The notes under the pieces are model-generated. The model had not been told where the DNA came from. It did no database searches and saw only the letters and a program-made list of their open reading frames with translations. 64,000 bases of DNA from Acidobacteriota bacterium. Lineage in GTDB: Bacteria > Acidobacteriota > Terriglobia > Acidiferrales > UBA7541. The translations under genes were made by a program, and so were the position numbers. The stretch covers positions 62,001 through 126,000 of the forward strand of contig PMTV01000053.1 of NCBI GenBank assembly GCA_003167215.1, given 5' to 3'. Positions within the stretch are counted from its first letter, which is position 1; each line of letters starts with the position of its first letter. This document shows, in pieces, positions 1 to 64,000 of this stretch.

Positions 1-432
1 TAGTTTTCTTAGTCCCATGATAAACGACACCTCAACATAAATGTTTACTTCGATTTCACGGGAAGGGGGGCGGAGACGAGCGCAGCGCACTCGCCAGCTT
101 CCAAGCAAAGACAGTGTGTCTCGCGGCCGGAAACCGTTCAACTGGCCTAGGGGACAGGTGGGGACCAGTACGAATGGCCAGTTTCCCTCGATCCTCGGAA
201 GTGAGCAACTCAGGCTGACTTTTGGTGCGCCGCATAAACGCTTCTCGTGCCAAACAAATTTTCTCTCGCAATCATCCGTAGAGGACATCCCCGCATTTTC
301 AGCACTGAAGCGCTAGACAAATAGTTCGACGATTCCGACGCCCGATGGATTCCCGCGCCGCGTGAAACGTGACGTCTGCCCACGGCCGTGGGACGGGGAC
401 GGATCGTCCATTCCAAGGGAGAATTCAATCAC
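1..432. other. Left-edge region without a supported gene
   Basis: No convincing coding sequence is seen here. Short open frames exist on both strands but overlap each other and have neither recognisable products nor good ribosome sites. The last 20 bases hold the ribosome-binding site (AAGGGAGA near 415-422) of the capsid gene. Any genes upstream of the capsid, such as portal, protease or scaffold, would lie outside the window. Confidence 0.5.
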
Positions 433-1707
433 ATGGCACAAATGCAAAATGCGCAATCGGTTGCGCTGCAACTGGAAAAAGTCCGGGACAAGCTTCCGCT
501 GCTGTACGAGCGCGATGACATCCTACTGACCATGATCCAGCAGCGCGGCGACGTGGAACGCGTCAGCTCGCGGAACATGCGTTTGCCACTGCAAATCCGT
601 CCAGGAGGCAAAGCAGGCTTGGCCAACATGGACGGCGGAGATTTGGGCCGCGGTTCGGGGACGGTGTACGACGTGGCGCAAGTGACGCCGGTATTTTTCC
701 GGCACGCTGTGGAAATCACGAAGTTGGTGGAATACGCATCGAACGCTCCGGAAAAAGCAATCGAGAACGCAGCGAAACGCGAAGTGAAGAACGCGATGTT
801 TCAGTTTCGATCGTTTCTCGACAAGGTGATGCAGACGAACGGTAACGGCGTGCTGGGCACCGTCAGCTCAATTACGACCACAGGATTGCCCGCCGGCGTG
901 GCGGCGCAATTCGGGATGGCCAAGCCGCCGGGCGCGCAGCTTCTCTACTACAACCAGACGGTGCAGGTTTACGATCCCACGCTGACAACGAATCGCGGCT
1001 CGGCGAACATTTTGCTCGTTGATCCGTTCAATTCGCTGATTCAGGTGGACGGATTGCCCACGGGTACGAGCGTCAACGACTTGATCGTTCACGACGGGCT
1101 AACCGGAGCGCAACCTACGTCGCTCTTCGGCATTCTGTATCATCAGACGAACGCGACGACGGGGACGTGGCTGAACTTGAACCGCGCAACGTATCCGGTG
1201 GAACTCGCAACACCCACGGTGAACGGAAACAATTCGGCGATCACGCCGGGTGCAGTGCGCCTTGCCATCAACAAAGTGCGGAAATCGTTGGGCTCGAACC
1301 AGGTTTCGAAGCTCATTGCCTACACGGCGTTGGAACAGGAACATCAGTGGGAGCAGCTCGGCGTCACGATTTCGCAAATCATCAAGGAGGGAGCGGGCGG
1401 GCGCGCGAGCGATCTCGATCTACTCTTCACCGGCGAGAAATCGATGGCGGGAGTGCCGATCAAATCGTCTATCAATGCCAATCAGACGCGCGTGGATTTC
1501 CTGGATCTTTCGCACTGGGGCCGCGCGGTGATGCAAGACATTGATTTCTACGACGTGGGCGGGCAAACCGTGTTCCCGATTTACGGCGCAAGCGGCGGAA
1601 TTTCGGCGGCGTACATCTTCTACTTCGTCACCGGTTTCCAGGTGTGGAACGAGTCGCCCCGCAGCGGCGCGTACATCAACAACCTGGCGATTCCGACGGG
1701 CTACTAG
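433..1707 (+). CDS. Phage major capsid protein candidate (HK97-like)
   Basis: The 424-residue product has the look of a phage or prophage major capsid protein. An N-terminal helical, charged stretch (about residues 1-45) precedes a long mixed alpha/beta region. An early segment carries NMRLPLQIRPGGK and the C-terminal part ends with the pattern FQVWNESPRSGAYINNLAIP. The length fits HK97-fold capsids without a long scaffold domain. The ATG at 433 is preferred to an in-frame upstream start at 388 because AAGGGAGA lies about 10 bases before it. There is no portal or protease beside it in the window, and the next genes are host-like, so it may belong to a decayed or rearranged prophage. The family is assigned by general resemblance; an encapsulin-like role is possible but less likely. 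Confidence 0.6.
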   Translation: MAQMQNAQSVALQLEKVRDKLPLLYERDDILLTMIQQRGDVERVSSRNMRLPLQIRPGGKAGLANMDGGDLGRGSGTVYDVAQVTPVFFRHAVEITKLVEYASNAPEKAIENAAKREVKNAMFQFRSFLDKVMQTNGNGVLGTVSSITTTGLPAGVAAQFGMAKPPGAQLLYYNQTVQVYDPTLTTNRGSANILLVDPFNSLIQVDGLPTGTSVNDLIVHDGLTGAQPTSLFGILYHQTNATTGTWLNLNRATYPVELATPTVNGNNSAITPGAVRLAINKVRKSLGSNQVSKLIAYTALEQEHQWEQLGVTISQIIKEGAGGRASDLDLLFTGEKSMAGVPIKSSINANQTRVDFLDLSHWGRAVMQDIDFYDVGGQTVFPIYGASGGISAAYIFYFVTGFQVWNESPRSGAYINNLAIPTGY

Positions 1708-1748
1708 TCGTAGCTTTCGGTTTGCCGTTGCGTTTGAATAATTGTCTT

Positions 1749-1830
1749 CGTAGCGCCGGTATCTTGGCGGCTGGTCGCACGTCGACCGAGAAAGTCAAAA
1801 GAGCCGGCGGGACGCTGGCGCTACGAAAAC
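1749..1830. repeat. Head-to-head pair of short palindromic (REP-like) repeats
   Basis: The half at 1791-1830 contains GAGCCGGCGGGACGCTGGCG followed by CTACGAAA. A near-inverse of it lies at 1749-1771, starting CGTAGCGCC and ending GGCGGC. A second direct copy of the 1791-1830 unit occurs at 5098-5135. The arrangement resembles REP pairs, which can fold into a cruciform or an RNA hairpin. It sits between the capsid gene and uspA. Confidence 0.65.
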
Positions 1831-1973
1831 CTTACGGGCATTAAGATAATCAGGGACGCACGAAATTAATAGAGGCGCAACAGGCGCGTAATAATGCGCG
1901 GAATTCGGGTGGTAGGATGGCGCGTTAGCCTTTCCGTCACGAGAATTGCGGAACAAAGGAAACGACGACAACC

Positions 1974-2477
1974 ATGATGCCACCTAAACTGATACTCGCC
2001 CCGATCGACTTCAGCGATCCCTCGCGTGCCGCGCTGGACGTAGCCGCGGACATGGCATCGCGCTTTGGCGCCGAGTTGTTGCTGGTCTATGTGGTTCCGG
2101 CCATTCCGGTCCTGCCCAAGGACGTGTCGATCTTCAAGGAAGGGGAGTACGACAAGAGCCTCGAGAATAAAGACGCACAGCGACTTAAGGACCTCGCCGC
2201 CACGGTGGCGAACAAGAACGTGAAAGTGCGCACGGAACTCGGGACGGGGGATGACGTTGGTATGGAGCTGGTGCGAATCGCCGAGAACGATCGTGTGGAC
2301 ATGATCATCATCGCCACGCACGGGATGACGGGCTGGCGCGAATTCGCATTCGGCACGGTGGCTGAAAAAGTGGTGAAGCAGGCGAATTGCCCGGTCCTGG
2401 TCCTGCGTGCGAAGGCAGCAGCGGATGCGGGCGACAAGGGTAAGGCTGCTTCCGCGCTGCGCACCTCTGCATCCTGA
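1974..2477 (+). CDS. Universal stress protein (UspA family)
   Basis: The product is a single-domain cytoplasmic universal stress protein of 167 residues. The N-terminus (LILAPIDFSDPSRAALDVA) and the C-terminal nucleotide-binding pattern ATHGMTGWREFAFGTVAEKV, followed by NCPVLVLR, are family hallmarks and suggest an ATP-binding member. An AAAGGA site stands about 14 bases before the ATG; a second ATG follows immediately at 1977. It stands alone between a capsid gene and an RNA methyltransferase, separated from the capsid by a repeat pair. Its link to the virion-like genes is probably only positional. Confidence 0.9.
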   Translation: MMPPKLILAPIDFSDPSRAALDVAADMASRFGAELLLVYVVPAIPVLPKDVSIFKEGEYDKSLENKDAQRLKDLAATVANKNVKVRTELGTGDDVGMELVRIAENDRVDMIIIATHGMTGWREFAFGTVAEKVVKQANCPVLVLRAKAAADAGDKGKAASALRTSAS

Positions 2478-2535
2478 GCTGGAACAATCCCGAGCACTGC
2501 TGAATTCTGTCGATGGATACTATTTGCTCGCAGCA

Positions 2536-2565
2536 GCGGGCGCAGTAGCCTGCGCTCCTACCGAA
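2536..2565. repeat. Short palindromic repeat, GGGCGCAG family
   Basis: The sequence GGGCGCAGTAGCCTGCGCTC followed by CTACCGAA forms an imperfect hairpin. Related copies lie at 12329-12356 and 60226-60257. It lies in the roughly 280-base gap between uspA and the methyltransferase gene, where nothing else is evident. Confidence 0.55.
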
Positions 2566-2758
2566 GCAAACACACCGCAGCCACTTCACGGCTAGGCCTC
2601 TGCACGAGGGCTGAATGAGTCAACACGCTGGCCGAATTGCGGATGTTAGACAGCGGCTGGCGGATTTCAAACATCATTTCCGTGCAACGAGTCTTGCGGT
2701 GGCGCGAACGCAGGTTTGTTGGAGAAACGGGTCCGCGGGTGCTTTAGAATAGGCAGCC

Positions 2759-3520
2759 TTGGCTACTGCGGCGCAACTCGACCGTGTGCGGATCGTACTG
2801 GTGTCTGTGCGCAACCCGCTGAATATTGGCGCGGCTGCTCGGGCGATGAGCAACTTCGGGTTTCGGCATTTGCGAGTGGTGAACCCGTACGAACCGGCGT
2901 TTCGCGAAGCGCGATCCGCGGTGGGGGCTTCGTCTGTCCTGGCGGAAGCGGAACAATACAAGAACGTGGCTGAAGCCGTGGCGGACTGCACGCTGGTGGT
3001 GGGAACGACGGCGGTGCGTCATCGGCAATTGCACCACCCGCTGCGGCGACTGGAAGACGGCGCTCGCCTGATTCGCAGGCGGATGGGAGCGAGCCGCGTG
3101 GCGCTGCTGTTTGGCTCGGAGAAATTTGGCTTGTCGAACGAGGATCTGAGCCATTGCCACTGGCTGATGCGCGTCCCCACGCGCGAAGAAAACATTTCGA
3201 TGAACCTGGGGCAGGCTGTCGCGGTTTGCTTGTACGAAATCGTCCGCGACGGCAAGGCCGCGCGATTGCCGGAGAAGTCGCCGCGCGCGTCGGCGGGGGA
3301 AGTCGAGCGAATCACGGTGAAGCTGCTCGACGTGCTGCATGCCAGCGGTTTTCTTGAAATGCGTCGCGTCGCTGACGCGGAAGAAAGAATTCGCCGCCTG
3401 GTTCGCCGGCTCAATTTGCCCGAGCGCGATGCGGTGATCTGGCTGGGGATTATGCGACAGATACTGTGGAAGATGAAATCAGGGAAAGAATCGACGAACG
3501 AGAAAGACTCAGCGGGCTAA
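2759..3520 (+). CDS. TrmH/TrmJ-family (SpoU) RNA 2'-O-methyltransferase
   Basis: A 253-residue SPOUT-class methyltransferase predicted to transfer a methyl group from S-adenosylmethionine to a ribose 2'-OH of tRNA or rRNA. The three SpoU motifs are visible: NPLNIGAAARAMSNFGF near residue 20, LLFGSEKFGLSNEDL near 120, and MNLGQAVAVCLYEI near 145. The C-terminal helical extension (about residues 170-253) is like that of TrmJ, which modifies position 32 of tRNA, but the substrate cannot be read from sequence. The start is a TTG. The gene converges on the TonB-like gene with only 16 bases between stops. Confidence 0.85.
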   Translation: MATAAQLDRVRIVLVSVRNPLNIGAAARAMSNFGFRHLRVVNPYEPAFREARSAVGASSVLAEAEQYKNVAEAVADCTLVVGTTAVRHRQLHHPLRRLEDGARLIRRRMGASRVALLFGSEKFGLSNEDLSHCHWLMRVPTREENISMNLGQAVAVCLYEIVRDGKAARLPEKSPRASAGEVERITVKLLDVLHASGFLEMRRVADAEERIRRLVRRLNLPERDAVIWLGIMRQILWKMKSGKESTNEKDSAG

Positions 3521-3536
3521 CATTCCTGCAGAATTG

Positions 3537-4364
3537 CTAATACGAGTGAAAAGTCACCTGGATTTTCTGCCTGACTGACGCAGGTTTTCCATCGGGCCCG
3601 GTGGCGGGTTTGAACCGCCATTCCTGAACGGCCCTAATCGCCTGCTCTGTCAATCCGAAAGGGAGCCCTTTTGTTATCCTGACATCCTTCACCTTTCCTT
3701 CCTCGTCGACTGTGGCTTCCAACGCAACTGTGCCAGTGAACTTGCGGGTTGTGGCTTCCGCTGAGAATTGAGCGGGCGTGCAGCGGATACAGATCGGATT
3801 CGAATAGCCGTTCTTACCGCTCTTGGGCAAAGTTGCAAATTCGTCTTCTTCGCGTTTTCCGATGAGCGCCTTTAGGTCATCACTAAGAGGTACGGACGTC
3901 TCGAGCTTGGACAGCTGTTCGAAACTCTTCACCCCAAAGGCCTTCACGGTTACCGTGAGGCCACCGCTTCCATTCGACAACGTTCCTGAAATCCACGCAT
4001 CGGCTCCGGATTGCAGCGCGAGCCATTGCGCAACGGATACATCGTAAAGACCGGAGGCAGCAAGGTCATTTTTCTTCAGTAATTCCAGCAACAGCGAGTG
4101 CTCTTCGACTTGAATGCCGCGGCCCGATTTAATGAGAGCGGCGCGGAAATCGGCCGCGACCTTTTGGCCCACAGCATCCACCTCGTCCGGTCCGGCGAAA
4201 TCAAAAACCATCACGGTCTTCAGGTTTGCGTTGGACAGCGAGGCCGCCATTTGATCTGCAAGCGCGGCGATTTGTGGTTCCTGCGCAGGCGTTGACGGAC
4301 ACACGGAGAGCATGAACAGCGCCGCGAGCAGCCCTCGAAAGCCGTTAAAAAACGGTAGTAGCAT
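3537..4364 (-). CDS. Exported protein with TonB C-terminal domain
   Basis: The 275-residue product begins with a signal peptide (hydrophobic LLAALFMLSVC, cleavage likely after PAQ near residue 28). The middle part (about 30-150) resembles the domain that precedes TonB-C in other acidobacterial proteins. The C-terminal 90 residues match the TonB C-terminal fold, with GTVALEATVDEEGKVKDVRI, then AIRAVQEWRFKPA. It has no N-terminal anchor followed by a Pro-rich spacer, so it is not a classical energy transducer; a periplasmic role is inferred. A Cys pair in CIRC near residue 193 could bind metal or form a disulfide. It is the first minus-strand gene among the virion-like genes. Confidence 0.75.
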   Translation of the reverse strand: MLLPFFNGFRGLLAALFMLSVCPSTPAQEPQIAALADQMAASLSNANLKTVMVFDFAGPDEVDAVGQKVAADFRAALIKSGRGIQVEEHSLLLELLKKNDLAASGLYDVSVAQWLALQSGADAWISGTLSNGSGGLTVTVKAFGVKSFEQLSKLETSVPLSDDLKALIGKREEDEFATLPKSGKNGYSNPICIRCTPAQFSAEATTRKFTGTVALEATVDEEGKVKDVRITKGLPFGLTEQAIRAVQEWRFKPATGPDGKPASVRQKIQVTFHSY

Positions 4365-4424
4365 TAAGACTGCCTCCGCGCAGATTGTAACTCTTTCAAC
4401 AGCTAATCAGCATCTCTACTTACT

Positions 4425-5018
4425 TTGATCCACGTGACACGAGAAACGCATGAGACGCCGGCCGGCGTGCAGGAACGGGCTACGCGCGCGGGCGGGGTGA
4501 ACCGTTATGGCGAGCCGAACTTTCGCGTGGTGTGGGGCGGGTCGCGGCTGGCGTGGATCGGCGGGCGGTGGACGGACCGTGACGCGCACGGAAATACCAT
4601 TCGCGAAAAGGTCGAGTTGCGGCGCGTCCCGAAGTATCTTCCCGAGGACCGTTGGCACATCGAGCGGTGGTTGCCAGCGGAATCTTACGGCTCGCCGGAG
4701 CAATGGCTTGCGCAAACAACCGAGATCGAGGATGGAGTGCGCGTCGCGGCGCTGGGGCCGTACCCGTCGCGGGGCGATCACGAGCATTGCTTCACGCTTG
4801 AGAGCGCGAGCGGCGAGTTTATTCCGCTTACACCGGCGGCGTGCGATTGGATCGTGCGCGCGATCGAATGGTCGCGGCGGCAGCGGCGCACGGAAATGCG
4901 CGGGGCCATTGCGAGCAGGGAAGCGCGCCGCGAGCGCCATCTGGATCGCGGCATGGACGATATTCTCGACGACGCGGTTCCGGCATTTCATGGAGAAGCG
5001 TTCGTGGTGAGCGCGTAG
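4425..5018 (+). CDS. Hypothetical phage-type protein
   Basis: A 197-residue basic and acidic cytoplasmic-type protein with no recognised domain. It contains repeated Trp/Arg-rich segments (FRVVWGGSRLAWIGGRW near 33, ERWLPAESYGSPEQW near 82) and a charged helical C-terminus. Codon usage and position just before the zinc-ribbon and beta-helix genes suggest it belongs to the virion-like set. No strong ribosome site is visible; the start may be TTG at 4425 or GTG at 4434. The function is unknown. Confidence 0.5.
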   Translation: MIHVTRETHETPAGVQERATRAGGVNRYGEPNFRVVWGGSRLAWIGGRWTDRDAHGNTIREKVELRRVPKYLPEDRWHIERWLPAESYGSPEQWLAQTTEIEDGVRVAALGPYPSRGDHEHCFTLESASGEFIPLTPAACDWIVRAIEWSRRQRRTEMRGAIASREARRERHLDRGMDDILDDAVPAFHGEAFVVSA

Positions 5019-5097
5019 GGCACACAGCCGACGGTGAACAAGATTGGCGGCGTAAAAAGACATACGTAAGCAATTCGCGCGCGATTGGCCCGCCAAC

Positions 5098-5135
5098 AAA
5101 AGTCAAAAGAGCCGGCGGGACGCCGGCGCTACCAA
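5098..5135. repeat. Short palindromic REP-like repeat, second copy of the 1791 unit
   Basis: It contains GAGCCGGCGGGACGCCGGCG with a nearly perfect GCCGGC/GCCGGC hairpin, and matches 1791-1830 over almost its full length. Its presence upstream of the zinc-ribbon gene argues that the open frame extending through it is not coding and that the real start is further downstream. Confidence 0.7.
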
Positions 5136-5180
5136 AAGCAACGGCCGACGACCTGGCGGACGCTACAAAAGGACACTTCA

Positions 5181-5867
5181 TTGAACGGACTACTGGGGCA
5201 GGGAATTCAGCGGGACATTTTGGTGGACACGCGAGCGAAGGAAGACACGGCGGCGACGGTGGCGATCGGCTCGGTGTCGGAGCAGGACTGGTACGTATCG
5301 CGGACGCACGGGGTTTACCACATTCCGGCTTGCGCTAAGGGCGAAGCGTACGCGCTGTTGTTGCTGACGTCGCGCGGCGACGCGCTGGATCTGGGCGACA
5401 ACCGGCGCTTTCCTTTCACGATTTCGGCGCGCGAGATTGCCGTGGATTTGCTGCAGGATCTTCAGGACCACGGCGTGTTCGTTTGCGCGGGAGCGCGGCC
5501 TGCGGCTGAGGAACTTAGTGCGGCGCGCGATCGGCGCGATGCGTTTTACCAGCGGCTGATCGGAGAAGGCGACACGATGTGGGCGCGCGGGCATTCGTTC
5601 CGCGAAATTTCGGATTTGCACCGGCGGGCGGCGATCGGCCTGGGCGTCGAACGCGAATGGGCTTACGTTCCGATGCGGATGAACGATTGTCCGGCGTGCG
5701 GCCAAAAGGTGAAGCAGGGAGTGGCGGTGTGCAAGCATTGCGGCGCTATTCTCGACGCGGAGAAGGCGGCGAAGCATGGGCTTGGCCTTGGAGCGAAAAA
5801 TAATGCGGGGCAAGCAGCTCCGGGAGCGCGCGCAAAATCCAACTCCGGCGCAAGCGGACAAAAATAG
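5181..5867 (+). CDS. Zinc-ribbon protein of the virion-like cluster
   Basis: About 228 residues. A TTG at 5181 is chosen as start because AAAGGA lies about 8 bases upstream, while the frame further upstream runs through a repeat. The N-terminal two-thirds has no recognised domain. It includes DWYVSRTHGVYHIPACAKGE, in which a His and a Cys might bind metal, and a helical segment near the middle. The C-terminal part holds a clear zinc ribbon with CPACGQ and CKHCGAI separated by about ten residues. The final 25 residues are Ala/Gly/Lys-rich. Nucleic-acid or protein binding is possible. It lies between a hypothetical gene and the giant beta-helix gene on the same strand. Confidence 0.6.
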   Translation: MNGLLGQGIQRDILVDTRAKEDTAATVAIGSVSEQDWYVSRTHGVYHIPACAKGEAYALLLLTSRGDALDLGDNRRFPFTISAREIAVDLLQDLQDHGVFVCAGARPAAEELSAARDRRDAFYQRLIGEGDTMWARGHSFREISDLHRRAAIGLGVEREWAYVPMRMNDCPACGQKVKQGVAVCKHCGAILDAEKAAKHGLGLGAKNNAGQAAPGARAKSNSGASGQK

Positions 5868-5952
5868 CAGCGACGTGTCGTCAGTTCTGTATAAATTGAC
5901 GGGATTGCGGTACAAAAGCGAGGGTACACAGCGGCGAAGAGGCAAACACGAC

Positions 5953-8900
5953 ATGAGACCAAACGGCACAATCCGGCTGGCTGGCATTCAAATGACTCGC
6001 GCGGGGTCAGATTTGGCGCGAGATGTTCGTCGGTGTCTAACGCAAGCGTTGCGTGCGTCGTGGCACTTGGCGCGTGGTGTTCGCAGCGGTACAACGGGCG
6101 GGCGGACAAGACGGCTGACCGGAGCGCTGACGGCGTACGCGGCGCTGGTTGCGACTGTGGCGCTCGCGGCGTCCCTGGCATACGCGCAGGGATCGCGCAA
6201 AGATGATGTTGTGTTTGGTCCCGAAGGGCATCCGGTGGCGGGGGCGACGATTACGGTGTGCCAATCCACCGCGACAGGAACACCGTGCTCGCCGCTGGCG
6301 ACTCTGTTTACCGATGCGACGCTGAGCGTGCCGTCGCAAAATCCGTTTCAGTCCGACGGGCTCGGTAACTACCATTTTTACGCTCCCGCAGGACGCTACT
6401 TAATTCAAATTACCGCGCCGCAAATAAATGGGACGCAGACTTTTCCGGATGTGATTCTTCCCGCCGATCCTTCGTCCACAGGAGTGGGCAATAATATTTC
6501 GGCGTTTGGACTGACGCTGGGCGGAAATTTGACCGTAGCCGGAAATGCAAACATCGCCGGAACGCTGACGACGGCCAATTTTAGCCCCGGAAGTTTCACG
6601 CCTACGTCTTTGAGCGTCCTGGGGAGCGAGACGATAACCGGCCCGCGACCGCGCATCGACGTGACTGCGTACGGCGCGAAGGGCGACGGCGCGACCGACG
6701 ACACGGCTGCGATCCAGGCTGCCATCACCGCGGCTTGCGGGACTCTTATCGGCGGCATCAGCGTAATCCCCGAATTGGATTTTCCGTCGGGAGTCTATGC
6801 CGTTAAACAACCGCAGCTTCCTTCTACCGCGCCGGTATTTGAAGTCCCTTGCGGGCGGTTAACTTTTAAAGGTATGGGAACTGCCAGCACGCTGCAATTC
6901 GTGCGAGGCCCGATGGCGGTGGTAAGAAGCATCGCTGGGAGCAGCCCGAACAACGCGCCGGTGTTTGACCTGCGCTATCCGGGTGCCTACGCAGGCACCA
7001 CATTCCGCGACATTGAGATTGACGGATACAACAAAGCTCTGTGGTTTTACACCACGACCAGCGACAAGCTGGAAAATGTAAACCTGTTCGTACAACAGAC
7101 CGGGCAGGCCGATAACAGCGCTCTGGAGGTCACCAATTCGTTCTGGTTTGAGTGGCACGGTGGCGAATGCGCCGGCGCGGAAGTGTCGGGAATTTATTGT
7201 GTGCTGCTGACGGGAGACGCGCCGCTTGGAAGCGAGGCTCCGCTAGACGGTCTGATGGAATTCGATAACCTGCAAGGAATCGGCGGGATGTTTCATTACG
7301 ACCAGCGCGTGAACACCGTTGGAAGCGGTCCGGGAAATATGCACTTTCAGGATATTCGGGGATGGGAAGCGAACCACGGGCCGTTCTTCTACATCACGAA
7401 TAGCACGGGTAATCCCGGCGGGACGGCACTTCCGGTTATGACGAATTTGACGTTCGGGAACGTGAGCGGAGCAGACTCTACCTGCGCTGCGGGGGTGGCT
7501 ACATCATGCGCCTTGGTGGAACTCAATTCGTCCGGGTCAAACCTGAACGGTGTAATCATCGACTTTTCGATCGGTGGGAGTGGCGGCTCACCGATGATTC
7601 AAAACGATAATCCCAGCACTTCTTCCGTGTATGGTTGCAACATCCGGTCGGGCGGAAATTTTTCTTCAAACGGCCTGGTGCAAGACAGTAACGGGAATCC
7701 GGTGTCCGGATGCTCGGCCCAAAGCTGGAATGGGTTCGACTACTTTGTTAGATCCGGAGGGGGAGGCGGCCCGGACCCCCGGCTGCGTAGCGATGTAAAC
7801 GTATATGGCGGCTACGACGGTGACGCTTTGCGAGCAACCTTCAATGGCAGCCGGTTCGCCGGAGTGGGCATCGACCCCGTTTTCGGGCTGATGCTGAATG
7901 ACGGAACTGACTTCGGTTATGGCGCGAGCATCGCGCAGAATGCGAGCGGGAGTTTCGACATTCAGTTTCCGCGAACTTATCCGCCCACAAGCGTGGCGGG
8001 CACGGCTACTACGGGCGGCTCGATTGCGGCGGGCACGTATTTCGCGACGATGTATTCGACCACGACGAGTTGCAGTTCGACGGAGTCGGCGCCTTCGCAG
8101 CAGAGCGCGGGCGTGGCGCTGAGCGGCTCAAGCAATGCAATCACATGGAACTGGACGCTTCCTATCAGCGGAGTCAGCACGATTGCAGGTTATTGCATCG
8201 CTACTTCCACGGTTCCGTATTTGAACAACGGCCAGTGGCAACCGGTGCAGACGAACTACACCTTTATTTCGGGCGCGAGCACGAGCAGCTTCACGATGAC
8301 GGCGTTGCCGTCCGCCGGCGGCCCCGATTCAGTGATAAGCACGCTGATGCCGGTGCACCGCTTTACGCCTAGCTCACTGGGCATCAACAACACGAATCCG
8401 CAGTTTAACCTAGACGTGAACGGAACCGCGGCGGTGAACGCGCTCAACGGAGTGCAAAAGGCGGAGCGCTTTTCGGGCGCGGACGCTGCGGCCAAGATCA
8501 CCGCCTGCCTTTCCGCTGCCGCGGCATCCACAGCTTCGGCGGTTTGCGACGCGCGCGGAATGGCCGGAACGCTAACGGGGGCGCATCACATCACGATTCC
8601 TGCCGGCACTGTTTTGTTGTGGGGGCAGGGACAACTCACCGTCACTGATACAACCACGAATGATGCCGTGGAATTGACCGGGGACGGCGCGTCCATCAAA
8701 GGATATCAAGAGAGCGGCACCGGCACGATTGCCAATCCGGACACTTCCGGCTTCATCGCCTGCGGCAACGCGGGATGCACCACGGTGAAAAATCCGAATC
8801 AAGCTACGTCTAAAATAAATTTCGTGCACATCGAGGGCATGGCGCTCACTGCGACCGGCGCGAGTTCAAAAGTGATCGACATGACCAGCATCGGCCACTC

Positions 8901-10938
8901 GGACATCGAAAACAACAACATCACTCTGGGCACGGGAGGAACTTCCTACGGAATTTACGGCAACACCTCGGTGGGCGACCTGGACGGCACAAATACTTTG
9001 TTCAAGCATAACAATATGAATCCGCAGTCCAGCGGGGACACCTGCTTTTATCTCGCCGGCATCTACAACGCGATCGTGCTGGAACAAAACGCCTGCATTC
9101 TGCCGCCGGCAAGCTCCACCGGCTACGTTCTGGCGAAAGACAGCAATGGGAATTATCCCAACAACGACGAAATATACGGAAACGACTGCGAAAGCTCCTC
9201 CGCCGCATTTGGACAGATTTGCTACAACATTATCGGCGCCACCAGCGTCACGTTTGGACCCAACAACCGCTGCGAAGATATTTACAATTGCATTCAATTT
9301 CCATCCGACGGCTCGGCCATCGGCATTCACCTTCTCGATCCGTACCTTTCCATTACCAATGCGACGCAGATCAAGCCCAACGAGCCGGCCACCGCGATGG
9401 TGGCGATCGATAACAACGGGCACAACTGGACGCCTTCGATGCATTTCGGGCAAAACGATCTGGCCAGTACGAACCTGCTCGCAAATGCCGGGTTCGAGGC
9501 GTGGAATGGCGGGACTACCTTGTTGGCGTGGGGCGGGGCGAGCGGCACGAATATCAATCAAGCTGCTTCCGGAATTTACGCGCGGCAATCGAGTTCGAGC
9601 GCGCCCGTGGATGGCAACACGCAGGGCAGCTACAACGTGAAGGTCGGCGACGGGGCGACGGCCGGACTCGGCGTGAACACGCAATGCATTTCGGTGGATC
9701 CGGCGGCGGAATACACATTCGGCGTGCGCGTGGCTGCGGGTTCCACATCCGCCAATTTCAGGCCGGGGTTCCGTTTTTATTACGACTCGAATTGCACCGA
9801 AGCGGACAAAATCACGAACATCGCCACCAACGCCCGCGTGCTCGCGCCCGCAAATTATGTGGACAATGGCGGCAACGGCGGCAATTGGCAGAGCACGAAC
9901 GCGTCGCTCACCTATAACAACGGGATTACTTGCAACTGCAACGTCACCGGCGCGGACTGGCAAGTAGCTACGGCGAATACCTGGACTGTGAACCGCAATT
10001 ACGCCGTGATTTTTCGCGTGCCGAACGGGTACAGCGTTTCAACATCCGTGGCGCATTCGATGCGGATTTTGTTGCTCGAAAATTCGGCTTCGTCAAGCAA
10101 TTACATTTATTTTGACGACGCGTATCTGGCCAAAGGCCCCATGCCTTCCGAGCCGCGCTTCGCGCCGCTTGCGGACAGCGGCAACGGCGGAAGCGACACG
10201 GTGTATTCGAATCTCAGCGTGCAGGGGAGTGTGAACGGAACGAGCCAGAATGCGTCGAGCGCGGGTGGGCAATTTTTGGGCGCTACCAGCGGAACTGCGC
10301 CGAGTCTGATCGCGCAGTTGAGCACGGGGCAAACCGGACACATGTTCGATCTGGACCCCAGCGGCTCGACGACTCCGGTTTCTTTTTTCGATAATTCCGG
10401 CAATCTTTTTTCCCGCAACGATCTGAATGCAGTGAGTGCGCTGGGCGCCGCGACCGTTTCGATGTCCAACGCGAGCGACGGCCTGGCGATAGCCCCCGCT
10501 TCGGGCACTACGAGCGGAAATGCACTCAAGGTGATGGCACCCGGATCGTCCGCCACGATCAACGCGTCCATTTCTTACGCGGGTAACGTGCAGGGAATTT
10601 TCCTGCTAGCAAATCGAGGGAGCTCGATCAGCGCGTCGAACGTGACGCTATCAAGCGGATGGGGAAGCTCTGCGTCGGTCACTGCCAGCGGGACGAGCCA
10701 GCGGTTTACAGCGACCGTGACAGCGAGCGGGACGGCCGCGGCGAATCCCACGGTGGCGATTAATTTCACGAATACCTGGCCGCTGACGCCCATTTTCATT
10801 TGCAAGATGGTGGGTGGCACCGGCACGGTTGCTAACGTCACGGGAGAAAACACTGCAACCACCGGAAGCATGACGCTAACGTACAACGCGACACCTGCCA
10901 GCGGGTCCACGTACATTTTTAACTGCCACGGCGAATAG
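5953..10938 (+). CDS. Giant beta-helix (pectate lyase-like) protein with export signal
   Basis: A protein of 1661 residues. The ATG at 5953 follows GAAGAGG by 10 bases and avoids overlap with the zinc-ribbon gene. A basic N-region of about 55 residues leads to a hydrophobic segment (57-77) ending AYAQG, a likely Sec signal or anchor. A carboxypeptidase-regulatory-like segment follows (about 95-160). A pectate-lyase-type beta-helix begins near 240 with the pattern GAKGDGATDDTAAIQAAI, as in phage tailspikes and exported polysaccharide lyases. A second helix-type region starts near 834. From about 1172 (NLLANAGFEAW) there is a carbohydrate-binding-like jelly roll, and the C-terminus is Ser/Thr/Ala-rich beta sequence. 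A carbohydrate-binding or -cleaving surface protein is inferred. The signal peptide is unexpected for a virion tail fibre. Confidence 0.7.
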   Translation: MRPNGTIRLAGIQMTRAGSDLARDVRRCLTQALRASWHLARGVRSGTTGGRTRRLTGALTAYAALVATVALAASLAYAQGSRKDDVVFGPEGHPVAGATITVCQSTATGTPCSPLATLFTDATLSVPSQNPFQSDGLGNYHFYAPAGRYLIQITAPQINGTQTFPDVILPADPSSTGVGNNISAFGLTLGGNLTVAGNANIAGTLTTANFSPGSFTPTSLSVLGSETITGPRPRIDVTAYGAKGDGATDDTAAIQAAITAACGTLIGGISVIPELDFPSGVYAVKQPQLPSTAPVFEVPCGRLTFKGMGTASTLQFVRGPMAVVRSIAGSSPNNAPVFDLRYPGAYAGTTFRDIEIDGYNKALWFYTTTSDKLENVNLFVQQTGQADNSALEVTNSFWFEWHGGECAGAEVSGIYCVLLTGDAPLGSEAPLDGLMEFDNLQGIGGMFHYDQRVNTVGSGPGNMHFQDIRGWEANHGPFFYITNSTGNPGGTALPVMTNLTFGNVSGADSTCAAGVATSCALVELNSSGSNLNGVIIDFSIGGSGGSPMIQNDNPSTSSVYGCNIRSGGNFSSNGLVQDSNGNPVSGCSAQSWNGFDYFVRSGGGGGPDPRLRSDVNVYGGYDGDALRATFNGSRFAGVGIDPVFGLMLNDGTDFGYGASIAQNASGSFDIQFPRTYPPTSVAGTATTGGSIAAGTYFATMYSTTTSCSSTESAPSQQSAGVALSGSSNAITWNWTLPISGVSTIAGYCIATSTVPYLNNGQWQPVQTNYTFISGASTSSFTMTALPSAGGPDSVISTLMPVHRFTPSSLGINNTNPQFNLDVNGTAAVNALNGVQKAERFSGADAAAKITACLSAAAASTASAVCDARGMAGTLTGAHHITIPAGTVLLWGQGQLTVTDTTTNDAVELTGDGASIKGYQESGTGTIANPDTSGFIACGNAGCTTVKNPNQATSKINFVHIEGMALTATGASSKVIDMTSIGHSDIENNNITLGTGGTSYGIYGNTSVGDLDGTNTLFKHNNMNPQSSGDTCFYLAGIYNAIVLEQNACILPPASSTGYVLAKDSNGNYPNNDEIYGNDCESSSAAFGQICYNIIGATSVTFGPNNRCEDIYNCIQFPSDGSAIGIHLLDPYLSITNATQIKPNEPATAMVAIDNNGHNWTPSMHFGQNDLASTNLLANAGFEAWNGGTTLLAWGGASGTNINQAASGIYARQSSSSAPVDGNTQGSYNVKVGDGATAGLGVNTQCISVDPAAEYTFGVRVAAGSTSANFRPGFRFYYDSNCTEADKITNIATNARVLAPANYVDNGGNGGNWQSTNASLTYNNGITCNCNVTGADWQVATANTWTVNRNYAVIFRVPNGYSVSTSVAHSMRILLLENSASSSNYIYFDDAYLAKGPMPSEPRFAPLADSGNGGSDTVYSNLSVQGSVNGTSQNASSAGGQFLGATSGTAPSLIAQLSTGQTGHMFDLDPSGSTTPVSFFDNSGNLFSRNDLNAVSALGAATVSMSNASDGLAIAPASGTTSGNALKVMAPGSSATINASISYAGNVQGIFLLANRGSSISASNVTLSSGWGSSASVTASGTSQRFTATVTASGTAAANPTVAINFTNTWPLTPIFICKMVGGTGTVANVTGENTATTGSMTLTYNATPASGSTYIFNCHGE

Positions 10939-10949
10939 AAGAAGGTCAC

Positions 10950-11339
10950 CTAGGCCTTCACGGCGATGCCCTGGATTTCGAACCGCGCATCGAACAGCAA
11001 TGGTCCTGACCCGATGAACGCGCGGGCCGGAAGCGGTTCGGTGAAATATGTGCGGTAGATTTCGTTGAACTGGGTGAACAACGCAACGTCAGGACAGAAA
11101 ATCTGCAGCGATACTACATCCTGCATGGTCATCTCCACTTTGGCCAGCGTGTCGCGCAGGCTATCCATCATCAAGCGAATTTCCCCCTCGACACTTTCCG
11201 GAACCTTTTTTGTAGCGGGGTCCAGGCCGATGTGCCCGCAGAGATAAAGAGTCTCGCCCACGAGCACACCGCTGCTGAACGGCAACGAACCAAAGCCGCC
11301 CGGTGCCGGGATATGTAAACGCTTTTGAGTTGACGCCAT
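10950..11339 (-). CDS. RidA family protein
   Basis: A 129-residue member of the RidA/YjgF/UK114 family, trimeric enamine/imine deaminases that remove reactive 2-aminoacrylate-type intermediates. The core shows SGVLVGETLYLCGHIGLDP near residue 20, then LAKVEMTMQDVVSLQIFCPD, and the C-terminal PARAFIGSGPLLFDARFEIQ. In active RidA an Arg in the PARA segment binds the carboxylate and is present here. The position usually filled by Val before the C-terminal Glu-Ile is Phe-Glu-Ile, within family variation. The ATG at 11339 follows AAGGAGAG, which rules out the longer upstream frame. It converges on the giant beta-helix gene with only 11 bases between them. Confidence 0.88.
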   Translation of the reverse strand: MASTQKRLHIPAPGGFGSLPFSSGVLVGETLYLCGHIGLDPATKKVPESVEGEIRLMMDSLRDTLAKVEMTMQDVVSLQIFCPDVALFTQFNEIYRTYFTEPLPARAFIGSGPLLFDARFEIQGIAVKA

Positions 11340-11518
11340 TTTCTCTCCTTCGCAAATCCTGATGTAGCTACGCGACGATGATATTGCAAACATCAGGCCG
11401 TCGTATTGCGAACACGGCGGCCAGTGAACGCGTCGCAAGTCCATAATGGCGTGGTCAGGCGCCACGAAACTTTTCTGTCAAGTGCTCTCCACACGCAGCA
11501 GCAATCTCGGAGGCAATT

Positions 11519-12235
11519 ATGCCCGTCGTCCCGACAACCGCGTATTCGCAGGCGGAAGACGCGCTGAATTTGGCGCGCGCGCTGGTGAACGATTCGGCGG
11601 GGGTGGTCTTCACCGACACGCTGCTGATGCCGCTGCTGAACTCGGCATATCGCGGATTGCAGCGCGAGCTGGCGGAAAATGGCGTCAGCGTGCTGGTGGA
11701 GCAGCAGGACATCGAGCTGGACGTCAACTCGGACACCGGCGCAACGAATCTGGAAATCAGCGACGTCTCCAGCCCCCAGCTACCGGCGGATTGCCTGATG
11801 CCGCACATGTTGTGGGAGCGCGCCACGGCGAACACGACGGACACCTTCGTCCCCATGGAGAAATTCATGAGCGGCGGCGGGATGCTGAACCTGCAGCCCA
11901 GCAGCTATTTGCGTCTGTGGGAATGGCGCGAGGACAAGATCAATCTGATCGGCGCGACACAGTCGGTCACGGTGCGCGTGCGCTACGAAAAGATTCTGCC
12001 GCTGCTTGTTCTGGGGACGGACCCGGTGCAGATCCGCAGCGCCACGGACGCGTTGGGATTCGCAACCGCGGCGCTGGCGGCTCGTTCGCGCGGCGCGCGC
12101 GCGCTGGCTGCCGACCTTCTGGGCTCTGCGCAAACTGCGGCGGAGAATTTGATCAACCGCTACGTGCGGCCGGAGCAAACCAAGGGACGGCGCCGCAAAC
12201 CGTACAGTTACCACCGGCGGATAATTTATTTGTGA
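11519..12235 (+). CDS. Phage adaptor / head-tail connector-like protein
   Basis: A 238-residue protein with a good CGGAGG site 8 bases before its ATG. The N-terminal part is a helical segment of the type AEDALNLARALVND, then LLMPLLNSAYRGLQRELAENG. The middle contains a beta-rich region and a Met/Trp-rich loop (CLMPHMLWERA). The C-terminal helix (ALAARSRGARALAADLLG) precedes a very basic tail. This layout, a helical bundle with a central beta region, resembles small podovirus-type head completion or adaptor proteins. The assignment is by architecture and context, not by a catalytic motif. It stands alone on the plus strand between ridA and an NHL-repeat gene on the minus strand. Confidence 0.5.
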   Translation: MPVVPTTAYSQAEDALNLARALVNDSAGVVFTDTLLMPLLNSAYRGLQRELAENGVSVLVEQQDIELDVNSDTGATNLEISDVSSPQLPADCLMPHMLWERATANTTDTFVPMEKFMSGGGMLNLQPSSYLRLWEWREDKINLIGATQSVTVRVRYEKILPLLVLGTDPVQIRSATDALGFATAALAARSRGARALAADLLGSAQTAAENLINRYVRPEQTKGRRRKPYSYHRRIIYL

Positions 12236-12328
12236 GATGAGGCGGCGGTTTCAATCACAACACAACTGAGTGTTCTTCGCCGGCCGGACGGACCCGGCAG
12301 TATTTATGGGGTCGCCAGGTACTCATCC

Positions 12329-12356
12329 CGGGCGCAGCATGCTGCGATCCTACCGA
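12329..12356. repeat. Short palindromic repeat, GGGCGCAG family, second copy
   Basis: The sequence GGGCGCAGCATGCTGCG followed by ATCCTACCGAA is a palindrome (CGCAGCATGCTGCG is perfect). It lies between the adaptor-like gene and the stop of the NHL-repeat gene, so it could form an RNA hairpin at the end of either transcript. Confidence 0.6.
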
Positions 12357-12379
12357 ACTCTGCAAGTGGATATTTTTCT

Positions 12380-14665
12380 CTAATTCACGACGAGGGTGAC
12401 GGTGAAGCCGCGCGTGGCGTTTTGGGACGTGCCCTGCACGATGAGATTCGTGGTACCCGCGGGTGTGGACTCGGGCTTTCCGCTGCCGCTACCCCCGCCA
12501 CAGCTGGCGAGGATTGCCACAAAAAGTACGATGACCGCTGCGGTTGAGATTAGCCGGAGCAGTGCCGTGCCTGACAATGTATCGCGGAAAAGGTTCGCGA
12601 AGATGATGCGCATCGCGTTCGGACGCGAAAGGTGCCGCGGGAAAAACGCGGTCCCAAATATCGCGCACAGAAGCGCGACTAACATTGCGAGTGCAGCAAA
12701 GGTCGTCAAACCGAACGACCCCATGACATGATCCGCCGGAGCAGCCGGTCCGTTTGGTCCGCCACGCGGTGCGCGAATGGTTGGAAGAAATCCACTCGAC
12801 GTGGGCACTTTGGTGTTCGGCCCGGTAGTTTGAAAGGTGATATTAAAAGGAACCGCCGTGCCGCGCGTAACGTTCACCGTCAGACTGGCGACCAGCGGAG
12901 TAGTTACAGTGGAACCGAGGGAGATGCCGCAGGTGGTATTCGTCGGCAAAGTAACCGGGCAATTCAACGTCACGGGCCCGCTGAACGCATCGTCCGGAAC
13001 GACCTGCAATAGAAATGTAGCGGCCAAGCCCGGGTCAATCGCGATTTGGTAGATGGGGCCGACGTTAGTCGCCGGCGTGATCTGATAATCGTCGCCCGTG
13101 CCAGCTACTGCGGCGGTCAAAGTGGCTGGCGGGTTCGTGCCGGCGGTGTAGAACACAACCAGATTGTCCGAAAGCGCGCCGGTCGATTGCGGCGTAAATA
13201 CTACGTTGAAGGCACAAGTCGTGCCGTTCAGAACAGTCGCAGTGCAGGAAGAGCTGGCCACGGAGAAGTTGGTCGTGCCGCTCTGAAAACTGGCGCCGAC
13301 TTGACTGAGCGTCCCGCCGGAATTATTCGTGAGGGTAAAGGCTTGCGACGCCGTCTTGCCGTCAACCGGCTCGAAGCCGAAATCGGTGGGAACCGGCCCA
13401 GCAGGAGGAGTTAACGTCACACCCGTGGCGGGAACGCCGGCGCCACGCAGTTCGAGAAGCCTATGCGATCCCTGATCCGCGATGAAAAGATTTCCGTTGG
13501 AGTCGAAAGCGAGCTCGCCGGGGGAAGTCAAGCCGCGCGCGGCGGAAGTCATTTTTCCAGTTGTGGCATCGAGCCGCCAAATTTGGTCCAGTCCGCCGCC
13601 AGGGCCTGAAAAAGACACAAACAAGTTTCCGGCGCCGTCCACGGCCAGGCCGGTGGGAATAATTCTAGCGCCCGCAGGATTCTGGCTTCCGGCGAACCAT
13701 TGCGAAGGCGAGATGGCCGAGGTGGAAATGGAGCTGGTCTTCGTGTTGATCTCGACGATGGAGCCGGTGTCAGGTGAAGAGGCGAAAACTTTGCTGCCAT
13801 CCAGAGTGACTCCTACGCTTGCGGGCGACACTACGTGGGCGAGAATCTCCAGCACGCCGGGCGAATCGGACGCCACCGAGTGCAACATCAGCACGGCATT
13901 CGCGCCGCGGTCGGCGATGTAAAGATTTCCCGCGTGGTCCAGCGCCAGACCGAGGGGCTCGATGAGTTCGAAATTCTGTCGCGGACCGAAACGTCCCACA
14001 AGGCCGCGAACGATTCCGGGTTCGCTGCTGGAAGCACCCGCGATGCTGCGGATGGTTTCGTTCAAGGTATCCGCTACGAAAACCGTGCCATCGGGCGCGA
14101 GGGCAACTCCGCTGCGCATCGCTAGCGAATTAAGTTTCAGGTCGAATTCCGCGCCGGAGACTGCACCGCCATCGCCCAGCGAACCCGCTGCGGCCTGGCC
14201 GGCGAACAGCGCGATCGCGCTGCCGGTCGTAACCGAGCCGGTCAGATTATTCGCCGCGATGGACGCATTTGACGCAGGGGCCAGGGTGAAGATCCGGTTT
14301 CCTTTGTCGGCGTTAGCCAGGTAAACGAGTGCGGATTGGGCGACGTTGGAATTTTCAGCGCTCGCTGCATTGGTTGCGCTTTGGGACTGCGGCTCGACCG
14401 CGAGCGAACGCGCAGAAATGTTGGCGGCGACGGTGATGGGCGCGTTTGCAGTCGCGGGCGTTTGTGCGGAATTCGCGCCGGCCTGCGTGCGCGGCAGAGT
14501 GGGCGGCGTAGTGCTCGAATCGGCTTTGATGGAAGACGTCTGCGAGGAAGGCAACGCAGGCGTTTTACTTTGCGCGCGAGCCGCCGCTGATAATTTCAGC
14601 GCCGCTGCGAATCCAAGCAGCGTCAACACCGTTACCGCACAAACGATTCGCAGTCCTCGCACCAA
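12380..14665 (-). CDS. Exported NHL-repeat protein with choice-of-anchor D-like domain and double hydrophobic C-terminus
   Basis: A 761-residue surface or periplasmic protein. A signal peptide (VCAVTVLTLLGFAAAL) is followed by a Ser/Thr/Ala-rich linker to about residue 110. NHL-type propeller repeats follow, recognisable as GTVFVADTLNETIRSI, GNLYIADRGANAVLML and GNLFIADQGSHRLLEL. A choice-of-anchor D-like Ig domain begins near residue 430 (FGFEPVDGKTASQAFTLTN) and a further beta domain follows. The C-terminus has a transmembrane segment (TTFAALAMLVALLCAIFG), a basic stretch, then a second one ending ILASCGGGSGSG and a short beta tail. AAGGAGAG precedes the TTG/GTG start. Similar C-termini recur in acidobacterial exported proteins, from memory. 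The ligand is unknown. Confidence 0.75.
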   Translation of the reverse strand: MVRGLRIVCAVTVLTLLGFAAALKLSAAARAQSKTPALPSSQTSSIKADSSTTPPTLPRTQAGANSAQTPATANAPITVAANISARSLAVEPQSQSATNAASAENSNVAQSALVYLANADKGNRIFTLAPASNASIAANNLTGSVTTGSAIALFAGQAAAGSLGDGGAVSGAEFDLKLNSLAMRSGVALAPDGTVFVADTLNETIRSIAGASSSEPGIVRGLVGRFGPRQNFELIEPLGLALDHAGNLYIADRGANAVLMLHSVASDSPGVLEILAHVVSPASVGVTLDGSKVFASSPDTGSIVEINTKTSSISTSAISPSQWFAGSQNPAGARIIPTGLAVDGAGNLFVSFSGPGGGLDQIWRLDATTGKMTSAARGLTSPGELAFDSNGNLFIADQGSHRLLELRGAGVPATGVTLTPPAGPVPTDFGFEPVDGKTASQAFTLTNNSGGTLSQVGASFQSGTTNFSVASSSCTATVLNGTTCAFNVVFTPQSTGALSDNLVVFYTAGTNPPATLTAAVAGTGDDYQITPATNVGPIYQIAIDPGLAATFLLQVVPDDAFSGPVTLNCPVTLPTNTTCGISLGSTVTTPLVASLTVNVTRGTAVPFNITFQTTGPNTKVPTSSGFLPTIRAPRGGPNGPAAPADHVMGSFGLTTFAALAMLVALLCAIFGTAFFPRHLSRPNAMRIIFANLFRDTLSGTALLRLISTAAVIVLFVAILASCGGGSGSGKPESTPAGTTNLIVQGTSQNATRGFTVTLVVN

Positions 14666-14957
14666 GCTCTCTCCTTACGTTCGACGCTTAGGATTCAACT
14701 GAAGGCTTTCGGGTTGTGCGCCGCTGCAGCGTACAGCGCTAAATGATAACAGTGATAGACGGCCTGTTGCCAGCGGGCAAGACCGCAGAGTGCCCTAATT
14801 TCAACGGACGACCTGGCCGGACGGCCGGGCGACTCCAGGCTCGGCTACGACGTCGAGGGCTTGCGTTCGTAGCGCCGACCCTGCGCGTTCAGTACACCTG
14901 CAAGCATTCCGCACGCATCGTGATTCACGAATCACCAATCTCAGCTTTGGAGGAACA

Positions 14958-15311
14958 ATGGCACTTACATTTTCGATTATAGATACTTGGGAAGACGGCA
15001 AGCGGGTGCACGTCAGCGGCACGGTGGTGGTTTCGGGGAATTACACGACCTCGGGAGACACGCTGGACCTTTCGCAGATCCCGTTGATCGCGTCGGACCA
15101 GCCGCCGGTGCAGGGGACTGCGTGGATGGACGGGCTCGCGGGATACAATTACGTTTTCTATCCCGGCGCCGCAATGAACGCAAACAAAGTGAAAATCTTT
15201 CAGCAGGGCGCGTCAGCCGGGCCGTTTCCGGAACTGGCCTCCGGAGCGTATCCCTCGGCCATCACCGCAGATACCATCACGTTTTACGGCATTTTCAAGA
15301 AGCTACAGTAG
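14958..15311 (+). CDS. Small phage structural-type protein
   Basis: A 117-residue, mostly beta-strand protein with an excellent ribosome site (GGAGGAACA directly before the ATG). The sequence has short strands separated by Gly/Asp turns (VHVSGTVVVSGNYTTSGDTL) and ends in TADTITFYGIFKKLQ. The same kind of small protein is often found next to capsid or tail genes, where it may act as a decoration or head-completion protein. That role is inferred from neighbourhood only. It lies 36 bases upstream of the large tail-type gene and is probably co-transcribed with it. Confidence 0.5.
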   Translation: MALTFSIIDTWEDGKRVHVSGTVVVSGNYTTSGDTLDLSQIPLIASDQPPVQGTAWMDGLAGYNYVFYPGAAMNANKVKIFQQGASAGPFPELASGAYPSAITADTITFYGIFKKLQ

Positions 15312-15347
15312 CGCATCCTTCCGCGTCACTTTCCTTCGCGAGATCAC

Positions 15348-17735
15348 ATGTCTATTGAAACTTTTACGCCGTTGCCGCTGAATATCTTCAGCACCTGGAT
15401 CACGCTGCTCGATCCGTCTGATGTGCCGCCGGGGATGTCGCCCTCGCTTGCCGATGTAGAGTTTTTTCCCGGCGGGGTGCGAACGCGGCCAGGGCTTGTC
15501 CCTCAATTTCCGGTGGTGGCGGGGTCGCCGCAGATCAATGGACTGAAAACGTACGCCACGACCAATTTGGTTCAGCGAATGATTGCGCTGGATTCGATCG
15601 GTAATTTGTACAAGGAAACTTCGCCGGGAGTGCTTTCGGTGGTTGCGTCGGGAGGCAAGCCGGGACTTTACCTAGCGTCGGACACGCATTTCGGCCGTGA
15701 ATACATGGCGTTCGGGGACGGACTGATTGGCCAGGACATCCCACGGCAGTATGACGACACGAATTTCGACCGCGTCAGCCAGATTGGGCCGGCGGAAGGG
15801 CCAGCGGTTGCTGACGCCACCGATGCCGGCAATATTTCGCCGGGCGCGCACCAGTGCTCCGTAATTTTTGTCACGCGGCAGGGATACATGACCGCGCCGT
15901 CGCCGCCAACTACCTGGACTGCGGCGGGCAGTAAAAAAGTTAACGTGACAAATATTCCCACGGGCCCTTCGAATGTGGTGCAACGGTTGCTCGCGTTCAC
16001 GGGCAGCGGCGGGGCCACTTTTTATCAAGTGCCCGCGACGATGACAATCAACGACAACGTCACCACGTCGCTGGAGGTGGACTTTACCGACACGATTCTG
16101 CTCAGCGGCTTGAGCGTGGAAAATCTGTTTGGACAGATCGAGCTGCCGTGCCAGCTTGGCGTGGTGGATTACGCCGAGCGGCTTTTTTGGTGGGGGGAGC
16201 GCGCCAAGATGGACAACTGGCGCAATCTTTCGTTCGACGGCGGCTGGGACATTTCCGGCGACGGGCGCCCGCTGGGCTGGCAGCTCGATCCCACGTTCGG
16301 AGCGGGAGGAAGCCGCGAGCCGAGTTTCTCGGTTTGGGGCGATGCATATCGGATTACGGCGGACGGCGTCACCATCCAGCGCGGAACGATCGCACAAAAT
16401 GCGATCACCGACGCGTTCGGCGATCAGTTGCTGGTGAACAACACGGATTATTCGGTGCGCGTGCGCGTGGCGCGCAGCTCGAATCTCTCAGCCGGAACGT
16501 TGCGCATCAATACATACAGTCCGACGATGGGGCTGGTCGGAGCGGGGCTGGTTGTTTCCGCGGCGCAGGCGACTGCTTCGTACCAGGAATTCACGGCGCC
16601 GCTTTTTCCGCCACAAACTTCGCTGCCGACAGATCTGACACTGCGCGTTTATGCCGACAGCACACCGGGGCCGAGCGGCGAGTCGTTTCTCGTTGACGAC
16701 ATAGAAGTATTTCCGACGTTCGCCGCGCAGAATTCATCGCTGGTGCGGGCCTCAGCTACGGAAACGCCGGAAAGTTACGACGGCGTATCCGGAATCCAGG
16801 AAATCGCGGTGAACAACGGGCAGGGAATTCGAGCCGCGTTCAGCTTGCGCAGCAATTTATATTTTGTGAAAGAACGCTCGATATACGTGACCGCGACGGA
16901 CGGAGTCAACGAGCCGGCGCTTTGGGGCGTGGAGGAAGTGTCGAACAAGGTGGGCACGCCTTCGGCGCACGGCGTGGGCTACGGCGAAGAATGGGTGGTG
17001 ATCGCGGGCCGCTCGGGACTTTATTATTTTGACGGCAGCGAGCCGATCAAATTGTCGCAGGAAATCCAACCCACCTGGGACGCGATCAATTGGCAATACG
17101 GCCAATTGCTCTGGGTGCAAGTAGACACGCAGCACAAACGCATTTACGTCGGCGTGCCGATGGGTGCGGCCACGCAGCCGAATCAGATTCTAATGCTCGA
17201 TTACACCGAAGGAATGCAGGACCCGCTCGTCTCGATTTATACGGCCGCGGCGGAACGATCGCGAAAATGGGCTCCGTGGATGATCTCCGCGAATTCGTGC
17301 GGGCTGATCGAGCGGAGCAACGGAGTGGCCCAGGTTTTTCTCGGGGCGAATAATTCCAGCGGAAAAATCTATGCGCTGACCGAAGGGCAGTTTTCAGACG
17401 ACGGCGGGGCGATCAATTCGTTTTACTCCACGGCGTTTCTTGCGGCCACCGGATTGAGCGGCAGAAATTTGTTTGGCTACCTGACGGCTTACGTGCAGGG
17501 GGCAGGCTCGCTGTCGCTCACTTCGTTCTCGCCCGGCGACGTGAGCGTGCTGTCACTCGGCTCGTGGACACTCGCAGCACCAGCTTCGCGCGACATGGAG
17601 CAGTTCACAAACGTGCTGGCCGAGCGTGTGTCGTATCAGATTGGCACAAGCGTCGCGGGGTCGTGGTTCTCGATTACAAAGTTGGTACCTTGGGCGAAGG
17701 CGGATCCGTTCGCGATAGTGCGCGGAACGAATTGA
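15348..17735 (+). CDS. Large phage tail-type protein
   Basis: A 795-residue protein without a signal peptide. The N-terminus, with SLADVEFFPGGVRTRPGLVP near residue 35, resembles the opening of tail-tube or tail-stabilising proteins of podovirus-like phages, where genome-encoded element lists are followed by an Arg-x-Arg-Pro-Gly-Leu motif. The middle (about 310-455) contains a jelly-roll, carbohydrate-binding-like insertion that ends near SFLVDDIEVFP. The rest has propeller-like blades such as WVVIAGRSGLYYFDGSEPI. The start ATG follows a weak GAGA site. It belongs with the preceding small gene. Exact position in a virion is not deducible. Confidence 0.55.
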   Translation: MSIETFTPLPLNIFSTWITLLDPSDVPPGMSPSLADVEFFPGGVRTRPGLVPQFPVVAGSPQINGLKTYATTNLVQRMIALDSIGNLYKETSPGVLSVVASGGKPGLYLASDTHFGREYMAFGDGLIGQDIPRQYDDTNFDRVSQIGPAEGPAVADATDAGNISPGAHQCSVIFVTRQGYMTAPSPPTTWTAAGSKKVNVTNIPTGPSNVVQRLLAFTGSGGATFYQVPATMTINDNVTTSLEVDFTDTILLSGLSVENLFGQIELPCQLGVVDYAERLFWWGERAKMDNWRNLSFDGGWDISGDGRPLGWQLDPTFGAGGSREPSFSVWGDAYRITADGVTIQRGTIAQNAITDAFGDQLLVNNTDYSVRVRVARSSNLSAGTLRINTYSPTMGLVGAGLVVSAAQATASYQEFTAPLFPPQTSLPTDLTLRVYADSTPGPSGESFLVDDIEVFPTFAAQNSSLVRASATETPESYDGVSGIQEIAVNNGQGIRAAFSLRSNLYFVKERSIYVTATDGVNEPALWGVEEVSNKVGTPSAHGVGYGEEWVVIAGRSGLYYFDGSEPIKLSQEIQPTWDAINWQYGQLLWVQVDTQHKRIYVGVPMGAATQPNQILMLDYTEGMQDPLVSIYTAAAERSRKWAPWMISANSCGLIERSNGVAQVFLGANNSSGKIYALTEGQFSDDGGAINSFYSTAFLAATGLSGRNLFGYLTAYVQGAGSLSLTSFSPGDVSVLSLGSWTLAAPASRDMEQFTNVLAERVSYQIGTSVAGSWFSITKLVPWAKADPFAIVRGTN

Positions 17736-17814
17736 CCGCAGATGCAATTTGACCTCCGGGTTGCAGCGCGGAAAGGGTCAATTCGCGCAAGACCCGCCGC
17801 GCGCGTAGCTCACT

Positions 17815-18399
17815 TCAGAAGTGGGGTGGATGAGTCAGAATCCGCGTCAATCCGATGAGCACCAGCGCCAGGAGCATAGGTGCAAACACAAAGTAAATGA
17901 TTCGGACCTTGGGCCAGAGCCATTGGGGCAGCTTGTCGGCGAACTTGTCGCTCCACGTGGTGCCCAGCCGCATCGGCATCTCCGCCTCGGGAGAGCCTGC
18001 TTTCCATCGAGAAGCGATCCAAGTAGCACGAAGATTGGAGAACAGCACAACGCAAATTAATATCTTTAGAACACCAGGTCCCGCTACCGTCTCTAGAACG
18101 AACATGAGGAAAACGAGCAATGCTGCATAAAGACTGTGCTCTCTGACACCCACCCCACCGAGAAAATAGTAGAGAGCGCCAATGCAAGCAAGGATGGGAT
18201 GACCTATGATGACGATTGTTACGAACGCAATCGCAGCTGCGATTGCGCAAATCCAATAGCCCTGCATTCCCAGATCGTCTGCGTCTGTGCCCGTTTGAAT
18301 CGCGGGCCAAAACAGACTCTTGAGGCGGTTGTCCGTCCGCGGCTCCGAATTCGATATGCCCAGTGTTTGCATGGACGGATTACAACTCAAAACCTGCAC
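17815..18399 (-). CDS. Hypothetical inner-membrane protein
   Basis: About 194 residues with four hydrophobic segments: WICAIAAAIAFVTIVIIG near 50, ILACIGALYYFLGG near 70, ALLVFLMFVLETVAG and VLKILICVVLF, and a last one near the C-terminus (IIYFVFAPMLLALVLIGL). Between the fourth and the last is a charged cytosolic loop. No family is recognised. The start is uncertain (GTG at 18399 or ATG at 18372). It is divergent from the Hint-domain gene and opposite in strand to the surrounding virion-like genes, so it is either host cargo or a lysogenic-conversion type gene. Confidence 0.5.
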   Translation of the reverse strand: MQVLSCNPSMQTLGISNSEPRTDNRLKSLFWPAIQTGTDADDLGMQGYWICAIAAAIAFVTIVIIGHPILACIGALYYFLGGVGVREHSLYAALLVFLMFVLETVAGPGVLKILICVVLFSNLRATWIASRWKAGSPEAEMPMRLGTTWSDKFADKLPQWLWPKVRIIYFVFAPMLLALVLIGLTRILTHPPHF

Positions 18400-18440
18400 G
18401 CTGTCCAGGAAAACCTGTAACCGAAGCCGTACTAATCAAG

Positions 18441-19457
18441 ATGCTAAATATTTCGCAAATTGAGGCGCTGCGGCGCACGAATCCGCAGCTTTACGAAGCC
18501 ATGAAGCGGCTGGCTGAGGCTTCGCTCGGGCCGAACCAGGGCTGGAGCATCGACAACCAGATCACCGACGGCACGAATTTCGCGCGGGTGACTTCTGGTG
18601 CGTTGACCGGAAATCAGATCGACCCAACGAAGGCGGGCGTGCTGATGAAAGGCTCCGTGCCGCCGACGTGGTCCGGCGCGTTCACCTATGTTTCCACCAC
18701 GACGAGCATCACGTGGACCTGGAGTGGGCTCACAATTTCCCGAGCTGACGGCACGTCAACCACAGTCGCAAACGGCTCGCTCGGCGTTACCGGGCTCACA
18801 GCCGCCACCACTTATTATTTTTACCCTTACTGGGACGATGTAGCGCTTACGATTGCGTGGGTGGGAGCGATCGCCGGAAGCGTAGGCTCGCCTGCAAACG
18901 CGCAGAGCGCGAAAACAAATGTGGCCGCGCAGCAGCAAGCGTTGCAAGGACGCGTTCCGCTTTCGCAAGGCGCGATGATTGCGGCCACCACCAGCAGCGG
19001 AACCGGCGGGGGTTCGGGCGGAGGGAGCGGAAGTTGCTTGCGCGCCGGGATGGTGGTGCAGACGAAGGAGCGCGGCACGGTCAAGATTGAGTCGTGCCAG
19101 GTGGGCGAGCATCTTTGTTGTCCGTGCCATACACACGGAGAGCCGTGGACGCGCATCATGCGGCTGGAAGTTCGCGACGCCGACACGTTCATCCGCCTCC
19201 ATTTTTCGAATCACGAATCGCTGGAGGTCACGCCGCACCACATTTTCACCTTGGCTGACGGGTCGCCGATGCGCGCCGAGCGTTTGTGCTTGAGCGATGT
19301 ACTAGTTGGCCGCTTCGGGCGCATCACCATAAGGAAAATTGAGGTCATCGTCGAGGAAGGGCAGAAGGTGACGGTGAGCTGTGAGCCGTATCACCAATTT
19401 TTCGCAGGGCGCGGCGATGCGGCGATCTTGACGCACAACTACACCTTTTCTTCGTAA
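18441..19457 (+). CDS. Virion-cluster protein with C-terminal Hint (bacterial intein-like) domain
   Basis: A 338-residue protein. The N-terminal 185 residues start with a short helix (ISQIEALRRTNPQLYEAMKR) and continue as beta-rich, tail-protein-like sequence. A Gly/Ser linker (about 187-198) leads to a Hint fold at 199-333. Visible motifs are the N-terminal nucleophile Cys199 in CLRAGMVV, the block B pattern SLEVTPHHIFTLADG near 260, and the block F/G end VSCEPYHQFFAG then ILTHN (His332-Asn333). The residue after Asn is Tyr and only five residues follow, so normal splicing with a Cys/Ser/Thr acceptor is not expected. Cleavage at either end is chemically plausible. No endonuclease domain is present. 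This resembles bacterial intein-like domains. Confidence 0.75.
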   Translation: MLNISQIEALRRTNPQLYEAMKRLAEASLGPNQGWSIDNQITDGTNFARVTSGALTGNQIDPTKAGVLMKGSVPPTWSGAFTYVSTTTSITWTWSGLTISRADGTSTTVANGSLGVTGLTAATTYYFYPYWDDVALTIAWVGAIAGSVGSPANAQSAKTNVAAQQQALQGRVPLSQGAMIAATTSSGTGGGSGGGSGSCLRAGMVVQTKERGTVKIESCQVGEHLCCPCHTHGEPWTRIMRLEVRDADTFIRLHFSNHESLEVTPHHIFTLADGSPMRAERLCLSDVLVGRFGRITIRKIEVIVEEGQKVTVSCEPYHQFFAGRGDAAILTHNYTFSS

Positions 19458-19492
19458 GTCACACCTGCACTCTTACCTGGTTCGCTCTGCAA

Positions 19493-19852
19493 ATGACTGG
19501 AAAACGCTACTATCTGACGACGCTCGGCGCGTGGCATCTCCACGCTACGCGATTTGTGAATTCGCATTGGCTCGCGCTGGCACAGGCTGGGGCGACTATT
19601 GTCGCCGGCGAAGTTGCTACTGACGACGCGACGATGATCCTGGTGCTTGTCGAAGCGGATGAAGGCGCGCATCTAGCGCTTGAGGATGACGTGGCGTTCG
19701 AAGCGCTGCCGCATCCTCTCGGACAAAACCCAATCTCGGAGACAGCGCAAACTGCGCTCGCTGCGTACGGAGTCGCGCCAGGGGCAACCACGTTCGACGC
19801 GGCCGAGGCCGTCGCCACTGCGCATCCGCTGCTGCGCCACCGAGTGTTCTGA
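19493..19852 (+). CDS. Hypothetical protein next to the Hint gene
   Basis: A 119-residue protein without a recognised domain or signal peptide. It begins MTGKRYYLTTLGAWHLHATR and contains an acidic central stretch (VLVEADEGAHLALEDDVAFEALPHP). The gene lies 35 bases after the Hint gene and 11 bases before the acetyltransferase-like gene on the same strand, so the three look like an operon. A chaperone or processing-partner role for the Hint protein is conceivable but is speculation. Confidence 0.55.
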   Translation: MTGKRYYLTTLGAWHLHATRFVNSHWLALAQAGATIVAGEVATDDATMILVLVEADEGAHLALEDDVAFEALPHPLGQNPISETAQTALAAYGVAPGATTFDAAEAVATAHPLLRHRVF

Positions 19853-19863
19853 TTTTAAAGCAC

Positions 19864-20265
19864 GTGCTCATCCGCGAATACACTGAGGCTGATCTTGACA
19901 CGCTGCGGCGAATGCACGCGCAGCAAGGATTTGAGTACGCGTTTCCCGATCTGGCGGATCCGCTGTTTGTTTCGAAGCTGGTGGTGGAAGATGGCGCGGG
20001 GTGCGCGGTGATGGCTTCGCTCGCGCGATTGACTTGCGAAATGTATCTGCTAGTTGCGCCGGGGGAAGGGAATCCGTGCGAACGTTACGCGCGCCTGCTG
20101 GCGCTGCACCGCGCCGGTGAACGCGACCTGCTGGCGCGCGGTTTGCACGATGCGCACGCCTGGCTGCCTCCGCCTATCGCCAAGAAATTCGGTCGCCGCC
20201 TTGCGGCCCTCGGCTGGGTCCGCGACGACGCGTGGACGCCGTACTGCCGGCGGCTGATTTTGTAA
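19864..20265 (+). CDS. GNAT-like N-acetyltransferase family protein
   Basis: A 133-residue protein with a GTG start. It opens with the LIREYTEADLDTLRRMHA pattern of GNAT enzymes, which use acetyl-CoA to acetylate amines. The central acetyl-CoA loop (Gln/Arg-x-x-Gly-x-Gly/Ala) is not clearly present: the corresponding region reads MYLLVAPGEGNPCERYARL. Thus the fold may be kept while catalysis is uncertain. Small GNAT-like proteins occur in phage structural operons. It is the last gene of the Hint operon and converges on the minus-strand GAF gene with 19 bases between them. Confidence 0.5.
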   Translation: MLIREYTEADLDTLRRMHAQQGFEYAFPDLADPLFVSKLVVEDGAGCAVMASLARLTCEMYLLVAPGEGNPCERYARLLALHRAGERDLLARGLHDAHAWLPPPIAKKFGRRLAALGWVRDDAWTPYCRRLIL

Positions 20266-20284
20266 TGTGGGGCTGGTCGCAGAT

Positions 20285-20776
20285 CTAACTGCTAGGGTGA
20301 GATTCGATCCAGGTGCCGAGGAGTTTGGCGGCGTACTCGCATAGCTTTTTGTCCTCGGATGCAAAGGCGGCGCGGAAATGGCTGTCGATGTCCAGCTCGC
20401 CGACGACGGTTCCTGCGACAAAGACAGGCACGACGATCTCGGATTTGGTCTCCACAGAGCAGGCCAGGTAGCGCGAATCGGCGCCGACATCGTCGACGAT
20501 GACCGTCTCGCCGCTGGAGGCTGCGGCTCCGCAAATGCCCTGATTCAGCCTGATGCGAGTGTGCGGGGTCATCGAGCCTTTGAACGGCCCCAGCACCAGC
20601 ATATCTTCGGCGGGCTCTTTTTCGATCATGTAGAAGCCCACCCAGTTGTATTTCAGCAGATTCTTGTGCAGCAGGCCGACAATGCCCGTCATTAATTCGC
20701 GAGCGGAAGTTGCAGCCGCGGCGAGGGCATCCAGCTCGGGAATAAGGTCTTTGGGTTCCGGATTCGCTCGAAACAT
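20285..20776 (-). CDS. GAF-domain protein, free methionine-(R)-sulfoxide reductase-like
   Basis: A 163-residue single GAF domain. The pattern YNWVGFYMIEKEPAEDMLVLGPF, then RIRLNQGICGAA, then YLACSVETKSEIVVPV and GELDIDS aligns, from memory, with the fRMsr (YebR) family, which reduces free methionine-R-sulfoxide with active-site cysteines. Two of the three usual cysteines are seen (in GICG and LACS). The upstream one, normally shortly before the Arg-Ile pair, appears to be replaced in SMTPHTRI, so the thiol relay may differ. It is cytoplasmic. The start at 20776 is the only good Met. Confidence 0.75.
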   Translation of the reverse strand: MFRANPEPKDLIPELDALAAAATSARELMTGIVGLLHKNLLKYNWVGFYMIEKEPAEDMLVLGPFKGSMTPHTRIRLNQGICGAAASSGETVIVDDVGADSRYLACSVETKSEIVVPVFVAGTVVGELDIDSHFRAAFASEDKKLCEYAAKLLGTWIESHPSS

Positions 20777-20865
20777 ATTTGAATTAAATCATGTCGTGGC
20801 GGAATCGCGATGCCGCGCCGTGCGATTTCGTTTCCATCAGCGCAACTCTAGGCTGCGCGACAGAA

Positions 20866-20889
20866 GGCGGCGGCAAGCCGCCGCACTCC
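20866..20889. repeat. Palindromic repeat GGCGGCGGCAAGCCGCCG
   Basis: A strong hairpin (GGCGGC, loop, GCCGCC) followed by CACTCC. It lies between the start of the GAF gene and the 3' end of the dehydrogenase remnant and may be another REP-type element. Confidence 0.5.
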
Positions 20890-20906
20890 AAATGGAACTG
20901 AAAATT

Positions 20907-21138
20907 CTAGCTGGGGGGATTGGGGCCGGCGAGGAATCCGCCGGCGAGGACGAGGTATTGGCCGGTCATAAAAGAAGCGCGATCGGAGGACATCCACACG
21001 ACAGCTTCCGCGATTTCCATCGGGGTTCCGAAACGGCCGATGGGATGGAGGCTGATTGCGTAGGGCTTGACCTCTGGCGTGCCAAAGAGACGCTCACCCA
21101 TAGCCGTTTCGATTACCGCGGGACAGACGGCATTTACC
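20907..21138 (-). pseudogene. C-terminal remnant of a short-chain dehydrogenase/reductase
   Basis: The minus strand encodes the last 75 or so residues of an SDR enzyme. VNAVCPAVIETAM is typical of the region after the catalytic Tyr-x-x-x-Lys, and IGRFGTPMEIAEAVVWMSSD then FMTGQYLVLAGGF are typical of the C-terminus. The Rossmann Gly motif and the catalytic Ser-Tyr-Lys are absent because similarity stops at about 21138, exactly where beta-helix coding sequence on the plus strand begins. An internal Met could start only a 64-residue fragment. The gene is therefore interpreted as broken by deletion or insertion. Confidence 0.75.
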
Positions 21139-23055
21139 GCGTCGGCTGGCGCAAGCGGCTTCCTCGCGTTTCAGGGCAGCGGGACATCCGGGCATCCCAT
21201 TACGTTGCAATTCACCTCTGGAGCGGTTTTGACCGCAGCCTATTGGGGCACGAATGGAGCGATTTATTCGAACGGAAACAACTACATTACGGTGGACGGA
21301 AACAACCTTGGCGGAACGGTCACAGCGTCGGCCAACGGAACAAGCCTGGCCAATCAGCAAAGCACCAGTAAGGGCGTCTATCTAGTCGGATGCTCGAGCT
21401 GCACGGTGCAAAATTTGAACGTGACGAACATCTACGTGCATACCTGCGTGTGGGCGACGACCGGAAGCAATCCGCTGGTGAACTGCACGGACGAAGGCGG
21501 CTACAACACCTATGCCATCTGGATAAATGGCGGGTCGAATTCGCTCCTTACCGGAAACAAAGTGAACGACGCGCACTGGGGATTGACGTTCACCTTCAAT
21601 GCGGGAACTACAAGCTCCAACGACCAGATAACCTATAACACCGGATTCAATCTGGACCACGGAGTTTTCACTGCGGACAACAATTCGAATGCGACCATCA
21701 CCGGATTCGTGATTGACCACAACAATATCTCGGGCGGGCAGAACTGGGACGACAACTCCGACCAGAATCACCATGATCCAATTCACATTTCGACCAACAG
21801 CACGGGTACGACCATGCCCGCCCCGCAAATCTCAAACAATACGATTTTACCAGGGTCAAGTTTTCAAGGCCTCCACGCGAACACCGCTATTTATATCGCG
21901 GGCGGCTGCTCAGGCTGCACCAACGGGTCAGGAATCACGGGCGCGAACGTCTTCAATAACGTAATAATTAGTGCATTTACCGGAACCATCGGCTCCAACA
22001 ATTACCAACCGATTTATGGAACCGCGGCTATTGCCATGTACGGCCTGAACGGTCTCGCCGCAAACAACACAATCGTTGGGGCGACCACGTCTGCTTGCAG
22101 CCAGGGAAATTCCGCTATCCAGTACCTCGGGACAGGGACGATTGAGCAGAATAATATCGCAACGGGCATGGGGTTATTCACCTTCAACGACGGCGGCAGC
22201 ACCTTGGGATTCAGCAACTACAACGATGTGTACGGGACGGGGACCACTCCGTTTCATGCGGGGAGTACTTATTATGGTTTGGCGAGTTGGCAGGCTTGCA
22301 CCACCGGGTGCCAGACGACGGCTGGCGCTCCAGACTTGAACAGTACGACGGCGAATCCGCTGCTGAATGCTTCGGGCGTGCCGCCGTACCAGTTGACGAA
22401 CAGTGGTTCAGCGGCGTGGCAGAAGGGAACGAACCTGACTTCGCTCGGCGTTGCTGCCCTTGATATAGACGCAAACGGAGTGGCGCGGCCGGCGACCGGG
22501 AATTGGGATATGGGCGCGTATGAATCATCGGCGAGCGGCGCTGTGACGCTCACTCCGACGTCCTACACTTTCGCCACCACGGTGGTGGACCAGCCCAGCT
22601 CGGACAGCCCCGCCGTTTTCACCCTGGCCAACAGCAGCGGTTCGACTGTCACGAGCATTTCAATTTCCTTTACAGGCGCGAACGCAGGGGACTTTTCCCA
22701 AACGACTTCGTGCGGAAGCTCTCTCGCGAACGGTTCATTCTGCTTGATAAACGTTACCTTCACTCCCGCAGCGGTCGGTTCGCGCAGCGCTACGCTTAGC
22801 GTTTCGGACTCAGGCGCCAGCAGTCCCCAAACTTCCAGTCTTTCCGGCATAGCAGTTCCTTCGGTGACCAATCCGTCTCCAGCCAACCCCGTCACATTTG
22901 GAGTTGTGGTCACGGATCCCTCCATTCCATCCACGGTGAAAAATGAAAAACACGCTCAGAACCTTTCTGCTTACGATTTTGACCACATCGCTCTGGTTGG
23001 CTTCCTGCACCAAGACCGTCCCGGTAACGCCGCCGGCGCCTCCGCCAGTCAATAA
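21067..23055 (+). CDS. Beta-helix protein with choice-of-anchor D-like domain, N-terminus lost or chimeric
   Basis: The open frame codes for about 662 residues. The first 23 or so residues are the reverse complement of the SDR remnant and are unlikely to be native, so the gene seems to have lost its own start and signal peptide. From GFLAFQGSGTSGHPITLQF onward it is a right-handed parallel beta-helix (NOSIC/PbH1-type repeats such as NNYITVDGNNLGG and NNTILPGS), as found in exported polysaccharide-active enzymes. Near residue 495 a choice-of-anchor D-like Ig domain starts (LTPTSYTFATTVVDQ). The last 35 residues overlap the next gene in another frame and may be a readthrough tail. Whether it is expressed is uncertain. 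Confidence 0.55.
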   Translation: MTSGVPKRRSPIAVSITAGQTAFTASAGASGFLAFQGSGTSGHPITLQFTSGAVLTAAYWGTNGAIYSNGNNYITVDGNNLGGTVTASANGTSLANQQSTSKGVYLVGCSSCTVQNLNVTNIYVHTCVWATTGSNPLVNCTDEGGYNTYAIWINGGSNSLLTGNKVNDAHWGLTFTFNAGTTSSNDQITYNTGFNLDHGVFTADNNSNATITGFVIDHNNISGGQNWDDNSDQNHHDPIHISTNSTGTTMPAPQISNNTILPGSSFQGLHANTAIYIAGGCSGCTNGSGITGANVFNNVIISAFTGTIGSNNYQPIYGTAAIAMYGLNGLAANNTIVGATTSACSQGNSAIQYLGTGTIEQNNIATGMGLFTFNDGGSTLGFSNYNDVYGTGTTPFHAGSTYYGLASWQACTTGCQTTAGAPDLNSTTANPLLNASGVPPYQLTNSGSAAWQKGTNLTSLGVAALDIDANGVARPATGNWDMGAYESSASGAVTLTPTSYTFATTVVDQPSSDSPAVFTLANSSGSTVTSISISFTGANAGDFSQTTSCGSSLANGSFCLINVTFTPAAVGSRSATLSVSDSGASSPQTSSLSGIAVPSVTNPSPANPVTFGVVVTDPSIPSTVKNEKHAQNLSAYDFDHIALVGFLHQDRPGNAAGASASQ

Positions 23056-23425
23056 AGACTGGCTCATCACCGCGAACTTCAGCTACAACTTTACGAACTA
23101 TATGCAGTGCGGCGCGAGGGCTGCAAGCGACGTGAGTGTCACGTCCGGATGCATCACCGGATTTACCTGGGGCTATCTGAACGCGCAGGGCGTGCAAGTG
23201 CCGCTGAAAACCAGCCCGGTCTCAGTCTGTTCGGGGTCGACCCAGCCACAATCCTGCACCGACAGCGCCAATAGCCAGCTTCCCATCGGCTCGGACACCT
23301 TCACGATCGTGGTGAACTACATCGATTCAACAGGCAAGCCACAAATCACTTCGCCCGTAACATCCTCGTCACCGGTTGTTATTGCTGCCGGCCTCCCGCA
23401 GGGTTTCAGCATCTCCGCCCAGTAG
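22943..23425 (+). CDS. Small lipoprotein
   Basis: A 160-residue protein. A short basic start (MKNTLR), a hydrophobic core and the lipobox LASC predict a lipoprotein with acylated Cys at about residue 22. A Pro-rich linker (PVTPPAPPPV) follows. The mature domain has four Cys residues (MQCGAR, SGCITG, VCSGS, QSCTD) that could form two disulfides, and is beta-rich. No family is recognised. The start overlaps the 3' end of the beta-helix frame by about 110 bases, and a weak GGTGA precedes it. Confidence 0.6.
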   Translation: MKNTLRTFLLTILTTSLWLASCTKTVPVTPPAPPPVNKDWLITANFSYNFTNYMQCGARAASDVSVTSGCITGFTWGYLNAQGVQVPLKTSPVSVCSGSTQPQSCTDSANSQLPIGSDTFTIVVNYIDSTGKPQITSPVTSSSPVVIAAGLPQGFSISAQ

Positions 23426-23494
23426 CCAGAAGCTGAACACCAGCGGGACGCGTTCGTTGACTTGCTACGACGCGCAACCTAAGATGCTCGGCTA

Positions 23495-26302
23495 ATGGCG
23501 GACTCACGCCCACTTAGTGGAACAACGGTTTCGCATTACCGCATCGTGGAAAAGCTCGGCGGCGGCGGAATGGGCGTGGTGTACTCCGCCGAAGACACAA
23601 AACTCCGCCGCCTGGTCGCGTTGAAATTCCTGCCGGACGATACTGCGAGCGATCCCCATGCCATCGAGCGCTTCCGTCGGGAAGCACGCGCGGCCTCCGC
23701 ACTGAACCATCCAAATATTTGCATCATTCACGACATTGATGAAGACCAGGGCCAGCATTTCCTGGTAATGGAATTTCTGGAAGGCCAAACGCTGAAGCAC
23801 CGCATCGCGCAAGGAGCTATCCCGCTGGACGAACTGCTGGAGATCGGGATTCAGGTGTCCACTGCGCTGGACGCTGCGCACGGGAAGGGAATCGTTCACC
23901 GCGATATCAAGCCCGCGAATATTTTCCTCGTTCGGCATGGGCAAGCCAAAGTGCTCGATTTCGGCCTAGCCAAGGTTGTGGCGACGCACCGCGTAGTACC
24001 CGGCATCACTGTGTCGGCGCTTCCCACTGCGTCCGAGCAAGAGCTGCTGAGTAGCCCCGGCTCGGCGATGGGCACGGTGGCCTATATGTCGCCGGAGCAG
24101 GCCTTGGGTGAAGATCTGGACGCTCGCTCGGATCTTTTCTCCTTCGGCGTGGTTCTCTACGAAATGGCCACGGGTGCCATGGCGTTTTATGGCGCAACGT
24201 CGGGAGCGATGTTCGACGCGATCTTGCACAAAGATCCAGTAGCGCCGGGCCGGTTGAACCCGCAGCTTCCGCCGGAACTCGATCGCATAATTCATAAGGC
24301 CCTTGAAAAGGACCGCGCGCTTCGCTATCAGCACGCTTCCGAACTGCGCGCTGATTTGCAGCGCCTCAAACGAGACAGCACTTCCGGACGCGTGTCTATT
24401 GCAGGAAGCGGAACTCAACCAGTCCTTTCTCAACCGGCGGCGCCTTCTTCATCTTCGGGTTTGTCTGCGCAGGCATCCGGTGAAAAGACCTCGAGCAGTT
24501 CTGTTGTCGTAGCCGTTGCGAAACAGCACAAGATTGGACTTGCCACCGGAGCCTTGATCGCTATCGTGGTCCTGGCTGCAGCAGCCTATGGTCTATATGC
24601 TCTGCTCCACCGCGCCGGCCCCGCGCCGTTCGCGGACTTCACCATCACGCAAGTCACTAACAACGGGAAATCAGTCGAAGCGGCCATTTCCCCAGACGGC
24701 AAATATCTTCTGAGCGTCCTGGAGGACAAAGGCAAACAAAGCCTTTGGCTCCGCCACGTGCTCACGAACAGCGACACCCAAGTGATTCCGCCTGCGGAGG
24801 CGTTTTACCAGACCCTGACATTTTCGCCGGATGGCAATTACATTTATTTCCGTAAGGCGACAGACAACACGCACACTGCGTTCAACGCTTTCCGCGCTCC
24901 GGTGCTGGGTGGCACACCGCAGCTCGTCGTGCGAAACATCGACAGCGCGATTAGCTTCTCTCCCGACGGACGAATAGCCTACGCACGAGGAAATGATCCG
25001 GAGCTTGGAAAGTTCCAAGTGCTCATCGCGAACGCGGACGGCACGAACGAAAGGATGTTTTATAGCGGGCCTAGCACGTTTGCTCCGCTATTCGTACCCT
25101 GGTCGCCAGACGGCAAACAGATCGCTACACTTAGGCCCGGCCCCGGCGAGCCGATGAGTAACATTGAGTTCCGGGATGTGACGTCCGCCAAAGTGCAGGC
25201 GGTTGTACCTTTCAATAAAATTCAGCTCAACGACCTGGCGTGGCTGCCCGACGGCGGCGGCCTGGTGGTGACCTATCAGAACAATGCGACACCTCTTGCC
25301 CGGGCTCAGATCGGGCTGCTCTCCACGACAGCAACCGATTTCCGCCCCATCACCAAGGACACGAATAGCTATCGGACGCTGACACTCTCAGCCGACGGAA
25401 AGGCGCTGGCCACCGTCCAACAAAAAGCCACAAGCACCCTGTACCTGTTGCCGACCGGCGGATTCTCCGGAATCCCTCCGGCTCCGGCTTTGGCGCAGCT
25501 CAAAGACTCTTTTGTTTTTAACTGGGCCTCAAACGGAGACCTGTACTTTGCCGATGGCGGCACTTTGCTGCGAATCTCACCGGACGGCGCGAGCAAGACG
25601 ACCATAGTTAGTGACCCTGGCGCCGTAATAGCGGCGGCGATCGCCTGTCCGAATGGATCCGACGTGATACTTCAATGGGACGGCCACTCCGCTACCAAGA
25701 TCAACGTTTGGCGCATGTCTCCCGACGGCTCCAACCTGAAGCAAGTCACCTATGGCAGCGCAGACCTTTCCGCAAAGTGCATGCCGGACGGAAAGTGGGT
25801 GTATTACGAAGACTGGGTCAACTCCCACATTATGCGCGTGCCCATAAACGGTGGAACGCCTGAAATTGTGCCGGGAACGATCGTTCCGCACACTATTTTC
25901 TCGTCGCCGGGCTTCGGTACTTCAGCGGATGGAAAGTGGCTTGCGATCCTTCTTGATCAGGTGGAGTCGAGCGGCTTCGGCACCAATAAAATTGCGCTGA
26001 TTCCACTCGATGCCGGACCGAATCCACCCGTGCGGTTGCTCGACCCCGATCCGAGGGTTGCCCTGAATCCGCAATTCACCCCCGATGGAAGCGCTATCGT
26101 GTATCCCATTCGTGAAAACGGAGTGGACAATCTGTGGCTCCAGCCGCTCGACGGCTCCCGCGGCCGCCAAATCACAGCCTTCGAGACGGATCTCATCCAG
26201 GACTTTCGCTTCTCGCCCGACGGTAAGAACCTCGGCGTTTTCCGCGAGCACGACGAATCCGACGTGGTGCTTCTGCACGATGCCGGCGGATCACTGCGCT
26301 GA
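23495..26302 (+). CDS. Transmembrane Ser/Thr protein kinase with PD40 propeller
   Basis: A 935-residue Hanks-type kinase. The kinase domain (about 14-290) shows the Gly-loop [14 protein letters not shown], Lys44 in VALKFL, the catalytic loop [10 protein letters not shown] and the DFG motif in [10 protein letters not shown] low-complexity Ser-rich linker follows, then one transmembrane helix ([23 protein letters not shown] near 355). The outer C-terminal half is a TolB/PD40-type propeller with repeats of the form SPDGK ([25 protein letters not shown] and [11 protein letters not shown]). The architecture is very common in Acidobacteria. The kinase half is cytoplasmic and the propeller probably periplasmic sensor. 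The substrate is unknown. Confidence 0.92.
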
Positions 26303-26466
26303 TGTAAGTCAAGTTATTGGAACGATCCACCGCCAGGTTCTTAGCTGAGATTTTCCATTGCATTCACATCAGAAGGGAATTCCTCCGCATCACGCACGCC
26401 TGTCTGAATCCTCAATTTAACGAAACTCGTTCGTTCGCACGCAGTTCAATCCAGGAGAAAATCGAA

Positions 26467-27168
26467 ATGAAAACCCTACGTAAAGCAGCAGACGCAGTAC
26501 TGATAGGAATCCTTTGCGGCTCGCTGGTGATAAGCACAGTTACGCTCGGCGGCTGCAATTCAACGCAAGTGGAAGCAGACATTCAAAAAGTTATCGCGCT
26601 GCTTCCTACAGCTGTCCAGATCGCCGGCAGCATCTTGAACATCGTTGCCGCCGCGGAAGGGAACTCAGCTCCCAGCGCATCCGTTCTCGCCACGGTGAAA
26701 AACGCTTCCGGGCAAATCCAGGCGGATCTCACCTTGGCGAATAGCCTAGTCGCGCAGTATCAAACCGACCTGGCCTCGGCTCCCGCAGGCGTCCTGGGAC
26801 AGATCGACGCGGCCGTCGCGGACGCGCAGCAAAACATCGCCGCAATCCTCAGCGCCGTTCACGTTGCAAACGCCACAGTGGTTGCGGCAGTGAATTCCGC
26901 AGTCGCCAGTGTGCAAACCGTAATCCTCGCGCTTATCGCTGTGTTGCCGGCACCCGCGCCCGCCGCGCTTTTTCCCAAGCTGAGCGCTTCTCTGCAGGCG
27001 GCGGGAATCCAGCCGGGAAGTGTGAAGGTTGCGATTCCTACTCCCCATGCATTCGCCAAATCGTTCAACACCGACGCGCGCATCGTGGCCGTAGAGCAAG
27101 CCTATCCCACCGCATCGATAAAAGTTCCCGTCCCGCACGTTCGCATTTTCGGCGTGCCCCTGCCGTAG
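26467..27168 (+). CDS. Alanine-rich lipoprotein
   Basis: A 233-residue protein. The start at 26467 gives a signal peptide with lipobox TLGGC, so Cys about residue 35 is probably lipidated. The mature protein is Ala/Val/Gln-rich and helical, with a long amphipathic stretch such as VKNASGQIQADLTLANSLVAQ. The C-terminal 45 residues are Pro/Val-rich and contain FAKSFNTDARIVAVEQAYP. A GGAG site lies about 10 bases before ATG. The next gene, a papain-like protease, starts 39 bases later, so the two are likely co-transcribed and the lipoprotein may be its partner or target; this is inferred. Confidence 0.65.
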   Translation: MKTLRKAADAVLIGILCGSLVISTVTLGGCNSTQVEADIQKVIALLPTAVQIAGSILNIVAAAEGNSAPSASVLATVKNASGQIQADLTLANSLVAQYQTDLASAPAGVLGQIDAAVADAQQNIAAILSAVHVANATVVAAVNSAVASVQTVILALIAVLPAPAPAALFPKLSASLQAAGIQPGSVKVAIPTPHAFAKSFNTDARIVAVEQAYPTASIKVPVPHVRIFGVPLP

Positions 27169-27207
27169 AGACGCGAACACCTCTGCGGGCAAAACGGAGA
27201 ACAGACG

Positions 27208-28008
27208 ATGACTCTGCCGATTTCACCGAATGGCCGGAGATACGGCGCACTTAAAAGCAAACCGGACGCCAGGGATTACGGCATGGCCTCGCTCTCGCTG
27301 CCGAAAGTGATTCCTTCCGTGATTGACCTCACCGAATGGTGCGGACCGGTTCGCGACCAGGGCGATCTGGGAGCTTGCACCGCCTTCGCCGGTACCGCGA
27401 TGTCGGAATTCCTGTGGCGCAGATATAAAAACCAGGAACTCGTTTTCAGCCCGCTCTATCTGTACTACCAGGAGCGCGCCCTGGACGGCGACCGCAACAA
27501 AGGCGACACCGGATCCACGGGACGCACTTGCGTAAAAGCGCTGAAGCAATTTGGCGTCTGCCTCGAAGCGGAAGATCCTTACAACCCGACCGCCTTTGCG
27601 AATCCACCCAGCAGCGGGGAATCGCAGGAGGCGCTGTTGTATCGCTCCGGCGCGTACCACGCCATCACTAACGTTCAGGACATGAAAGCGTGCCTCGCCT
27701 CGGGCTACGGCTTCATCGCTGGATTCAACGTGTTCAGTTCCTTCGAGTCTGACGCGACAGCCGGAAGCGGCTTAATGCCCGTGCCAAATCAGCAGACAGA
27801 AACGCTACTAGGCGGTCATGAAGTGTTTTTCTGCGGCTACGACGATGCGATGGGATGCCCCGGCGCGTCGCTCGGAGCCTTCAAGGTCCAAAATAGCTGG
27901 GGGACTACATGGGGGCAGTCCGGTTTCTTCTGGTTCCCCTATCAATGCGCCGCGGACACCTCCATCCTGATCGACGCCTTCATCCAGCATTTCGGCAAGC
28001 CCTGGTAA
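27208..28008 (+). CDS. Papain-family (C1) cysteine protease
   Basis: A 266-residue C1A-type peptidase. The catalytic triad is visible: Cys57 in QGDLGACTAFA, His204 in GGHEVFFCGYDD and Asn229 in VQNSWGTTWGQSG. A short N-terminal segment (SKPDARDYG) replaces a long propeptide, and no classical signal peptide is seen, which is common in bacterial papain homologues of this subgroup. Thus its location and activation are unclear. It probably forms an operon with the preceding lipoprotein and is the last gene of the accessory region. Confidence 0.88.
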   Translation: MTLPISPNGRRYGALKSKPDARDYGMASLSLPKVIPSVIDLTEWCGPVRDQGDLGACTAFAGTAMSEFLWRRYKNQELVFSPLYLYYQERALDGDRNKGDTGSTGRTCVKALKQFGVCLEAEDPYNPTAFANPPSSGESQEALLYRSGAYHAITNVQDMKACLASGYGFIAGFNVFSSFESDATAGSGLMPVPNQQTETLLGGHEVFFCGYDDAMGCPGASLGAFKVQNSWGTTWGQSGFFWFPYQCAADTSILIDAFIQHFGKPW

Positions 28009-28588
28009 TAAGCCCCGGAAGAGTTACCTCTCAAGACGCCAGCCAACTCGAGACCGTTCGTTCGAAGGAGCCATCGCATCCGCCCAGGCGTACGCCACGA
28101 GCAGCGAAACTGATTCTGGCGATCGGATTACTCCGTTGCTCGAAAGCATCCGCTCTCGATAGTAGCTTCAGGAGACTGCGGCGAACAGAAGCGAGCAGGA
28201 ATTCGTACAGAAATTGCCCGGTTTGAAGAGTGTATCTCTAAGCAGCGTCTTAGACGATGCGGTAGTCACTCAACCAACACCGCATAAATTACGTTAATCC
28301 TGCCGAGCAATGTAGTTGGCGGCATCCGCTGACTCGCGGAGCGATGGTATTGCACCGACTGCGGTGGCTGCTCGACCCCCTGCCCACACAAACCGCGCCT
28401 CTTGTACGTCCATTTTCAGCTTGCTCCCAAATATCGCAAATACCCATTGACACCGCCTCGCGGTTAGCGGTACAGCCGCGTATAGGGATACAGTGCGAGA
28501 ATGGATATTATGTTGTTTATAGGAGGGCCGGAGAGGGTAGGTGAAGGCGGGGTTGACGATGCGCGGTGTGATGGACCAAGGTGCGGGG
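28009..28588. other. Noncoding gap at the right end of the accessory region
   Basis: About 580 bases with no supported gene, no tRNA-like cloverleaf and no obvious direct repeat of the left end. The sequence is less GC-biased toward 28480-28530 (ATGGATATTATGTTGTTTAT). It separates the plus-strand accessory block from the minus-strand housekeeping block, so it is a candidate for a boundary, but no attachment site could be identified. Confidence 0.5.
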
Positions 28589-29494
28589 CTATTTTGCTGT
28601 GGATTTGTGTGGGGGCGAGGCGAGTTCGTACTTTATGTACTGCTCTAGCGGAGCCTTATCGCCGCCTACTAGCATGCGTCCATTGACGAAAACGGTGGGG
28701 GTGCTAGAGATGTTTAAGGCTTCGCCGTCGGCGCGATTTGCCTCGACGGCGTTCTTTGCCTCAGGCGAGGACATGCATTCTTTGAAGGCTTGCGTGTCGA
28801 GTCCGGCTTTTGAGGCGAACACCGTGAGCTTATCCCAGACGTTTTCTGGCGAGATCAAATCCTGATTCTCGAAGATGGAGTCATGGAGCGTCCAAAATGC
28901 CGCGGCCGATTGCATATAGGCACAACGGGCTCCAATGGCTGCAGATTCGGTCCAAGGGTGGATTTGTGTCAGGGGAAAGTCCTTGAAGACGACGCGGACC
29001 TGGGGATACTGCGTCTCGATGGTTTTCAGGGTGTGGAATAGCTCGCGGCAATGGGGACACTCAAAATCGCTGAATTCGATGATGGTGACAGGGGCGTTGG
29101 CGGGACCTTGCGTAGGGTTACCTTCGATGTTTAGGTGCGCGAGGTTGTCAGCGAAAGGGTTGGAAGACATGTCATACATATCGCCGCGGAGAAATATTTT
29201 TCCGTCCTTACTAACATAAACCGTTCCGGTATCGGTGTGATCGTTAATGGTGACGTTGATGGGGACAACATAGAAGTACGGCGATACGGACGGGGACATC
29301 GGTCCCAGGCGCACTTTGAATTCCGGCCCCCAGGTGAACAGGTTACGCACAAAGGCCTCAGTTGATTGAAGGATTTGAGTTTGGTCAGATGATGGCGCGG
29401 CCGCCGGTGGCGGAGGTGTCTGCGCGAAACCGGAGACTGGTGAGATTAGAATAGCGACGAGAGTAACAAAACAAAAGCGAAGAACTGTTTTCAT
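28589..29494 (-). CDS. Exported DsbA-family thioredoxin-fold protein
   Basis: A 301-residue protein with a signal peptide (LRFCFVTLVAILISPVSGFA) and a Pro/Ala-rich linker. Residues about 40-125 form an extra N-terminal domain also seen before DsbA-like domains in other acidobacteria. The thioredoxin fold follows with VTIIEFSDFECPHCRELF, so the redox pair is Cys-Pro-His-Cys near residue 146, as in DsbA. The cis-Pro loop is SSTPTVFVNGRMLVG. It probably oxidises or isomerises periplasmic thiols. The ATG at 29494 has AAGGA just upstream. The frame continuing upstream to 29599 lacks such a site. Confidence 0.85.
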   Translation of the reverse strand: MKTVLRFCFVTLVAILISPVSGFAQTPPPPAAAPSSDQTQILQSTEAFVRNLFTWGPEFKVRLGPMSPSVSPYFYVVPINVTINDHTDTGTVYVSKDGKIFLRGDMYDMSSNPFADNLAHLNIEGNPTQGPANAPVTIIEFSDFECPHCRELFHTLKTIETQYPQVRVVFKDFPLTQIHPWTESAAIGARCAYMQSAAAFWTLHDSIFENQDLISPENVWDKLTVFASKAGLDTQAFKECMSSPEAKNAVEANRADGEALNISSTPTVFVNGRMLVGGDKAPLEQYIKYELASPPHKSTAK

Positions 29495-29678
29495 ATGCTT
29501 CCTTATAGATGGAATCTGAACGCAAAGACTCCGCTTTGACTTCGCGAATATATACCACCAAAGACAAAGGATTGTAGTTCTTCGCGAGCGAAGGCCCAAA
29601 AGAAAAGTCCGCCGGTAGTTCTGAGTAAAGGGCTAAGGTCCTCCGAGGATTGCTTGCCGACTAGCCGCCAACTCTGCC

Positions 29679-31316
29679 CTAGACGGAGAATTTCTGTGCG
29701 AGAGGGAAACGGCGGCCTACGCTAAAGGCCTTTGAGGTGATTTTCAAACCTGGCGGGGCCTGTTTGCGCTTGTATTCGTTCTGATCCACGCGCAGAGCTA
29801 CGCCACGGACGAGGTCAAGCGGGAATCCGTAATGGTCTGCGATTTCCTCGGGGCTGCGCAAGTCCTCAACATAAGCTTTGAGGATGCGATCCAGGACATC
29901 ATAGTCCGGCAGGGTGTCTGAATCCTTCTGATTGGGCCGCAACTCGGCAGAAGGCGGCTTGGTGAGGGTCTCGTGAGGGATCAGTTCCCTCTTGCGGTTC
30001 GCAAATTTCGAAAGCTCGTAGACCATGGATTTGGGCACGTCGGAAATCACCGCCAAGCCGCCCGCCATGTCCCCGTAGAGCGTGCAATATCCAACGGCCA
30101 TCTCGGATTTATTTCCCGTGCTCAGGACCATTGAACCAAACTTGTTCGAAAGTGCCATCAACAGGTTTCCGCGAATGCGCGCCTGGATGTTCTCCTCGGT
30201 TACGTCTTCGCGCGTGCCAGTGAACGCAGGCGCGAGAGTCTTGCGATAGCTATCAAAAGTCTCATTGATCGGCAGGACGAGGAACTTGATGCCGAGGTTC
30301 TCGGCGAGACGCCGCGCGTCACGCATGCTGTTTTCCGAAGAATACGGGCTGGGCATGGCGACGCCGAGCACGTTTTCATGACCCAAGGCGTCCGTGGCGA
30401 TGGCCGCGACCAGGGCCGAATCCACTCCACCACTCAAGCCGACCACGACCTGCCGGAATCCACATTTGCGGACATAGTCGCGTGTGCCGATTACCAGTGC
30501 CCGGAAAGCAGTTTCAAGTTCATCTTCCACCAGCGGGCGAATGTCGCCCTCACCGGTGACGCTGTTGAAGAGAACGAGGTCTTCTTCAAACGATTTCGCG
30601 CGCGCGGCGACGCGGCCGTCGGGCATAAAGGCAACGCTGGAGCCGTCGAAAATCAAGCTATCATTGCCCCCTACCTGGTTCACGTACACAACGGGCACGC
30701 GATATTCCTTGGCGATTGCTTGCAGCATGTCGTGGCGCAGAGAGCGTTTGTCAATTGTGTACGGCGAAGAGGAGAGATTCAAAAGCAAGGTACTTCCCTT
30801 CCCAACGATTTCAGCAACGGGATCGCGATCGTAGAGCTGCTGATTCCAGAATCTTTTGTCGTTCCAAGCATCCTCGCAAATGGTGACCCCGAGTTTTTCT
30901 GTGTCGAAGGGAAAAACGTGCTGGGTATGAGCGGGCTGAAAATAACGCGACTCGTCAAACACGTCGTATGTGGGCAACAGCATTTTGCGCTGTTCGAAGA
31001 GGATTTTGCCGTTGGCGATCAGAGCGGCGCAATTGGCGACGGGTTTGCCGGTGTTGTCTTGCGCTCCGCCGACGTAGCCGACGAGCGATGGCAAAGGAAT
31101 TTTCTTGGCGAGGCGAAGGAGTTCCTTCTGATTGAGTTCATCGAAAGCGGGGCGCTCGGTCAAGTCCTGAGGCGGATAGCCGCAAAGGCAGAGTTCGGAG
31201 AAGAGGGCTAATTCGGCTCCGCGAGATTGGGCTTGGTGCGCCATCTCAAGAATACGGGCTGAATTGCCTTCGAAATCGCCTACGGTGGGATTGAACTGGG
31301 CCAGAGCGATAATCAT
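29679..31316 (-). CDS. nadE: Glutamine-dependent NAD+ synthetase
   Basis: A 545-residue two-domain enzyme that amidates nicotinate adenine dinucleotide to NAD+ in the cytoplasm. The N-terminal nitrilase-type glutaminase domain (1-265) shows Glu in LALFSELCLCGYPPQDL, a Lys in FEQRKMLLPTYDVFDE and Cys in GVTICEDAW. The C-terminal synthetase domain has the ATP pyrophosphatase P-loop VVGLSGGVDSALVAAIA and STGNKSEMAVGYCTLYGD. The length fits the bacterial glutamine-dependent form. It is transcribed away from the iron-sulfur gene by a 138-base gap and shares no overlap with neighbours. Confidence 0.95.
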   Translation of the reverse strand: MIIALAQFNPTVGDFEGNSARILEMAHQAQSRGAELALFSELCLCGYPPQDLTERPAFDELNQKELLRLAKKIPLPSLVGYVGGAQDNTGKPVANCAALIANGKILFEQRKMLLPTYDVFDESRYFQPAHTQHVFPFDTEKLGVTICEDAWNDKRFWNQQLYDRDPVAEIVGKGSTLLLNLSSSPYTIDKRSLRHDMLQAIAKEYRVPVVYVNQVGGNDSLIFDGSSVAFMPDGRVAARAKSFEEDLVLFNSVTGEGDIRPLVEDELETAFRALVIGTRDYVRKCGFRQVVVGLSGGVDSALVAAIATDALGHENVLGVAMPSPYSSENSMRDARRLAENLGIKFLVLPINETFDSYRKTLAPAFTGTREDVTEENIQARIRGNLLMALSNKFGSMVLSTGNKSEMAVGYCTLYGDMAGGLAVISDVPKSMVYELSKFANRKRELIPHETLTKPPSAELRPNQKDSDTLPDYDVLDRILKAYVEDLRSPEEIADHYGFPLDLVRGVALRVDQNEYKRKQAPPGLKITSKAFSVGRRFPLAQKFSV

Positions 31317-31454
31317 AGTTCAGCACTAAGCATACGAGGCGAATACAAGCTTTTCAATGGCGTGCGGCGAGCGCGGCGCTTTCCGGGGATGGCTGGTCAT
31401 TACAAGCACGAACAGAAGCGGACGGCCCGGCAAAAAGGGACGTCCGCGATGACG

Positions 31455-31781
31455 TTAGACGCTGAAGGAACTGCCGCAACCGCAAGTGCTCTTCACGTTC
31501 GGATTGTTGAACTTGAAGCCCGAACCTTCGATCGTTTCAATGTAGTCGATCTGAACGCCCTCGAGATACATCTCGCTCATTTGATCGACGAGAACTTTCA
31601 GACCTTCAAACTCATACACGTTGTCACTGTTCTCGTTCACCTGATTTTCGAATGCCATGTGATAGCTGAAGCCAGAGCAGCCTCCGCCAACTACGGCCAC
31701 GCGCAAACCGGCCGGCGCAGGAGTCTGCTGCTGAAGAATCTCTTTAACTTTTGTGACTGCCACGGGTGTAAGTTGAACCAT
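31455..31781 (-). CDS. Iron-sulfur cluster assembly protein, IscA/ErpA type
   Basis: A 108-residue A-type carrier. The three conserved cysteines are in VVGGGCSGFSYHMAF (Cys about 35) and the C-terminal STCGCGSSF. Such proteins pass [2Fe-2S] or [4Fe-4S] clusters to apo-enzymes in the cytoplasm. Which of IscA, ErpA or SufA it corresponds to cannot be told. The gene is alone, without an isc or suf operon in view. Confidence 0.92.
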   Translation of the reverse strand: MVQLTPVAVTKVKEILQQQTPAPAGLRVAVVGGGCSGFSYHMAFENQVNENSDNVYEFEGLKVLVDQMSEMYLEGVQIDYIETIEGSGFKFNNPNVKSTCGCGSSFSV

Positions 31782-31886
31782 TGCTTAGTCCTCCAAAGAT
31801 TTCGCACGAACAAACCATGCGTTACGATTCCAAAGTCATTATATCAGATTCCGTCATCCGCCGAGTAGATTCCGCAGGATGTTGGT

Positions 31887-32642
31887 TTAAGAGCACACCT
31901 TCGGAGACAGGGCGAGGATCTCCAATGGCCCGATGTCCTGGAAGGTGTATCCGTAGGCTGCCAGTATCTCCAGGCAGGCCTTCTTGAGATCATCTCCATG
32001 CAAGGAGAGAAAGATGGTGGGCTTGGCTGCGGCCAGGAGCGAAGTCGCTCCTTGCAAGACGCCCACTTCGGCGCCTTCCACGTCGATCTTCATTACGTTC
32101 GGCAGCGGATGCCCCTGGAGCGCATCCAAGCGTGTCACTTTGACTTCCGCAGGACCGTCGGGCGCGAGATGCCCTAGTCCGGACCCTGTGCGGGTCTCGA
32201 AATGCGCAACGCCGTCGTGGTCGCTGACTGCAAGTTCCAGCACCTGAACGTTCGAGCACCGGTTCAATTCGATGTGCCGGTAAAGCCGGGCTAGATTTGG
32301 CGGAGAAGGTTCGAAGGCCAAGACCCGTCCCAGGGGACCGACCAGCTTCGAAGCCAGCAATGTGTAGTACCCAAAATGCGCGCCAACGTCGTAAACCACG
32401 TCTCCCGGCCTTACCAGTTTGCAGAAAAGGGCTGTCTGCCCAGGCTCATATGTGCCGAAGAAAAAGCTGGAACGCGTGGCGAGCAGCCAGCGATCACCTT
32501 TGAGCGGGCCGCTGAAGATAGGAAGAACGGCCCAGTTGAGCTTTGCCCGCATGCTAGTGCACCTTACCACATCATCGCGAACTTCCTTCAGCGCACCTGC
32601 CCCTGGGTGAACCACCTGTTGGACACCTGAATTGAGCGACAC
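31887..32642 (-). CDS. FkbM-family methyltransferase
   Basis: A 251-residue SAM-dependent methyltransferase of the FkbM group. The Rossmann start PGDVVYDVGAHFGYYTLLAS near residue 80 and the second strand VLAFEPSPPNLARLYRHIE are typical, as is VMKIDVEGAEVGVLQGA. FkbM enzymes methylate sugar or polyketide hydroxyls. The substrate is unknown. A GTG at 32642 gives 251 residues; an ATG at 32552 with an AAGGTG site upstream is an alternative start that trims 30 residues. It is divergent from the isocitrate dehydrogenase gene. Confidence 0.85.
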   Translation of the reverse strand: MSLNSGVQQVVHPGAGALKEVRDDVVRCTSMRAKLNWAVLPIFSGPLKGDRWLLATRSSFFFGTYEPGQTALFCKLVRPGDVVYDVGAHFGYYTLLASKLVGPLGRVLAFEPSPPNLARLYRHIELNRCSNVQVLELAVSDHDGVAHFETRTGSGLGHLAPDGPAEVKVTRLDALQGHPLPNVMKIDVEGAEVGVLQGATSLLAAAKPTIFLSLHGDDLKKACLEILAAYGYTFQDIGPLEILALSPKVCS

Positions 32643-32686
32643 TGTGGACTTGTCAACGCATAGCCACCTAAAATATGTACTCTACG

Positions 32687-33685
32687 ATGAAACACACCAT
32701 CACGTTAATTCCCGGAGACGGGATCGGGCCGGAAGTTTCGAAAGCTGTGAAGCAGATATTAGCGGCTGCCGGAACGGAAATAGTTTGGGAAGAAATTGCT
32801 TCACGCGCGGAAATCGAGCGGCGCGGCATTGACTTCATGCACGCAGGCGTTCTTGAGTCCATTCGCAAGAACCGCGTGGCGCTGAAGGGACCCATGGAGA
32901 CCGCGGTCGGCACCGGCGCTCCCAGTATCAATGTTGGATTGCGGAAAGCGCTCGATCTTTACGCCAATCTCCGTCCGGTGAAGAACCTCGAGGGCGTGCA
33001 ATCACGTTTTCAAAATGTGGACATCGTCTTAATTCGCGAAAATACTGAGGACCTGTACGCCGGGCTGGAGCATACGGTGGTTCCGGGGGTGGTCGAGAGC
33101 CTCAAGATCATTACCGAGCGCGCGTCCACGAGGGTGGCGCGTTTTGCGTTCGAGTACGCTACAAAGTTTGGTCGAAAGAAAATTCACGCGGTTCATAAAG
33201 CAAATATCATGAAGCTTTCCGACGGGCTGTTCCTCACTTCGGTCCGTAAGGTGGCTGCGGAATATCCCGGAATCGAATACAAGGAAATCATTGTCGATAA
33301 TGCCTGCATGCAGATGGTCCTGAATCCAAATCAGTTCGACGTGCTTTTGCTGACGAATCTTTATGGCGACATCATGAGCGATCTGGCAGCCGGGCTTGTT
33401 GGCGGTTTGGGGGTAGTGCCGAGCGGAAACATGGGCGAGACAGTAGCAGTCTTCGAGGCTGTACACGGAACCGCGCCCGACATTGCCGGCAAGAACGTAG
33501 CCAATCCAACCGCGCTGCTGATGAGCTCGATTATGATGCTGCGATATCTCGACGAAATGCAGGCGGCGCAGCGAGTGGAAGAGGCGCTGCACAAAGTTTA
33601 TCGTGAACGTACGTCTCTGACACGCGACGTTGGTGGTAATGCGAGCACTACGGAATTTACCGAGAACTTAATTCGGACATTGTAG
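32687..33685 (+). CDS. NAD-type isocitrate / isopropylmalate dehydrogenase family
   Basis: About 332 residues, decarboxylating hydroxyacid dehydrogenase. Features include ITLIPGDGIGPEV at the N-terminus, the substrate Arg and Tyr region NLRPVKNLEGVQSR then ENTEDLYAGLEH, and the metal site LYGDIMSDLAAGLVGGLG. The length and the ENTEDLYAGLEH motif favour the short NAD-dependent isocitrate dehydrogenase of the TCA cycle, but homoisocitrate or tartrate dehydrogenases look alike. ATG at 32675 or 32687 could be used; neither has a strong ribosome site. A ferredoxin gene follows after about 63 bases. Confidence 0.85.
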   Translation: MKHTITLIPGDGIGPEVSKAVKQILAAAGTEIVWEEIASRAEIERRGIDFMHAGVLESIRKNRVALKGPMETAVGTGAPSINVGLRKALDLYANLRPVKNLEGVQSRFQNVDIVLIRENTEDLYAGLEHTVVPGVVESLKIITERASTRVARFAFEYATKFGRKKIHAVHKANIMKLSDGLFLTSVRKVAAEYPGIEYKEIIVDNACMQMVLNPNQFDVLLLTNLYGDIMSDLAAGLVGGLGVVPSGNMGETVAVFEAVHGTAPDIAGKNVANPTALLMSSIMMLRYLDEMQAAQRVEEALHKVYRERTSLTRDVGGNASTTEFTENLIRTL

Positions 33686-33748
33686 GTGATTGACTTCCCT
33701 GCCCTGTCCGACGAAAATAAGGGCAGCAACCAGTTAGTGGGAGGCTGA

Positions 33749-34126
33749 GTGCCTGACATAACTCCGGAAGTTGCGCCATTTTTGAACGGCGAGGTCGCGA
33801 AGTACGAGCCTATTTCGGAAGGAACTAACACTCGCCGGAAGCGCAAACCGCACATCGTAGCTGTCATCAACGACATGTGCACCGGATGCTCAGGCTCTCC
33901 CGCATGTGTAGAGTATTGTCCGGTGGCGGAATGCATGTTCTGGGTTCCGGACCCGGAGCACGAGCCTTTCGGCAAAATCCTCGTTGATCCCCTGCTTTGT
34001 ATCGGCTGCAAACTTTGCACCAGCAAAGGCCCCGATGGCGCATTCCTGGAAGGATGCCCGTGGGACGCCATCGATATGGTTCCACTGGCGGAGTTCGAAG
34101 CGCAATACGGCTCGATGCCGTTTTAA
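33749..34126 (+). CDS. Ferredoxin-type 4Fe-4S protein
   Basis: A 125-residue protein with a GTG start preceded by GGGAGG. Two cysteine clusters are seen: CTGCSGSPACVEYCPV and CIGCKLCTSKGP, then GCPWDA. The arrangement is that of a two-cluster ferredoxin with an insertion in the first motif (Cys-x2-Cys-x4-Cys-x3-Cys). It likely carries electrons in the cytoplasm. It follows the dehydrogenase gene in the same direction, so co-expression is possible. The redox partner is unknown. Confidence 0.85.
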   Translation: MPDITPEVAPFLNGEVAKYEPISEGTNTRRKRKPHIVAVINDMCTGCSGSPACVEYCPVAECMFWVPDPEHEPFGKILVDPLLCIGCKLCTSKGPDGAFLEGCPWDAIDMVPLAEFEAQYGSMPF

Positions 34127-34187
34127 TTTTCCCGCGCCCTGCTACCTGAGGTTGTAAATCGAAGATACCCGGCTTGTAAGCCGACAG

Positions 34188-34694
34188 CTACGAACTGCGT
34201 TTTTTGCGGCAGTCGGCACAGAGGCCGCCTACTTCCGTGCGCGACACCGTGATTTCGATGCCGCAATCGTGGGAGATTTGCCGCTTCAATTCCTCGTACA
34301 GCTCGCTTTCGAACTCGCGGACTTTCCCGCAGCCCATGCAAGCCACGTGGATATGGTCGCGCGGGCCGTGGCTCTCGTAAAAGTGGCGGTCGCCCCGCAA
34401 GTGCAGAAGATCGAGCTCGTCGATCAATCCTTGGCGCTTCAGCAGATCGAGGGTTCGATAGACGGTGACGCGGGTGACTCCCGGATCAATTTTCTGGGCG
34501 CGTTCGAGGATTTCGTCGGCGTCGAGGTGCCGCCGGGCGGTTTCCATCACCTGCAGAAGCACTTTTCGCTGGCGCGTAAGGCGAATTCCACGCAAGGCCA
34601 GTTCGTGCTCGAGCCTTCCGGGCGCTTCGTGATTGATGCGCTCCCCGGTAGATACACGATGTGCAGGCGTAGCAGACATGGTATGAACAGACAT
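34188..34694 (-). CDS. Fur-family metal/peroxide-responsive regulator
   Basis: About 168 residues. The winged-helix DNA-binding domain has RGIRLTRQRKVLLQVME then the recognition helix VTRVTVYRTLDLLKRQGL. The metal-binding half has RDHIHVACMGCGKVREFE and the C-terminal GLCADCRKK, giving two Cys-x2-Cys pairs for structural zinc. It could be Fur, PerR or Zur; the sensor ligands do not allow a choice. The reading frame continues upstream to 34754 but then overlaps the ABM gene. ATG at 34694 or 34679 is favoured. An inverted repeat (GGTAT...ATACC) covers the start region. Confidence 0.85.
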   Translation of the reverse strand: MSVHTMSATPAHRVSTGERINHEAPGRLEHELALRGIRLTRQRKVLLQVMETARRHLDADEILERAQKIDPGVTRVTVYRTLDLLKRQGLIDELDLLHLRGDRHFYESHGPRDHIHVACMGCGKVREFESELYEELKRQISHDCGIEITVSRTEVGGLCADCRKKRSS

Positions 34695-34700
34695 TATACC
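34680..34700 (-). promoter_or_regulatory. Inverted repeat with TATAAT at the Fur-family gene start
   Basis: GGTAT and ATACC are separated by 11 bases and include TATAAT on the minus strand (34693-34698). It could be an autoregulatory operator overlapping a -10 element. No good -35 is seen at the usual distance. If this is a promoter, translation would begin at 34679. Confidence 0.3.
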
Positions 34701-34735
34701 AAAATTGCTTTCCTGGGAATGGCGCTGAGCGGAAA

Positions 34736-35032
34736 CTAAATCACAACCTGCCATTTTGTAATTTCCACCGGCCCCGCGAGAATTTCGCCGGCGATTTTTC
34801 GGAAGGACTGAATGTGCGGGGACTTTGAATGCGCGTCGAGATGTGCTTCGCTGGTCCAGTTCTCATAAAAGAGGAACAGCGCGGGATCCGTCTGCGATTG
34901 ATGCAAATCGTAGTTAATGCAGCCCGGCTCGGCGCGAGTGGGAGACACCAGACCTTGGAGCACTTGCCGCACGCGTGATTCCTGGCCGGGCTTTGCGCGG
35001 ATATGAGCGATCACCGTAAGAGATTCGTGCAC
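34736..35032 (-). CDS. Antibiotic biosynthesis monooxygenase (ABM/YgiN) family protein
   Basis: A 98-residue dimeric ferredoxin-like fold protein. Signature parts are LTVIAHIRAKPGQESRVRQ, the central EPGCINYDLHQSQTDPALFLFYENW and the C-terminal HIQSFRKIAGEILAGPVEI. Members are cofactor-free quinol monooxygenases or simple stress proteins. Nothing here identifies a substrate. It sits directly upstream of the Fur-family gene on the same strand and may be co-transcribed with it. Confidence 0.85.
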   Translation of the reverse strand: MHESLTVIAHIRAKPGQESRVRQVLQGLVSPTRAEPGCINYDLHQSQTDPALFLFYENWTSEAHLDAHSKSPHIQSFRKIAGEILAGPVEITKWQVVI

Positions 35033-35060
35033 GCGCGCTCCCGCAGGATTTGCAGCGTCT

Positions 35061-36395
35061 CTAGTGATACTGAATCAGCTTGAAGATGTCGCTGTACATC
35101 ACGAATGCGAAAATACCCAGCAGAAATACAAGGCCAACCTGGACGAATCGCTCTTTCACGGCGATGCTCAGATCGCGACGGAGAGTGCCTTCAATGGCCA
35201 ACATAAGAAGGTGGCCGCCGTCGAGGATCGGGATCGGAAGCAGATTCAGAAGGCCGAGATTGAGGCTTATAACCGCCATCAGCCAGAGCAGATCCGTCGG
35301 TCCCCGCTTGGCCGCTCGGCCTGATTCTCGCGCGATACCCACGACGGTCGAAAGTTGGCCCAGCTTCACGCGCCCGGTAAATAGGCCCTTCAGAACCTGC
35401 AAAATCTGGCCCATACCAAGCGCTGTCTGAATTCCAGCTTCTTTTCCTGCGGGAATAAATTGCTGCTTCTCGAAATCCGCCTGAATCTTGGGCAAAACGC
35501 CGACCTGCCAGAACATGCTTCCATCGGCGCCCATTCCCTGAACCGGAGTGATGACGAAGGACAAGTCTTTCCCGTCGCGCTGGACGGAGAATTGAATCGG
35601 ATGGCCATCGGAGCCGCGCACTGTTTCGACCAACTGTTGCCAGGTGACGACAGGCTTCCCATTCATGGCGACAATCTTGTCGCCGGGTTTCATTCCGGCT
35701 TTTTCCGCTGGAGTGCCGATCCCTATTTCGTCGGTGATGGCGGGCTCTGGCGGGTACCCAATCAGCGGATAAAGAGTGCTCGAGGCCGGCGGCATTTTTG
35801 CGCTGAGTGTTTGCTCGGTGCCGGCTCGATCAACCTTAAGGGTAACGGCTTGGTCAGGCGCTACATCTTTTAGCTGAGTGATTACCTTTTCCCAGGTGTC
35901 GGTCTTGACGCCGTTTACGGCAACAATGCGGTCGCCCGGCTGAACGCCGGAAGCGCTGGTGTCCTTCTGCGGAATTGCCGCCACTTGTGCCGGCTGCCGG
36001 AGGTAAGGGTCCGCAGGGAGACCAACAAGCCAAAAAATTCCCCAAAAAACGACAAAGGCCAGAATGATGTTCATCGTGGGGCCGGCCACAGCGATAATCA
36101 TCCGCACCCAGCGCGGCTTCGAGAGGAACTCATAATCAGCGCCGGTACGCTCTTCCACCGGATTGTCGCCCGCCATGCGCACGTAACCGCCGAAGGGCAG
36201 CGCGCTCAGCCGGTAGTCGGTGTCGCCGCGTTTCACACCGAATATCCGGGGGCCGAAGCCGAAAGAAAACACATCCACGCGAATGCCCGAAAGTTTTGCG
36301 GCGACGAAATGTCCCCATTCGTGGACGAATATCACGACGCCCAGGACGATGGTCACCGAGACGATGGCGATCACTGCGCTATGAAAGTTGGCCAT
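35061..36395 (-). CDS. rseP: RIP site-2 metalloprotease RseP
   Basis: A 444-residue inner-membrane zinc protease that cleaves membrane-bound substrates such as anti-sigma factors. The first helix contains the active-site motif HEWGH (His25, Glu26, His29). Two PDZ domains follow: QPGDRIVAVNGVKTDTWEKV and KPGDKIVAMNGKPVVTWQQL. The C-terminal half has LLPIPILDGGHLLMLAIEG with the third metal ligand Asp in the LDG motif. The start at 36395 follows AGAGG. It begins 13 bases after the stop of dxr, as in many bacterial dxr-rseP operons. Confidence 0.93.
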   Translation of the reverse strand: MANFHSAVIAIVSVTIVLGVVIFVHEWGHFVAAKLSGIRVDVFSFGFGPRIFGVKRGDTDYRLSALPFGGYVRMAGDNPVEERTGADYEFLSKPRWVRMIIAVAGPTMNIILAFVVFWGIFWLVGLPADPYLRQPAQVAAIPQKDTSASGVQPGDRIVAVNGVKTDTWEKVITQLKDVAPDQAVTLKVDRAGTEQTLSAKMPPASSTLYPLIGYPPEPAITDEIGIGTPAEKAGMKPGDKIVAMNGKPVVTWQQLVETVRGSDGHPIQFSVQRDGKDLSFVITPVQGMGADGSMFWQVGVLPKIQADFEKQQFIPAGKEAGIQTALGMGQILQVLKGLFTGRVKLGQLSTVVGIARESGRAAKRGPTDLLWLMAVISLNLGLLNLLPIPILDGGHLLMLAIEGTLRRDLSIAVKERFVQVGLVFLLGIFAFVMYSDIFKLIQYH

Positions 36396-36408
36396 GCTTG
36401 CCTCTATT

Positions 36409-37596
36409 TTAGTTCTTTCTGCGCTCGACTTCCAGTTGAGCGAGCCGCCGAGCTTCAGCGTCGGCGGCAAGTACGTCTTCTATCTTTTCAAACGCAGCTC
36501 GCGGCATGCGTTCCAACACGCGCTCGATCACGGCGGCAATTCCCGGGAAAGGCAGCTTCCCGGCAAGAAATGCGGCTACCGCGATTTCGTCGGCCGCGTT
36601 TAACGCGCACGGCAGCGGTCCTCCCTGCCTCAGTGCTTCCTTCGCCAGCGTAAGGCACGGAAATTTTCGCGCCGGAACTTCTTCAAACTCCAGCCTGCGT
36701 AAAGTGGACCAGTCCAGAGCACAATCCTTCGACGGAACCCGCTCCGGATAGGTTAGCGCATAAAGGATGGGCATGCGCATATCCGTTGCGCCGAGTTGTG
36801 CCAGGATTGAACCATCAACAAATTCCACCATGGAATGAATGGTGGACTGCGGGTGAATGACTACTTGAATCTGGTCCAGACCCACATCGAAGAGCCACCG
36901 CGCTTCGATGACTTCGAATCCTTTATTCATCAGCGTGGCGGAATCAATGGTGATGCGCTGACCCATCTTCCAATTTGGATGCGCCAGGGCTTGCTTGGGG
37001 GTTGCTTTCGCGATTTTTGCCAGAGCTGTAGTGCGGAACGGACCGCCGGAAGCGGTTAGGATGAGCCGCTTGACTTCGCTGCGCTGACCCGCGCGCAAGC
37101 ATTGGTGGATCGCGTTGTGCTCGCTGTCCACAGGGAGCAGGACCGTGCCGTGGCGCTTTACGGCGGCCATCACCACTTCTCCGGCGGCCACCAGGACTTC
37201 TTTGTTCGCCAACGCGATTTGCTTTCCCTGCTCTATGGCTTTATACGTGGCGGGAAGGCCGACGACGCCTACTGCGGCCGAAACAACCATTTCCGCGTCG
37301 GGATGCGTGGCGACGCGTTCGATTCCTTCGGCGCCAAAGAGTATTTCGAAACCGGGCTGCGCGGCCTCCTTGCGCCCATGGTGCTTCTTCAAAATGGCGC
37401 AGAGTTCGCGCGCGCCGGATTCAGTGGCGACCGAAACCACTTGCGGGCGATACTTCGCCACTTGTTCGGCGACCAGGGCGACATTCGATCCCGCAGCCAG
37501 CGCTACGACTTCAAATCTTCCCGGATGCGCGTCAATTACTTTGAAGCACTGACGGCCGATGGAGCCTGTGGAGCCGAGAATCGCGATCTTCTTCAT
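36409..37596 (-). CDS. dxr: 1-deoxy-D-xylulose 5-phosphate reductoisomerase
   Basis: A 395-residue enzyme of the MEP isoprenoid pathway that converts DXP to 2-C-methylerythritol 4-phosphate with NADPH. The NADPH motif KIAILGSTGSIGRQCFKVI opens the protein. The substrate and metal site PVDSEHNAIHQCL (Asp, Glu) and the catalytic loop LTASGGPFR are present, and HPNWKMGQRITIDSATLMNKG is typical. ATG at 37596 is preferred over the GTG just before it. Downstream is rseP. Upstream, an unrelated alpha/beta hydrolase occupies the place where cdsA is usual. Confidence 0.95.
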   Translation of the reverse strand: MKKIAILGSTGSIGRQCFKVIDAHPGRFEVVALAAGSNVALVAEQVAKYRPQVVSVATESGARELCAILKKHHGRKEAAQPGFEILFGAEGIERVATHPDAEMVVSAAVGVVGLPATYKAIEQGKQIALANKEVLVAAGEVVMAAVKRHGTVLLPVDSEHNAIHQCLRAGQRSEVKRLILTASGGPFRTTALAKIAKATPKQALAHPNWKMGQRITIDSATLMNKGFEVIEARWLFDVGLDQIQVVIHPQSTIHSMVEFVDGSILAQLGATDMRMPILYALTYPERVPSKDCALDWSTLRRLEFEEVPARKFPCLTLAKEALRQGGPLPCALNAADEIAVAAFLAGKLPFPGIAAVIERVLERMPRAAFEKIEDVLAADAEARRLAQLEVERRKN

Positions 37597-37692
37597 CACA
37601 GGCTCTAGTTTATCGGCGTTTGCGAGAATATGCGAATGCGGAGTGCGCGCGCTTTCCCGATGCGGCCTTGATTGATAACCGGCGTTAGCGCG

Positions 37693-38778
37693 TCAATGGG
37701 CTGACTTGTCCAGGAGTTGCTTTAGATAGGACTGCCAGACAACAGCCCAGGTGTGCGTGCCGTGGCCGTGAGTTTGATCGCTGATGGGAATCAGAACAAA
37801 CGTTCCATTCTTCAGCCGCCTGCTTTCCTTCTCTGCGATGCCGAGTTCTGGCGGATTTATAAAGTCGTCGGCAGAGTTGATCCAGATCACAGGCGCCGTA
37901 ATCTTTTCCAGTTGCGGCGATGGATCATAGTTGCGCGAAGCGTTCACCTGGTAGAGCAGATCGTTCGCGTCGAGCGTCGCGGCCCGTTTCTCCGCATCGT
38001 CCGCATATTTGTCCGCCGCGTCGCGAGTAGGTAGGGTCTTCTGCATCAAGAGCGGCGCGCTTCCCGCAATTACCAGGAAATCTTCGGCGGTGAGCAAGGC
38101 CTGCTTCGGTTCTTCTTTGTACTCGCCGCCGTTCCAGGCCGGGTCGTCGCGAATCGCATCCATCAGCATCTTGCGCCAAACGCGATTGCGTCCCACGATT
38201 TGCACGGGCAGGCACGCCAGGGGCATCAAGGCGTCCATGAAGTCCGGATAGGTTTCTCCCCAAACGAACGAGTGCATGCACCCCATGGAAGTGCCGAGAA
38301 TCAATCGCAAATGCTGCACGCCCAAGCCCTCGGTTACGAGGAGATGCTGCGCGGACACCATGTCGTCGTACTCATACGCTGGAAAATGGGCGTGCATGCC
38401 ATCGCTGGGCTTGGAAGATTTTCCGTGGCCGATTCCGTCCGGCAAAATAATGAAGTATTTGTTGATGTCGAGTAGTTGTCCGGGACCATATAGTTCTCCG
38501 GCGAACTGCGCGACCAGGAATTGTTGGCCCGATCCGCCGGTTCCGTGCAGGATGAGGACCGCGTTTTTTATTCGACCCTGAGCATCCCGCTCTGGCTTCC
38601 CCAAAGTCTTGTAGTGCAAGCGCAGCTCCGGAAGTTCTTCGCCCGATTTGAACTTGAAGTTGTGCGCGACATAATCGCCTTCCGTCGCCGGATACTGGGA
38701 GGCCGTCTGCGCACACAGGCTTGCCGAGGCAAGAAATGCAACGGCAACCAGCGAAACTGCGCGTGCGAAAAGAGTCAT
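37693..38778 (-). CDS. Exported alpha/beta hydrolase, homoserine O-acetyltransferase-like
   Basis: A 361-residue protein with a signal peptide (AVSLVAVAFLASASLCAQ). The fold resembles MetX: VLILHGTGGSGQQF (oxyanion loop), nucleophile elbow LILGTSMGCMHSF and the late acid/His part NSADDFINPPE ... HGHGTHTW. MetX itself is cytosolic, so an exported hydrolase or acyltransferase of the same family is more likely. The gene lies 38 bases after the amidase gene and 96 before dxr on the same strand. Both hydrolases interrupt the envelope/isoprenoid cluster. Confidence 0.82.
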   Translation of the reverse strand: MTLFARAVSLVAVAFLASASLCAQTASQYPATEGDYVAHNFKFKSGEELPELRLHYKTLGKPERDAQGRIKNAVLILHGTGGSGQQFLVAQFAGELYGPGQLLDINKYFIILPDGIGHGKSSKPSDGMHAHFPAYEYDDMVSAQHLLVTEGLGVQHLRLILGTSMGCMHSFVWGETYPDFMDALMPLACLPVQIVGRNRVWRKMLMDAIRDDPAWNGGEYKEEPKQALLTAEDFLVIAGSAPLLMQKTLPTRDAADKYADDAEKRAATLDANDLLYQVNASRNYDPSPQLEKITAPVIWINSADDFINPPELGIAEKESRRLKNGTFVLIPISDQTHGHGTHTWAVVWQSYLKQLLDKSAH

Positions 38779-38816
38779 GTTCTGCTCCTCTTTGGCTCTC
38801 AGGTTTCTCAGCGTGC

Positions 38817-40628
38817 TCAGAATCCCGGGGGGCGTTCACCGGCTACGCCAAAGGCGCGCTCTAATGCAAGGCCGGCGCTCGCCATCGTACCCTCATCGAA
38901 AAGGCGACCGATCAAGGTGACGCCGTGGGGAACGCGGCGCGGCGGCGAAAATTTCGGCAGCGGTCTACTTGGATCCGGGGCCCAGTCGCTGCGCGCTTGT
39001 GATACTTCCACAAATCCTGCGCGCAATGTGAGCGAGGGATGGCCGGTAAAGTTCGTAATGGTCAGCATCTCATCGCGCAACGACGGAACCAGGAGAAGGT
39101 CTACTTCCGAGAATACTCGCGCCATTTCTTCGGCCACTTTGCGCCGAAGCCGATCAGCCTGCACAAAGTCCACCGCCGAGAGAAAGCGGGCTTGTCGGAA
39201 GAGATTGGGCCAAGCGTCGAACGTTTGAACCTTAAGCTGGTCCAGACCGTGACTCAATGTGAGTTCCTCAAAGGCAGCGGCCCCTTCCGCGAAGAGAATC
39301 AGGTCGAGCGAGTCATACGGCCAGTTGGGAATAGATACCTCAACCGGAATCATGCCAACTTTTTTTACCGTTTCCAAAGCGGCGCGGTCAACATCGGTTG
39401 CGGGATTGTGAGTCATCCAATCCGGAAAGTAGCCGACACGCAGCCCCTGGACGGAAGCACCCGCGTCGAAATCAAGCTTGCTGGGAACACTCGATAGGTC
39501 GCCGGCGTCAGGTCCTGAGATAGCGTGAAGCACCAGCATGGTGTCTTCCACGCTGCGCGCCATGGGGCCGAGCTTGTCGAGCGACCAGCAAAGCGTCATC
39601 GCGCCCGTTCGTGAGACGCGACCGTAGGTGGGCCGCAATCCAGTAACCCCGCAACGCATAGACGGGGAGACGATGCTGCCTCCGGTCTCGCTGCCGATAG
39701 AAAAGCCCACCAGGGCGGCCGCAGTGGCGGCACCAGGCCCCGCGCTCGATCCAGAGGAGCCTTCCTCAAGCAGCCAGGGATTCATCGTCTGGCCGCCGAA
39801 CCAAACGTCGTTGAGCGCTAGCGAGCCCAAGCTAAGCTTAGCTACGAGCACCGCCCCGGACTCGTTCAGGCGCTGCACTACCGCAGCATCCTTGGCTGGG
39901 ACGCGGTTCCTGAAAGGCTCAGCCCCGTATGTAGTAGGAATTCCGGCGGTGTCCAGAAGATCCTTGCCACCCCAGGGAATGCCGTGCAGGGGCCCGCGAT
40001 ACTTCCCCGCTGCAATCTCCTCGTCGGCCCTTTTCGCTTGCGCCAGAGCCAATTCCGGCGTGAGCGTGATAACGCAGCGCAGTTCAGGATCATATTTCGC
40101 TATCCGCTCCAGATAAAGGCGAGTGAGCTGCTCAGAGCTAAGCTTTCGCTGTTCGACCCAACGCGAGAGTTGCATCAGGGGAGCGAAGGCAATGTCTTCA
40201 TCCTTTGCAGGGAGTGGCCCCGGATCGGCATGGCTGCGGATAAATCGATCGCGGGCAGGGCCCGCCTTTTGACCGGGCAGCACCGGGTTCCAGAGCGAAT
40301 ACGGTGCGAGTCCCGGTTCCAGGTCCACTTTGTGCGGCCCGGTGCGCCGCTCATAAAGCGGCGCCATGCTGACGCGCCAACTGCTCGCTGCCAAGGCGCG
40401 CTCTGCTTCGTTCAATTCCACCTGTACGAGCTTTTCTGCTTCGCCAAACGTGGCAGGCGACACCTGCGGTCCCATGGGGTGCGCAGTGCCAAATGCGGGA
40501 GGCGCTCCGGGTGGCAGACCAGGTTGCTGTTCCTGGCCAAGACAGGGAGTGGCTGCGGCCAATGGAGTAGCTGCCGCCAGCAGACCGAGAGATGTCTCGG
40601 TCAAGAATTCTCTTCGCGATTTTGACAT
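38817..40628 (-). CDS. Tat-exported amidase (amidase signature family)
   Basis: A 603-residue amidase. The N-terminus has a twin-arginine signal (SRREFLTETSLGLLAAATPL). The amidase signature core is seen, with Lys in AVLVAKLSLGSLALNDVWF and the Ser pair in EGSSGSSAGPGAATAAALVG then FSIGSETGGSIVSPS. The catalytic Ser-cisSer-Lys triad seems complete. Members hydrolyse amides outside the Gln-tRNA system. Tat export argues against GatA. The region 80-150 is a non-conserved insertion. It is upstream of the alpha/beta hydrolase and may act in the same degradation pathway. Confidence 0.88.
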   Translation of the reverse strand: MSKSRREFLTETSLGLLAAATPLAAATPCLGQEQQPGLPPGAPPAFGTAHPMGPQVSPATFGEAEKLVQVELNEAERALAASSWRVSMAPLYERRTGPHKVDLEPGLAPYSLWNPVLPGQKAGPARDRFIRSHADPGPLPAKDEDIAFAPLMQLSRWVEQRKLSSEQLTRLYLERIAKYDPELRCVITLTPELALAQAKRADEEIAAGKYRGPLHGIPWGGKDLLDTAGIPTTYGAEPFRNRVPAKDAAVVQRLNESGAVLVAKLSLGSLALNDVWFGGQTMNPWLLEEGSSGSSAGPGAATAAALVGFSIGSETGGSIVSPSMRCGVTGLRPTYGRVSRTGAMTLCWSLDKLGPMARSVEDTMLVLHAISGPDAGDLSSVPSKLDFDAGASVQGLRVGYFPDWMTHNPATDVDRAALETVKKVGMIPVEVSIPNWPYDSLDLILFAEGAAAFEELTLSHGLDQLKVQTFDAWPNLFRQARFLSAVDFVQADRLRRKVAEEMARVFSEVDLLLVPSLRDEMLTITNFTGHPSLTLRAGFVEVSQARSDWAPDPSRPLPKFSPPRRVPHGVTLIGRLFDEGTMASAGLALERAFGVAGERPPGF

Positions 40629-40747
40629 GCCTTCCTCCGTAGGGCTTCGTGCCGAAGCCTCGAACCCGAAGCGTATCTAATTTAATCACTAGGAAGAGGA
40701 GCGCGCCCGTGTCGCCGGTGGGGGCATTCCTTCAGCCCGTTTTGTGG

Positions 40748-41608
40748 TCAACGTGCCATCGCAATCCATTGATAAAGAATCCACACGACTGGGGCGGCGA
40801 GGATGAGGCTGTCGATGCGATCCAGGACGCCCCCGTGGCCTGGGAGCAAGCCTCCGGAGTCTTTCACCGCGGCGCCGCGCTTGTAGGCCGACTCGATCAA
40901 ATCGCCCATTTGGCCGGCAATGTTCGCGAGTCCCGCGATCACCATCAAGGTTACTTCGTCCATGTGCATCCAGCGCGCAAAAAAGACCGCCACAAGCAGC
41001 GAGCCCAGCAGGTTGCCTAACGCGCCCTCCCACGTTTTCTTGGGGCTGAGCGCCGGAGCCATTGGAACGCGGCCAAATCCGCGGCCCACAAAATACGCGA
41101 GCATGTCGCCCGCCCAGACAAGACAGAGCGCGAAAAGCACGAGCTGCCGCCCGGTGTGCTCGATCTCGTTCAAGCGAATCAGATAGCTGAAGGGGAGAGC
41201 GATGAACAAAAGCCCCGCCGCGCTGACGGCGATGGAAGGCAGCACTTCGTGCAGCGGGCGGCGCGTGAGAAGTCCGATGGAAACACAGCCGAAGACGAAG
41301 ACGAGTAGTATGGCTTCCACTGAGAATACGCCGCCTACTGCGTTTCGAACCAGTGAGACGCCCTCGCTGATCGTGCGCGTCTCCAAAAAACCCTGCGAAT
41401 ATTGCGCGTAGAAAACCCCGGCGACGCATACCATCGTCCACTTTTGATAGGCGACCAACCCCACGCGATTCGCGAGCGCAAAAAATTCAACCAGGGCAAG
41501 TATGGCAACAACACCGGCCAGAGCAGCGAGTAGCGCGGGCGGTCCCCACCAAACTAATGCGACAACAACGGGTATCAGCACAACGGCGGTTAAAATGCGC
41601 AGGAGCAT
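40748..41608 (-). CDS. cdsA: Phosphatidate cytidylyltransferase
   Basis: A 286-residue inner-membrane enzyme making CDP-diacylglycerol from phosphatidate and CTP. It has about eight transmembrane segments. The signature lies at the C-terminal part: SPKKTWEGALGNLLGSLL, then SAYKRGAAVKDSGGLLPGHG and GVLDRIDSLI. It starts 6 bases after the stop of uppS, so they form an operon. Confidence 0.95.
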   Translation of the reverse strand: MLLRILTAVVLIPVVVALVWWGPPALLAALAGVVAILALVEFFALANRVGLVAYQKWTMVCVAGVFYAQYSQGFLETRTISEGVSLVRNAVGGVFSVEAILLVFVFGCVSIGLLTRRPLHEVLPSIAVSAAGLLFIALPFSYLIRLNEIEHTGRQLVLFALCLVWAGDMLAYFVGRGFGRVPMAPALSPKKTWEGALGNLLGSLLVAVFFARWMHMDEVTLMVIAGLANIAGQMGDLIESAYKRGAAVKDSGGLLPGHGGVLDRIDSLILAAPVVWILYQWIAMAR

Positions 41609-41614
41609 TCGGCG

Positions 41615-42448
41615 TCAGCCTCGTCCCCGCCCTGCGGAACGTTTTGCCATCTTGCCTGAATCGCCCGGCTCCGGCGCCGCGTTTAGGCCGCCGTAGCGGC
41701 GTTCGCGCTTTTGAAAATCAACAAGCGCCTCCAGCAAGCGAGCGCGTGAAAAATCGGGCCACAGCGTTTCCGTAACGTAAATTTCCGCATAAGCGATCTG
41801 CCACAGTAGAAAATTACTTACGCGCATTTCCCCGCTGGTGCGAATCAGCAGGTCAGGATCGGGCAGCCCGGCGGTATAAAGATGTTCCGAGACGGTCTGT
41901 TCGTCTGCCTGAAAGGCCGAGAGGCCGTTTGAGCGAACGTGTTCGAGCATGGCGTTGAACGCGTCCACCAGCTCGGCTCGCCCGCCGTAATTCAGCGCGA
42001 CGACCAGCTTCATGCCCGTGTTACGCGCCGTCATGCGCATCCCGTACTCGATGTCCTTACGCACGCCGTCGGGGAGCTGCTCCGAGCGGCCGATGATCAG
42101 CAGGCGGATATTATTTTTGTGAATCGCGGGCAGCTCGCGCTTCAAGTACTCGCGCAGCAGGCGCATCAAGAAATCTACTTCCGCTTGCGGACGCCGCCAG
42201 TTTTCCAGCGAAAAAGCGTAGAGGGTAAGGTAAGGCAGCTTCAAGCGCGCGCAGGACTCGATAATTTCTCGCGCAGCTTTGACGCCTGCGCGATGCCCGG
42301 CCACGCGCGGCAAATGCCTGTGCTGCGCCCAGCGACCGTTGCCGTCCATGATGACGGCGAGGTGCTGCGGTAGCCGCTTCAGGTCGAGATTATCGAGGAG
42401 GGTCGCTTCCTCGGCGTTCGCAGGCTTCAACAGTTCGCTTGCTTTCAC
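41615..42448 (-). CDS. uppS: Isoprenyl (undecaprenyl) diphosphate synthase
   Basis: A 277-residue cis-prenyltransferase that makes the C55 lipid carrier for cell-wall synthesis. The catalytic Asp lies in HLAVIMDGNGRWAQHR, followed by HRAGVKAAREIIESC and the C-terminal DLLIRTSGEMRVSNFLLWQ and YAEIYVTETLWPDF. A basic tail (KMAKRSAGRGRG) extends past the normal end. It is the first gene of the uppS-cdsA pair. Confidence 0.95.
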   Translation of the reverse strand: MKASELLKPANAEEATLLDNLDLKRLPQHLAVIMDGNGRWAQHRHLPRVAGHRAGVKAAREIIESCARLKLPYLTLYAFSLENWRRPQAEVDFLMRLLREYLKRELPAIHKNNIRLLIIGRSEQLPDGVRKDIEYGMRMTARNTGMKLVVALNYGGRAELVDAFNAMLEHVRSNGLSAFQADEQTVSEHLYTAGLPDPDLLIRTSGEMRVSNFLLWQIAYAEIYVTETLWPDFSRARLLEALVDFQKRERRYGGLNAAPEPGDSGKMAKRSAGRGRG

Positions 42449-42525
42449 TAGGTCTCACTCGAAGGAGACAGCCAGAAAAACTAGCACACGCAGGGGACAC
42501 ACGCAAGGCAACGTAAGACAGAAAG

Positions 42526-43878
42526 CTAGAAGAAATGGTGGCGAAGCAAAGCGCCGGACAATCCAGTAGCCGCGGGCTCGAAGATGGAGGTGTAGATCAG
42601 GACCAGCGTCAGGATGATCATGATAATGCTGGCAGTCCAAGCCACCACGTTGAAACCCCAAGAGTTGGTGTGCTCGCCCATTAAATCGCGGCGGTTGATC
42701 AGTATCAGAATGAAAATCAAGACGATGGGCAGCCAGATACCGTTCCCCACTTGCGAATAAATCAAGATTTTCCACAACGGCGCCTTGGGGAACAGGACGA
42801 TACCTGCGCCCAACACAATGAGCGTGGTATAGAGCGAATAAAACGCGGGAGCTTCTTTAAACTTGCGATCGATTCCCGCTTCAAAGCCCAGGCCCTCGCA
42901 GATAACATGTGCCGTCGAAAGCGGCAGAATCGAGGCCGCGAATAGCGACGCATTCAACAGTCCGAACGCGAACAGCCCGCCGGCCCACTTCCCTGCCAGC
43001 GGAACCAAAGCTTGCGCCGCCTCTTTGGCGCTGGAAATACTGGTCAGGCCGTGCACGTTCAAAGTCGCGGCGCAGCAAACGATAATAAAAAAGACGATCA
43101 CCATGCAGGAGATGCTGCCTACCAGCACGTCCATACGCGCATGCTTATACTGTCGCGGGCCGACGCGTTTTTCCACAAAGCCCGCCTGCAGATAAAAAAA
43201 CTGCCAGGGAGCAATGGTGGTCCCCACCAGCCCGGTCAGCATTAGAAGGTATGGAGCATTCATGTGCAGGGACGGCACGACGAGTTCGTGGGCTGCGTAC
43301 AGCCAGTCGGGCTTCGCTAAGAACGCCGATAGCACGTAAGAAAGATAAAAGGCGCAAGCCACGAGAAAGATTTTTTCCACGATGCGATAGCTTCCGTAAA
43401 TCACAAGGAGCCAAACGGCAATCGCCGCCAGCGGCACGGAAATATAGCGGCTGACGTGCATCACCTCCGACGCTTCTGCCACGCCCGAAAATTCGGCAAC
43501 GGTATTGAAGAGGTCAACGAACAGGGCTGCAACCATCACGAAAAACGTGGAGCGGAATCCAAATTCTTCGCGAATCAGGTCGGAGAGGCCTTTCCCGGTG
43601 ACCACCCCCATACGCGCGCACATTTCCTCGCTGACGTACAGTGCGATGGTCATGGGAATCAGCGACCACAGGAGGGTGTAGCCGAATTGCGCGCCCGCTT
43701 GCGAGTAGGTGCTGATCCCGCCGGCGTCATTATCCACGTTTGAAGTGATAAGCCCGGGGCCCACGACTGCCAGGAACAGGGCCATGCGCTTGCGCCAGAA
43801 GTGCGAGCGGCGACTAAAATCCGTGCCGCGCTTCTTCCACGCTCCCCACGCGTTCGTTAAAGTGGCCCAGGTGTCCAT
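42526..43878 (-). CDS. Nramp-family transporter with altered metal site
   Basis: A 450-residue membrane protein of the Nramp family with about 11 helices. The first helix reads GPGLITSNVDNDAGGISTY, where manganese/iron Nramps have Asp-Pro-Gly-Asn; here the aligned residues are Asp51-Ala-Gly-Gly54. The sixth helix motif, usually Met-Pro-His, reads GTTIAPWQFFYLQAG, so the selectivity Met is replaced by Ala223. Loss of that Met is known to weaken the preference for soft metals, and Nramp-related magnesium transporters lack it. It is 36 bases after a soluble MgtE-type Mg2+ sensor protein, which fits Mg2+ transport. The substrate remains inferred. The start has a weak ribosome site. Confidence 0.85.
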   Translation of the reverse strand: MDTWATLTNAWGAWKKRGTDFSRRSHFWRKRMALFLAVVGPGLITSNVDNDAGGISTYSQAGAQFGYTLLWSLIPMTIALYVSEEMCARMGVVTGKGLSDLIREEFGFRSTFFVMVAALFVDLFNTVAEFSGVAEASEVMHVSRYISVPLAAIAVWLLVIYGSYRIVEKIFLVACAFYLSYVLSAFLAKPDWLYAAHELVVPSLHMNAPYLLMLTGLVGTTIAPWQFFYLQAGFVEKRVGPRQYKHARMDVLVGSISCMVIVFFIIVCCAATLNVHGLTSISSAKEAAQALVPLAGKWAGGLFAFGLLNASLFAASILPLSTAHVICEGLGFEAGIDRKFKEAPAFYSLYTTLIVLGAGIVLFPKAPLWKILIYSQVGNGIWLPIVLIFILILINRRDLMGEHTNSWGFNVVAWTASIIMIILTLVLIYTSIFEPAATGLSGALLRHHFF

Positions 43879-43914
43879 CGCTTCGTCTCTAGCGCTCCGC
43901 TTGCCGCTCTAATT

Positions 43915-45156
43915 TCAGACTTTTGCTTGTAGCCTATTTACTACGTCGTCCACGGTAATTGCGCCGATGGGATGTTTTAGCTCGTTAACTACAGTGAGGC
44001 TCCGCAAATTGTATTTATCGAACAGTTCGAAAACTTCCTTATCCTTCGAATCCGGCGCGACAAAAAGGAGCGGCTGAAAAATCAGTTCGGCCATGCGCTG
44101 CTCGGTTTCAGCCAGGAGTAGCCTGCCAATTGGAACCGTGCCAGCAAGCTCGGAATCGCGATTGATCAGCACCACGTTGTCTACCTGATCGATGCCAATT
44201 TCGTGGAAGCGAATGTAATCCACCACCTCGCCTCGCGTAGCGTCTTCGCCCACCACGATGATTTCGGTGGTCATCATACCGCCGGCGGAATCTTCGCCGA
44301 ATTTCATCAGTTGTTCCACCGCGCTGGCTTCGCGATCTTCCATTTCGTGCAAAAGCTCTTTCGATTTGTCAGGCTCAAGGCTCGCAATCAGGTCCGCGGC
44401 CTCGTCCGGATTCATTTCCTCCATGATATCCGCGGCGCGTTCCGGATCGAGTTTTTCCACCACTTGCGTTTGCAGCCGCTTGTCGAGTTCGGCGATGGTC
44501 TCGGCAGCGCTTTCTTCGTCAAGGGAAGCGATAATCGTCTGCCGTTCGTCGGGAGACAACTGCTCCATAATGTCCGCCAAATCGGCCGGATGCAGCGCCG
44601 CGAGCTTTTCGCTCGACAGGCGCAATTTCACCCGGCGGAGCGGATCCGGCTCGACTATATTGACGAACTCCCACTGAATTTTTCGCGGCGGCAATTTGGA
44701 TTGAATCCTTCGAATCGCCCGGGGCGGAACAATTCCCTGCAACAGCCGGCGCACCGCGCCAGCTAGCCCCACATCCACCTGCGTAATGCGCAGCTCCGTG
44801 TTTCCATTGGTTTGGCTATCCGCAAGATCGATGTCGTTCACGCGCACGACCTTGCGCCCGTTCGTGTCGATTATTTGCTGGTCCAGCAAATCCTTTCCCA
44901 TGGCGAGGTAGCTCTCGTTCGGCTGGTACAGGTCAAGATCCGATTCATCCGTGGTAAGCGCGATGCGGCCCGGGCTGATCTGACCAATCTGGTCGTAGCG
45001 AGCTATCAGTGGCCGGTACTGGCCGCGGCTGAGGAGAAGTTTGGATACTCGGTTGGGCTGATCGCCGGGCTCGACGAACATCTCTTTGACGCGACCTACA
45101 AAATTCCCGTGTGAGTCATACGTCTCGGCCCCTAGCAGTTCCGTTGCGTGAAGCAT
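43915..45156 (-). CDS. PRC-barrel, MgtE N-domain and CBS protein without membrane part
   Basis: A 413-residue soluble protein. The start at 45156 follows AAGGAG. Two PRC-barrel-like units occupy about 1-140 (LLGAETYDSHGNFVGRV, then DLLDQQIIDTNGRKVVRV). An MgtE intracellular domain (helical repeats LHPADLADIMEQLSPDERQ then LDPERAADIMEEMNPDEAA) spans about 180-275. A CBS pair follows, starting near GGMMTTEIIVVGEDAT. In MgtE this N-CBS module senses cytoplasmic Mg2+ and gates a five-helix channel, which is absent here. The Nramp transporter gene directly downstream may provide the channel part. It may be regulated by the upstream leader. Confidence 0.85.
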   Translation of the reverse strand: MLHATELLGAETYDSHGNFVGRVKEMFVEPGDQPNRVSKLLLSRGQYRPLIARYDQIGQISPGRIALTTDESDLDLYQPNESYLAMGKDLLDQQIIDTNGRKVVRVNDIDLADSQTNGNTELRITQVDVGLAGAVRRLLQGIVPPRAIRRIQSKLPPRKIQWEFVNIVEPDPLRRVKLRLSSEKLAALHPADLADIMEQLSPDERQTIIASLDEESAAETIAELDKRLQTQVVEKLDPERAADIMEEMNPDEAADLIASLEPDKSKELLHEMEDREASAVEQLMKFGEDSAGGMMTTEIIVVGEDATRGEVVDYIRFHEIGIDQVDNVVLINRDSELAGTVPIGRLLLAETEQRMAELIFQPLLFVAPDSKDKEVFELFDKYNLRSLTVVNELKHPIGAITVDDVVNRLQAKV

Positions 45157-45213
45157 GGTGACTCCTTCAGCGGCTTCCGCCTTCCTGCGATAACAAGTGC
45201 AAGTCCAATACCA

Positions 45214-45255
45214 ATAAAAAATGCCCGAAGCCAGCAACCCAACCGGCTTCGGGCA
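45214..45255 (-). terminator. Intrinsic terminator in the leader of the PRC-MgtE_N-CBS gene
   Basis: An 11-bp perfect stem (45222-45232 with 45245-45255, TGCCCGAAGCC and its complement) with a 12-base loop. On the minus strand it is followed by six T. It lies about 58 bases before the ATG at 45156. Confidence 0.75.
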
Positions 45256-45487
45256 CAAAGAAAATCCCCTAGGCTAGTTTAGGCCTGGCCTGGCCTTCCT
45301 GTTCGTACGAGCGCCAAACGGCTCAAAGGCAGCCATGACCAAGGCACGGTCGGTCCTGTCGACGCCTGCCAACTGGAGAAGTCGGCAACCGGGCCGGCCC
45401 CGTTTTGGGACTCCGGCAAGGACGCTACTCCAAGGCTCCGAATTGGACTGCAGCTCTGCCATTTCGATGCGCGAGTGCTCGTTTCGA
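45214..45487 (-). ncRNA. Candidate structured leader RNA or small RNA
   Basis: On the minus strand, a promoter-like sequence is followed by about 270 bases and then the terminator at 45214-45255. The stretch has several complementary segments, for instance GACC/GGTC near 45320-45345 and GCCTTT/GGAAGGC near 45290-45325. A GGAGTAGCG tract near 45425 is reminiscent of the 5' strand of yybP-ykoY Mn2+ riboswitches, but the second conserved loop could not be aligned with confidence. A 62-codon open frame from an ATG at 45462 lacks a ribosome site. The interpretation is inferential. Confidence 0.35.
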
Positions 45488-45516
45488 CTACTAAATGCAG
45501 ACGATAACTTTGTCAA
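45488..45516 (-). promoter_or_regulatory. Promoter candidate for the leader RNA
   Basis: TTGACA at 45511-45516 and TAGTAG at 45488-45493 are separated by 17 bases. It stands 16 bases after the stop of the CYTH gene. The -35 match is perfect, the -10 match weak. Confidence 0.45.
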
Positions 45517-45531
45517 GCGAAGAGTGAAGTA

Positions 45532-46161
45532 TTAGCAAGATTTTTGCGAGTTGAATACCATATTTCGAGGAGTGCGCTTCAAACGGCGGCAATCGGCAGC
45601 ATATAGATCCCAATACGTCGCGCGGATATGGTCCTTCGCGGAGTATCCCAGGCTCCGAGCGGTTCGTCGAATAGCCGCCGGACTGCCTTCGAGCTCGAGA
45701 AAGGTGCCGATCGGGGTCTCGTCCAGGTCCAGATGGAGCCCGCCAAGCCGGAAGCTGGTCCGGTACTTCTCGTATTTAAAACCCGCGCGCAAACCAAGGT
45801 CTTGGAGCACCCGAGGCCACCGCCCCCGTTCTCCAACCGACATTTCGCTCTCCAGGCGCTCCTTGTATGGCAGCTTCTTCCGGGAGCGCGATGGAGTGGG
45901 AGGCGGCGCCTTAGCAGTCAAAATCGTCGCTCGCGGGCCGCCGCGCGAGCCATTGCCGGGTGCCGGAGTCTGTGTACGCAGTCGCAACAAACGGCCGTGT
46001 CGCCAAAAGCTTGAATCTGGAGTATCGAAGAGTGTGTTCTGTTCGAAAGTTCGACCGCTCGGCACCGCACCCATCTTCCGTATGTGACGCAGTACTTCGC
46101 GAAGGTTTGAAACGCGCAGCTTGATTTCGATTTCGCGCTTGGTATTTATTTTTGCGGCCAC
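45532..46161 (-). CDS. CYTH-domain protein (class IV adenylate cyclase/thiamine triphosphatase-like)
   Basis: A 209-residue protein. The signature EIEIK (Glu10, Glu12, Lys14) is that of CYTH tunnel-fold enzymes, which act on triphosphates with Mg2+. Further charged strands include LFDTPDSSFWRHGRLLRLR, YKERLESEMSV and LHLDLDETPIGTFLELEG. Class IV adenylate cyclases and inorganic or thiamine triphosphatases share this layout, so the substrate is open. It is upstream of the leader and PRC-MgtE_N-CBS gene on the same strand. Confidence 0.85.
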   Translation of the reverse strand: MAAKINTKREIEIKLRVSNLREVLRHIRKMGAVPSGRTFEQNTLFDTPDSSFWRHGRLLRLRTQTPAPGNGSRGGPRATILTAKAPPPTPSRSRKKLPYKERLESEMSVGERGRWPRVLQDLGLRAGFKYEKYRTSFRLGGLHLDLDETPIGTFLELEGSPAAIRRTARSLGYSAKDHIRATYWDLYAADCRRLKRTPRNMVFNSQKSC

Positions 46162-46180
46162 GCCTGAGTATAAACGCTCT

Positions 46181-48328
46181 CTAATTGTTTATCCCCATTT
46201 GCGTCAGAAAATACGCGTAATCGAAAGCTGCTTCATGCAGCCGATCGTAACGCCCCGATGCGCCGCCATGGCCTGCGGGGCTCATATTCGTTTTCAGAAT
46301 CAAAATATTGTGGTCGGTCCGGAGAGCGCGCATCTTGGCAACATACTTAGCAGGCTCCCAGTACATCACCTGGCTGTCATTGAAGGAGGTCCTCACAAGC
46401 ATATTGGGATATGCCTTGGCCTCGATATTGTCGTAGGGCGAATAGGTCAGCATGTAATCGAATGCCGGCTTTTCCTTCGGATTGCCCCACTCCTCGAATT
46501 CGCCGACGGTGAGAGGCAGAGATTCATCCAGCATGGTGTTCATCACGTCTACAAAGGGAACGCCGACTAAAGCCGCGTGGAACAAGTCCGGCCGCATATT
46601 CAGAACCGCGCCCATCAAGAGGCCGCCGGCGCTTCGCCCTTCGATCACCAAGCGGTCTTTCGAACCGTATCCCTGGGCCAAAAGGTATTCGGCAGAGGCG
46701 ATGAAGTCGGTAAAAGTGTTTTTCTTATGCATCATGCGGCCGTCATCGTGCCAAGCCTTCCCCATCTCCCCGCCGCCCCGAATATGGGCCACCGACACCA
46801 CGACGCCACGATCGACCATGCTGAAAATATCAGGATCGAAGCCGATGTCATACGAATCGCCGTAAGAACCGTAGGCGGTCAGATAGATGGGCCCTTTGCC
46901 GTCCAGGATGGCGCCCTTCAGATGAACCAACGAGATCGGTATCTTCACGCCATCGGATGCCGTTGCGTAAATCTGCTCCACTTGGTATCGCGTGCGGTCG
47001 TAGCCGCCAGGTACTTCCTTCTGCTTCAGCAAAGTGGAACTGCCGCTCGCCAAGTCGTACTCAAAAATAGATCGCGGAGTAATAAACGACTGGTAGGAAT
47101 ATCGGAATTTGTTTGTGTCATATTCGAGATTGGCGTACGGATAGGTCTCGTAAGCCGGTTCGGGAAATTCGATGCGTCGCGATTCCCCGCTTTGCAGGTT
47201 GGTCGCGCGAATCTGCGGCAATCCCTTCTCCCGTTCGTAGGAGATGTAGTAATTCTTGAAGAAATCGGTGCCGTCCAGCATCACATCGGTGCGATTCGGA
47301 ACAACTTCCTGCCAATTCTTGATGCCGGGATCCGCGACCGGCGCCTTCACCAGGCGGAAATTGCGTCCGGTGTCGTTCACGCGAATATAAAAGAAATCGC
47401 CATTGTGATCGGGATAGTACTCGACGCCTTGTTTGCGAGGTTCCAGCAATTTCCACTCTGCCATGGGCTGACCGGCGGGAATGTAACGCGCCTCGCTGGT
47501 GGTGTGGCTTTCGGACAAGAGCAGCACGTAGGCTTTGCTGCGCGTCTTCTCCGTTTCGATATCAAACTTCTCGTCTTTTTCTTCATAGACCAGAGTGCCA
47601 GGGCCGCTCGTGCCAACGGTGTGGCGATACATTTGATAGGATCGCTTGGAAACCTCGTCTTCGATCGTATAGAAGAGGGTCTTGTTGTCATTCGCCCAGG
47701 CCACGGAATCGACGCGTTCGGCGTGGTCCACTAAGGTTTTCCCCGTACGCAAATCCTTCACGGCCAGCGTGAATTGGCGGAATCCGGTGTTGTCCGTGGT
47801 GTAAGCCAGCAGATTCCCGTCGTCGCTGACGTCGAATGCACCCAGGGACATAAAGGCCTGCCCCTTGGCGAGTTCATTTACATCCAGCAGCACTTCTTCG
47901 GCAGCATCCATGCTGCCTTTTTTCCGGCAATGAATGGCGTACTGCTTTCCCGCTTCCGTTCGCGAATAATAAAAATAGCCGCCCTCCTTGTAGGGGACTT
48001 CCACATCGGTTTCCTTGATCCGGCTCAACATTTCTTCGTAAAGCTTCTTCTGCAGCGGTTCGGTCGGCTTCATCACTGCGTCTGTGTAAACATTTTCGGC
48101 TTGCAGATACGCTTTCACGTCGGGATTTTTCTTATCACGCAGCCAGTAGTAGTTGTCCACGAGCTTGCGGCCATTGATCTCGGTTATTTTGGGCTCTTTC
48201 TTCGCGACAGGAGGCGCGGGGAGCGGAAAAGACGTGTCGGCTGCGGGAAGGACTAACACCGAGCTAAGGAGCACTAAACCGAGGGCCAGAAGAGTGGAGT
48301 AGAGGTGCCGGAAATAGAATCTATTCAT
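46181..48328 (-). CDS. Exported prolyl-oligopeptidase family serine peptidase (oligopeptidase B type)
   Basis: A 715-residue S9A peptidase. ATG at 48328 follows AAGGGG, and the product begins with a signal peptide (STLLALGLVLLSSVLVLPA). The N-terminal seven-bladed propeller covers about 60-430. The alpha/beta-hydrolase domain shows the Ser in VIEGRSAGGLLMGAVLNMRP, Asp in VRTSFNDSQVMYWEP and His in GHGGASGRY. VPFVDVMNTMLDESLPLTVG is typical of oligopeptidase B, which cuts after basic residues. OpB is normally cytosolic, so export is notable. It is separated from the CYTH gene by 19 bases. Confidence 0.9.
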   Translation of the reverse strand: MNRFYFRHLYSTLLALGLVLLSSVLVLPAADTSFPLPAPPVAKKEPKITEINGRKLVDNYYWLRDKKNPDVKAYLQAENVYTDAVMKPTEPLQKKLYEEMLSRIKETDVEVPYKEGGYFYYSRTEAGKQYAIHCRKKGSMDAAEEVLLDVNELAKGQAFMSLGAFDVSDDGNLLAYTTDNTGFRQFTLAVKDLRTGKTLVDHAERVDSVAWANDNKTLFYTIEDEVSKRSYQMYRHTVGTSGPGTLVYEEKDEKFDIETEKTRSKAYVLLLSESHTTSEARYIPAGQPMAEWKLLEPRKQGVEYYPDHNGDFFYIRVNDTGRNFRLVKAPVADPGIKNWQEVVPNRTDVMLDGTDFFKNYYISYEREKGLPQIRATNLQSGESRRIEFPEPAYETYPYANLEYDTNKFRYSYQSFITPRSIFEYDLASGSSTLLKQKEVPGGYDRTRYQVEQIYATASDGVKIPISLVHLKGAILDGKGPIYLTAYGSYGDSYDIGFDPDIFSMVDRGVVVSVAHIRGGGEMGKAWHDDGRMMHKKNTFTDFIASAEYLLAQGYGSKDRLVIEGRSAGGLLMGAVLNMRPDLFHAALVGVPFVDVMNTMLDESLPLTVGEFEEWGNPKEKPAFDYMLTYSPYDNIEAKAYPNMLVRTSFNDSQVMYWEPAKYVAKMRALRTDHNILILKTNMSPAGHGGASGRYDRLHEAAFDYAYFLTQMGINN

Positions 48329-48535
48329 CGGGGTCCCCTTCGGTGAGATTTCAACCGGACTTCCTTTTTGACTCTGAAAACGGCAGCCATTGTACATCCT
48401 TTCAGCCGAACCACGCCCTGGGGTAAAGCAATCCTGATGAATCCGGCAGGAACGTGTTGCCAAACGCGTGGGTCAGCCAGATAATCGCTTACCTGCTCGG
48501 CCCTGCTGCGCCCGTCCGGAGCAGAGCCTGCTTTC

Positions 48536-51409
48536 ATGACCGAACCTACAACTCCATTGATGCGGCAGTACAACGCGCTCAAGAAGCAGCATCCGGCTGC
48601 CCTGCTGCTGTTCCGTCTGGGGGATTTCTACGAACTCTTTTTCGAAGACGCGGTGGTGGCATCGCGCATTCTGCAGATCACACTCACCGCGCGCAACAAA
48701 GAAAAAGGCGATGCCATTCCCATGTGCGGCGTGCCCTACCACGCAGCGGAAAATTACATCGCGCGCTTGATTCGAGCCGGGCACAAAGTGGCCATCTGCG
48801 AGCAGATGGAACAGCCGGGCCCCGGTAAGAACCTTGTGCGCCGGGAAATTGTCCGCGTACTGACGCCTGGGACGGCAAGCGGCGCGGGCCTCCTCGAGCC
48901 GAAAGAGAATAATTATCTCGCCGCGGTAGCGCGAAACGGGTTTGTCGGCGCGGGACACTTGGCACTCGGAGCCGCGGCGTCGGGCTCGCCGCAACGTACA
49001 TCCCAAAGCAAAGCAGCAGTCGAGCCATTAATCGGGCTCGCATTCGTCGATCTTTCCACCGGCGAATTTCGCACCACCGAGTTTTCAGGCGAGAAAGCGG
49101 AAGCACGCCTGCGCGATGAACTCGGCATTCTGCGCCCACGCGAAATTCTCTTGCCGCGTCCGGTCAGTTTGTTCCCCGCCGCGATTCCCACGGAAATGGA
49201 CGGTCTCGGCGCAGTCGAAACGCGGCTCGATGAATGGATTTTCAAAACCGATTATGCAGAGCGCGTGCTGGAAGAGCATTTTCGGGTCGTCGCGCTGGAA
49301 GGATTTGGTTTGGTCGATCACCCACAAGCCACCGCGGCAGCAGGCGCCGTCGTGCACTACTTGAAGGAAACATCTGCAATCGGTGGGCGCAAGCCCGAAG
49401 ATCAATGGGCAATTCCTTCGCAGCGCCCCTCCGGCACCGGGCTTGAGCATCTCGATCGCCTTTCTTATTACGAACAGCAAGACGCTATGATTCTGGATTC
49501 GGTCACCGTGCGAAACCTTGAATTGGTCGAGCCTGCTGCCGGTGACGATTCTTCCGCAACACTCCTCAAGGCCATCGACCAGACCTGCACCGGCATGGGA
49601 GCTCGGCTTCTACGCCGGTGGATTTTGCGTCCGGAAATTTCACTTTCGGAGATCAACGACCGCCTCGATGCCGTCGGCGAATTAAAGTCGCAGACGATCG
49701 TGCGGGAGGAATTGCACAAGGAGCTCGAAGGGATCCTCGACCTCGAGCGGCTCACCAGTCGCGTCACGCTTGGCATTGCGGCGCCGCGAGACTTGCTGGC
49801 TCTGCGGCAATCGCTCGATAAACTGCCAGCGCTCCGCGTGCTACTCGCTTTTCCAGACGCTCAGGAAGCAAGCGATGGAAAACAATCTCTTACTGGAAGA
49901 CGGCGTTTGTCCGAACTTCGCGAGCAGTTGGACGAGCTTGGCGACGTGCGCGGAAAAATCGCGAGCGGCATCGCCGACGATCCTCCAGCCACGGCTTCTG
50001 ACTCCGGCGTCATTCGACGCGGTTTCAACGCGGAACTTGACGAATTGCGCGATATCACGACTCGTGGCCGGCAAATTATCGCGTCCATGGAAGAACGCGA
50101 GCGCAAGCGCACGGGAATCGGCTCGCTGAAGATCCGCTATAACCAGGTGTTCGGCTTTTACATCGAAATTTCGAAGGCCAACTTGCATCTGGCTCCGGCG
50201 GACTACGACAGAAAGCAAACCCTGGTCAATGCCGAACGCTTCACTTCGGCTGAATTGAAGGAACACGAGCAGAAGGTGCTTTCGGCCGAAGAACGCATTC
50301 AGGAAATTGAGCGGCGGCTCTACAGCGAAATTCTCGAGACGATTGCGCGGGAAGCGGCACGCTTGCGGGAAACTTCCGCCGCCATCGCACAGCTCGACGT
50401 GCTCGTAAATTTCTCACGACTGGCTACTATGCGAAATTACACGCGCCCCGACTTTACGGAAACCAGTGTGCCGCGCGACAGCATTCGAAAAAGAGCAGGC
50501 GCGACAGCGGAGATAGATTTGAGAGAACCTTCGCGCGGCATTCTGATGGTTGCCGGCGGCCGGCATCCCGTGATCGAAACTTTACTACAGGAGCGCGGCG
50601 AGCGATTTGTACCCAATGATTTGTATCTGGACGACAGAACCCAGTTTCTTTTGGTGATAACGGGTCCCAACATGGGAGGCAAGTCCACCTATCTTCGACA
50701 AGCCGCTCTGATATCGATTCTCGCCCAAATGGGCTCGTACGTTCCGGCCGCGCAGGCGAAACTCCCGCTTCTGGATCGCATCTTTACGCGCATTGGGGCT
50801 TCGGACAACTTGGCTCGCGGCCGTTCGACTTTCCTGGTGGAAATGAGCGAGGTCGCCGCAATCCTCAACACCGCAACTCCGGCCAGCCTCGTTTTGCTCG
50901 ATGAAGTTGGCCGCGGCACCTCGACTTTTGATGGTCTGTCGATTGCCTGGGCTGTGGTTGAATCGCTACACTCCGGGGCGCGCCCTCGCACCCTTTTCGC
51001 CACGCACTATCACGAATTGACGGAACTGGAACAGTTGCTTCCCGGGGTACGAAATGTCCACGTTTCGGTCCAGGAAGCCGGAAGCGAAATTGTTTTTCTA
51101 AGACGCGTCGAGCCCGGCAGCGCCAACAAAAGCTACGGAATCGAGGTTGCGCGCCTGGCCGGATTGCCGACCGATGTAATCGCTCGGGCGCGAGAGATTC
51201 TCCGCCGCCACGAACAAAAAGAGGACAAATTAACGGAAGAGCTCTCGCCCGGCGCGGGCGCCGGTAAAGCAGCCTCGCTGCCGCATCAAACTAGTTTTAC
51301 CGCTATCGACGAATCCGTGCTCGAATCTTTGCGCGACGCGGACTTAGACAAGCTCACGCCGCTCGAAGCGATGGTCCTGCTGGCCGCGCTGCAAAAACAG
51401 CTTTCATGA
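48536..51409 (+). CDS. mutS: DNA mismatch repair protein MutS
   Basis: A 957-residue MutS1-type protein that recognises mismatches in the cytoplasm. The mismatch-binding Phe-x-Glu lies in LGDFYELFFEDAVVAS near residue 29. The ATPase has Walker A GPNMGGKSTYLRQ near 709 and Walker B LVLLDEVGRGTSTFDGLS, plus FATHYHELTELE. The protein is longer than the usual 850-870 residues, mainly because of a low-complexity insertion near residues 140-165 (ALGAAASGSPQRTSQSKAAV). The C-terminus has the short helix-turn-helix typical for dimerisation. The stop overlaps the start of anmK. Confidence 0.96.
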   Translation: MTEPTTPLMRQYNALKKQHPAALLLFRLGDFYELFFEDAVVASRILQITLTARNKEKGDAIPMCGVPYHAAENYIARLIRAGHKVAICEQMEQPGPGKNLVRREIVRVLTPGTASGAGLLEPKENNYLAAVARNGFVGAGHLALGAAASGSPQRTSQSKAAVEPLIGLAFVDLSTGEFRTTEFSGEKAEARLRDELGILRPREILLPRPVSLFPAAIPTEMDGLGAVETRLDEWIFKTDYAERVLEEHFRVVALEGFGLVDHPQATAAAGAVVHYLKETSAIGGRKPEDQWAIPSQRPSGTGLEHLDRLSYYEQQDAMILDSVTVRNLELVEPAAGDDSSATLLKAIDQTCTGMGARLLRRWILRPEISLSEINDRLDAVGELKSQTIVREELHKELEGILDLERLTSRVTLGIAAPRDLLALRQSLDKLPALRVLLAFPDAQEASDGKQSLTGRRRLSELREQLDELGDVRGKIASGIADDPPATASDSGVIRRGFNAELDELRDITTRGRQIIASMEERERKRTGIGSLKIRYNQVFGFYIEISKANLHLAPADYDRKQTLVNAERFTSAELKEHEQKVLSAEERIQEIERRLYSEILETIAREAARLRETSAAIAQLDVLVNFSRLATMRNYTRPDFTETSVPRDSIRKRAGATAEIDLREPSRGILMVAGGRHPVIETLLQERGERFVPNDLYLDDRTQFLLVITGPNMGGKSTYLRQAALISILAQMGSYVPAAQAKLPLLDRIFTRIGASDNLARGRSTFLVEMSEVAAILNTATPASLVLLDEVGRGTSTFDGLSIAWAVVESLHSGARPRTLFATHYHELTELEQLLPGVRNVHVSVQEAGSEIVFLRRVEPGSANKSYGIEVARLAGLPTDVIARAREILRRHEQKEDKLTEELSPGAGAGKAASLPHQTSFTAIDESVLESLRDADLDKLTPLEAMVLLAALQKQLS

Positions 51410-52593
51410 CCACGCGAAAGAAATCGATGTTGGTGTTGGGCATGATGTCCGGAACGTCCGCGGACGGCATCGATGTGGCGCTGGCGCGCATTTCCGGCAA
51501 CGGGCCCAAACTCTCGGTGAAGCTCGAAGGTCATCATCACGTCGCCTTCCCCGCCCGTGTGCGCAAGGCGATTTTCCGTTTGGCCAACGGCGGGCCGACG
51601 ACCACGGCAGAGATCAGCCAGTTGAATGTTTTGCTTGGCGAAGAGTTCGCGCGTGCGGCAATTTCAGCCTGCAGGTCCTGGCGCGTTCCGTTGCGAAGAG
51701 TTTCGCTGATTGGTTCGCACGGCCAGACAATCTATCACCAGGGCGCGCCCTCGAACTTTCTCAACCATCCGCGACTGAGTTCGACGCTACAAATCGGCGA
51801 GCCCAGCGTAATTGCCGAACGCACAGGCGTCACCACCATTGCGGATTTTCGTCCGGCGGATATGGTCGCGGGAGGACAGGGCGCTCCCCTGGTTCCCTTC
51901 GTTGATTATTTGTTGTACCGCCATCCAACGCGGAGCCGGGCGGCCTTGAACATCGGCGGCATCGCCAACGTCACGGTAATTCCCGCGCATGCAAAACCGA
52001 AGGATGTCTTCGCCTTCGATACCGGCCCGGGGAATATGATTGTGGACGCACTAGTGGAAGCATTCACGCGCGGCCGCTCGCATTACGACAAGGATTCCGG
52101 AATGGCCATTCGCGGGCGCTTGCTCCCCAACCTGCTAAATGAGCTGATGGGAGATCCGTATTTACAAAAACAGCCGCCCAAGACCGCGGGCCGCGAGCAG
52201 TTCGGCCAACCGCATACGCAGAAGATACTCACCTGGGGCAAAAAACATCGCGCGAAGCACGAGGACCTAGTGCGAACTGCGACAATCTTCACTTCGCTTT
52301 CAATCGCAAATGCCTTTCAGCGATTTATTTTGCCGCGCACCAAGATCGACGAATTGATTGTCTCCGGCGGGGGCGTCCGTAATCCGCTGATGATGGTTTA
52401 TCTGGCTGCAACCCTGGGCTTCCCAGTTATTTTCTCCGGCCAGCTTGGAATAAAGCCCGAAGCCAAGGAAGCTTTGGCCTTTGCCGTTCTCGCATACGAG
52501 TCCTACCACGGCCGCACGAACAATTTACCGTCCGCGACGGGCGCAAAACACTCCGCCATCCTTGGGAAGCTGGTGTATGGACGCGAGCGCTAA
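51406..52593 (+). CDS. anmK: Anhydro-N-acetylmuramic acid kinase
   Basis: A 395-residue sugar kinase of cell-wall recycling. It converts anhydro-MurNAc to MurNAc-6-phosphate with ATP. The phosphate-1 motif GMMSGTSADGIDVALAR near residue 9, the adenosine/phosphate-2 motif AFDTGPGNMIVDAL and the C-terminal LIVSGGGVRNPLMM are diagnostic. The ATG overlaps the TGA of mutS (ATGA), and its last bases overlap the next gene, so the three are translationally coupled. Confidence 0.95.
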   Translation: MTTRKKSMLVLGMMSGTSADGIDVALARISGNGPKLSVKLEGHHHVAFPARVRKAIFRLANGGPTTTAEISQLNVLLGEEFARAAISACRSWRVPLRRVSLIGSHGQTIYHQGAPSNFLNHPRLSSTLQIGEPSVIAERTGVTTIADFRPADMVAGGQGAPLVPFVDYLLYRHPTRSRAALNIGGIANVTVIPAHAKPKDVFAFDTGPGNMIVDALVEAFTRGRSHYDKDSGMAIRGRLLPNLLNELMGDPYLQKQPPKTAGREQFGQPHTQKILTWGKKHRAKHEDLVRTATIFTSLSIANAFQRFILPRTKIDELIVSGGGVRNPLMMVYLAATLGFPVIFSGQLGIKPEAKEALAFAVLAYESYHGRTNNLPSATGAKHSAILGKLVYGRER

Positions 52594-54121
52594 ATTGCGC
52601 GGCCGGTTGCTCGCGCTCGCGCTCGCCGCCTTCCTCTTTCCAGCCGGCTGCTCCCATTTTCGTCCGGCAGCAGATCCGGGCACGGTAACTTTTCTTATCG
52701 AGTCCGCGCCAACCAACCTCGACCCTCGCATCGGAGCAGACGCTTACTCCGCTCATCTCGACGGCCTAATTTTTTCGAGCTTGGTGGCGCACGATGCGCA
52801 AATGAACGTGATTCCGGATTTAGCCGAGCGCTGGGAAACTCCGGATCCGCTCACCTACATCTTCCATCTTCGCCAAGGCGTAAAATTCCACGATGGACGC
52901 GAACTCACCTCAGCAGACGTAAAGTTCACGTTCGACTCCATTATTAGCGGCTCGGTGAAAACTCCCAAGCGCGGAGCATTCCGGCTGGTCGCTTCCACGG
53001 AAGCTCCGGATGCGCATACCTTCGTGTTCCACTTGCGCGAGCCCTACGCATCATTTCTTTTCGGACTTACGCGGCCGAGCGTGGGCATCGTCCCGCGCGA
53101 TTCGGATGCCGGCATTTCGCAGCGTCCCGTAGGCAGCGGGCCATTTCGATTTGTCAGCGCCGTTCGCGACGAGGAAATTGTGCTTGAGCGTAATCCTGAT
53201 TACTTTGCTGGCGCAGCGGCAATTGAGCGCGTGCGTTTTCGCATCGTTCCGGACGCCATTGTCCGCGCCCTCGAATTGCGCAAGGGCTCGGCGGACGTCG
53301 AAATTAATTCTCTGACGCCCGATATGTCCGCCACGCTCGCGAAGCTGCCCGGCCTTGCGGTGGACGAACAGCCGGGGACGCCGCTGGCCTACATCTCATT
53401 CAATTTCGAAGATCCCATTCTCGCGCACCGCGAAGTGCGCCAAGCTCTCGCCTACGCCACCGATCGTGCATCGCTAGTCAAATACCTACTTCACGGGCAG
53501 GCGCGTTTGGCCGCCAGCCTGCTGCCTCCCAATCACTGGGCTTTCGATCCGGACGTCGCTCAATACGGGTACGATCCCGCGCGCGCCGAGCAGCTGCTCG
53601 ACGCTGCGGGTTTTCCTCGCGGGCCGGACGGCATCCGGTTTCATCTGGCCTTGAAAACCTCCACGGATGAATCGGTGCGGTTGACCACCGCAGCGATTGC
53701 CGATCAGTGGAAGCGCGTGGGAGTTGCGCTGGACCTGCGCCCGCTCGAATTCGCCACTTTCTTTTCCGATATTTCGCGGGGCAGTTTTCAGCTCTACACG
53801 CTGCGCTGGGTCGGGGCCAATAACGACCCAGACATCTTCGAGTACGTCTTCGGCTCCAAGAAAATTCCTCCCGACGGCGCGAACCGGGGCCGGTACCGAA
53901 ATCCGGCGCTCGATTCCCTGCTCGACAGCGCAAGAGTGGCGATGGATCAGGAGAAACGCAAGGCGATCCTGTGGCAGATTCAGAAAATCGTTGCGGAAGA
54001 CGAGCCTTACATCAACCTGTGGTATCCGGACAATGTTTGCGTGCACCGTACCAGGCTCACCAATATCTCGATTCCGCCGGGGGGCGACTACGAATTCCTT
54101 GTTAGCGCGCGATTGCAGTAG
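52577..54121 (+). CDS. Peptide ABC transporter substrate-binding lipoprotein (SBP family 5)
   Basis: A 514-residue periplasmic binding lipoprotein. ATG at 52577 gives a signal peptide with lipobox FPAGC, and the mature part starts with VTFLIESAPTNLDPRIGADA. The family 5 signature is seen as LAERWETPDPLTYIFHLRQGVKFHDGRELT split over about residues 80-110, and FVSAVRDEEIVLERNPDYF further on. It would bind oligopeptides and deliver them to a permease. No permease genes follow, and the gene overlaps anmK by 17 bases, suggesting a role in uptake of cell-wall peptides. Confidence 0.9.
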   Translation: MDASAKLRGRLLALALAAFLFPAGCSHFRPAADPGTVTFLIESAPTNLDPRIGADAYSAHLDGLIFSSLVAHDAQMNVIPDLAERWETPDPLTYIFHLRQGVKFHDGRELTSADVKFTFDSIISGSVKTPKRGAFRLVASTEAPDAHTFVFHLREPYASFLFGLTRPSVGIVPRDSDAGISQRPVGSGPFRFVSAVRDEEIVLERNPDYFAGAAAIERVRFRIVPDAIVRALELRKGSADVEINSLTPDMSATLAKLPGLAVDEQPGTPLAYISFNFEDPILAHREVRQALAYATDRASLVKYLLHGQARLAASLLPPNHWAFDPDVAQYGYDPARAEQLLDAAGFPRGPDGIRFHLALKTSTDESVRLTTAAIADQWKRVGVALDLRPLEFATFFSDISRGSFQLYTLRWVGANNDPDIFEYVFGSKKIPPDGANRGRYRNPALDSLLDSARVAMDQEKRKAILWQIQKIVAEDEPYINLWYPDNVCVHRTRLTNISIPPGGDYEFLVSARLQ

Positions 54122-54142
54122 GAGCACCGCGCGCTAATGTAA

Positions 54143-54793
54143 CTACGAAGTCGACCCACCTTTCAGAGCCTTAAGAATGTCTGCTTCGGGCAGCGCGCCC
54201 TCACGTGCCAGAGTCCAATGATCGCCATCGATGCGCACGATTGTCGAAGCCAGCACCGCGCCGGTGTCGCCGGCGTCAAGAATCAGCGGCAAACGGGTTC
54301 CTAGTTGTTTCACTATTTGCGCCGCATTCGTGCAGGAAGGAAACCCCGAAAGGTTCGCGCTCGTGCCGGTAATCGGGCCGCCGGCAGCGCTAATGATCGC
54401 GGTTGGAATCGGCGAATTCGCCCAACGCAACGCCACCCGCCCGCTGTTGCCCGTGACTTTTAGCGGCAGCCGATGCGTAGCCTCCACAACCAGCGTCAGC
54501 GCGCCGGGCCAGAATTTATGAGCCAACGCGAGAAAAATGTCCGGAACCTCGCGCATCAGCGTCACAGCTTGCTCGATCGAACTCACGAGGATGGGAAGCG
54601 CCTTCGTTTCCGGGCGGCCCTTGGCCTGAAAGACCGCTTCGATAGCGGCAAGGTTAAAAGGGTCGGCCGAAAGCCCGTAGAAAGTGTCGGTAGGGATCCC
54701 GACGACTTCGCCACGCCTGATGAATCCGGCGGCGTAGTCCACCACGTCACTTTCCGGCGCTTTGGAAGATATTTTAAGAACTTCGACGGGCAA
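54143..54793 (-). CDS. Threonylcarbamoyl-AMP synthase (Sua5/YrdC/YwlC)
   Basis: A 216-residue protein that makes threonylcarbamoyl-AMP for the t6A37 modification of ANN-decoding tRNAs. The YrdC core is visible: GIPTDTFYGLSADPFN, then KGRPETKALPILVSS and the C-terminal half with GPITGTSANLSGFPSCTNA. A TTG is the probable start. It lacks the C-terminal Sua5 domain (usually about 330 residues total), so it is the short TsaC-like form. It converges on the substrate-binding protein gene with 21 bases between. Confidence 0.92.
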   Translation of the reverse strand: MPVEVLKISSKAPESDVVDYAAGFIRRGEVVGIPTDTFYGLSADPFNLAAIEAVFQAKGRPETKALPILVSSIEQAVTLMREVPDIFLALAHKFWPGALTLVVEATHRLPLKVTGNSGRVALRWANSPIPTAIISAAGGPITGTSANLSGFPSCTNAAQIVKQLGTRLPLILDAGDTGAVLASTIVRIDGDHWTLAREGALPEADILKALKGGSTS

Positions 54794-54944
54794 TTTTCAC
54801 TCGCGGCTTACGGCATCAAGCATTGGAAAACTATCACAGCCATACCCGCTCAATCAAGCCGCTACAGCGATGCGGTGCGATAAAGTGAGAGTAAGACGCT
54901 CCCAGCAGGTTTACGCGAGGTCAAGCGTTTGTTACGCTGGTTAC

Positions 54945-55904
54945 ATGGCGCCACAGTTCCCCTCCGACAAACGAGCGCAAGCCGCGCCGGAAAGTGTTCC
55001 AGTCCGCGCACGCGAGGGCCATTCCACAGCCAGCGCCCGCGTTGGCAACGCTGATTCCATCACCAGCCGTGACAATAAATGGCTAAAAATCTTTCGAGCC
55101 GCCCTGCGCGGCTCTGGTCCGGCTGAAAGCGAGCCAATCGCTGCGGAAGGCCCGAAGCTCGTGGAAGAGGGCGTGCGTTCGGCACTTGAAACCGAAGCCC
55201 TGTTGGTGAGTGAAACAGGCGAGCGCCACTTGGAACGCATACTCCAAGTGGCAAGCGAGAGCGATTCCGGAATACCCCGGTCGCGGATTTTCCGGACCAC
55301 CGACAAGCTGTTCGAAAGCGTCGCAGGTACCGAAGCCCCGCAGGGCGTTGCTGCCCTATTTCGCCAGCCCGCATGGAATTTTGATGATGTAATGCGCGGA
55401 CGGGCAAATCTCGCAGGCGTTTTCTCCGGCGGTTTGCCACTTATGCTTGTCATGGCAGCGGTTCAAGACCCCGGCAACGTCGGCACGATTGTGCGCTCAG
55501 CCGAAGCCTTTGGAGCTTCGGGAGTTGTCGCCACGCGCGGCACTGCCGATCCGTGGTCACCCAAGGCGCTGCGAGCATCGGCCGGCTCAGCGCTACGCTT
55601 GCCGCTACTGCGAGGTATGGCGATTCCTATTCTTCTCGCGCAGTTGCGTGTTGCCGGCGTGACAATTCTGGCTGCGCGAACAAGGCCAAGTGCCGCGGAA
55701 AACGCTGGACCACCAACAGCCGACTTACGCGGCGCTTGTGCGATCTTCATCGGTAGCGAAGGCGCAGGCTTGCCCAGCGAAGTGGAGCACGCGGCCGATG
55801 ATTGGGTCTCGATCGCGATGAAGAACGATGTGGAATCGCTGAATGCAGGCGTAGCTGCATCCCTAATTTTATTCGAAGCAGCGCGGCAGAGGCGAGGCGC
55901 GTAA
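54945..55904 (+). CDS. TrmH-family RNA methyltransferase (23S rRNA G2251-like)
   Basis: A 319-residue SpoU methyltransferase. The N-terminal substrate-binding domain (about 45-150) carries SITSRDNKWLKIFRAALRGS and RTTDKLFESVAGTEAPQGV. The catalytic SPOUT domain has MAAVQDPGNVGTIVRSAEAFG, GACAIFIGSEGAGLP and ESLNAGVAASLILFEA. ATG at 54945 is used because it starts the conserved protein; the frame continues upstream without support. Modification of 23S rRNA is likely, the position unproven. It is 5 bases upstream of rarA. Confidence 0.9.
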   Translation: MAPQFPSDKRAQAAPESVPVRAREGHSTASARVGNADSITSRDNKWLKIFRAALRGSGPAESEPIAAEGPKLVEEGVRSALETEALLVSETGERHLERILQVASESDSGIPRSRIFRTTDKLFESVAGTEAPQGVAALFRQPAWNFDDVMRGRANLAGVFSGGLPLMLVMAAVQDPGNVGTIVRSAEAFGASGVVATRGTADPWSPKALRASAGSALRLPLLRGMAIPILLAQLRVAGVTILAARTRPSAAENAGPPTADLRGACAIFIGSEGAGLPSEVEHAADDWVSIAMKNDVESLNAGVAASLILFEAARQRRGA

Positions 55905-55909
55905 ATCGC

Positions 55910-57262
55910 ATGGGACTTTTTCAAACACTTGATCCCGAAGCAGAATCGCAGGCGGGGCGCCCGCTTGCCGACCGCATGCGTCCGCGGACCTTGGACGAAT
56001 TCATCGGCCAGGAAGAACTTCTGGGGGCGGGAAAACCGCTTCGGATCCAAATCGAACGGGACGAACTGAGCTCGATGCTGCTGTGGGGTCCCCCAGGCTG
56101 CGGAAAGACTACGCTGGCGCGAATTATTGCCAAAACCACGCGGTCGGACTTCATTCCCTTCAGCGCGGTGCTTGCGGGCATCAAGGAAATCAAGGAAGTG
56201 ATGTCCAAAGCGGAAGGCGCGCGCCGCTACGGAATGCGCACAATTGTTTTCGTGGACGAAGTGCATCGCTTCAACCGCGCGCAACAGGACGCCTTCCTTC
56301 CCCACGTCGAAGCCGGAAATATTCTGCTGATTGGGGCTACCACGGAGAACCCGTCGTTTGAAGTAATCGCTCCGCTACTTTCGCGGATGCGAGTGTACGT
56401 GATGCGAGCTCTCACGAAAGACCAAATCATCGGACTTCTGCGGCGCGCGCTTGCCGACGCCATTCGCGGCTTGGGAAAAGAACAAATTGAAGCGGGGGAC
56501 GATATTCTCGATCGGATTGCGATCCTGGCGAATGGCGACGCGCGCTCGGCATACAACACGCTTGAAGCGCTGGCGATGGGTACAACTCCCGGGGCGGATT
56601 CGCGTCGCGTTCTATCGCAAGCGCGCCTCGAGGATGTTTTGCAGAAGAAGCTTCTGCCCTATGACAAATCCGGCGAGGAGCATTTCAACCTGATTTCGGC
56701 TCTTCATAAATCGGTGCGGAATTCAGACGCCGATGCTTCTCTTTACTGGCTGGCGCGCATGCTCGAATCCGGCGAGGATCCGCTGTACGTCGCGCGCCGA
56801 TTGGTGCGCATGGCCAATGAAGACATTGGACTGGCCGAACCAAACGCCGTTCAAGTAGCGCTTGCCGCGATGCAGGCGTTCGAATTTCTTGGCCCGCCTG
56901 AAGGCAACCTCGCGCTGGCGCAAGCCGCTGTGTATCTGGCGCTCGCACCAAAATCGAATGCGGTTTACGCAGCGTATGGCGACGTTCAAGAGGATCTGCA
57001 AAGAACGATGGCTGAGCCGGTGCCGTTGCACCTGCGCAACGCGGTCACCGGCTTGATGAAGCACATCGGCTACGGCAAAGGCTATCAGTACGCGCATAAT
57101 GCGGAAGAAAAAGTTACGGACATGACCTGCTTGCCGGAAAGTCTATCCGATCGCGTTTACTACCATCCAACCGATCAGGGATTTGAAGCGCGCATTAGGC
57201 AGAGGCTCGAAGAAATCCGGCGCATCAAGAGCAAGGCTTCGGGCCACAAGGAACACGAATGA
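55910..57262 (+). CDS. rarA: Replication-associated recombination protein A (AAA+ ATPase)
   Basis: A 450-residue RarA/MgsA family ATPase acting at stalled replication forks. The opening RMRPRTLDEFIGQEELLGAG leads to Walker A LWGPPGCGKTTLARI, Walker B IVFVDEVHRFNRAQQDAFL and sensor LIGATTENPSFEV. The C-terminal part has the tetramerisation domain with AHNAEEKVTDMTCLPESL. The ATG at 55910 follows the stop of the methyltransferase gene by 5 bases. The stop overlaps the next start (ATGA). Confidence 0.95.
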   Translation: MGLFQTLDPEAESQAGRPLADRMRPRTLDEFIGQEELLGAGKPLRIQIERDELSSMLLWGPPGCGKTTLARIIAKTTRSDFIPFSAVLAGIKEIKEVMSKAEGARRYGMRTIVFVDEVHRFNRAQQDAFLPHVEAGNILLIGATTENPSFEVIAPLLSRMRVYVMRALTKDQIIGLLRRALADAIRGLGKEQIEAGDDILDRIAILANGDARSAYNTLEALAMGTTPGADSRRVLSQARLEDVLQKKLLPYDKSGEEHFNLISALHKSVRNSDADASLYWLARMLESGEDPLYVARRLVRMANEDIGLAEPNAVQVALAAMQAFEFLGPPEGNLALAQAAVYLALAPKSNAVYAAYGDVQEDLQRTMAEPVPLHLRNAVTGLMKHIGYGKGYQYAHNAEEKVTDMTCLPESLSDRVYYHPTDQGFEARIRQRLEEIRRIKSKASGHKEHE

Positions 57263-58389
57263 GTGCGAGACGAAATCGTGGTACGCCACGGGGCACGAGA
57301 GTTTTGCTCGCCTTGTTTCTCGTGTTGTCCCTGACGCTGCACTTTCCGCCGCAATCCCGCGCGCAAGGAAAATCGCTTGTGAAGGTTGATGAAGACGTTC
57401 AGGCCTTTGCTATCGCTCCTGACAATCGCATCGTCTATTCCGTTCAACATATGCGCAAGGTAAAGAAGGCCCGGCTGGAACGCGACGATTTGTGGATCTC
57501 CTCGCCCGAGGGCAGACAAAAAAAGATCGTTGATGGAGAGAAATTATTTGCAGATCCATTGCTGAGTTATCAGGTGCAATCGTTTGCGTGGTCGCCGGAC
57601 GGGCGCCGCATCGCGGTGATGATGCAAACTGTCGAAATGGAACAGCCAAAAGGCACCCGGGACCAGCAAATGGACGAACAACAGACCGTACGCGGGGCGG
57701 TAGCCATTTATCTGATGGATGCTGAAGGCCACCAAATTCCCATCCAAGGGGTGAAGGACGGATTGCTCAGCGAAGGTTACAACGCCGCATGGCTCGCGGA
57801 CGGAGTCACGCTGGTGTACGTTACGAGGACCGGCGGAGATTTCTACGAACTGAACTCGCTGCGTCCGGGGGAGGGAAAGAGCAAGCCACTTTTCCAGGGG
57901 CATACGTTTGCAGCTCTGGCGTGGGACACCAAGAATAACCAGGCATTTGCAATTGAGGAAAGCATGAAAGTCCTCAGTCCCCCGATGCTCGTGCGGCTGG
58001 ACCTCGTCAAGGAAACTCGCACGGCCATCATGCCGATCGATCAGTATGCAGGAGACTTTGCGCTTTCGCCTTCAGCTCAAAAAGTGGCGTATTTCCGCGA
58101 CGGCGACACACTCGAAGTCCGGGACATCACCAACCCCGGGGACAAACCAGCGCAAGTCCGAGTCGCTATTGGGCAGTTTCAGTGGGGCCACGATGAAAAA
58201 CGAGTTTTGCTGAAGCGCGGGGACCCACTAAAATCCGACCGGTTGACGTGGGTGGGCTTATATGACGGGCAGTTTGAGCCGCTTTTGCACGATCTTGAGT
58301 TTCACGACTACGCGATTTCACCGGACGGCCAGTTCGTGGCAGTAACCGAGCCAGGGAAACGAAGTCTCTTGGTGTACAGTTTGCGCTAG
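57259..58389 (+). CDS. Exported PD40/WD40-like propeller protein
   Basis: A 376-residue protein with a signal peptide (VLLALFLVLSLTLHFPPQSRAQ). The mature part has PD40-type blades such as FAWSPDGRRIAVMMQ, FALSPSAQKVAYFRDG and YAISPDGQFVAVTEP. Such propellers bind peptides or proteins; no enzyme domain is attached. Translational coupling to rarA is odd for an exported protein and may simply reflect operon drift. The function is unknown. Confidence 0.75.
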   Translation: MSARRNRGTPRGTRVLLALFLVLSLTLHFPPQSRAQGKSLVKVDEDVQAFAIAPDNRIVYSVQHMRKVKKARLERDDLWISSPEGRQKKIVDGEKLFADPLLSYQVQSFAWSPDGRRIAVMMQTVEMEQPKGTRDQQMDEQQTVRGAVAIYLMDAEGHQIPIQGVKDGLLSEGYNAAWLADGVTLVYVTRTGGDFYELNSLRPGEGKSKPLFQGHTFAALAWDTKNNQAFAIEESMKVLSPPMLVRLDLVKETRTAIMPIDQYAGDFALSPSAQKVAYFRDGDTLEVRDITNPGDKPAQVRVAIGQFQWGHDEKRVLLKRGDPLKSDRLTWVGLYDGQFEPLLHDLEFHDYAISPDGQFVAVTEPGKRSLLVYSLR

Positions 58390-58886
58390 AGCAATTTCGT
58401 TCGTTGCGGAAGCTCGCGCGCCCGCCTGATGTGCTCCTTCAAAATGCACGAGTTCATCATCACGAAGATTCCGGCGCGCCTGGCGCGTTCCGCTGCCTCA
58501 GCATGAATGACACCTTCCTGCATCCAGACGCAGTGAGCGCCAATCTGAATGGCAGACTCCACGATTTCCGGGACGAATACGGGTCGGCGAAATATATCCA
58601 CGATATCCACCGGCCCAGGAACGTCCTGCAGCCGCGCGTAGCTCTTTTCGCCCAGCACTTCCGTTTCGTTTGGGTTCACTGGAATGATGCGGTACCCGGC
58701 GGATTGCAGATATTGGGCCACGCCAAAGCTCGCGCGCGTGCGCCGGTTCGAAAGGCCCACGACGGCAATCGTTTTGCTGGACGTCAGGACCTGAATGATG
58801 GCATCGGACTGGGAGACGCTGGAGCGCTCGAGCCTGGAATCTGGATTCAAAGCAGAACTCGCCTTATCCGCGGGGTCGGCCATCAA
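58386..58886 (-). CDS. CoA-binding protein (YccU-like)
   Basis: A 166-residue Rossmann-fold protein of the CoA-binding domain family. KTIAVVGLSNRRTRASFGVAQYL is the nucleotide-binding start, followed by YRIIPVNPNETEVLGEKSY, VDIVDIFRRPVFVPEIVE and CVWMQEGVIHAEAAERARRAG. The exact role of such proteins is not established. Its start overlaps the stop of hisC (ATGA), so it is the last gene of that unit. It converges on the propeller gene with a 4-base overlap. Confidence 0.9.
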   Translation of the reverse strand: MMADPADKASSALNPDSRLERSSVSQSDAIIQVLTSSKTIAVVGLSNRRTRASFGVAQYLQSAGYRIIPVNPNETEVLGEKSYARLQDVPGPVDIVDIFRRPVFVPEIVESAIQIGAHCVWMQEGVIHAEAAERARRAGIFVMMNSCILKEHIRRARELPQRTKLL

Positions 58887-60043
58887 ATTCCCTGAGTGTC
58901 TCCCTCAATAATCGTGCGTGCGTGCGCTGCCGACCTGAGCGGGAGGGATGCGCGCACTTCTGCAAGCGCTCGCAGGAATTTCTCGTTTTCCTCGTGAGTC
59001 CCTACGGTCACGCGGAGCGCCGTGGGAAAACCCATCCAGCGCATGGGCCTCACGATCACGCCGTGCTTCAGCAATTCCTCCACAAGGGGCTCAGTGTCCG
59101 TCCCAAATATCACCAGGAGAAAATTTGCCACCGAAGGTACGAATTTAATTTTCAGGCTATGGAGCCCGGATGCCAGCTGCGCAAGTCCTGCGCGATTCGA
59201 TTCGACGGAACGGCGAACGTGCTCCGTATCGTCCAAAGCAGCCAAGGCCGCCGCCTGAGCTACGCCAGAGGTATTAAAAGGACCGCGAATTTTGTTCATT
59301 TCCGCTAGGAGGGCTGCGGGGCCGATGCCGTAGCCAATGCGGAGTCCTGCCAGGCCGTACACCTTGGAGAAGGTGCGCAACACGAGAAGATTGCGGCCGC
59401 CGCGAACAATGTCTATCGAGCGCGAATAGTTCGGATCGTCCACGTAATCATAGTAAGCCTCGTCGAGCACGACGAGAATATGTTCGGGAACGCGCGCGAG
59501 AAACGTATCGAGATTGTCGGCGCTGAACATCGTGCCAGTGGGATTATTCGGGTTGGCCAGAAAAATGAGCTTGGTTTCCTCGGGTAGGTCGCGCGCGATC
59601 GCTTCCAGGTCAAATTGATAGTCGCGCATGGGAACATCCAGAAAGCTAGCTCCGGTAGCGCGAATAGCGATGTAATAAAGCGGGAAAGATCCGTAGGAAG
59701 TGACCCCGCAGTCGCCTGGAACTAATGCTATCCGCGCCGAAAGATCGATCAATTCGGTGGAGCCGCCGCCGAGGATGATACTTTCTACCGGAGTACCGTG
59801 CTTTTTCGCCAGGGCTTCGCGTAAGTAAAATCCACTGCCGTCCGGATAGCGATTAGACGCCGCGAGCGCTTTTTGCGCAGCTGCAATCGCAAGCGGAGAA
59901 GCGCCGAGCGGATTTTCGTTGGACGCGAGCTTAATAGCGTGCATGTTCAATTCGCGTTCAACCTCCTCAATCGGTTTTCCGGGCACGTAGGGCGCAAGTT
60001 CGCGTATATACGGGGGGACGAGTTCGTGAGTGAAATCGGTCAT
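58883..60043 (-). CDS. hisC: Histidinol-phosphate aminotransferase
   Basis: A 386-residue PLP-dependent class I/II aminotransferase that acts in histidine biosynthesis. KLASNENPLGASPLAI, then FLANPNNPTGTMFS and VVLDEAYYDYVDD are family motifs. The PLP lysine is in VLRTFSKVYGLAGLRIGYG. The C-terminal RPMRWMGFPTALRVTVGTHEENEKFL is typical of HisC. No other his genes are in view. It lies 13 bases after the pseudouridine synthase gene, so it is probably co-transcribed with it. Confidence 0.93.
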   Translation of the reverse strand: MTDFTHELVPPYIRELAPYVPGKPIEEVERELNMHAIKLASNENPLGASPLAIAAAQKALAASNRYPDGSGFYLREALAKKHGTPVESIILGGGSTELIDLSARIALVPGDCGVTSYGSFPLYYIAIRATGASFLDVPMRDYQFDLEAIARDLPEETKLIFLANPNNPTGTMFSADNLDTFLARVPEHILVVLDEAYYDYVDDPNYSRSIDIVRGGRNLLVLRTFSKVYGLAGLRIGYGIGPAALLAEMNKIRGPFNTSGVAQAAALAALDDTEHVRRSVESNRAGLAQLASGLHSLKIKFVPSVANFLLVIFGTDTEPLVEELLKHGVIVRPMRWMGFPTALRVTVGTHEENEKFLRALAEVRASLPLRSAAHARTIIEGDTQGI

Positions 60044-60056
60044 GCGTGGGAGGGCC

Positions 60057-61031
60057 TCAATTGTATTTCTCCGGACGCGGAGGCTGTCCGTGCCTTGGAT
60101 GTTTGTCGTTCGGGCGCCGTTCTATACGGTTTCGCAACGTCGGGGTTGGTCTCCGCGGCTTGGAAGCGACTCGGCCTGGTGACGCTGAATGGTTTCTTGT
60201 TCCGTTACTCGCTGCCTGCGCAATTGCGGGCGCGGCATGCTGCGCCCCTACGATGGGCCTTTTTGCTTTGCCGATCGGTTTTGGTTTCGGAGTGAAAGGG
60301 CGGCGCTTTACGCGCATGCGGCGCGGAGTTAGGACCCCTGGTTTCGGCTGCACGGAGCGCGATAGAGTTGCCACTTCGGCTTCGGAAAGCTCGCGATGGC
60401 GCCCGGGAGCGAGCGACTCGAGCGCCAGATTTCCGATTGCGACACGTTTAGTTTTTTCGACGGCGTGGCCAGTCTGAAAAAGACGGTTGCGCAAGGCGTC
60501 GCTTCGCGTTTCGGAAAGGGTCACTTCATACCAAGGAGCATCCTTGCCCTTGATGCGTGCGATGTGCGCTCCCGTGGCGCGCGCCAGGTTTTCGATTTCT
60601 TCAAAGGTGAGGAGAGTTTTCAGTTTCAGGTTATAGGTCTGCGGCAGATTCGCCTTCAACATCAGATTTGCCAAATCCCCATCGTTGGTCAGAAAAACGA
60701 GGCCCATGGCGTGATACTCAAGGCGTCCCACGGGAAATACACGCTGGGTAACTCCGTGCAGCAGGTCGCTGAGAGCCCGGCGCCCCTCCGGATCACTCAT
60801 GGTTGAAACAATTTCCGGAGGCTTATTCAAAAGAAGATAAATTCGATCCCTTTCGGGGCGCAGGAGCCTTCCGTTTACCTTGATGTGGTCGCGCGATTCA
60901 TCGGCCTTCGAGCCCATTTCTGTGACAGTGTGTCCGTTAACGGTAACCATTCCGGAGGAAATAAGTTCCTCCGCGTGCCTTCTGGAGGCAATTCCCGCGC
61001 GCGCGATGATTTTTTGGAGTCTTTCGAGCAT
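60057..61031 (-). CDS. RsuA/RluB-family pseudouridine synthase with Glu at the usual catalytic Asp
   Basis: A 324-residue protein. An S4 RNA-binding domain (RLQKIIARAGIASRRHAEELI) starts it. The catalytic domain follows with YLLLNKPPEIVSTMSDPEG and the motif usually written Gly-Arg-Leu-Asp. Here it reads VGRLEYHAMGLVFLTNDGD (DNA near 60720), so the essential Asp is replaced by Glu. Catalysis is doubtful; RNA binding may remain. The C-terminal 100 residues are basic, Pro/Ala-rich and include GAQHAAPAIAQ, which is encoded by a palindromic repeat at 60226-60257. scpA-scpB lie upstream, as in many bacteria. Confidence 0.88.
   Translation of the reverse strand: MLERLQKIIARAGIASRRHAEELISSGMVTVNGHTVTEMGSKADESRDHIKVNGRLLRPERDRIYLLLNKPPEIVSTMSDPEGRRALSDLLHGVTQRVFPVGRLEYHAMGLVFLTNDGDLANLMLKANLPQTYNLKLKTLLTFEEIENLARATGAHIARIKGKDAPWYEVTLSETRSDALRNRLFQTGHAVEKTKRVAIGNLALESLAPGRHRELSEAEVATLSRSVQPKPGVLTPRRMRVKRRPFTPKPKPIGKAKRPIVGAQHAAPAIAQAASNGTRNHSASPGRVASKPRRPTPTLRNRIERRPNDKHPRHGQPPRPEKYN
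60226..60257. repeat. Palindromic repeat of the GGGCGCAG family inside a coding region
   Basis: GCGGGCGCGGCATGCTGCGC followed by CCCTACGATGGG resembles copies at 2536-2565 and 12329-12356. It is located within the low-complexity C-terminal tail of the pseudouridine synthase gene and is translated as GAQHAAPAI on the minus strand. Confidence 0.6.
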
Positions 61032-61172
61032 GGAATTCTATGTGAACCGACCATACAGATTAGCACGGAACAGGAAATTCAGTGGTGAAGCTAGCGGCTG
61101 CAATCTTCGATGATTTTAAAATGCTTTGTCGCGCGTCTCGGAATATCAGCGAATGTCAGTTGAATTCGCCGG

Positions 61173-61937
61173 CTAAATTCCCTGCTCGGATGAACCTTTG
61201 CCGGCAGACGCCACTGCTGCACGCGAGTTGTCGGTTTCGTCTGCGGAACCTTCAATGTTATCGGCGTTCGGTACCGTCGGCGCCTCTGTTGCGCTAGCGT
61301 TTGCTCCTTCAGCATTCAGCGCGGATTCAGCGGACGCTGCGGGTGCAACAGCGGAGTCTTCGGGTTCGGTGGGCGCGATGCCGGTGTCGTCACCGAGAGC
61401 GGCTTGCGCGAGGGCCTCAAACTCTTTCAGGCTGGGAAGCTCGTCTAGATCGAAAAGACCGAAGCGCATCAAAAACTGCTTCGAAGTGCGATAAAGAATC
61501 GGCCTGCCGATCACTTCCTTGCGACCGGCGGTGGTGATCAGGCGCTTTTCGAGGAGCGTCTTGATCACGCCGCCTACATTTACGCCACGGATTTCATTGA
61601 TTTCCGGAATTGTAGCCGGCTGTTTGTAAGCGATGACCGCGAGAGTTTCGAGCGCGGGCATGGTGAGCCGCAGCGGAGGCTGCAAGCTCTTGATGAATTT
61701 CCGGACCGCGTCGTGATGCTGCGCTTTGGTGTAAAACTTCCAGCCGCCGGCGACTTTGCGCACTTCGATGCCGCGGTCGTCAGTTTGATATGCAGCGACA
61801 AGAAGATCCAGTCCGGCGCGGGCTTCGGATTTTTCAACTGCCAGCGCCTTGGCGATCTGGTCGAGCGTGGCGGGCTCGTCCGCTGCGTAAATAATGGCTT
61901 CCAGTGAGGCTTGCAGTTCTTGTGGCGTCATGGTCAC
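61173..61937 (-). CDS. scpB: Segregation and condensation protein B
   Basis: A 254-residue kleisin-associated winged-helix protein of the SMC-ScpAB condensin complex. The two winged-helix domains are visible: LQASLEAIIYAADEPATLDQIA and TMPALETLAVIAYKQPATIPE then GRKEVIGRPILYRTSKQFL. From about residue 190 the tail is acidic and Ala/Glu/Ser-rich with no fold, longer than in the E. coli-type relatives. The start overlaps the stop of scpA (ATGA). Confidence 0.93.
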   Translation of the reverse strand: MTMTPQELQASLEAIIYAADEPATLDQIAKALAVEKSEARAGLDLLVAAYQTDDRGIEVRKVAGGWKFYTKAQHHDAVRKFIKSLQPPLRLTMPALETLAVIAYKQPATIPEINEIRGVNVGGVIKTLLEKRLITTAGRKEVIGRPILYRTSKQFLMRFGLFDLDELPSLKEFEALAQAALGDDTGIAPTEPEDSAVAPAASAESALNAEGANASATEAPTVPNADNIEGSADETDNSRAAVASAGKGSSEQGI

Positions 61938-62707
61938 AGATATTGCTCCTCGATTTGTGACATGGCATCGGGCCCGGCGAAAACCGCGTCGAACATTTTG
62001 TGTTTGCGCAAGCGGATGTCGGAAAACAGCTCCGATTGCACCAGCATGACCGCCTGCATTCGAACCATTTCGAGAACGGCGAGCAGTGCGACGATCATTG
62101 CGTTGCGCGTCTCGCAGGTCTCGAAGAAATCGATGAGCGAAACGGGCTCGTCGCTTCCGGACAAGCGCTGGCGCAGACGGTCCATCATTTGTGCGATGGT
62201 GACGGTCTCATGATGCAATTCAAATTTCTTAACGTCTTTCTTTCGCTCGAGAATTTGCTGGAACGTCTTCACCAAATCCACGAGCGAAATGACCAGCTCG
62301 CCCTGAACTTCGTCACCGGAGTAGAGCGAGCGGTCCGGATGCGACCAAACGTGATCCTCGACTTGTTGTTTCTGGTAAAGAAGTTGAGCGGCATTCTTGA
62401 ATTTTTCGTGTTCGAGGAGCCGGTGCACGAGTTCGTCGCGCGGGTCCTGTTCTTCCGGCCCGGCCAGCGGATCGGGAGGCAGCAGCATTTTCGACTTGAT
62501 GTGAATCAGCGAAGCCGCCATATAAATGAAATCGGCGGAGACGTTGACGTCGAGTTTTTCGAGTTGGTGAAGATAATCTAGATATTGCTCGGTGACTTTT
62601 GCGATGGGAATATTGTGGATGTCCATCTCCTGCTTGCGAATTAAATCGAGCAGAAGATCGAGCGGGCCTTCGTACACCGGCAAATTAATGCGATAGGGTG
62701 ATGCCAT
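61934..62707 (-). CDS. scpA: Segregation and condensation protein A (kleisin)
   Basis: A 257-residue kleisin that bridges the two heads of SMC and helps chromosome condensation. The N-terminal pattern INLPVYEGPLDLLLDLIRKQ then DIHNIPIAKVTEQYLDYL is diagnostic. The middle has AASLIHIKSKMLLPPDP. The C-terminal winged helix has MIVALLAVLEMVRMQAVMLVQ. It is coupled to scpB by a 4-base overlap and is 67 bases downstream of trpS. Confidence 0.94.
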   Translation of the reverse strand: MASPYRINLPVYEGPLDLLLDLIRKQEMDIHNIPIAKVTEQYLDYLHQLEKLDVNVSADFIYMAASLIHIKSKMLLPPDPLAGPEEQDPRDELVHRLLEHEKFKNAAQLLYQKQQVEDHVWSHPDRSLYSGDEVQGELVISLVDLVKTFQQILERKKDVKKFELHHETVTIAQMMDRLRQRLSGSDEPVSLIDFFETCETRNAMIVALLAVLEMVRMQAVMLVQSELFSDIRLRKHKMFDAVFAGPDAMSQIEEQYL

Positions 62708-62774
62708 TCCACCTGCCTCGGTCGAACATCAAGATAAAAGCAGATCCCTCGCTGCGCTCGGGATGACAGTGCTT

Positions 62775-64000
62775 TTAACCACTACCTGGCGCATTCCCTG
62801 CTGCAGCGGAAGGCCGCTCTCGCGCATCTTCCCATCTGAAGATGGCGTTGCGCACTCGCTTCATGGTGCGCTTGGCGGCTTTGCGCGCGTTGTCCGAGCC
62901 GGTATCGAGGATATCCCAAACCTGCTGCGGATGCGCCTCAAATTCTTTGCGTCGTGTCTGAACCGGCTCGATCCATTTGACCAGGTTATCGGCCATGGCG
63001 TTCTTGCATTCCACGCAACCGATGCCGGCTGTGCGGCAGCCTTGATCGGCCCACGCGATTGAGTCGCGCGGCGAGAATAATTTATGGTAGGCGAACACGG
63101 GGCAGACCTCCGGGCGGCCTGGATCAGTGCGACGAACGCGTTGCGGGTCCGTCATCATGTGCTTTAGAACCTTTGTGCGAATTTCGGCGGGTGGATCGCT
63201 CAGCCAAATGGCGTTGCCATAGCTTTTTGCCATACGGCGGCCGTCGAGGCCGGGAAGGCGCGGCGTTTCTGTGGGCAGGTAGGCCGGTTCCTGCAAGACT
63301 GAGTGCATGGGGAAGAACTTCTGATTGCGTTGTCCTACTTCTTCGAGAAAATTCGAATAGCCGATTTCGCTTACCCGTCGGCTAAAGATCCATGGGTTCC
63401 GGGTGAGGGGTTCTTCCGCAGACACTGCAAGGTCTTGCAAATATGGCGGAAGGGGTATGATTTTCTTCAGTTCACGCAGACGTTCCAGATTGTCGGCGTG
63501 GAACAAATCCTTGTTCACCTCAAAACCGAAGTGGGCGTTGAAGCGGCGGACAATTTCGCGGGTAAGCTCGACGTGGGGGGCTTGGTCTTCGCCAACGGGG
63601 ACAAGCAATTCTTGCTTTGGTTCGCCGTACATGACGATGTCGGCGGATTGCAGGAGCGGGTAGCCGAGGAAGCCGTAAGTGCCGAGGTCGCGGTCCTTGA
63701 GATTCTCGATTTGCTCTTTGTAAGTTGGGACACGCTCGAGCCAGCTCAGCGGCGTAATCATGGAAAGCAGGACGTGCAGCTCGGCGTGTTCCAGAATCTG
63801 CGATTGGACGAACAGTGTGGACTTCGCGGGATCAAGCCCGACCGCAAGCCAGTCCGTTGCGACTTGCAAAGTGTTTTCTGCTATGGACGACGTGTCTTCG
63901 TAATGCGTGGTCAGCGCGTGCCAATCGGCCACGAAGAAAAAACATTCGTATTCTTCCTGAAGCTTCAGCCAATTCGAGAGGGCTCCGAAAAAATGGCCGA
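62775..64000 (-). CDS. trpS: Tryptophan--tRNA ligase, N-terminus cut by window edge
   Basis: About 408 codons are visible. At the edge the minus strand reads GHFFGALSNWLKLQEEYECF, just after the ATP-binding HIGH-type motif, so only about 15-25 residues are missing. Then FFVADWHALTTHYED, LVPVGEDQAPHVELTREIVR and the KMSKS-type motif in GLDGRRMAKSYGNAIWLSD follow. The C-terminal region carries three cysteines (TDPGRPEVCPVF, GCRTAGIGCVECK) that resemble a metal-binding patch seen in some TrpS lineages. It charges tRNA-Trp and probably heads the scpA-scpB unit. Confidence 0.93.
   Translation of the reverse strand, partial: GHFFGALSNWLKLQEEYECFFFVADWHALTTHYEDTSSIAENTLQVATDWLAVGLDPAKSTLFVQSQILEHAELHVLLSMITPLSWLERVPTYKEQIENLKDRDLGTYGFLGYPLLQSADIVMYGEPKQELLVPVGEDQAPHVELTREIVRRFNAHFGFEVNKDLFHADNLERLRELKKIIPLPPYLQDLAVSAEEPLTRNPWIFSRRVSEIGYSNFLEEVGQRNQKFFPMHSVLQEPAYLPTETPRLPGLDGRRMAKSYGNAIWLSDPPAEIRTKVLKHMMTDPQRVRRTDPGRPEVCPVFAYHKLFSPRDSIAWADQGCRTAGIGCVECKNAMADNLVKWIEPVQTRRKEFEAHPQQVWDILDTGSDNARKAAKRTMKRVRNAIFRWEDARERPSAAAGNAPGSG

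Follow-up and report, generated by a model that had tools for sequence, protein, structure and literature searches.

A bacterial intein-like Hint domain near the C-terminus of a protein from a phage-type gene cluster of Acidobacteriota

Introduction

Bacterial intein-like (BIL) domains of type A form a thioester at Cys1 and cyclise an Asn, which mostly results in cleavage and sometimes in ligation via the freed amine (PMC4031507; PMC7765530). In Magnetospirillum, a BIL domain with Tyr at the +1 position showed splicing only after this Tyr was changed to Cys (PMC4031507). The usual site of an A-type BIL domain is a hypervariable secreted protein, ahead of a variable C-terminal domain. A hypervariable, often secreted host is a descriptive rather than a mechanistic feature of these domains (PMC7765530).

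Here, we analysed a protein encoded in a 64,000-nucleotide stretch of an Acidobacteriota genome (the window; contig PMTV01000053.1) that ends in an A-type BIL-like Hint domain by fold and residues. In common with the A-type BIL domains, including those of Neisseria MafB and Magnetospirillum, this domain has the Hint fold, Cys1, a TxxH motif, a terminal HN, a length of about 135 aa and no endonuclease; with the Magnetospirillum domain it also shares Tyr as a non-nucleophilic +1 residue. A BIL domain (2lwy) is its best match in both sequence and Foldseek comparisons. In contrast to the usual A-type site, the domain belongs to a conserved structural-cluster protein, stops 5 residues short of its C-terminus and is followed by a conserved tail.

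Other systems resemble it in part. BIL2 of Tetrahymena BUBL1 (6tmm, 6y75) has the same Hint fold (Z 19.8), and in our protein, too, the flexible C-terminus of the carrier could be conjugated; however, a ubiquitin-like domain is missing here, and the context is bacterial and apparently phage-derived. The gp41-1 intein (6qaz/6riz) and mini-inteins give the closest structural fit, and like them our domain is precisely inserted relative to empty-site orthologues (g12 versus g6/g11, see below), but it has a C-extein of five residues, no Cys, Ser or Thr at +1 and no homing endonuclease. Since the +1 nucleophile is missing (Tyr334), the domain is not a standard intein. The hedgehog Hog domain differs in that its sterol-recognition region is absent here and five residues follow Asn333.

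Results

A Hint domain at the end of the carrier protein

The features of the locus are collected in Table 1. The ORF translation bears out each of the residues named in the original prediction (Cys199, TPHH at 264-267, His332-Asn333, Tyr334 and five residues past the Asn), and the predicted Gly/Ser linker is present ahead of Cys199. In the AlphaFold model, the N-terminal part has strands at 76-140, and a tail-tip protein from a viral contig contains a homologue of this part in its C-terminal region; predicted alone and without an alignment, the N-terminal part reached a pLDDT of 44.

Table 1. Coordinates of the analysed features in the window
Feature	Coordinates	Strand	Basis or remark
Cluster extent	window -9469 to 20265 (L063:10531 to window 20265)		relatives L065-L073, L104-L119, L168-L182
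Major head protein (phrog_14242) of the cluster	388..1707	+	profile match
795-aa virion structural protein (phrog_3287), upstream neighbour	15348..17735	+	PHROG match
ORF encoding the 338-aa protein	18441-19457	+	homologues share the same start Met
N-terminal part, residues 1-185	18441..18995	+	N-terminal helices 'MLNISQIEALRRTNPQLYEA...', then beta-rich domain
Gly/Ser linker, residues 186-198 (SGTGGGSGGGSGS)	18996..19034	+	mean majority fraction 97%, 18 homologues
Hint domain, residues 199-333 (Cys199, Hint residue 1; Asn333, last)	19035..19439	+	model and profile
Cys199 codon, block A nucleophile	19035..19037	+	invariant in alignments
Block B Thr264-Pro-His-His267 (TxxH)	19230..19241	+	Pro265, His267 invariant (22-sequence alignment)
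Block G His332-Asn333	19434..19439	+	invariant in alignments
C-terminal pentapeptide Tyr334-Thr-Phe-Ser-Ser, then stop	19440..19454	+	93% conserved
119-aa protein	19493..19852	+	17/18 Hint-bearing loci; no Hint-less cluster
133-aa protein, 'GNAT-like' by eye only	19864..20265	+	conserved with and without Hint

As a single sequence, the protein gave a sub-threshold Hint match in Pfam (PF01079, E 0.067), and the assignment became firm with homologues added. The domain profile matched the PDB sequences of 2lwy (BIL; E 1e-8) and of the gp41-1 intein (2.5e-6). The AlphaFold model, which was built from 20 homologues and has a pLDDT mostly of 60-95 across residues 199-333, shows the predicted horseshoe fold, with 2lwy as the best Foldseek match (E 2.7e-9); compared with the gp41-1 intein, the model range 197-333 gave Z 20.7 and an rmsd of 1.2 Å over 125 residues. 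The distant orthologue L019 alone passes the Pfam Hint_2 cut-off, and the homologue L032 alone passes that of TIGR01443 (intein C-terminal). Residues 199-333 form a Hint domain, and the assignment is far above chance. The horseshoe fold goes together with the residues of an A-type BIL domain, namely Cys as first residue with TxxH (the g12 group lacks the block B residues), a terminal HN and no nucleophile at +1.

In other Acidobacteriota genomes, the domain profile also matched sequences that read as GyrA/GyrB inteins and an RHS-type Hint domain. PHROGs contained no family for the 338-aa protein (P0001) or L019, and tblastn of P0001, L019 and L032 against 50,697 phage records gave no match. 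Besides Cys199, the Hint domain has two cysteines, Cys283 (19287-19289) and Cys314 (19380-19382), which are nearly invariant within g1, g3 and g8 and are missing from L019 and L032; it is conceivable that this pair serves as a redox switch.

Catalytic residues and selection

Full-length homologues were found in three genera of the same family (g1, g3 and g8; 63-91% identity), in IMG/VR contigs (73-79%) and, further off, in the viral tail-tip protein L032 (38%) and in L019 from a second family (27%). None of the 22 aligned sequences, which go down to 27% identity, departs from Cys199, Pro265, His267, His332 or Asn333; Thr264 is replaced by Ser in L019 (SxxH), and Cys199 and Thr264-His267 are kept in the 20-sequence alignment A3. 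The residue after the Asn is Tyr, Phe (L032) or Lys (L019), and never Cys, Ser or Thr in the 22-sequence alignment. The catalytic set and the non-nucleophilic +1 residue therefore hold in the aligned homologues as originally predicted, and g12 alone departs from the set, in block B. Across 18 homologues, Tyr334 does not vary, and both the pentapeptide at the C-terminus and the stop codon behind it are kept.

Relative to the window sequence, dN/dS was about 0.05-0.26 for the Hint domain and 0.10-0.23 for the N part, values that indicate purifying selection on the Hint domain as strong as that on the N part. Conservation is higher in the linker (97%) and the pentapeptide (93%) than in either domain (80-81%). 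The divergence of the Hint domain correlates with that of the N part (Mantel r 0.86), which suggests common descent in g1, g3 and g8.

Orthologues with no Hint domain or a degenerate one

Orthologues without the Hint domain occur in g4, g5 and g7 (176-180 residues) and in g11 and g6 (273-275 residues), and many Acidobacteriota lineages do without the domain. The Hint-less orthologues share the N-terminal signature, and each closes with a Gly-rich stretch followed by a short tail. Within the clusters examined from g4, g5 and g11, the orthologue sits between the homologues of the genes at 15348 and 19864, the same position that the Hint gene has in the window.

In g12 (three genomes; L162-L164), the Hint domain retains Cys1 and HN, block B reads Ala-Pro-Gly-Thr, the block F His is lost and the +1 residue is Met; with a dN/dS of 0.13-0.18, this domain is still constrained. 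The joined g12 flanks (linker + MKLI/MKVI) align with g6/g11 (linker + RFLS/RFLD/RNVL) without an internal gap, so the Hint domain lies exactly at the junction of the linker and the 4-residue tail, as an intein would. This comparison suggests that the Hint-less form would be restored if the domain were removed. Such an in-frame insertion with empty-site orthologues was found for g12 versus g6/g11 and not for g1, g3 and g8, whose N-terminal domain we found in no Hint-less orthologue; the only gap-free comparison thus comes from the block-B-deficient group. Since g12 has lost the block B Thr/His and is still constrained, N-terminal cleavage may not be the function, at least in g12. A viral scan with the g12 protein or L019 gave no relatives.

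A phage-type cluster that looks vertically inherited

Genes upstream of the Hint gene have profile matches to the terminase large subunit and the major head protein. Across genera, the order is terminase, a large protein (a putative portal, by size and position only), head, 5085, 15348, the Hint gene, 19493 and 19864, with ordinary host genes interspersed. The head protein was found in 45 of the 95 genomes of the order, mostly as one copy per genome, and its identity reaches 97% inside the genus and drops to 55% in a different family; more distant head proteins occur in other families of the class. In several genera the cluster is at one chromosomal locus, and DsbA-like and NadE genes flank it alike in g1, g5, g8 and g11. 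We infer vertical inheritance because the head gene is mostly single-copy, its identity falls with taxonomic distance and the flanking host genes are shared. The cluster looks phage-derived and vertically inherited in Acidobacteriota, and its Hint-bearing protein is retained on chromosomes of soil Acidobacteria.

Gene transfer agents are characterised by phage structural genes that pass vertically along with the host, and this is what copy number, identity and flanks point to here; the cluster is a candidate gene-transfer-agent-like or domesticated element of Terriglobia. The phage-cluster setting of the original prediction stands in that phage structural genes adjoin the Hint gene, and has to be amended in that the cluster has a vertically inherited look and not that of a recent prophage. 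The host-type genes of the clusters are also present on IMG/VR contigs L051-L056, which may be fragments of such chromosomes.

The cluster also contains a gene for a 1720-aa protein (window 5776-10938) with a pectate-lyase-like part. Homologous fragments of this protein are found at other cluster positions in relatives, which suggests fibre-like gene shuffling.

Recurrence outside the cluster

The tail-tip protein L032 (1339 aa; contigs L057/L058) matches Phage-tail_3 and tail PHROGs; its match to the gene transfer agent baseplate protein 'megatron' was below the cut-off. At its C-terminus it has the same N-domain, Gly-rich linker and Hint domain, ending in HN-FKSN, on an unrelated viral contig.

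At L059:7920-8945 and L060:7902-9011, a related 'YFFYPYWD' N-domain and Gly-rich linker are followed by a different C-terminal domain, and the position is therefore modular. In another Acidobacteriota family, L183 (G598:C237:1890-2312) is a large protein of secreted type that has repeats rich in Cys/Asp (MopE-like by eye); its C-terminus is a Hint domain with HN and then a short charged tail.

Discussion

Probable self-removal of the Hint domain

We consider it probable that the Hint domain is a self-removing BIL-like domain that matures a structural protein of the phage-type cluster. Judged from the sequence, every residue for the type A BIL steps is present in residues 199-333. First, Cys199, aided by Thr264 and His267, would convert the Ser198-Cys199 bond to a thioester. 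Asn333 would then cyclise with the assistance of His332, freeing Tyr334-Ser338. Finally, the thioester would either be hydrolysed, leaving residues 1-198 with a flexible Gly/Ser end, or be attacked by the freed Tyr334 amine, joining 1-198 to YTFSS. Either product would resemble the Hint-less orthologues with their Gly-rich stretch and short tail, and Hint removal with or without retention of YTFSS appears the most likely outcome. The original prediction had called the domain non-splicing. Its premise, a non-nucleophilic +1 residue (Tyr), was confirmed, but the claim itself is not secured, since aminolysis allows A-type BIL domains to ligate the sequences on either side of them.

Self-removal is favoured by the fold, the invariant catalytic residues, the purifying selection, the placement between linker and tail, the Hint-less orthologues and the viral recurrence. 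Counted against it are the g12 Hint domain without the block B Thr/His, the empty-site comparison from g12 alone and the many lineages without the domain.

Downstream genes and possible conjugation

An alternative that we regard as unlikely is conjugation, in which the Cys199 thioester would be captured by an amine or another nucleophile of a particle protein or a surface molecule, covalently tethering the N part via its Gly/Ser end in the manner of Tetrahymena BUBL or hedgehog. The flexible and conserved Gly/Ser stretch immediately ahead of Cys199 is consistent with this, and BIL2 of Tetrahymena, which is among the best structural matches, forms isopeptide bonds (PMC8616854). The first candidate for an acceptor or helper would be the 119-aa protein. 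At 17 of 18 loci, a member of its family comes after the Hint gene. When its profile was run against 4124 ORFs of other loci, the sole match was the gene after the Hint-bearing gene in L057/L058 (L057:8849-9253), a weak one (E 9.5e-4, three collinear segments). Against conjugation, the 19493 gene lies 2-3 kb off in some loci, a homologue is missing beside the canonical Hint domain of G089 and beside the g12 Hint domains and was not detected in L053, and the presence of the gene is partly explained by shared ancestry.

The original prediction had proposed both downstream genes as partners. Because a homologue of the 119-aa protein directly follows the viral Hint gene, this protein is the better candidate, and it is found in no Hint-less cluster; the gene at 19864 was rejected as a Hint-specific partner, since it is retained in Hint-less clusters. 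The label 'GNAT-like' for the 19864 product found no support, as it has no family match in Pfam, NCBIfam or PDB sequences. In the 119-aa family, the motifs YYxTTL, LPHPL and HPLLRHRVF are conserved and the middle is highly variable. A programmed frameshift into 19493 was rejected, since the distance from the Hint gene varies among loci from about 10 bases to 2.8 kb.

A more specific proposal, which we think quite improbable, starts from a domesticated particle of Acidobacteriota that may be gene-transfer-agent-like, in which the BIL-type Hint domain would form a covalent bond between the structural protein and the 119-aa neighbour, a particle subunit or a surface molecule. In the open-access literature, with subscription journals mostly outside the search, we came across no virion or gene transfer agent protein reported to carry a Hint or BIL domain at its C-terminus. 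Nor did we find there any account of a phage or gene transfer agent in which a covalent bond made by a BIL-type Hint domain serves particle maturation or display.

A possible structural role and other explanations

The other main rival, likewise doubtful, sees in the domain a stable C-terminal module for structure or assembly, with catalytic residues that are BIL relics or fold stabilisers. A structural role has to be considered because g12 keeps a constrained Hint domain without the block B Thr/His, which is the strongest evidence for it; moreover, the different C-terminal domain past the Gly-rich linker in L059/L060 shows that the position can bear a functional module. However, Cys1, the block B His and HN are fully kept in three genera, in G089 and on a viral contig, which is hard to explain without catalysis, and orthologues without any such domain exist.

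A mobile intein with an endonuclease was rejected, since 135 aa leave no room for the endonuclease and since the Hint domain and the N part have diverged in a correlated way. A polymorphic toxin remnant (stalk, HINT and a lost toxin) was rejected as very improbable: a HINT domain after tail-fibre-like stalks is known in polymorphic toxins (PMC3482391) and our Hint domain likewise lies near the C-terminal end of a stalk protein, but the ORF ends 5 residues past HN with no toxin domain, the stop codon and pentapeptide are conserved under purifying selection, the neighbours are phage structural genes, and a PT-HINT search in the genome itself gave no match.

Significance

So far, variable secreted proteins are the main place where BIL domains have been described, and what these domains are for is largely unclear; in the present case, selection keeps one on a structural protein that appears phage-derived. 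Natural orthologues that are Hint-less or block-B-deficient offer variants in which the purpose and the mechanism of the domain can be compared. If active, the domain would be of use in protein ligation as a compact module of 135 aa whose natural C-terminal peptide is short, and it would add a self-processing or protein-joining step to the maturation of a phage-derived particle.

Follow-up and report, generated by a model that had tools for sequence, protein, structure and literature searches.

A 64,000-nucleotide stretch of an Acidobacteriota genome (the window) carries an operon that we read as coding for an NRMT-type Mg2+ importer and a soluble, MgtE-like sensor partner, preceded by a leader that may control transcription through translation of a leader peptide in answer to Mg2+. 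As a whole, we give this reading an even chance. Parts of the picture are known: According to Shin et al. (2014), nrmT genes are mostly accompanied by a neighbor resembling the N-terminal domain of MgtE, for which these authors proposed feedback sensing (PMC4072509). The present analysis adds that the two genes co-occur exactly even where they are unlinked, that the pair takes the place of the MgtE channel, and that the operon has a leader, which we read as a new form of leader-peptide attenuation.

The host is a soil bacterium, and its genome is 95.7% complete. Both genes lie on the minus strand at the coordinates given in a preliminary description of this DNA (Table 1), with the transporter gene 3′ of the partner gene across a gap of 36 nt. 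The longest ORF for the partner begins at a TTG at 45258; the ATG at 45156 is preceded by AAGGAG and is the start common to relatives. The feature first described stopped at the partner start codon, so that the leader upstream fell outside it. Beyond the leader, on the same strand, lies a gene with a CYTH domain (PF01928; window 45532–46161), and several relatives have similar CYTH-region sequence ahead of the leader.

Table 1. Features of the NRMT operon and its leader (window coordinates)
Feature	Position	Strand	Remarks
NRMT-type SLC11/Nramp transporter gene	42526..43878	minus	450 aa; Pfam Nramp 5e-94
Soluble partner gene	43915..45156	minus	413 aa; PRC-like N-terminal part, MgtE_N, CBS
MgtE_N and CBS region of partner (aa 188–410)	43927..44595	minus	
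Second PRC-like segment of partner (aa 83–165)	44662..44910	minus	β-rich in model
Partner Shine-Dalgarno sequence (AGGAG)	45162..45166	minus	
P2, intrinsic terminator hairpin and T-run	45216..45256	minus	terminator 45256–45221; 15 pairs, dG −29.0
P1 hairpin	45251..45269	minus	candidate antiterminator; just past leader stop codon, overlaps terminator base; dG −4.3
Leader ORF, MAELQSNSEPWSS...TNRKARPGLN	45274..45462	minus	62 codons; upstream of partner
Promoter-like site, TTGACAAAG ... TTTAGTAGTC (TTGACA - TTTAGTAGTC)	45486..45516	minus	similar across genus and family

Residues 49–55 of the transporter read DNDAGGI and residues 219–225 GTTIAPW, which include the changes reported earlier in TM1 (DAGG) and TM6 (TTIAPW). 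The preliminary description took these for lost selectivity residues. The residues are as it stated, but they are better described as an NRMT motif: DAGG and TTIA match the published NRMT consensus, DxxG in TM1 and TxxA/T in TM6 (PMC8806188), and the protein reaches 334 bits with 7qia, an NRMT structure, but 99 bits with the best of the classical MntH structures. The supposedly lost residues thus belong to a known subfamily. Structure 7qia contains the identical strings NDAGGIST and GTTIAPW. The bit scores place the transporter with the known NRMTs and not with the classical Nramps, and motif and 7qia score rule out a new transporter family. The NRMT class is defined by Mg2+ transport that is not H+-coupled, and for the protein assigned to it here the evidence bearing on this definition is the genomic replacement of MgtE. 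In motif (DxxG-TxxA) and sequence, the protein resembles the NRMT/NrmT proteins of Clostridium acetobutylicum (Ca_c0685 and Ca_c3329) and Eggerthella lenta (EleNRMT). C. acetobutylicum has an M-box riboswitch, whereas here a leader ORF and a terminator without an Rfam match occupy that place. The own genome has a second Nramp-family gene (L002; G000:C19:207894–209174), 29% identical, with ENDAPSM and GATVTPW at the motif sites, which is neither the classical nor the NRMT motif. One other genome has a tandem pair of NRMT copies (G257:C4:120181–122792).

Co-occurrence was assessed in 297 genomes of the phylum. With the NRMT clade taken as 43% identity or more, and with clade E-value limits chosen after gaps were seen (1.4e-108 to 1.2e-70; 2.2e-48 to 2.5e-36), NRMT was found in 69 genomes (70 copies) and a full-length partner in the same 69, with no mismatch either way. 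The genes are adjacent in 29 of these genomes and separated by 0.7 to 6 kb in 20; in the remaining 20, they lie at a distance or on different contigs, and contig splits may conceal linkage in some. Co-occurrence without linkage indicates that the two proteins belong together, which bears out the functional link first suggested; that suggestion had been staked on conserved adjacency, which the 29 genomes display. A gene fusion of MgtE_N-CBS with NRMT, the other sign to be looked for, was found in none of 80 NRMT loci taken from a bacterial and archaeal genome collection. Long open frames in G278 and G176, taken up as fusion candidates, do not coincide with the partner frame. The partner lies within 4 kb on either side in 58 of the 80 loci, and some of the other 22 are near contig ends. 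A second clade with the NRMT motif (33–36% identity, outside the count of 69) has both genes in 12 of 13 regions, and seven partner-less paralogue regions have other motifs, DDDPSGI in five and DNDAGAV in two.

Gene order and spacing vary around this pair. In the second NRMT-motif clade, found elsewhere in the phylum (L092–L103), the order is reversed, with the transporter followed by the partner. The partner-less Nramp paralogues L105, L107, L109, L110, and L111 carry DDDPSGI and GTTISPY. In L151 (2976–4058) and L139 (2910–3992), the partner and NRMT are separated by a gene for a protein of about 360 aa that looks like a glycosyltransferase on visual inspection; gaps of 1.1 to 1.3 kb likewise separate the two in several genomes from the same class.

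The MgtE channel (PF01769) was detected in 11 of the 69 NRMT genomes versus 164 of the 228 others (odds ratio 0.074; Fisher p = 8e-17, a value that overstates independence since the genomes are related). CorA has no association with NRMT (42/69 vs 135/228). This near-exclusion suggests that the pair stands in for the MgtE channel. CorA and/or MgtE accompany NRMT in 45 of the 69 genomes; among the 24 with neither, five have MgtA above the cut-off and 19 have none of the three. The own genome is one of these 19: none of CorA, the MgtE channel, and MgtA exceeds the cut-off in it, and one CNNM/CorC gene is present. Within the window's class, NRMT is present in 33 of 33 genomes, MgtE in two, and CorA in 14; 17 have neither MgtE nor CorA. 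In one genome, a CorA gene adjoins the NRMT gene (G161:C44:22210–23085), and in another an MgtA gene lies near it (G296:C11:3265–5850). The replacement of MgtE and the lack of CorA, MgtE, and MgtA above the cut-off in the own genome support Mg2+ uptake, as the preliminary description had supposed, and Mg2+ would then be a substrate of the window NRMT. The 45 NRMT genomes that also have CorA and/or MgtE, the lack of association with CorA, and the CNNM/CorC gene of the own genome weigh on the other side.

The partner had been described as combining PRC, MgtE_N, and CBS domains without a channel, and Pfam agrees: the three domains are returned and PF01769 is reported neither for this protein nor anywhere in the own genome. 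As the Pfam PRC match covers aa 3–33 only, a PRC barrel is a putative label for aa 83–165. The most conserved stretch of the protein, aa 89–108 (mean top-residue frequency 0.92 in 30 partners), could be a contact surface. A Foldseek search with the AlphaFold2 model (pLDDT 84.8, pTM 0.45) gave as best match 2yvy, the cytosolic domain of MgtE (target TM 0.86); because of the pTM of 0.45, the arrangement of the domains was left uninterpreted. At the Mg2+-site residues named in PMC5882242, the window partner keeps E59, D91, D95, and D247 of Thermus thermophilus MgtE and has Asn at both D226 and D250. Among 64 clade-1 partners, position 59 is Glu in 50 and Asp in eight, D91 is kept in 48, D95 in 63, and D247 in 50; D226 is Asn in 59, and D250 is mostly Ser, Ala, Thr, or Asn. 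The plug helix (MgtE E258/D259) is absent, since the chain stops before it. Judged by sequence, the Mg2+ sites of the MgtE N and CBS domains are partly kept, and the sites reaching the plug are gone. Hence, the partner resembles the MgtE channel in its N and CBS domains and differs from it in the missing channel domain and plug helix, in the two replaced aspartates, and in the PRC-like N-terminal part, which MgtE does not have. The literature search returned no paper assigning a role to the NRMT partner protein. We think that the partner may act physically on the carrier.

Ahead of the partner gene, a promoter-like site, which a generic promoter scan did not list, is followed by a leader ORF and a terminator. 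All 29 leaders examined have an ORF and then an intrinsic terminator after its stop codon; all leader sequences are related, so that counts over them are not independent. The partner is present in 18 of 20 genomes of the genus, and each of the 18 has a leader ORF with N and C motif regions (49–70 codons, eight lengths), with a divergent N motif in L079. Alternative frames are open in one (+1) and two (+2) of the 18. Codon variants in the C motif are synonymous in 10 of 15 cases, compared with 4 of 14 and 2 of 14 in the other frames and about 29% at random; the N block, with 11 synonymous variants out of 40, has no such excess. These patterns argue for a clear constraint on the peptide in the C motif. 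Pfam gives no match for the window leader ORF. A frame test based on anchor distances was set aside, the anchors being mismatched in several rows. With its coding pattern and terminator, the leader appears to have the make-up of an attenuator, a coding-type ORF placed between promoter and terminator.

Over 23 leaders as a set, the P1 hairpin is more stable than with shuffled spacers, at −180.6 compared with −126.3 (SD 12.6; z = −4.3; 0/100). In single leaders it is weak: for the window, 12 shuffles out of 100 did as well, and P1 is unsupported in L083, L084, L085, and L119. RNAalifold, run on an alignment of 19 sequences, supports the terminator and not P1.

A covariance model (R1) trained on the 18 genus leaders and L080 matched each of the 18 genus genomes once with an E-value of 2e-17 or better, at the NRMT operon, with other matches starting at 0.005. 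Leaders outside the training set were found at the right place in L122 (7e-11), L119 (5e-8; the leader of G316, whose link to the partner runs solely through a tandem repeat where contigs end), L124 (3e-5), and L083 (6e-4), and weakly in L082 (0.017), L125 (0.12), L123 (0.17), L084 (0.48), L126 (0.51), and L085 (0.66). In G316, it is a short tandem repeat between leader and partner that splits the contigs (L119 end, L081 start). The leader is confined to the own family and part of the order; the order relatives L087 and L088 have a terminator and no ATG ORF of the leader kind, and L089 has neither. A phylum-wide leader was rejected, as 44 rows from other families, with heuristic starts, yielded a terminator in five, none of them 80 nt or less from the start. 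An M-box or other known RNA was ruled out by the Rfam search, which gave no match in the window leader (E-value mode) or in 20 loci (gathering thresholds). No such leader was found in the literature searched, which is thin on subscription journals and includes PMC2965389, PMC4833913, and PMC11109978.

An Asp/Glu-Pro pair occurs within the first 20 residues of 25 of the 29 leader peptides, usually at residue 8 or 9, compared with a mean of 4.0 and a maximum of 12 in 2000 shuffles. It is missing in four leaders, and ExEP or ExDP is present in five. The arrangement recalls MgtL, the leader peptide of mgtA in Escherichia coli and Salmonella, in having a leader ORF before an Mg2+ importer gene, an early acidic-proline motif, and transcription termination. 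When Mg2+ is low, ribosomes drop off at the EPDP of MgtL, and transcription of mgtA follows; MgtL acts through this motif on a Rho-dependent terminator (PMC11282234), whereas the terminator here is intrinsic. The leader ORFs described here are 41–70 codons long and have mostly a single acidic residue before Pro, as does the window peptide, rather than the EPDP of MgtL. In trp-type attenuators, a stop codon, a hairpin overlapping the 5′ arm of the terminator, and an intrinsic terminator follow one another. The leader here has a stop codon, an overlapping hairpin, and an intrinsic terminator in the same order; unlike that type, it has no run of codons for one amino acid, a P1 that is weak in the window, and no amino-acid gene downstream.

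By analogy with MgtL, we propose that interruption of leader translation in low Mg2+ relieves termination. Transcription would begin upstream of the leader ORF. In ample Mg2+, translation of the leader would run through to the end of the ORF, and the transcript would end at the terminator. In low Mg2+, the early acidic-proline motif would make ribosomes stall or leave the message, P1 could then form and weaken the base of the terminator, and the operon would be read. The Nramp-fold protein would import Mg2+, and probably also Mn2+, and the product of the upstream gene would work with it as a cytosolic MgtE-like Mg2+ sensor. That leader peptides sensing Mg2+ have evolved in Acidobacteriota as a lineage of their own, in which an abort at E/D-P frees the operon from an intrinsic terminator and so turns it on, is a tentative proposal to which we give somewhat less than an even chance.

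The same operon and attenuator could serve Mn2+, or Mn2+ together with Mg2+, with leader and partner answering Mn2+. The closest tested pair, Acp2976/Acp2977 of Acidobacterium capsulatum, shares phylum, gene order, and lack of an M-box with the window pair; in B. subtilis, it rescued an Mn2+ defect fully and an Mg2+ defect at low millimolar concentrations only, so that this NrmT appeared mainly as an Mn2+ transporter there (PMC4072509), and EleNRMT carries both metals (PMC8806188). Against this stand the replaced MgtE channel and the other Mg2+ importers missing here, the several MgtE Mg2+-site residues kept in the partner, and the CorA and MgtA genes near the NRMT operon in G161 and G296, and we consider Mn2+ as the governing metal unlikely. 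The B. subtilis experiments also bear on the part played by the partner, whose co-expression, the one published case, did not improve the Mg2+ rescue (PMC4072509). Rather than a gate, the partner might be an Mg2+-dependent scaffold, a chaperone, or another factor sharing the distribution of NRMT, in keeping with its frequent lack of linkage, the absence of fusions in the 80 loci, and the position of its most conserved stretch in the PRC-like part foreign to MgtE. However, in both sequence and fold its C-terminal half corresponds to the MgtE gating module, with the Mg2+-site residues partly kept. We rate a role other than gating as rather unlikely, and gating itself as putative.

For the leader, the signal might be an amino acid or the general rate of translation, with stalling at the C-terminal NREARPGL, instead of Mg2+. 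REARPGL is the best conserved part within the genus, its codon variants are mostly synonymous, and the order of stop codon, hairpin, and terminator resembles that of amino-acid attenuators. We nevertheless regard such a signal as improbable, since there is no run of a single amino acid and since other sequences (GGFTGG, ADRG, GRA) replace the C motif outside the genus, where the early E/D-P stays. It is still less probable that the leader ORF is a small gene in its own right, ended by a terminator of its own, with the partner expressed from a separate promoter or by leaky read-through. Room for a promoter exists in several genomes, with 109 to 279 nt between terminator and partner (e.g., L066, L070, L072, L077, and L079), but the terminator lies 24 to 53 nt from the ATG in L078, L067, L080, L071, and L075, and strong R1 matches occur at the NRMT operon only. 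In L078, 18 nt lie between the end of the T-run and the partner ATG, which leaves no room for another promoter, so that expression of the partner in this locus must depend on read-through of the terminator.

The preferred reading, an Mg2+ importer with an MgtE-like sensor and an Mg2+-answering leader, concerns a phylum in which the sole tested member looked like an Mn2+ carrier (PMC4072509), and co-occurrence together with the near-exclusion of MgtE makes an Mg2+ role testable in Acidobacteriota. If the more tentative proposal of a separate leader-peptide lineage is true, Mg2+ would control the operon twice, at transcription through the leader and at transport through the partner, and this double control would replace both the M-box and the MgtE channel.
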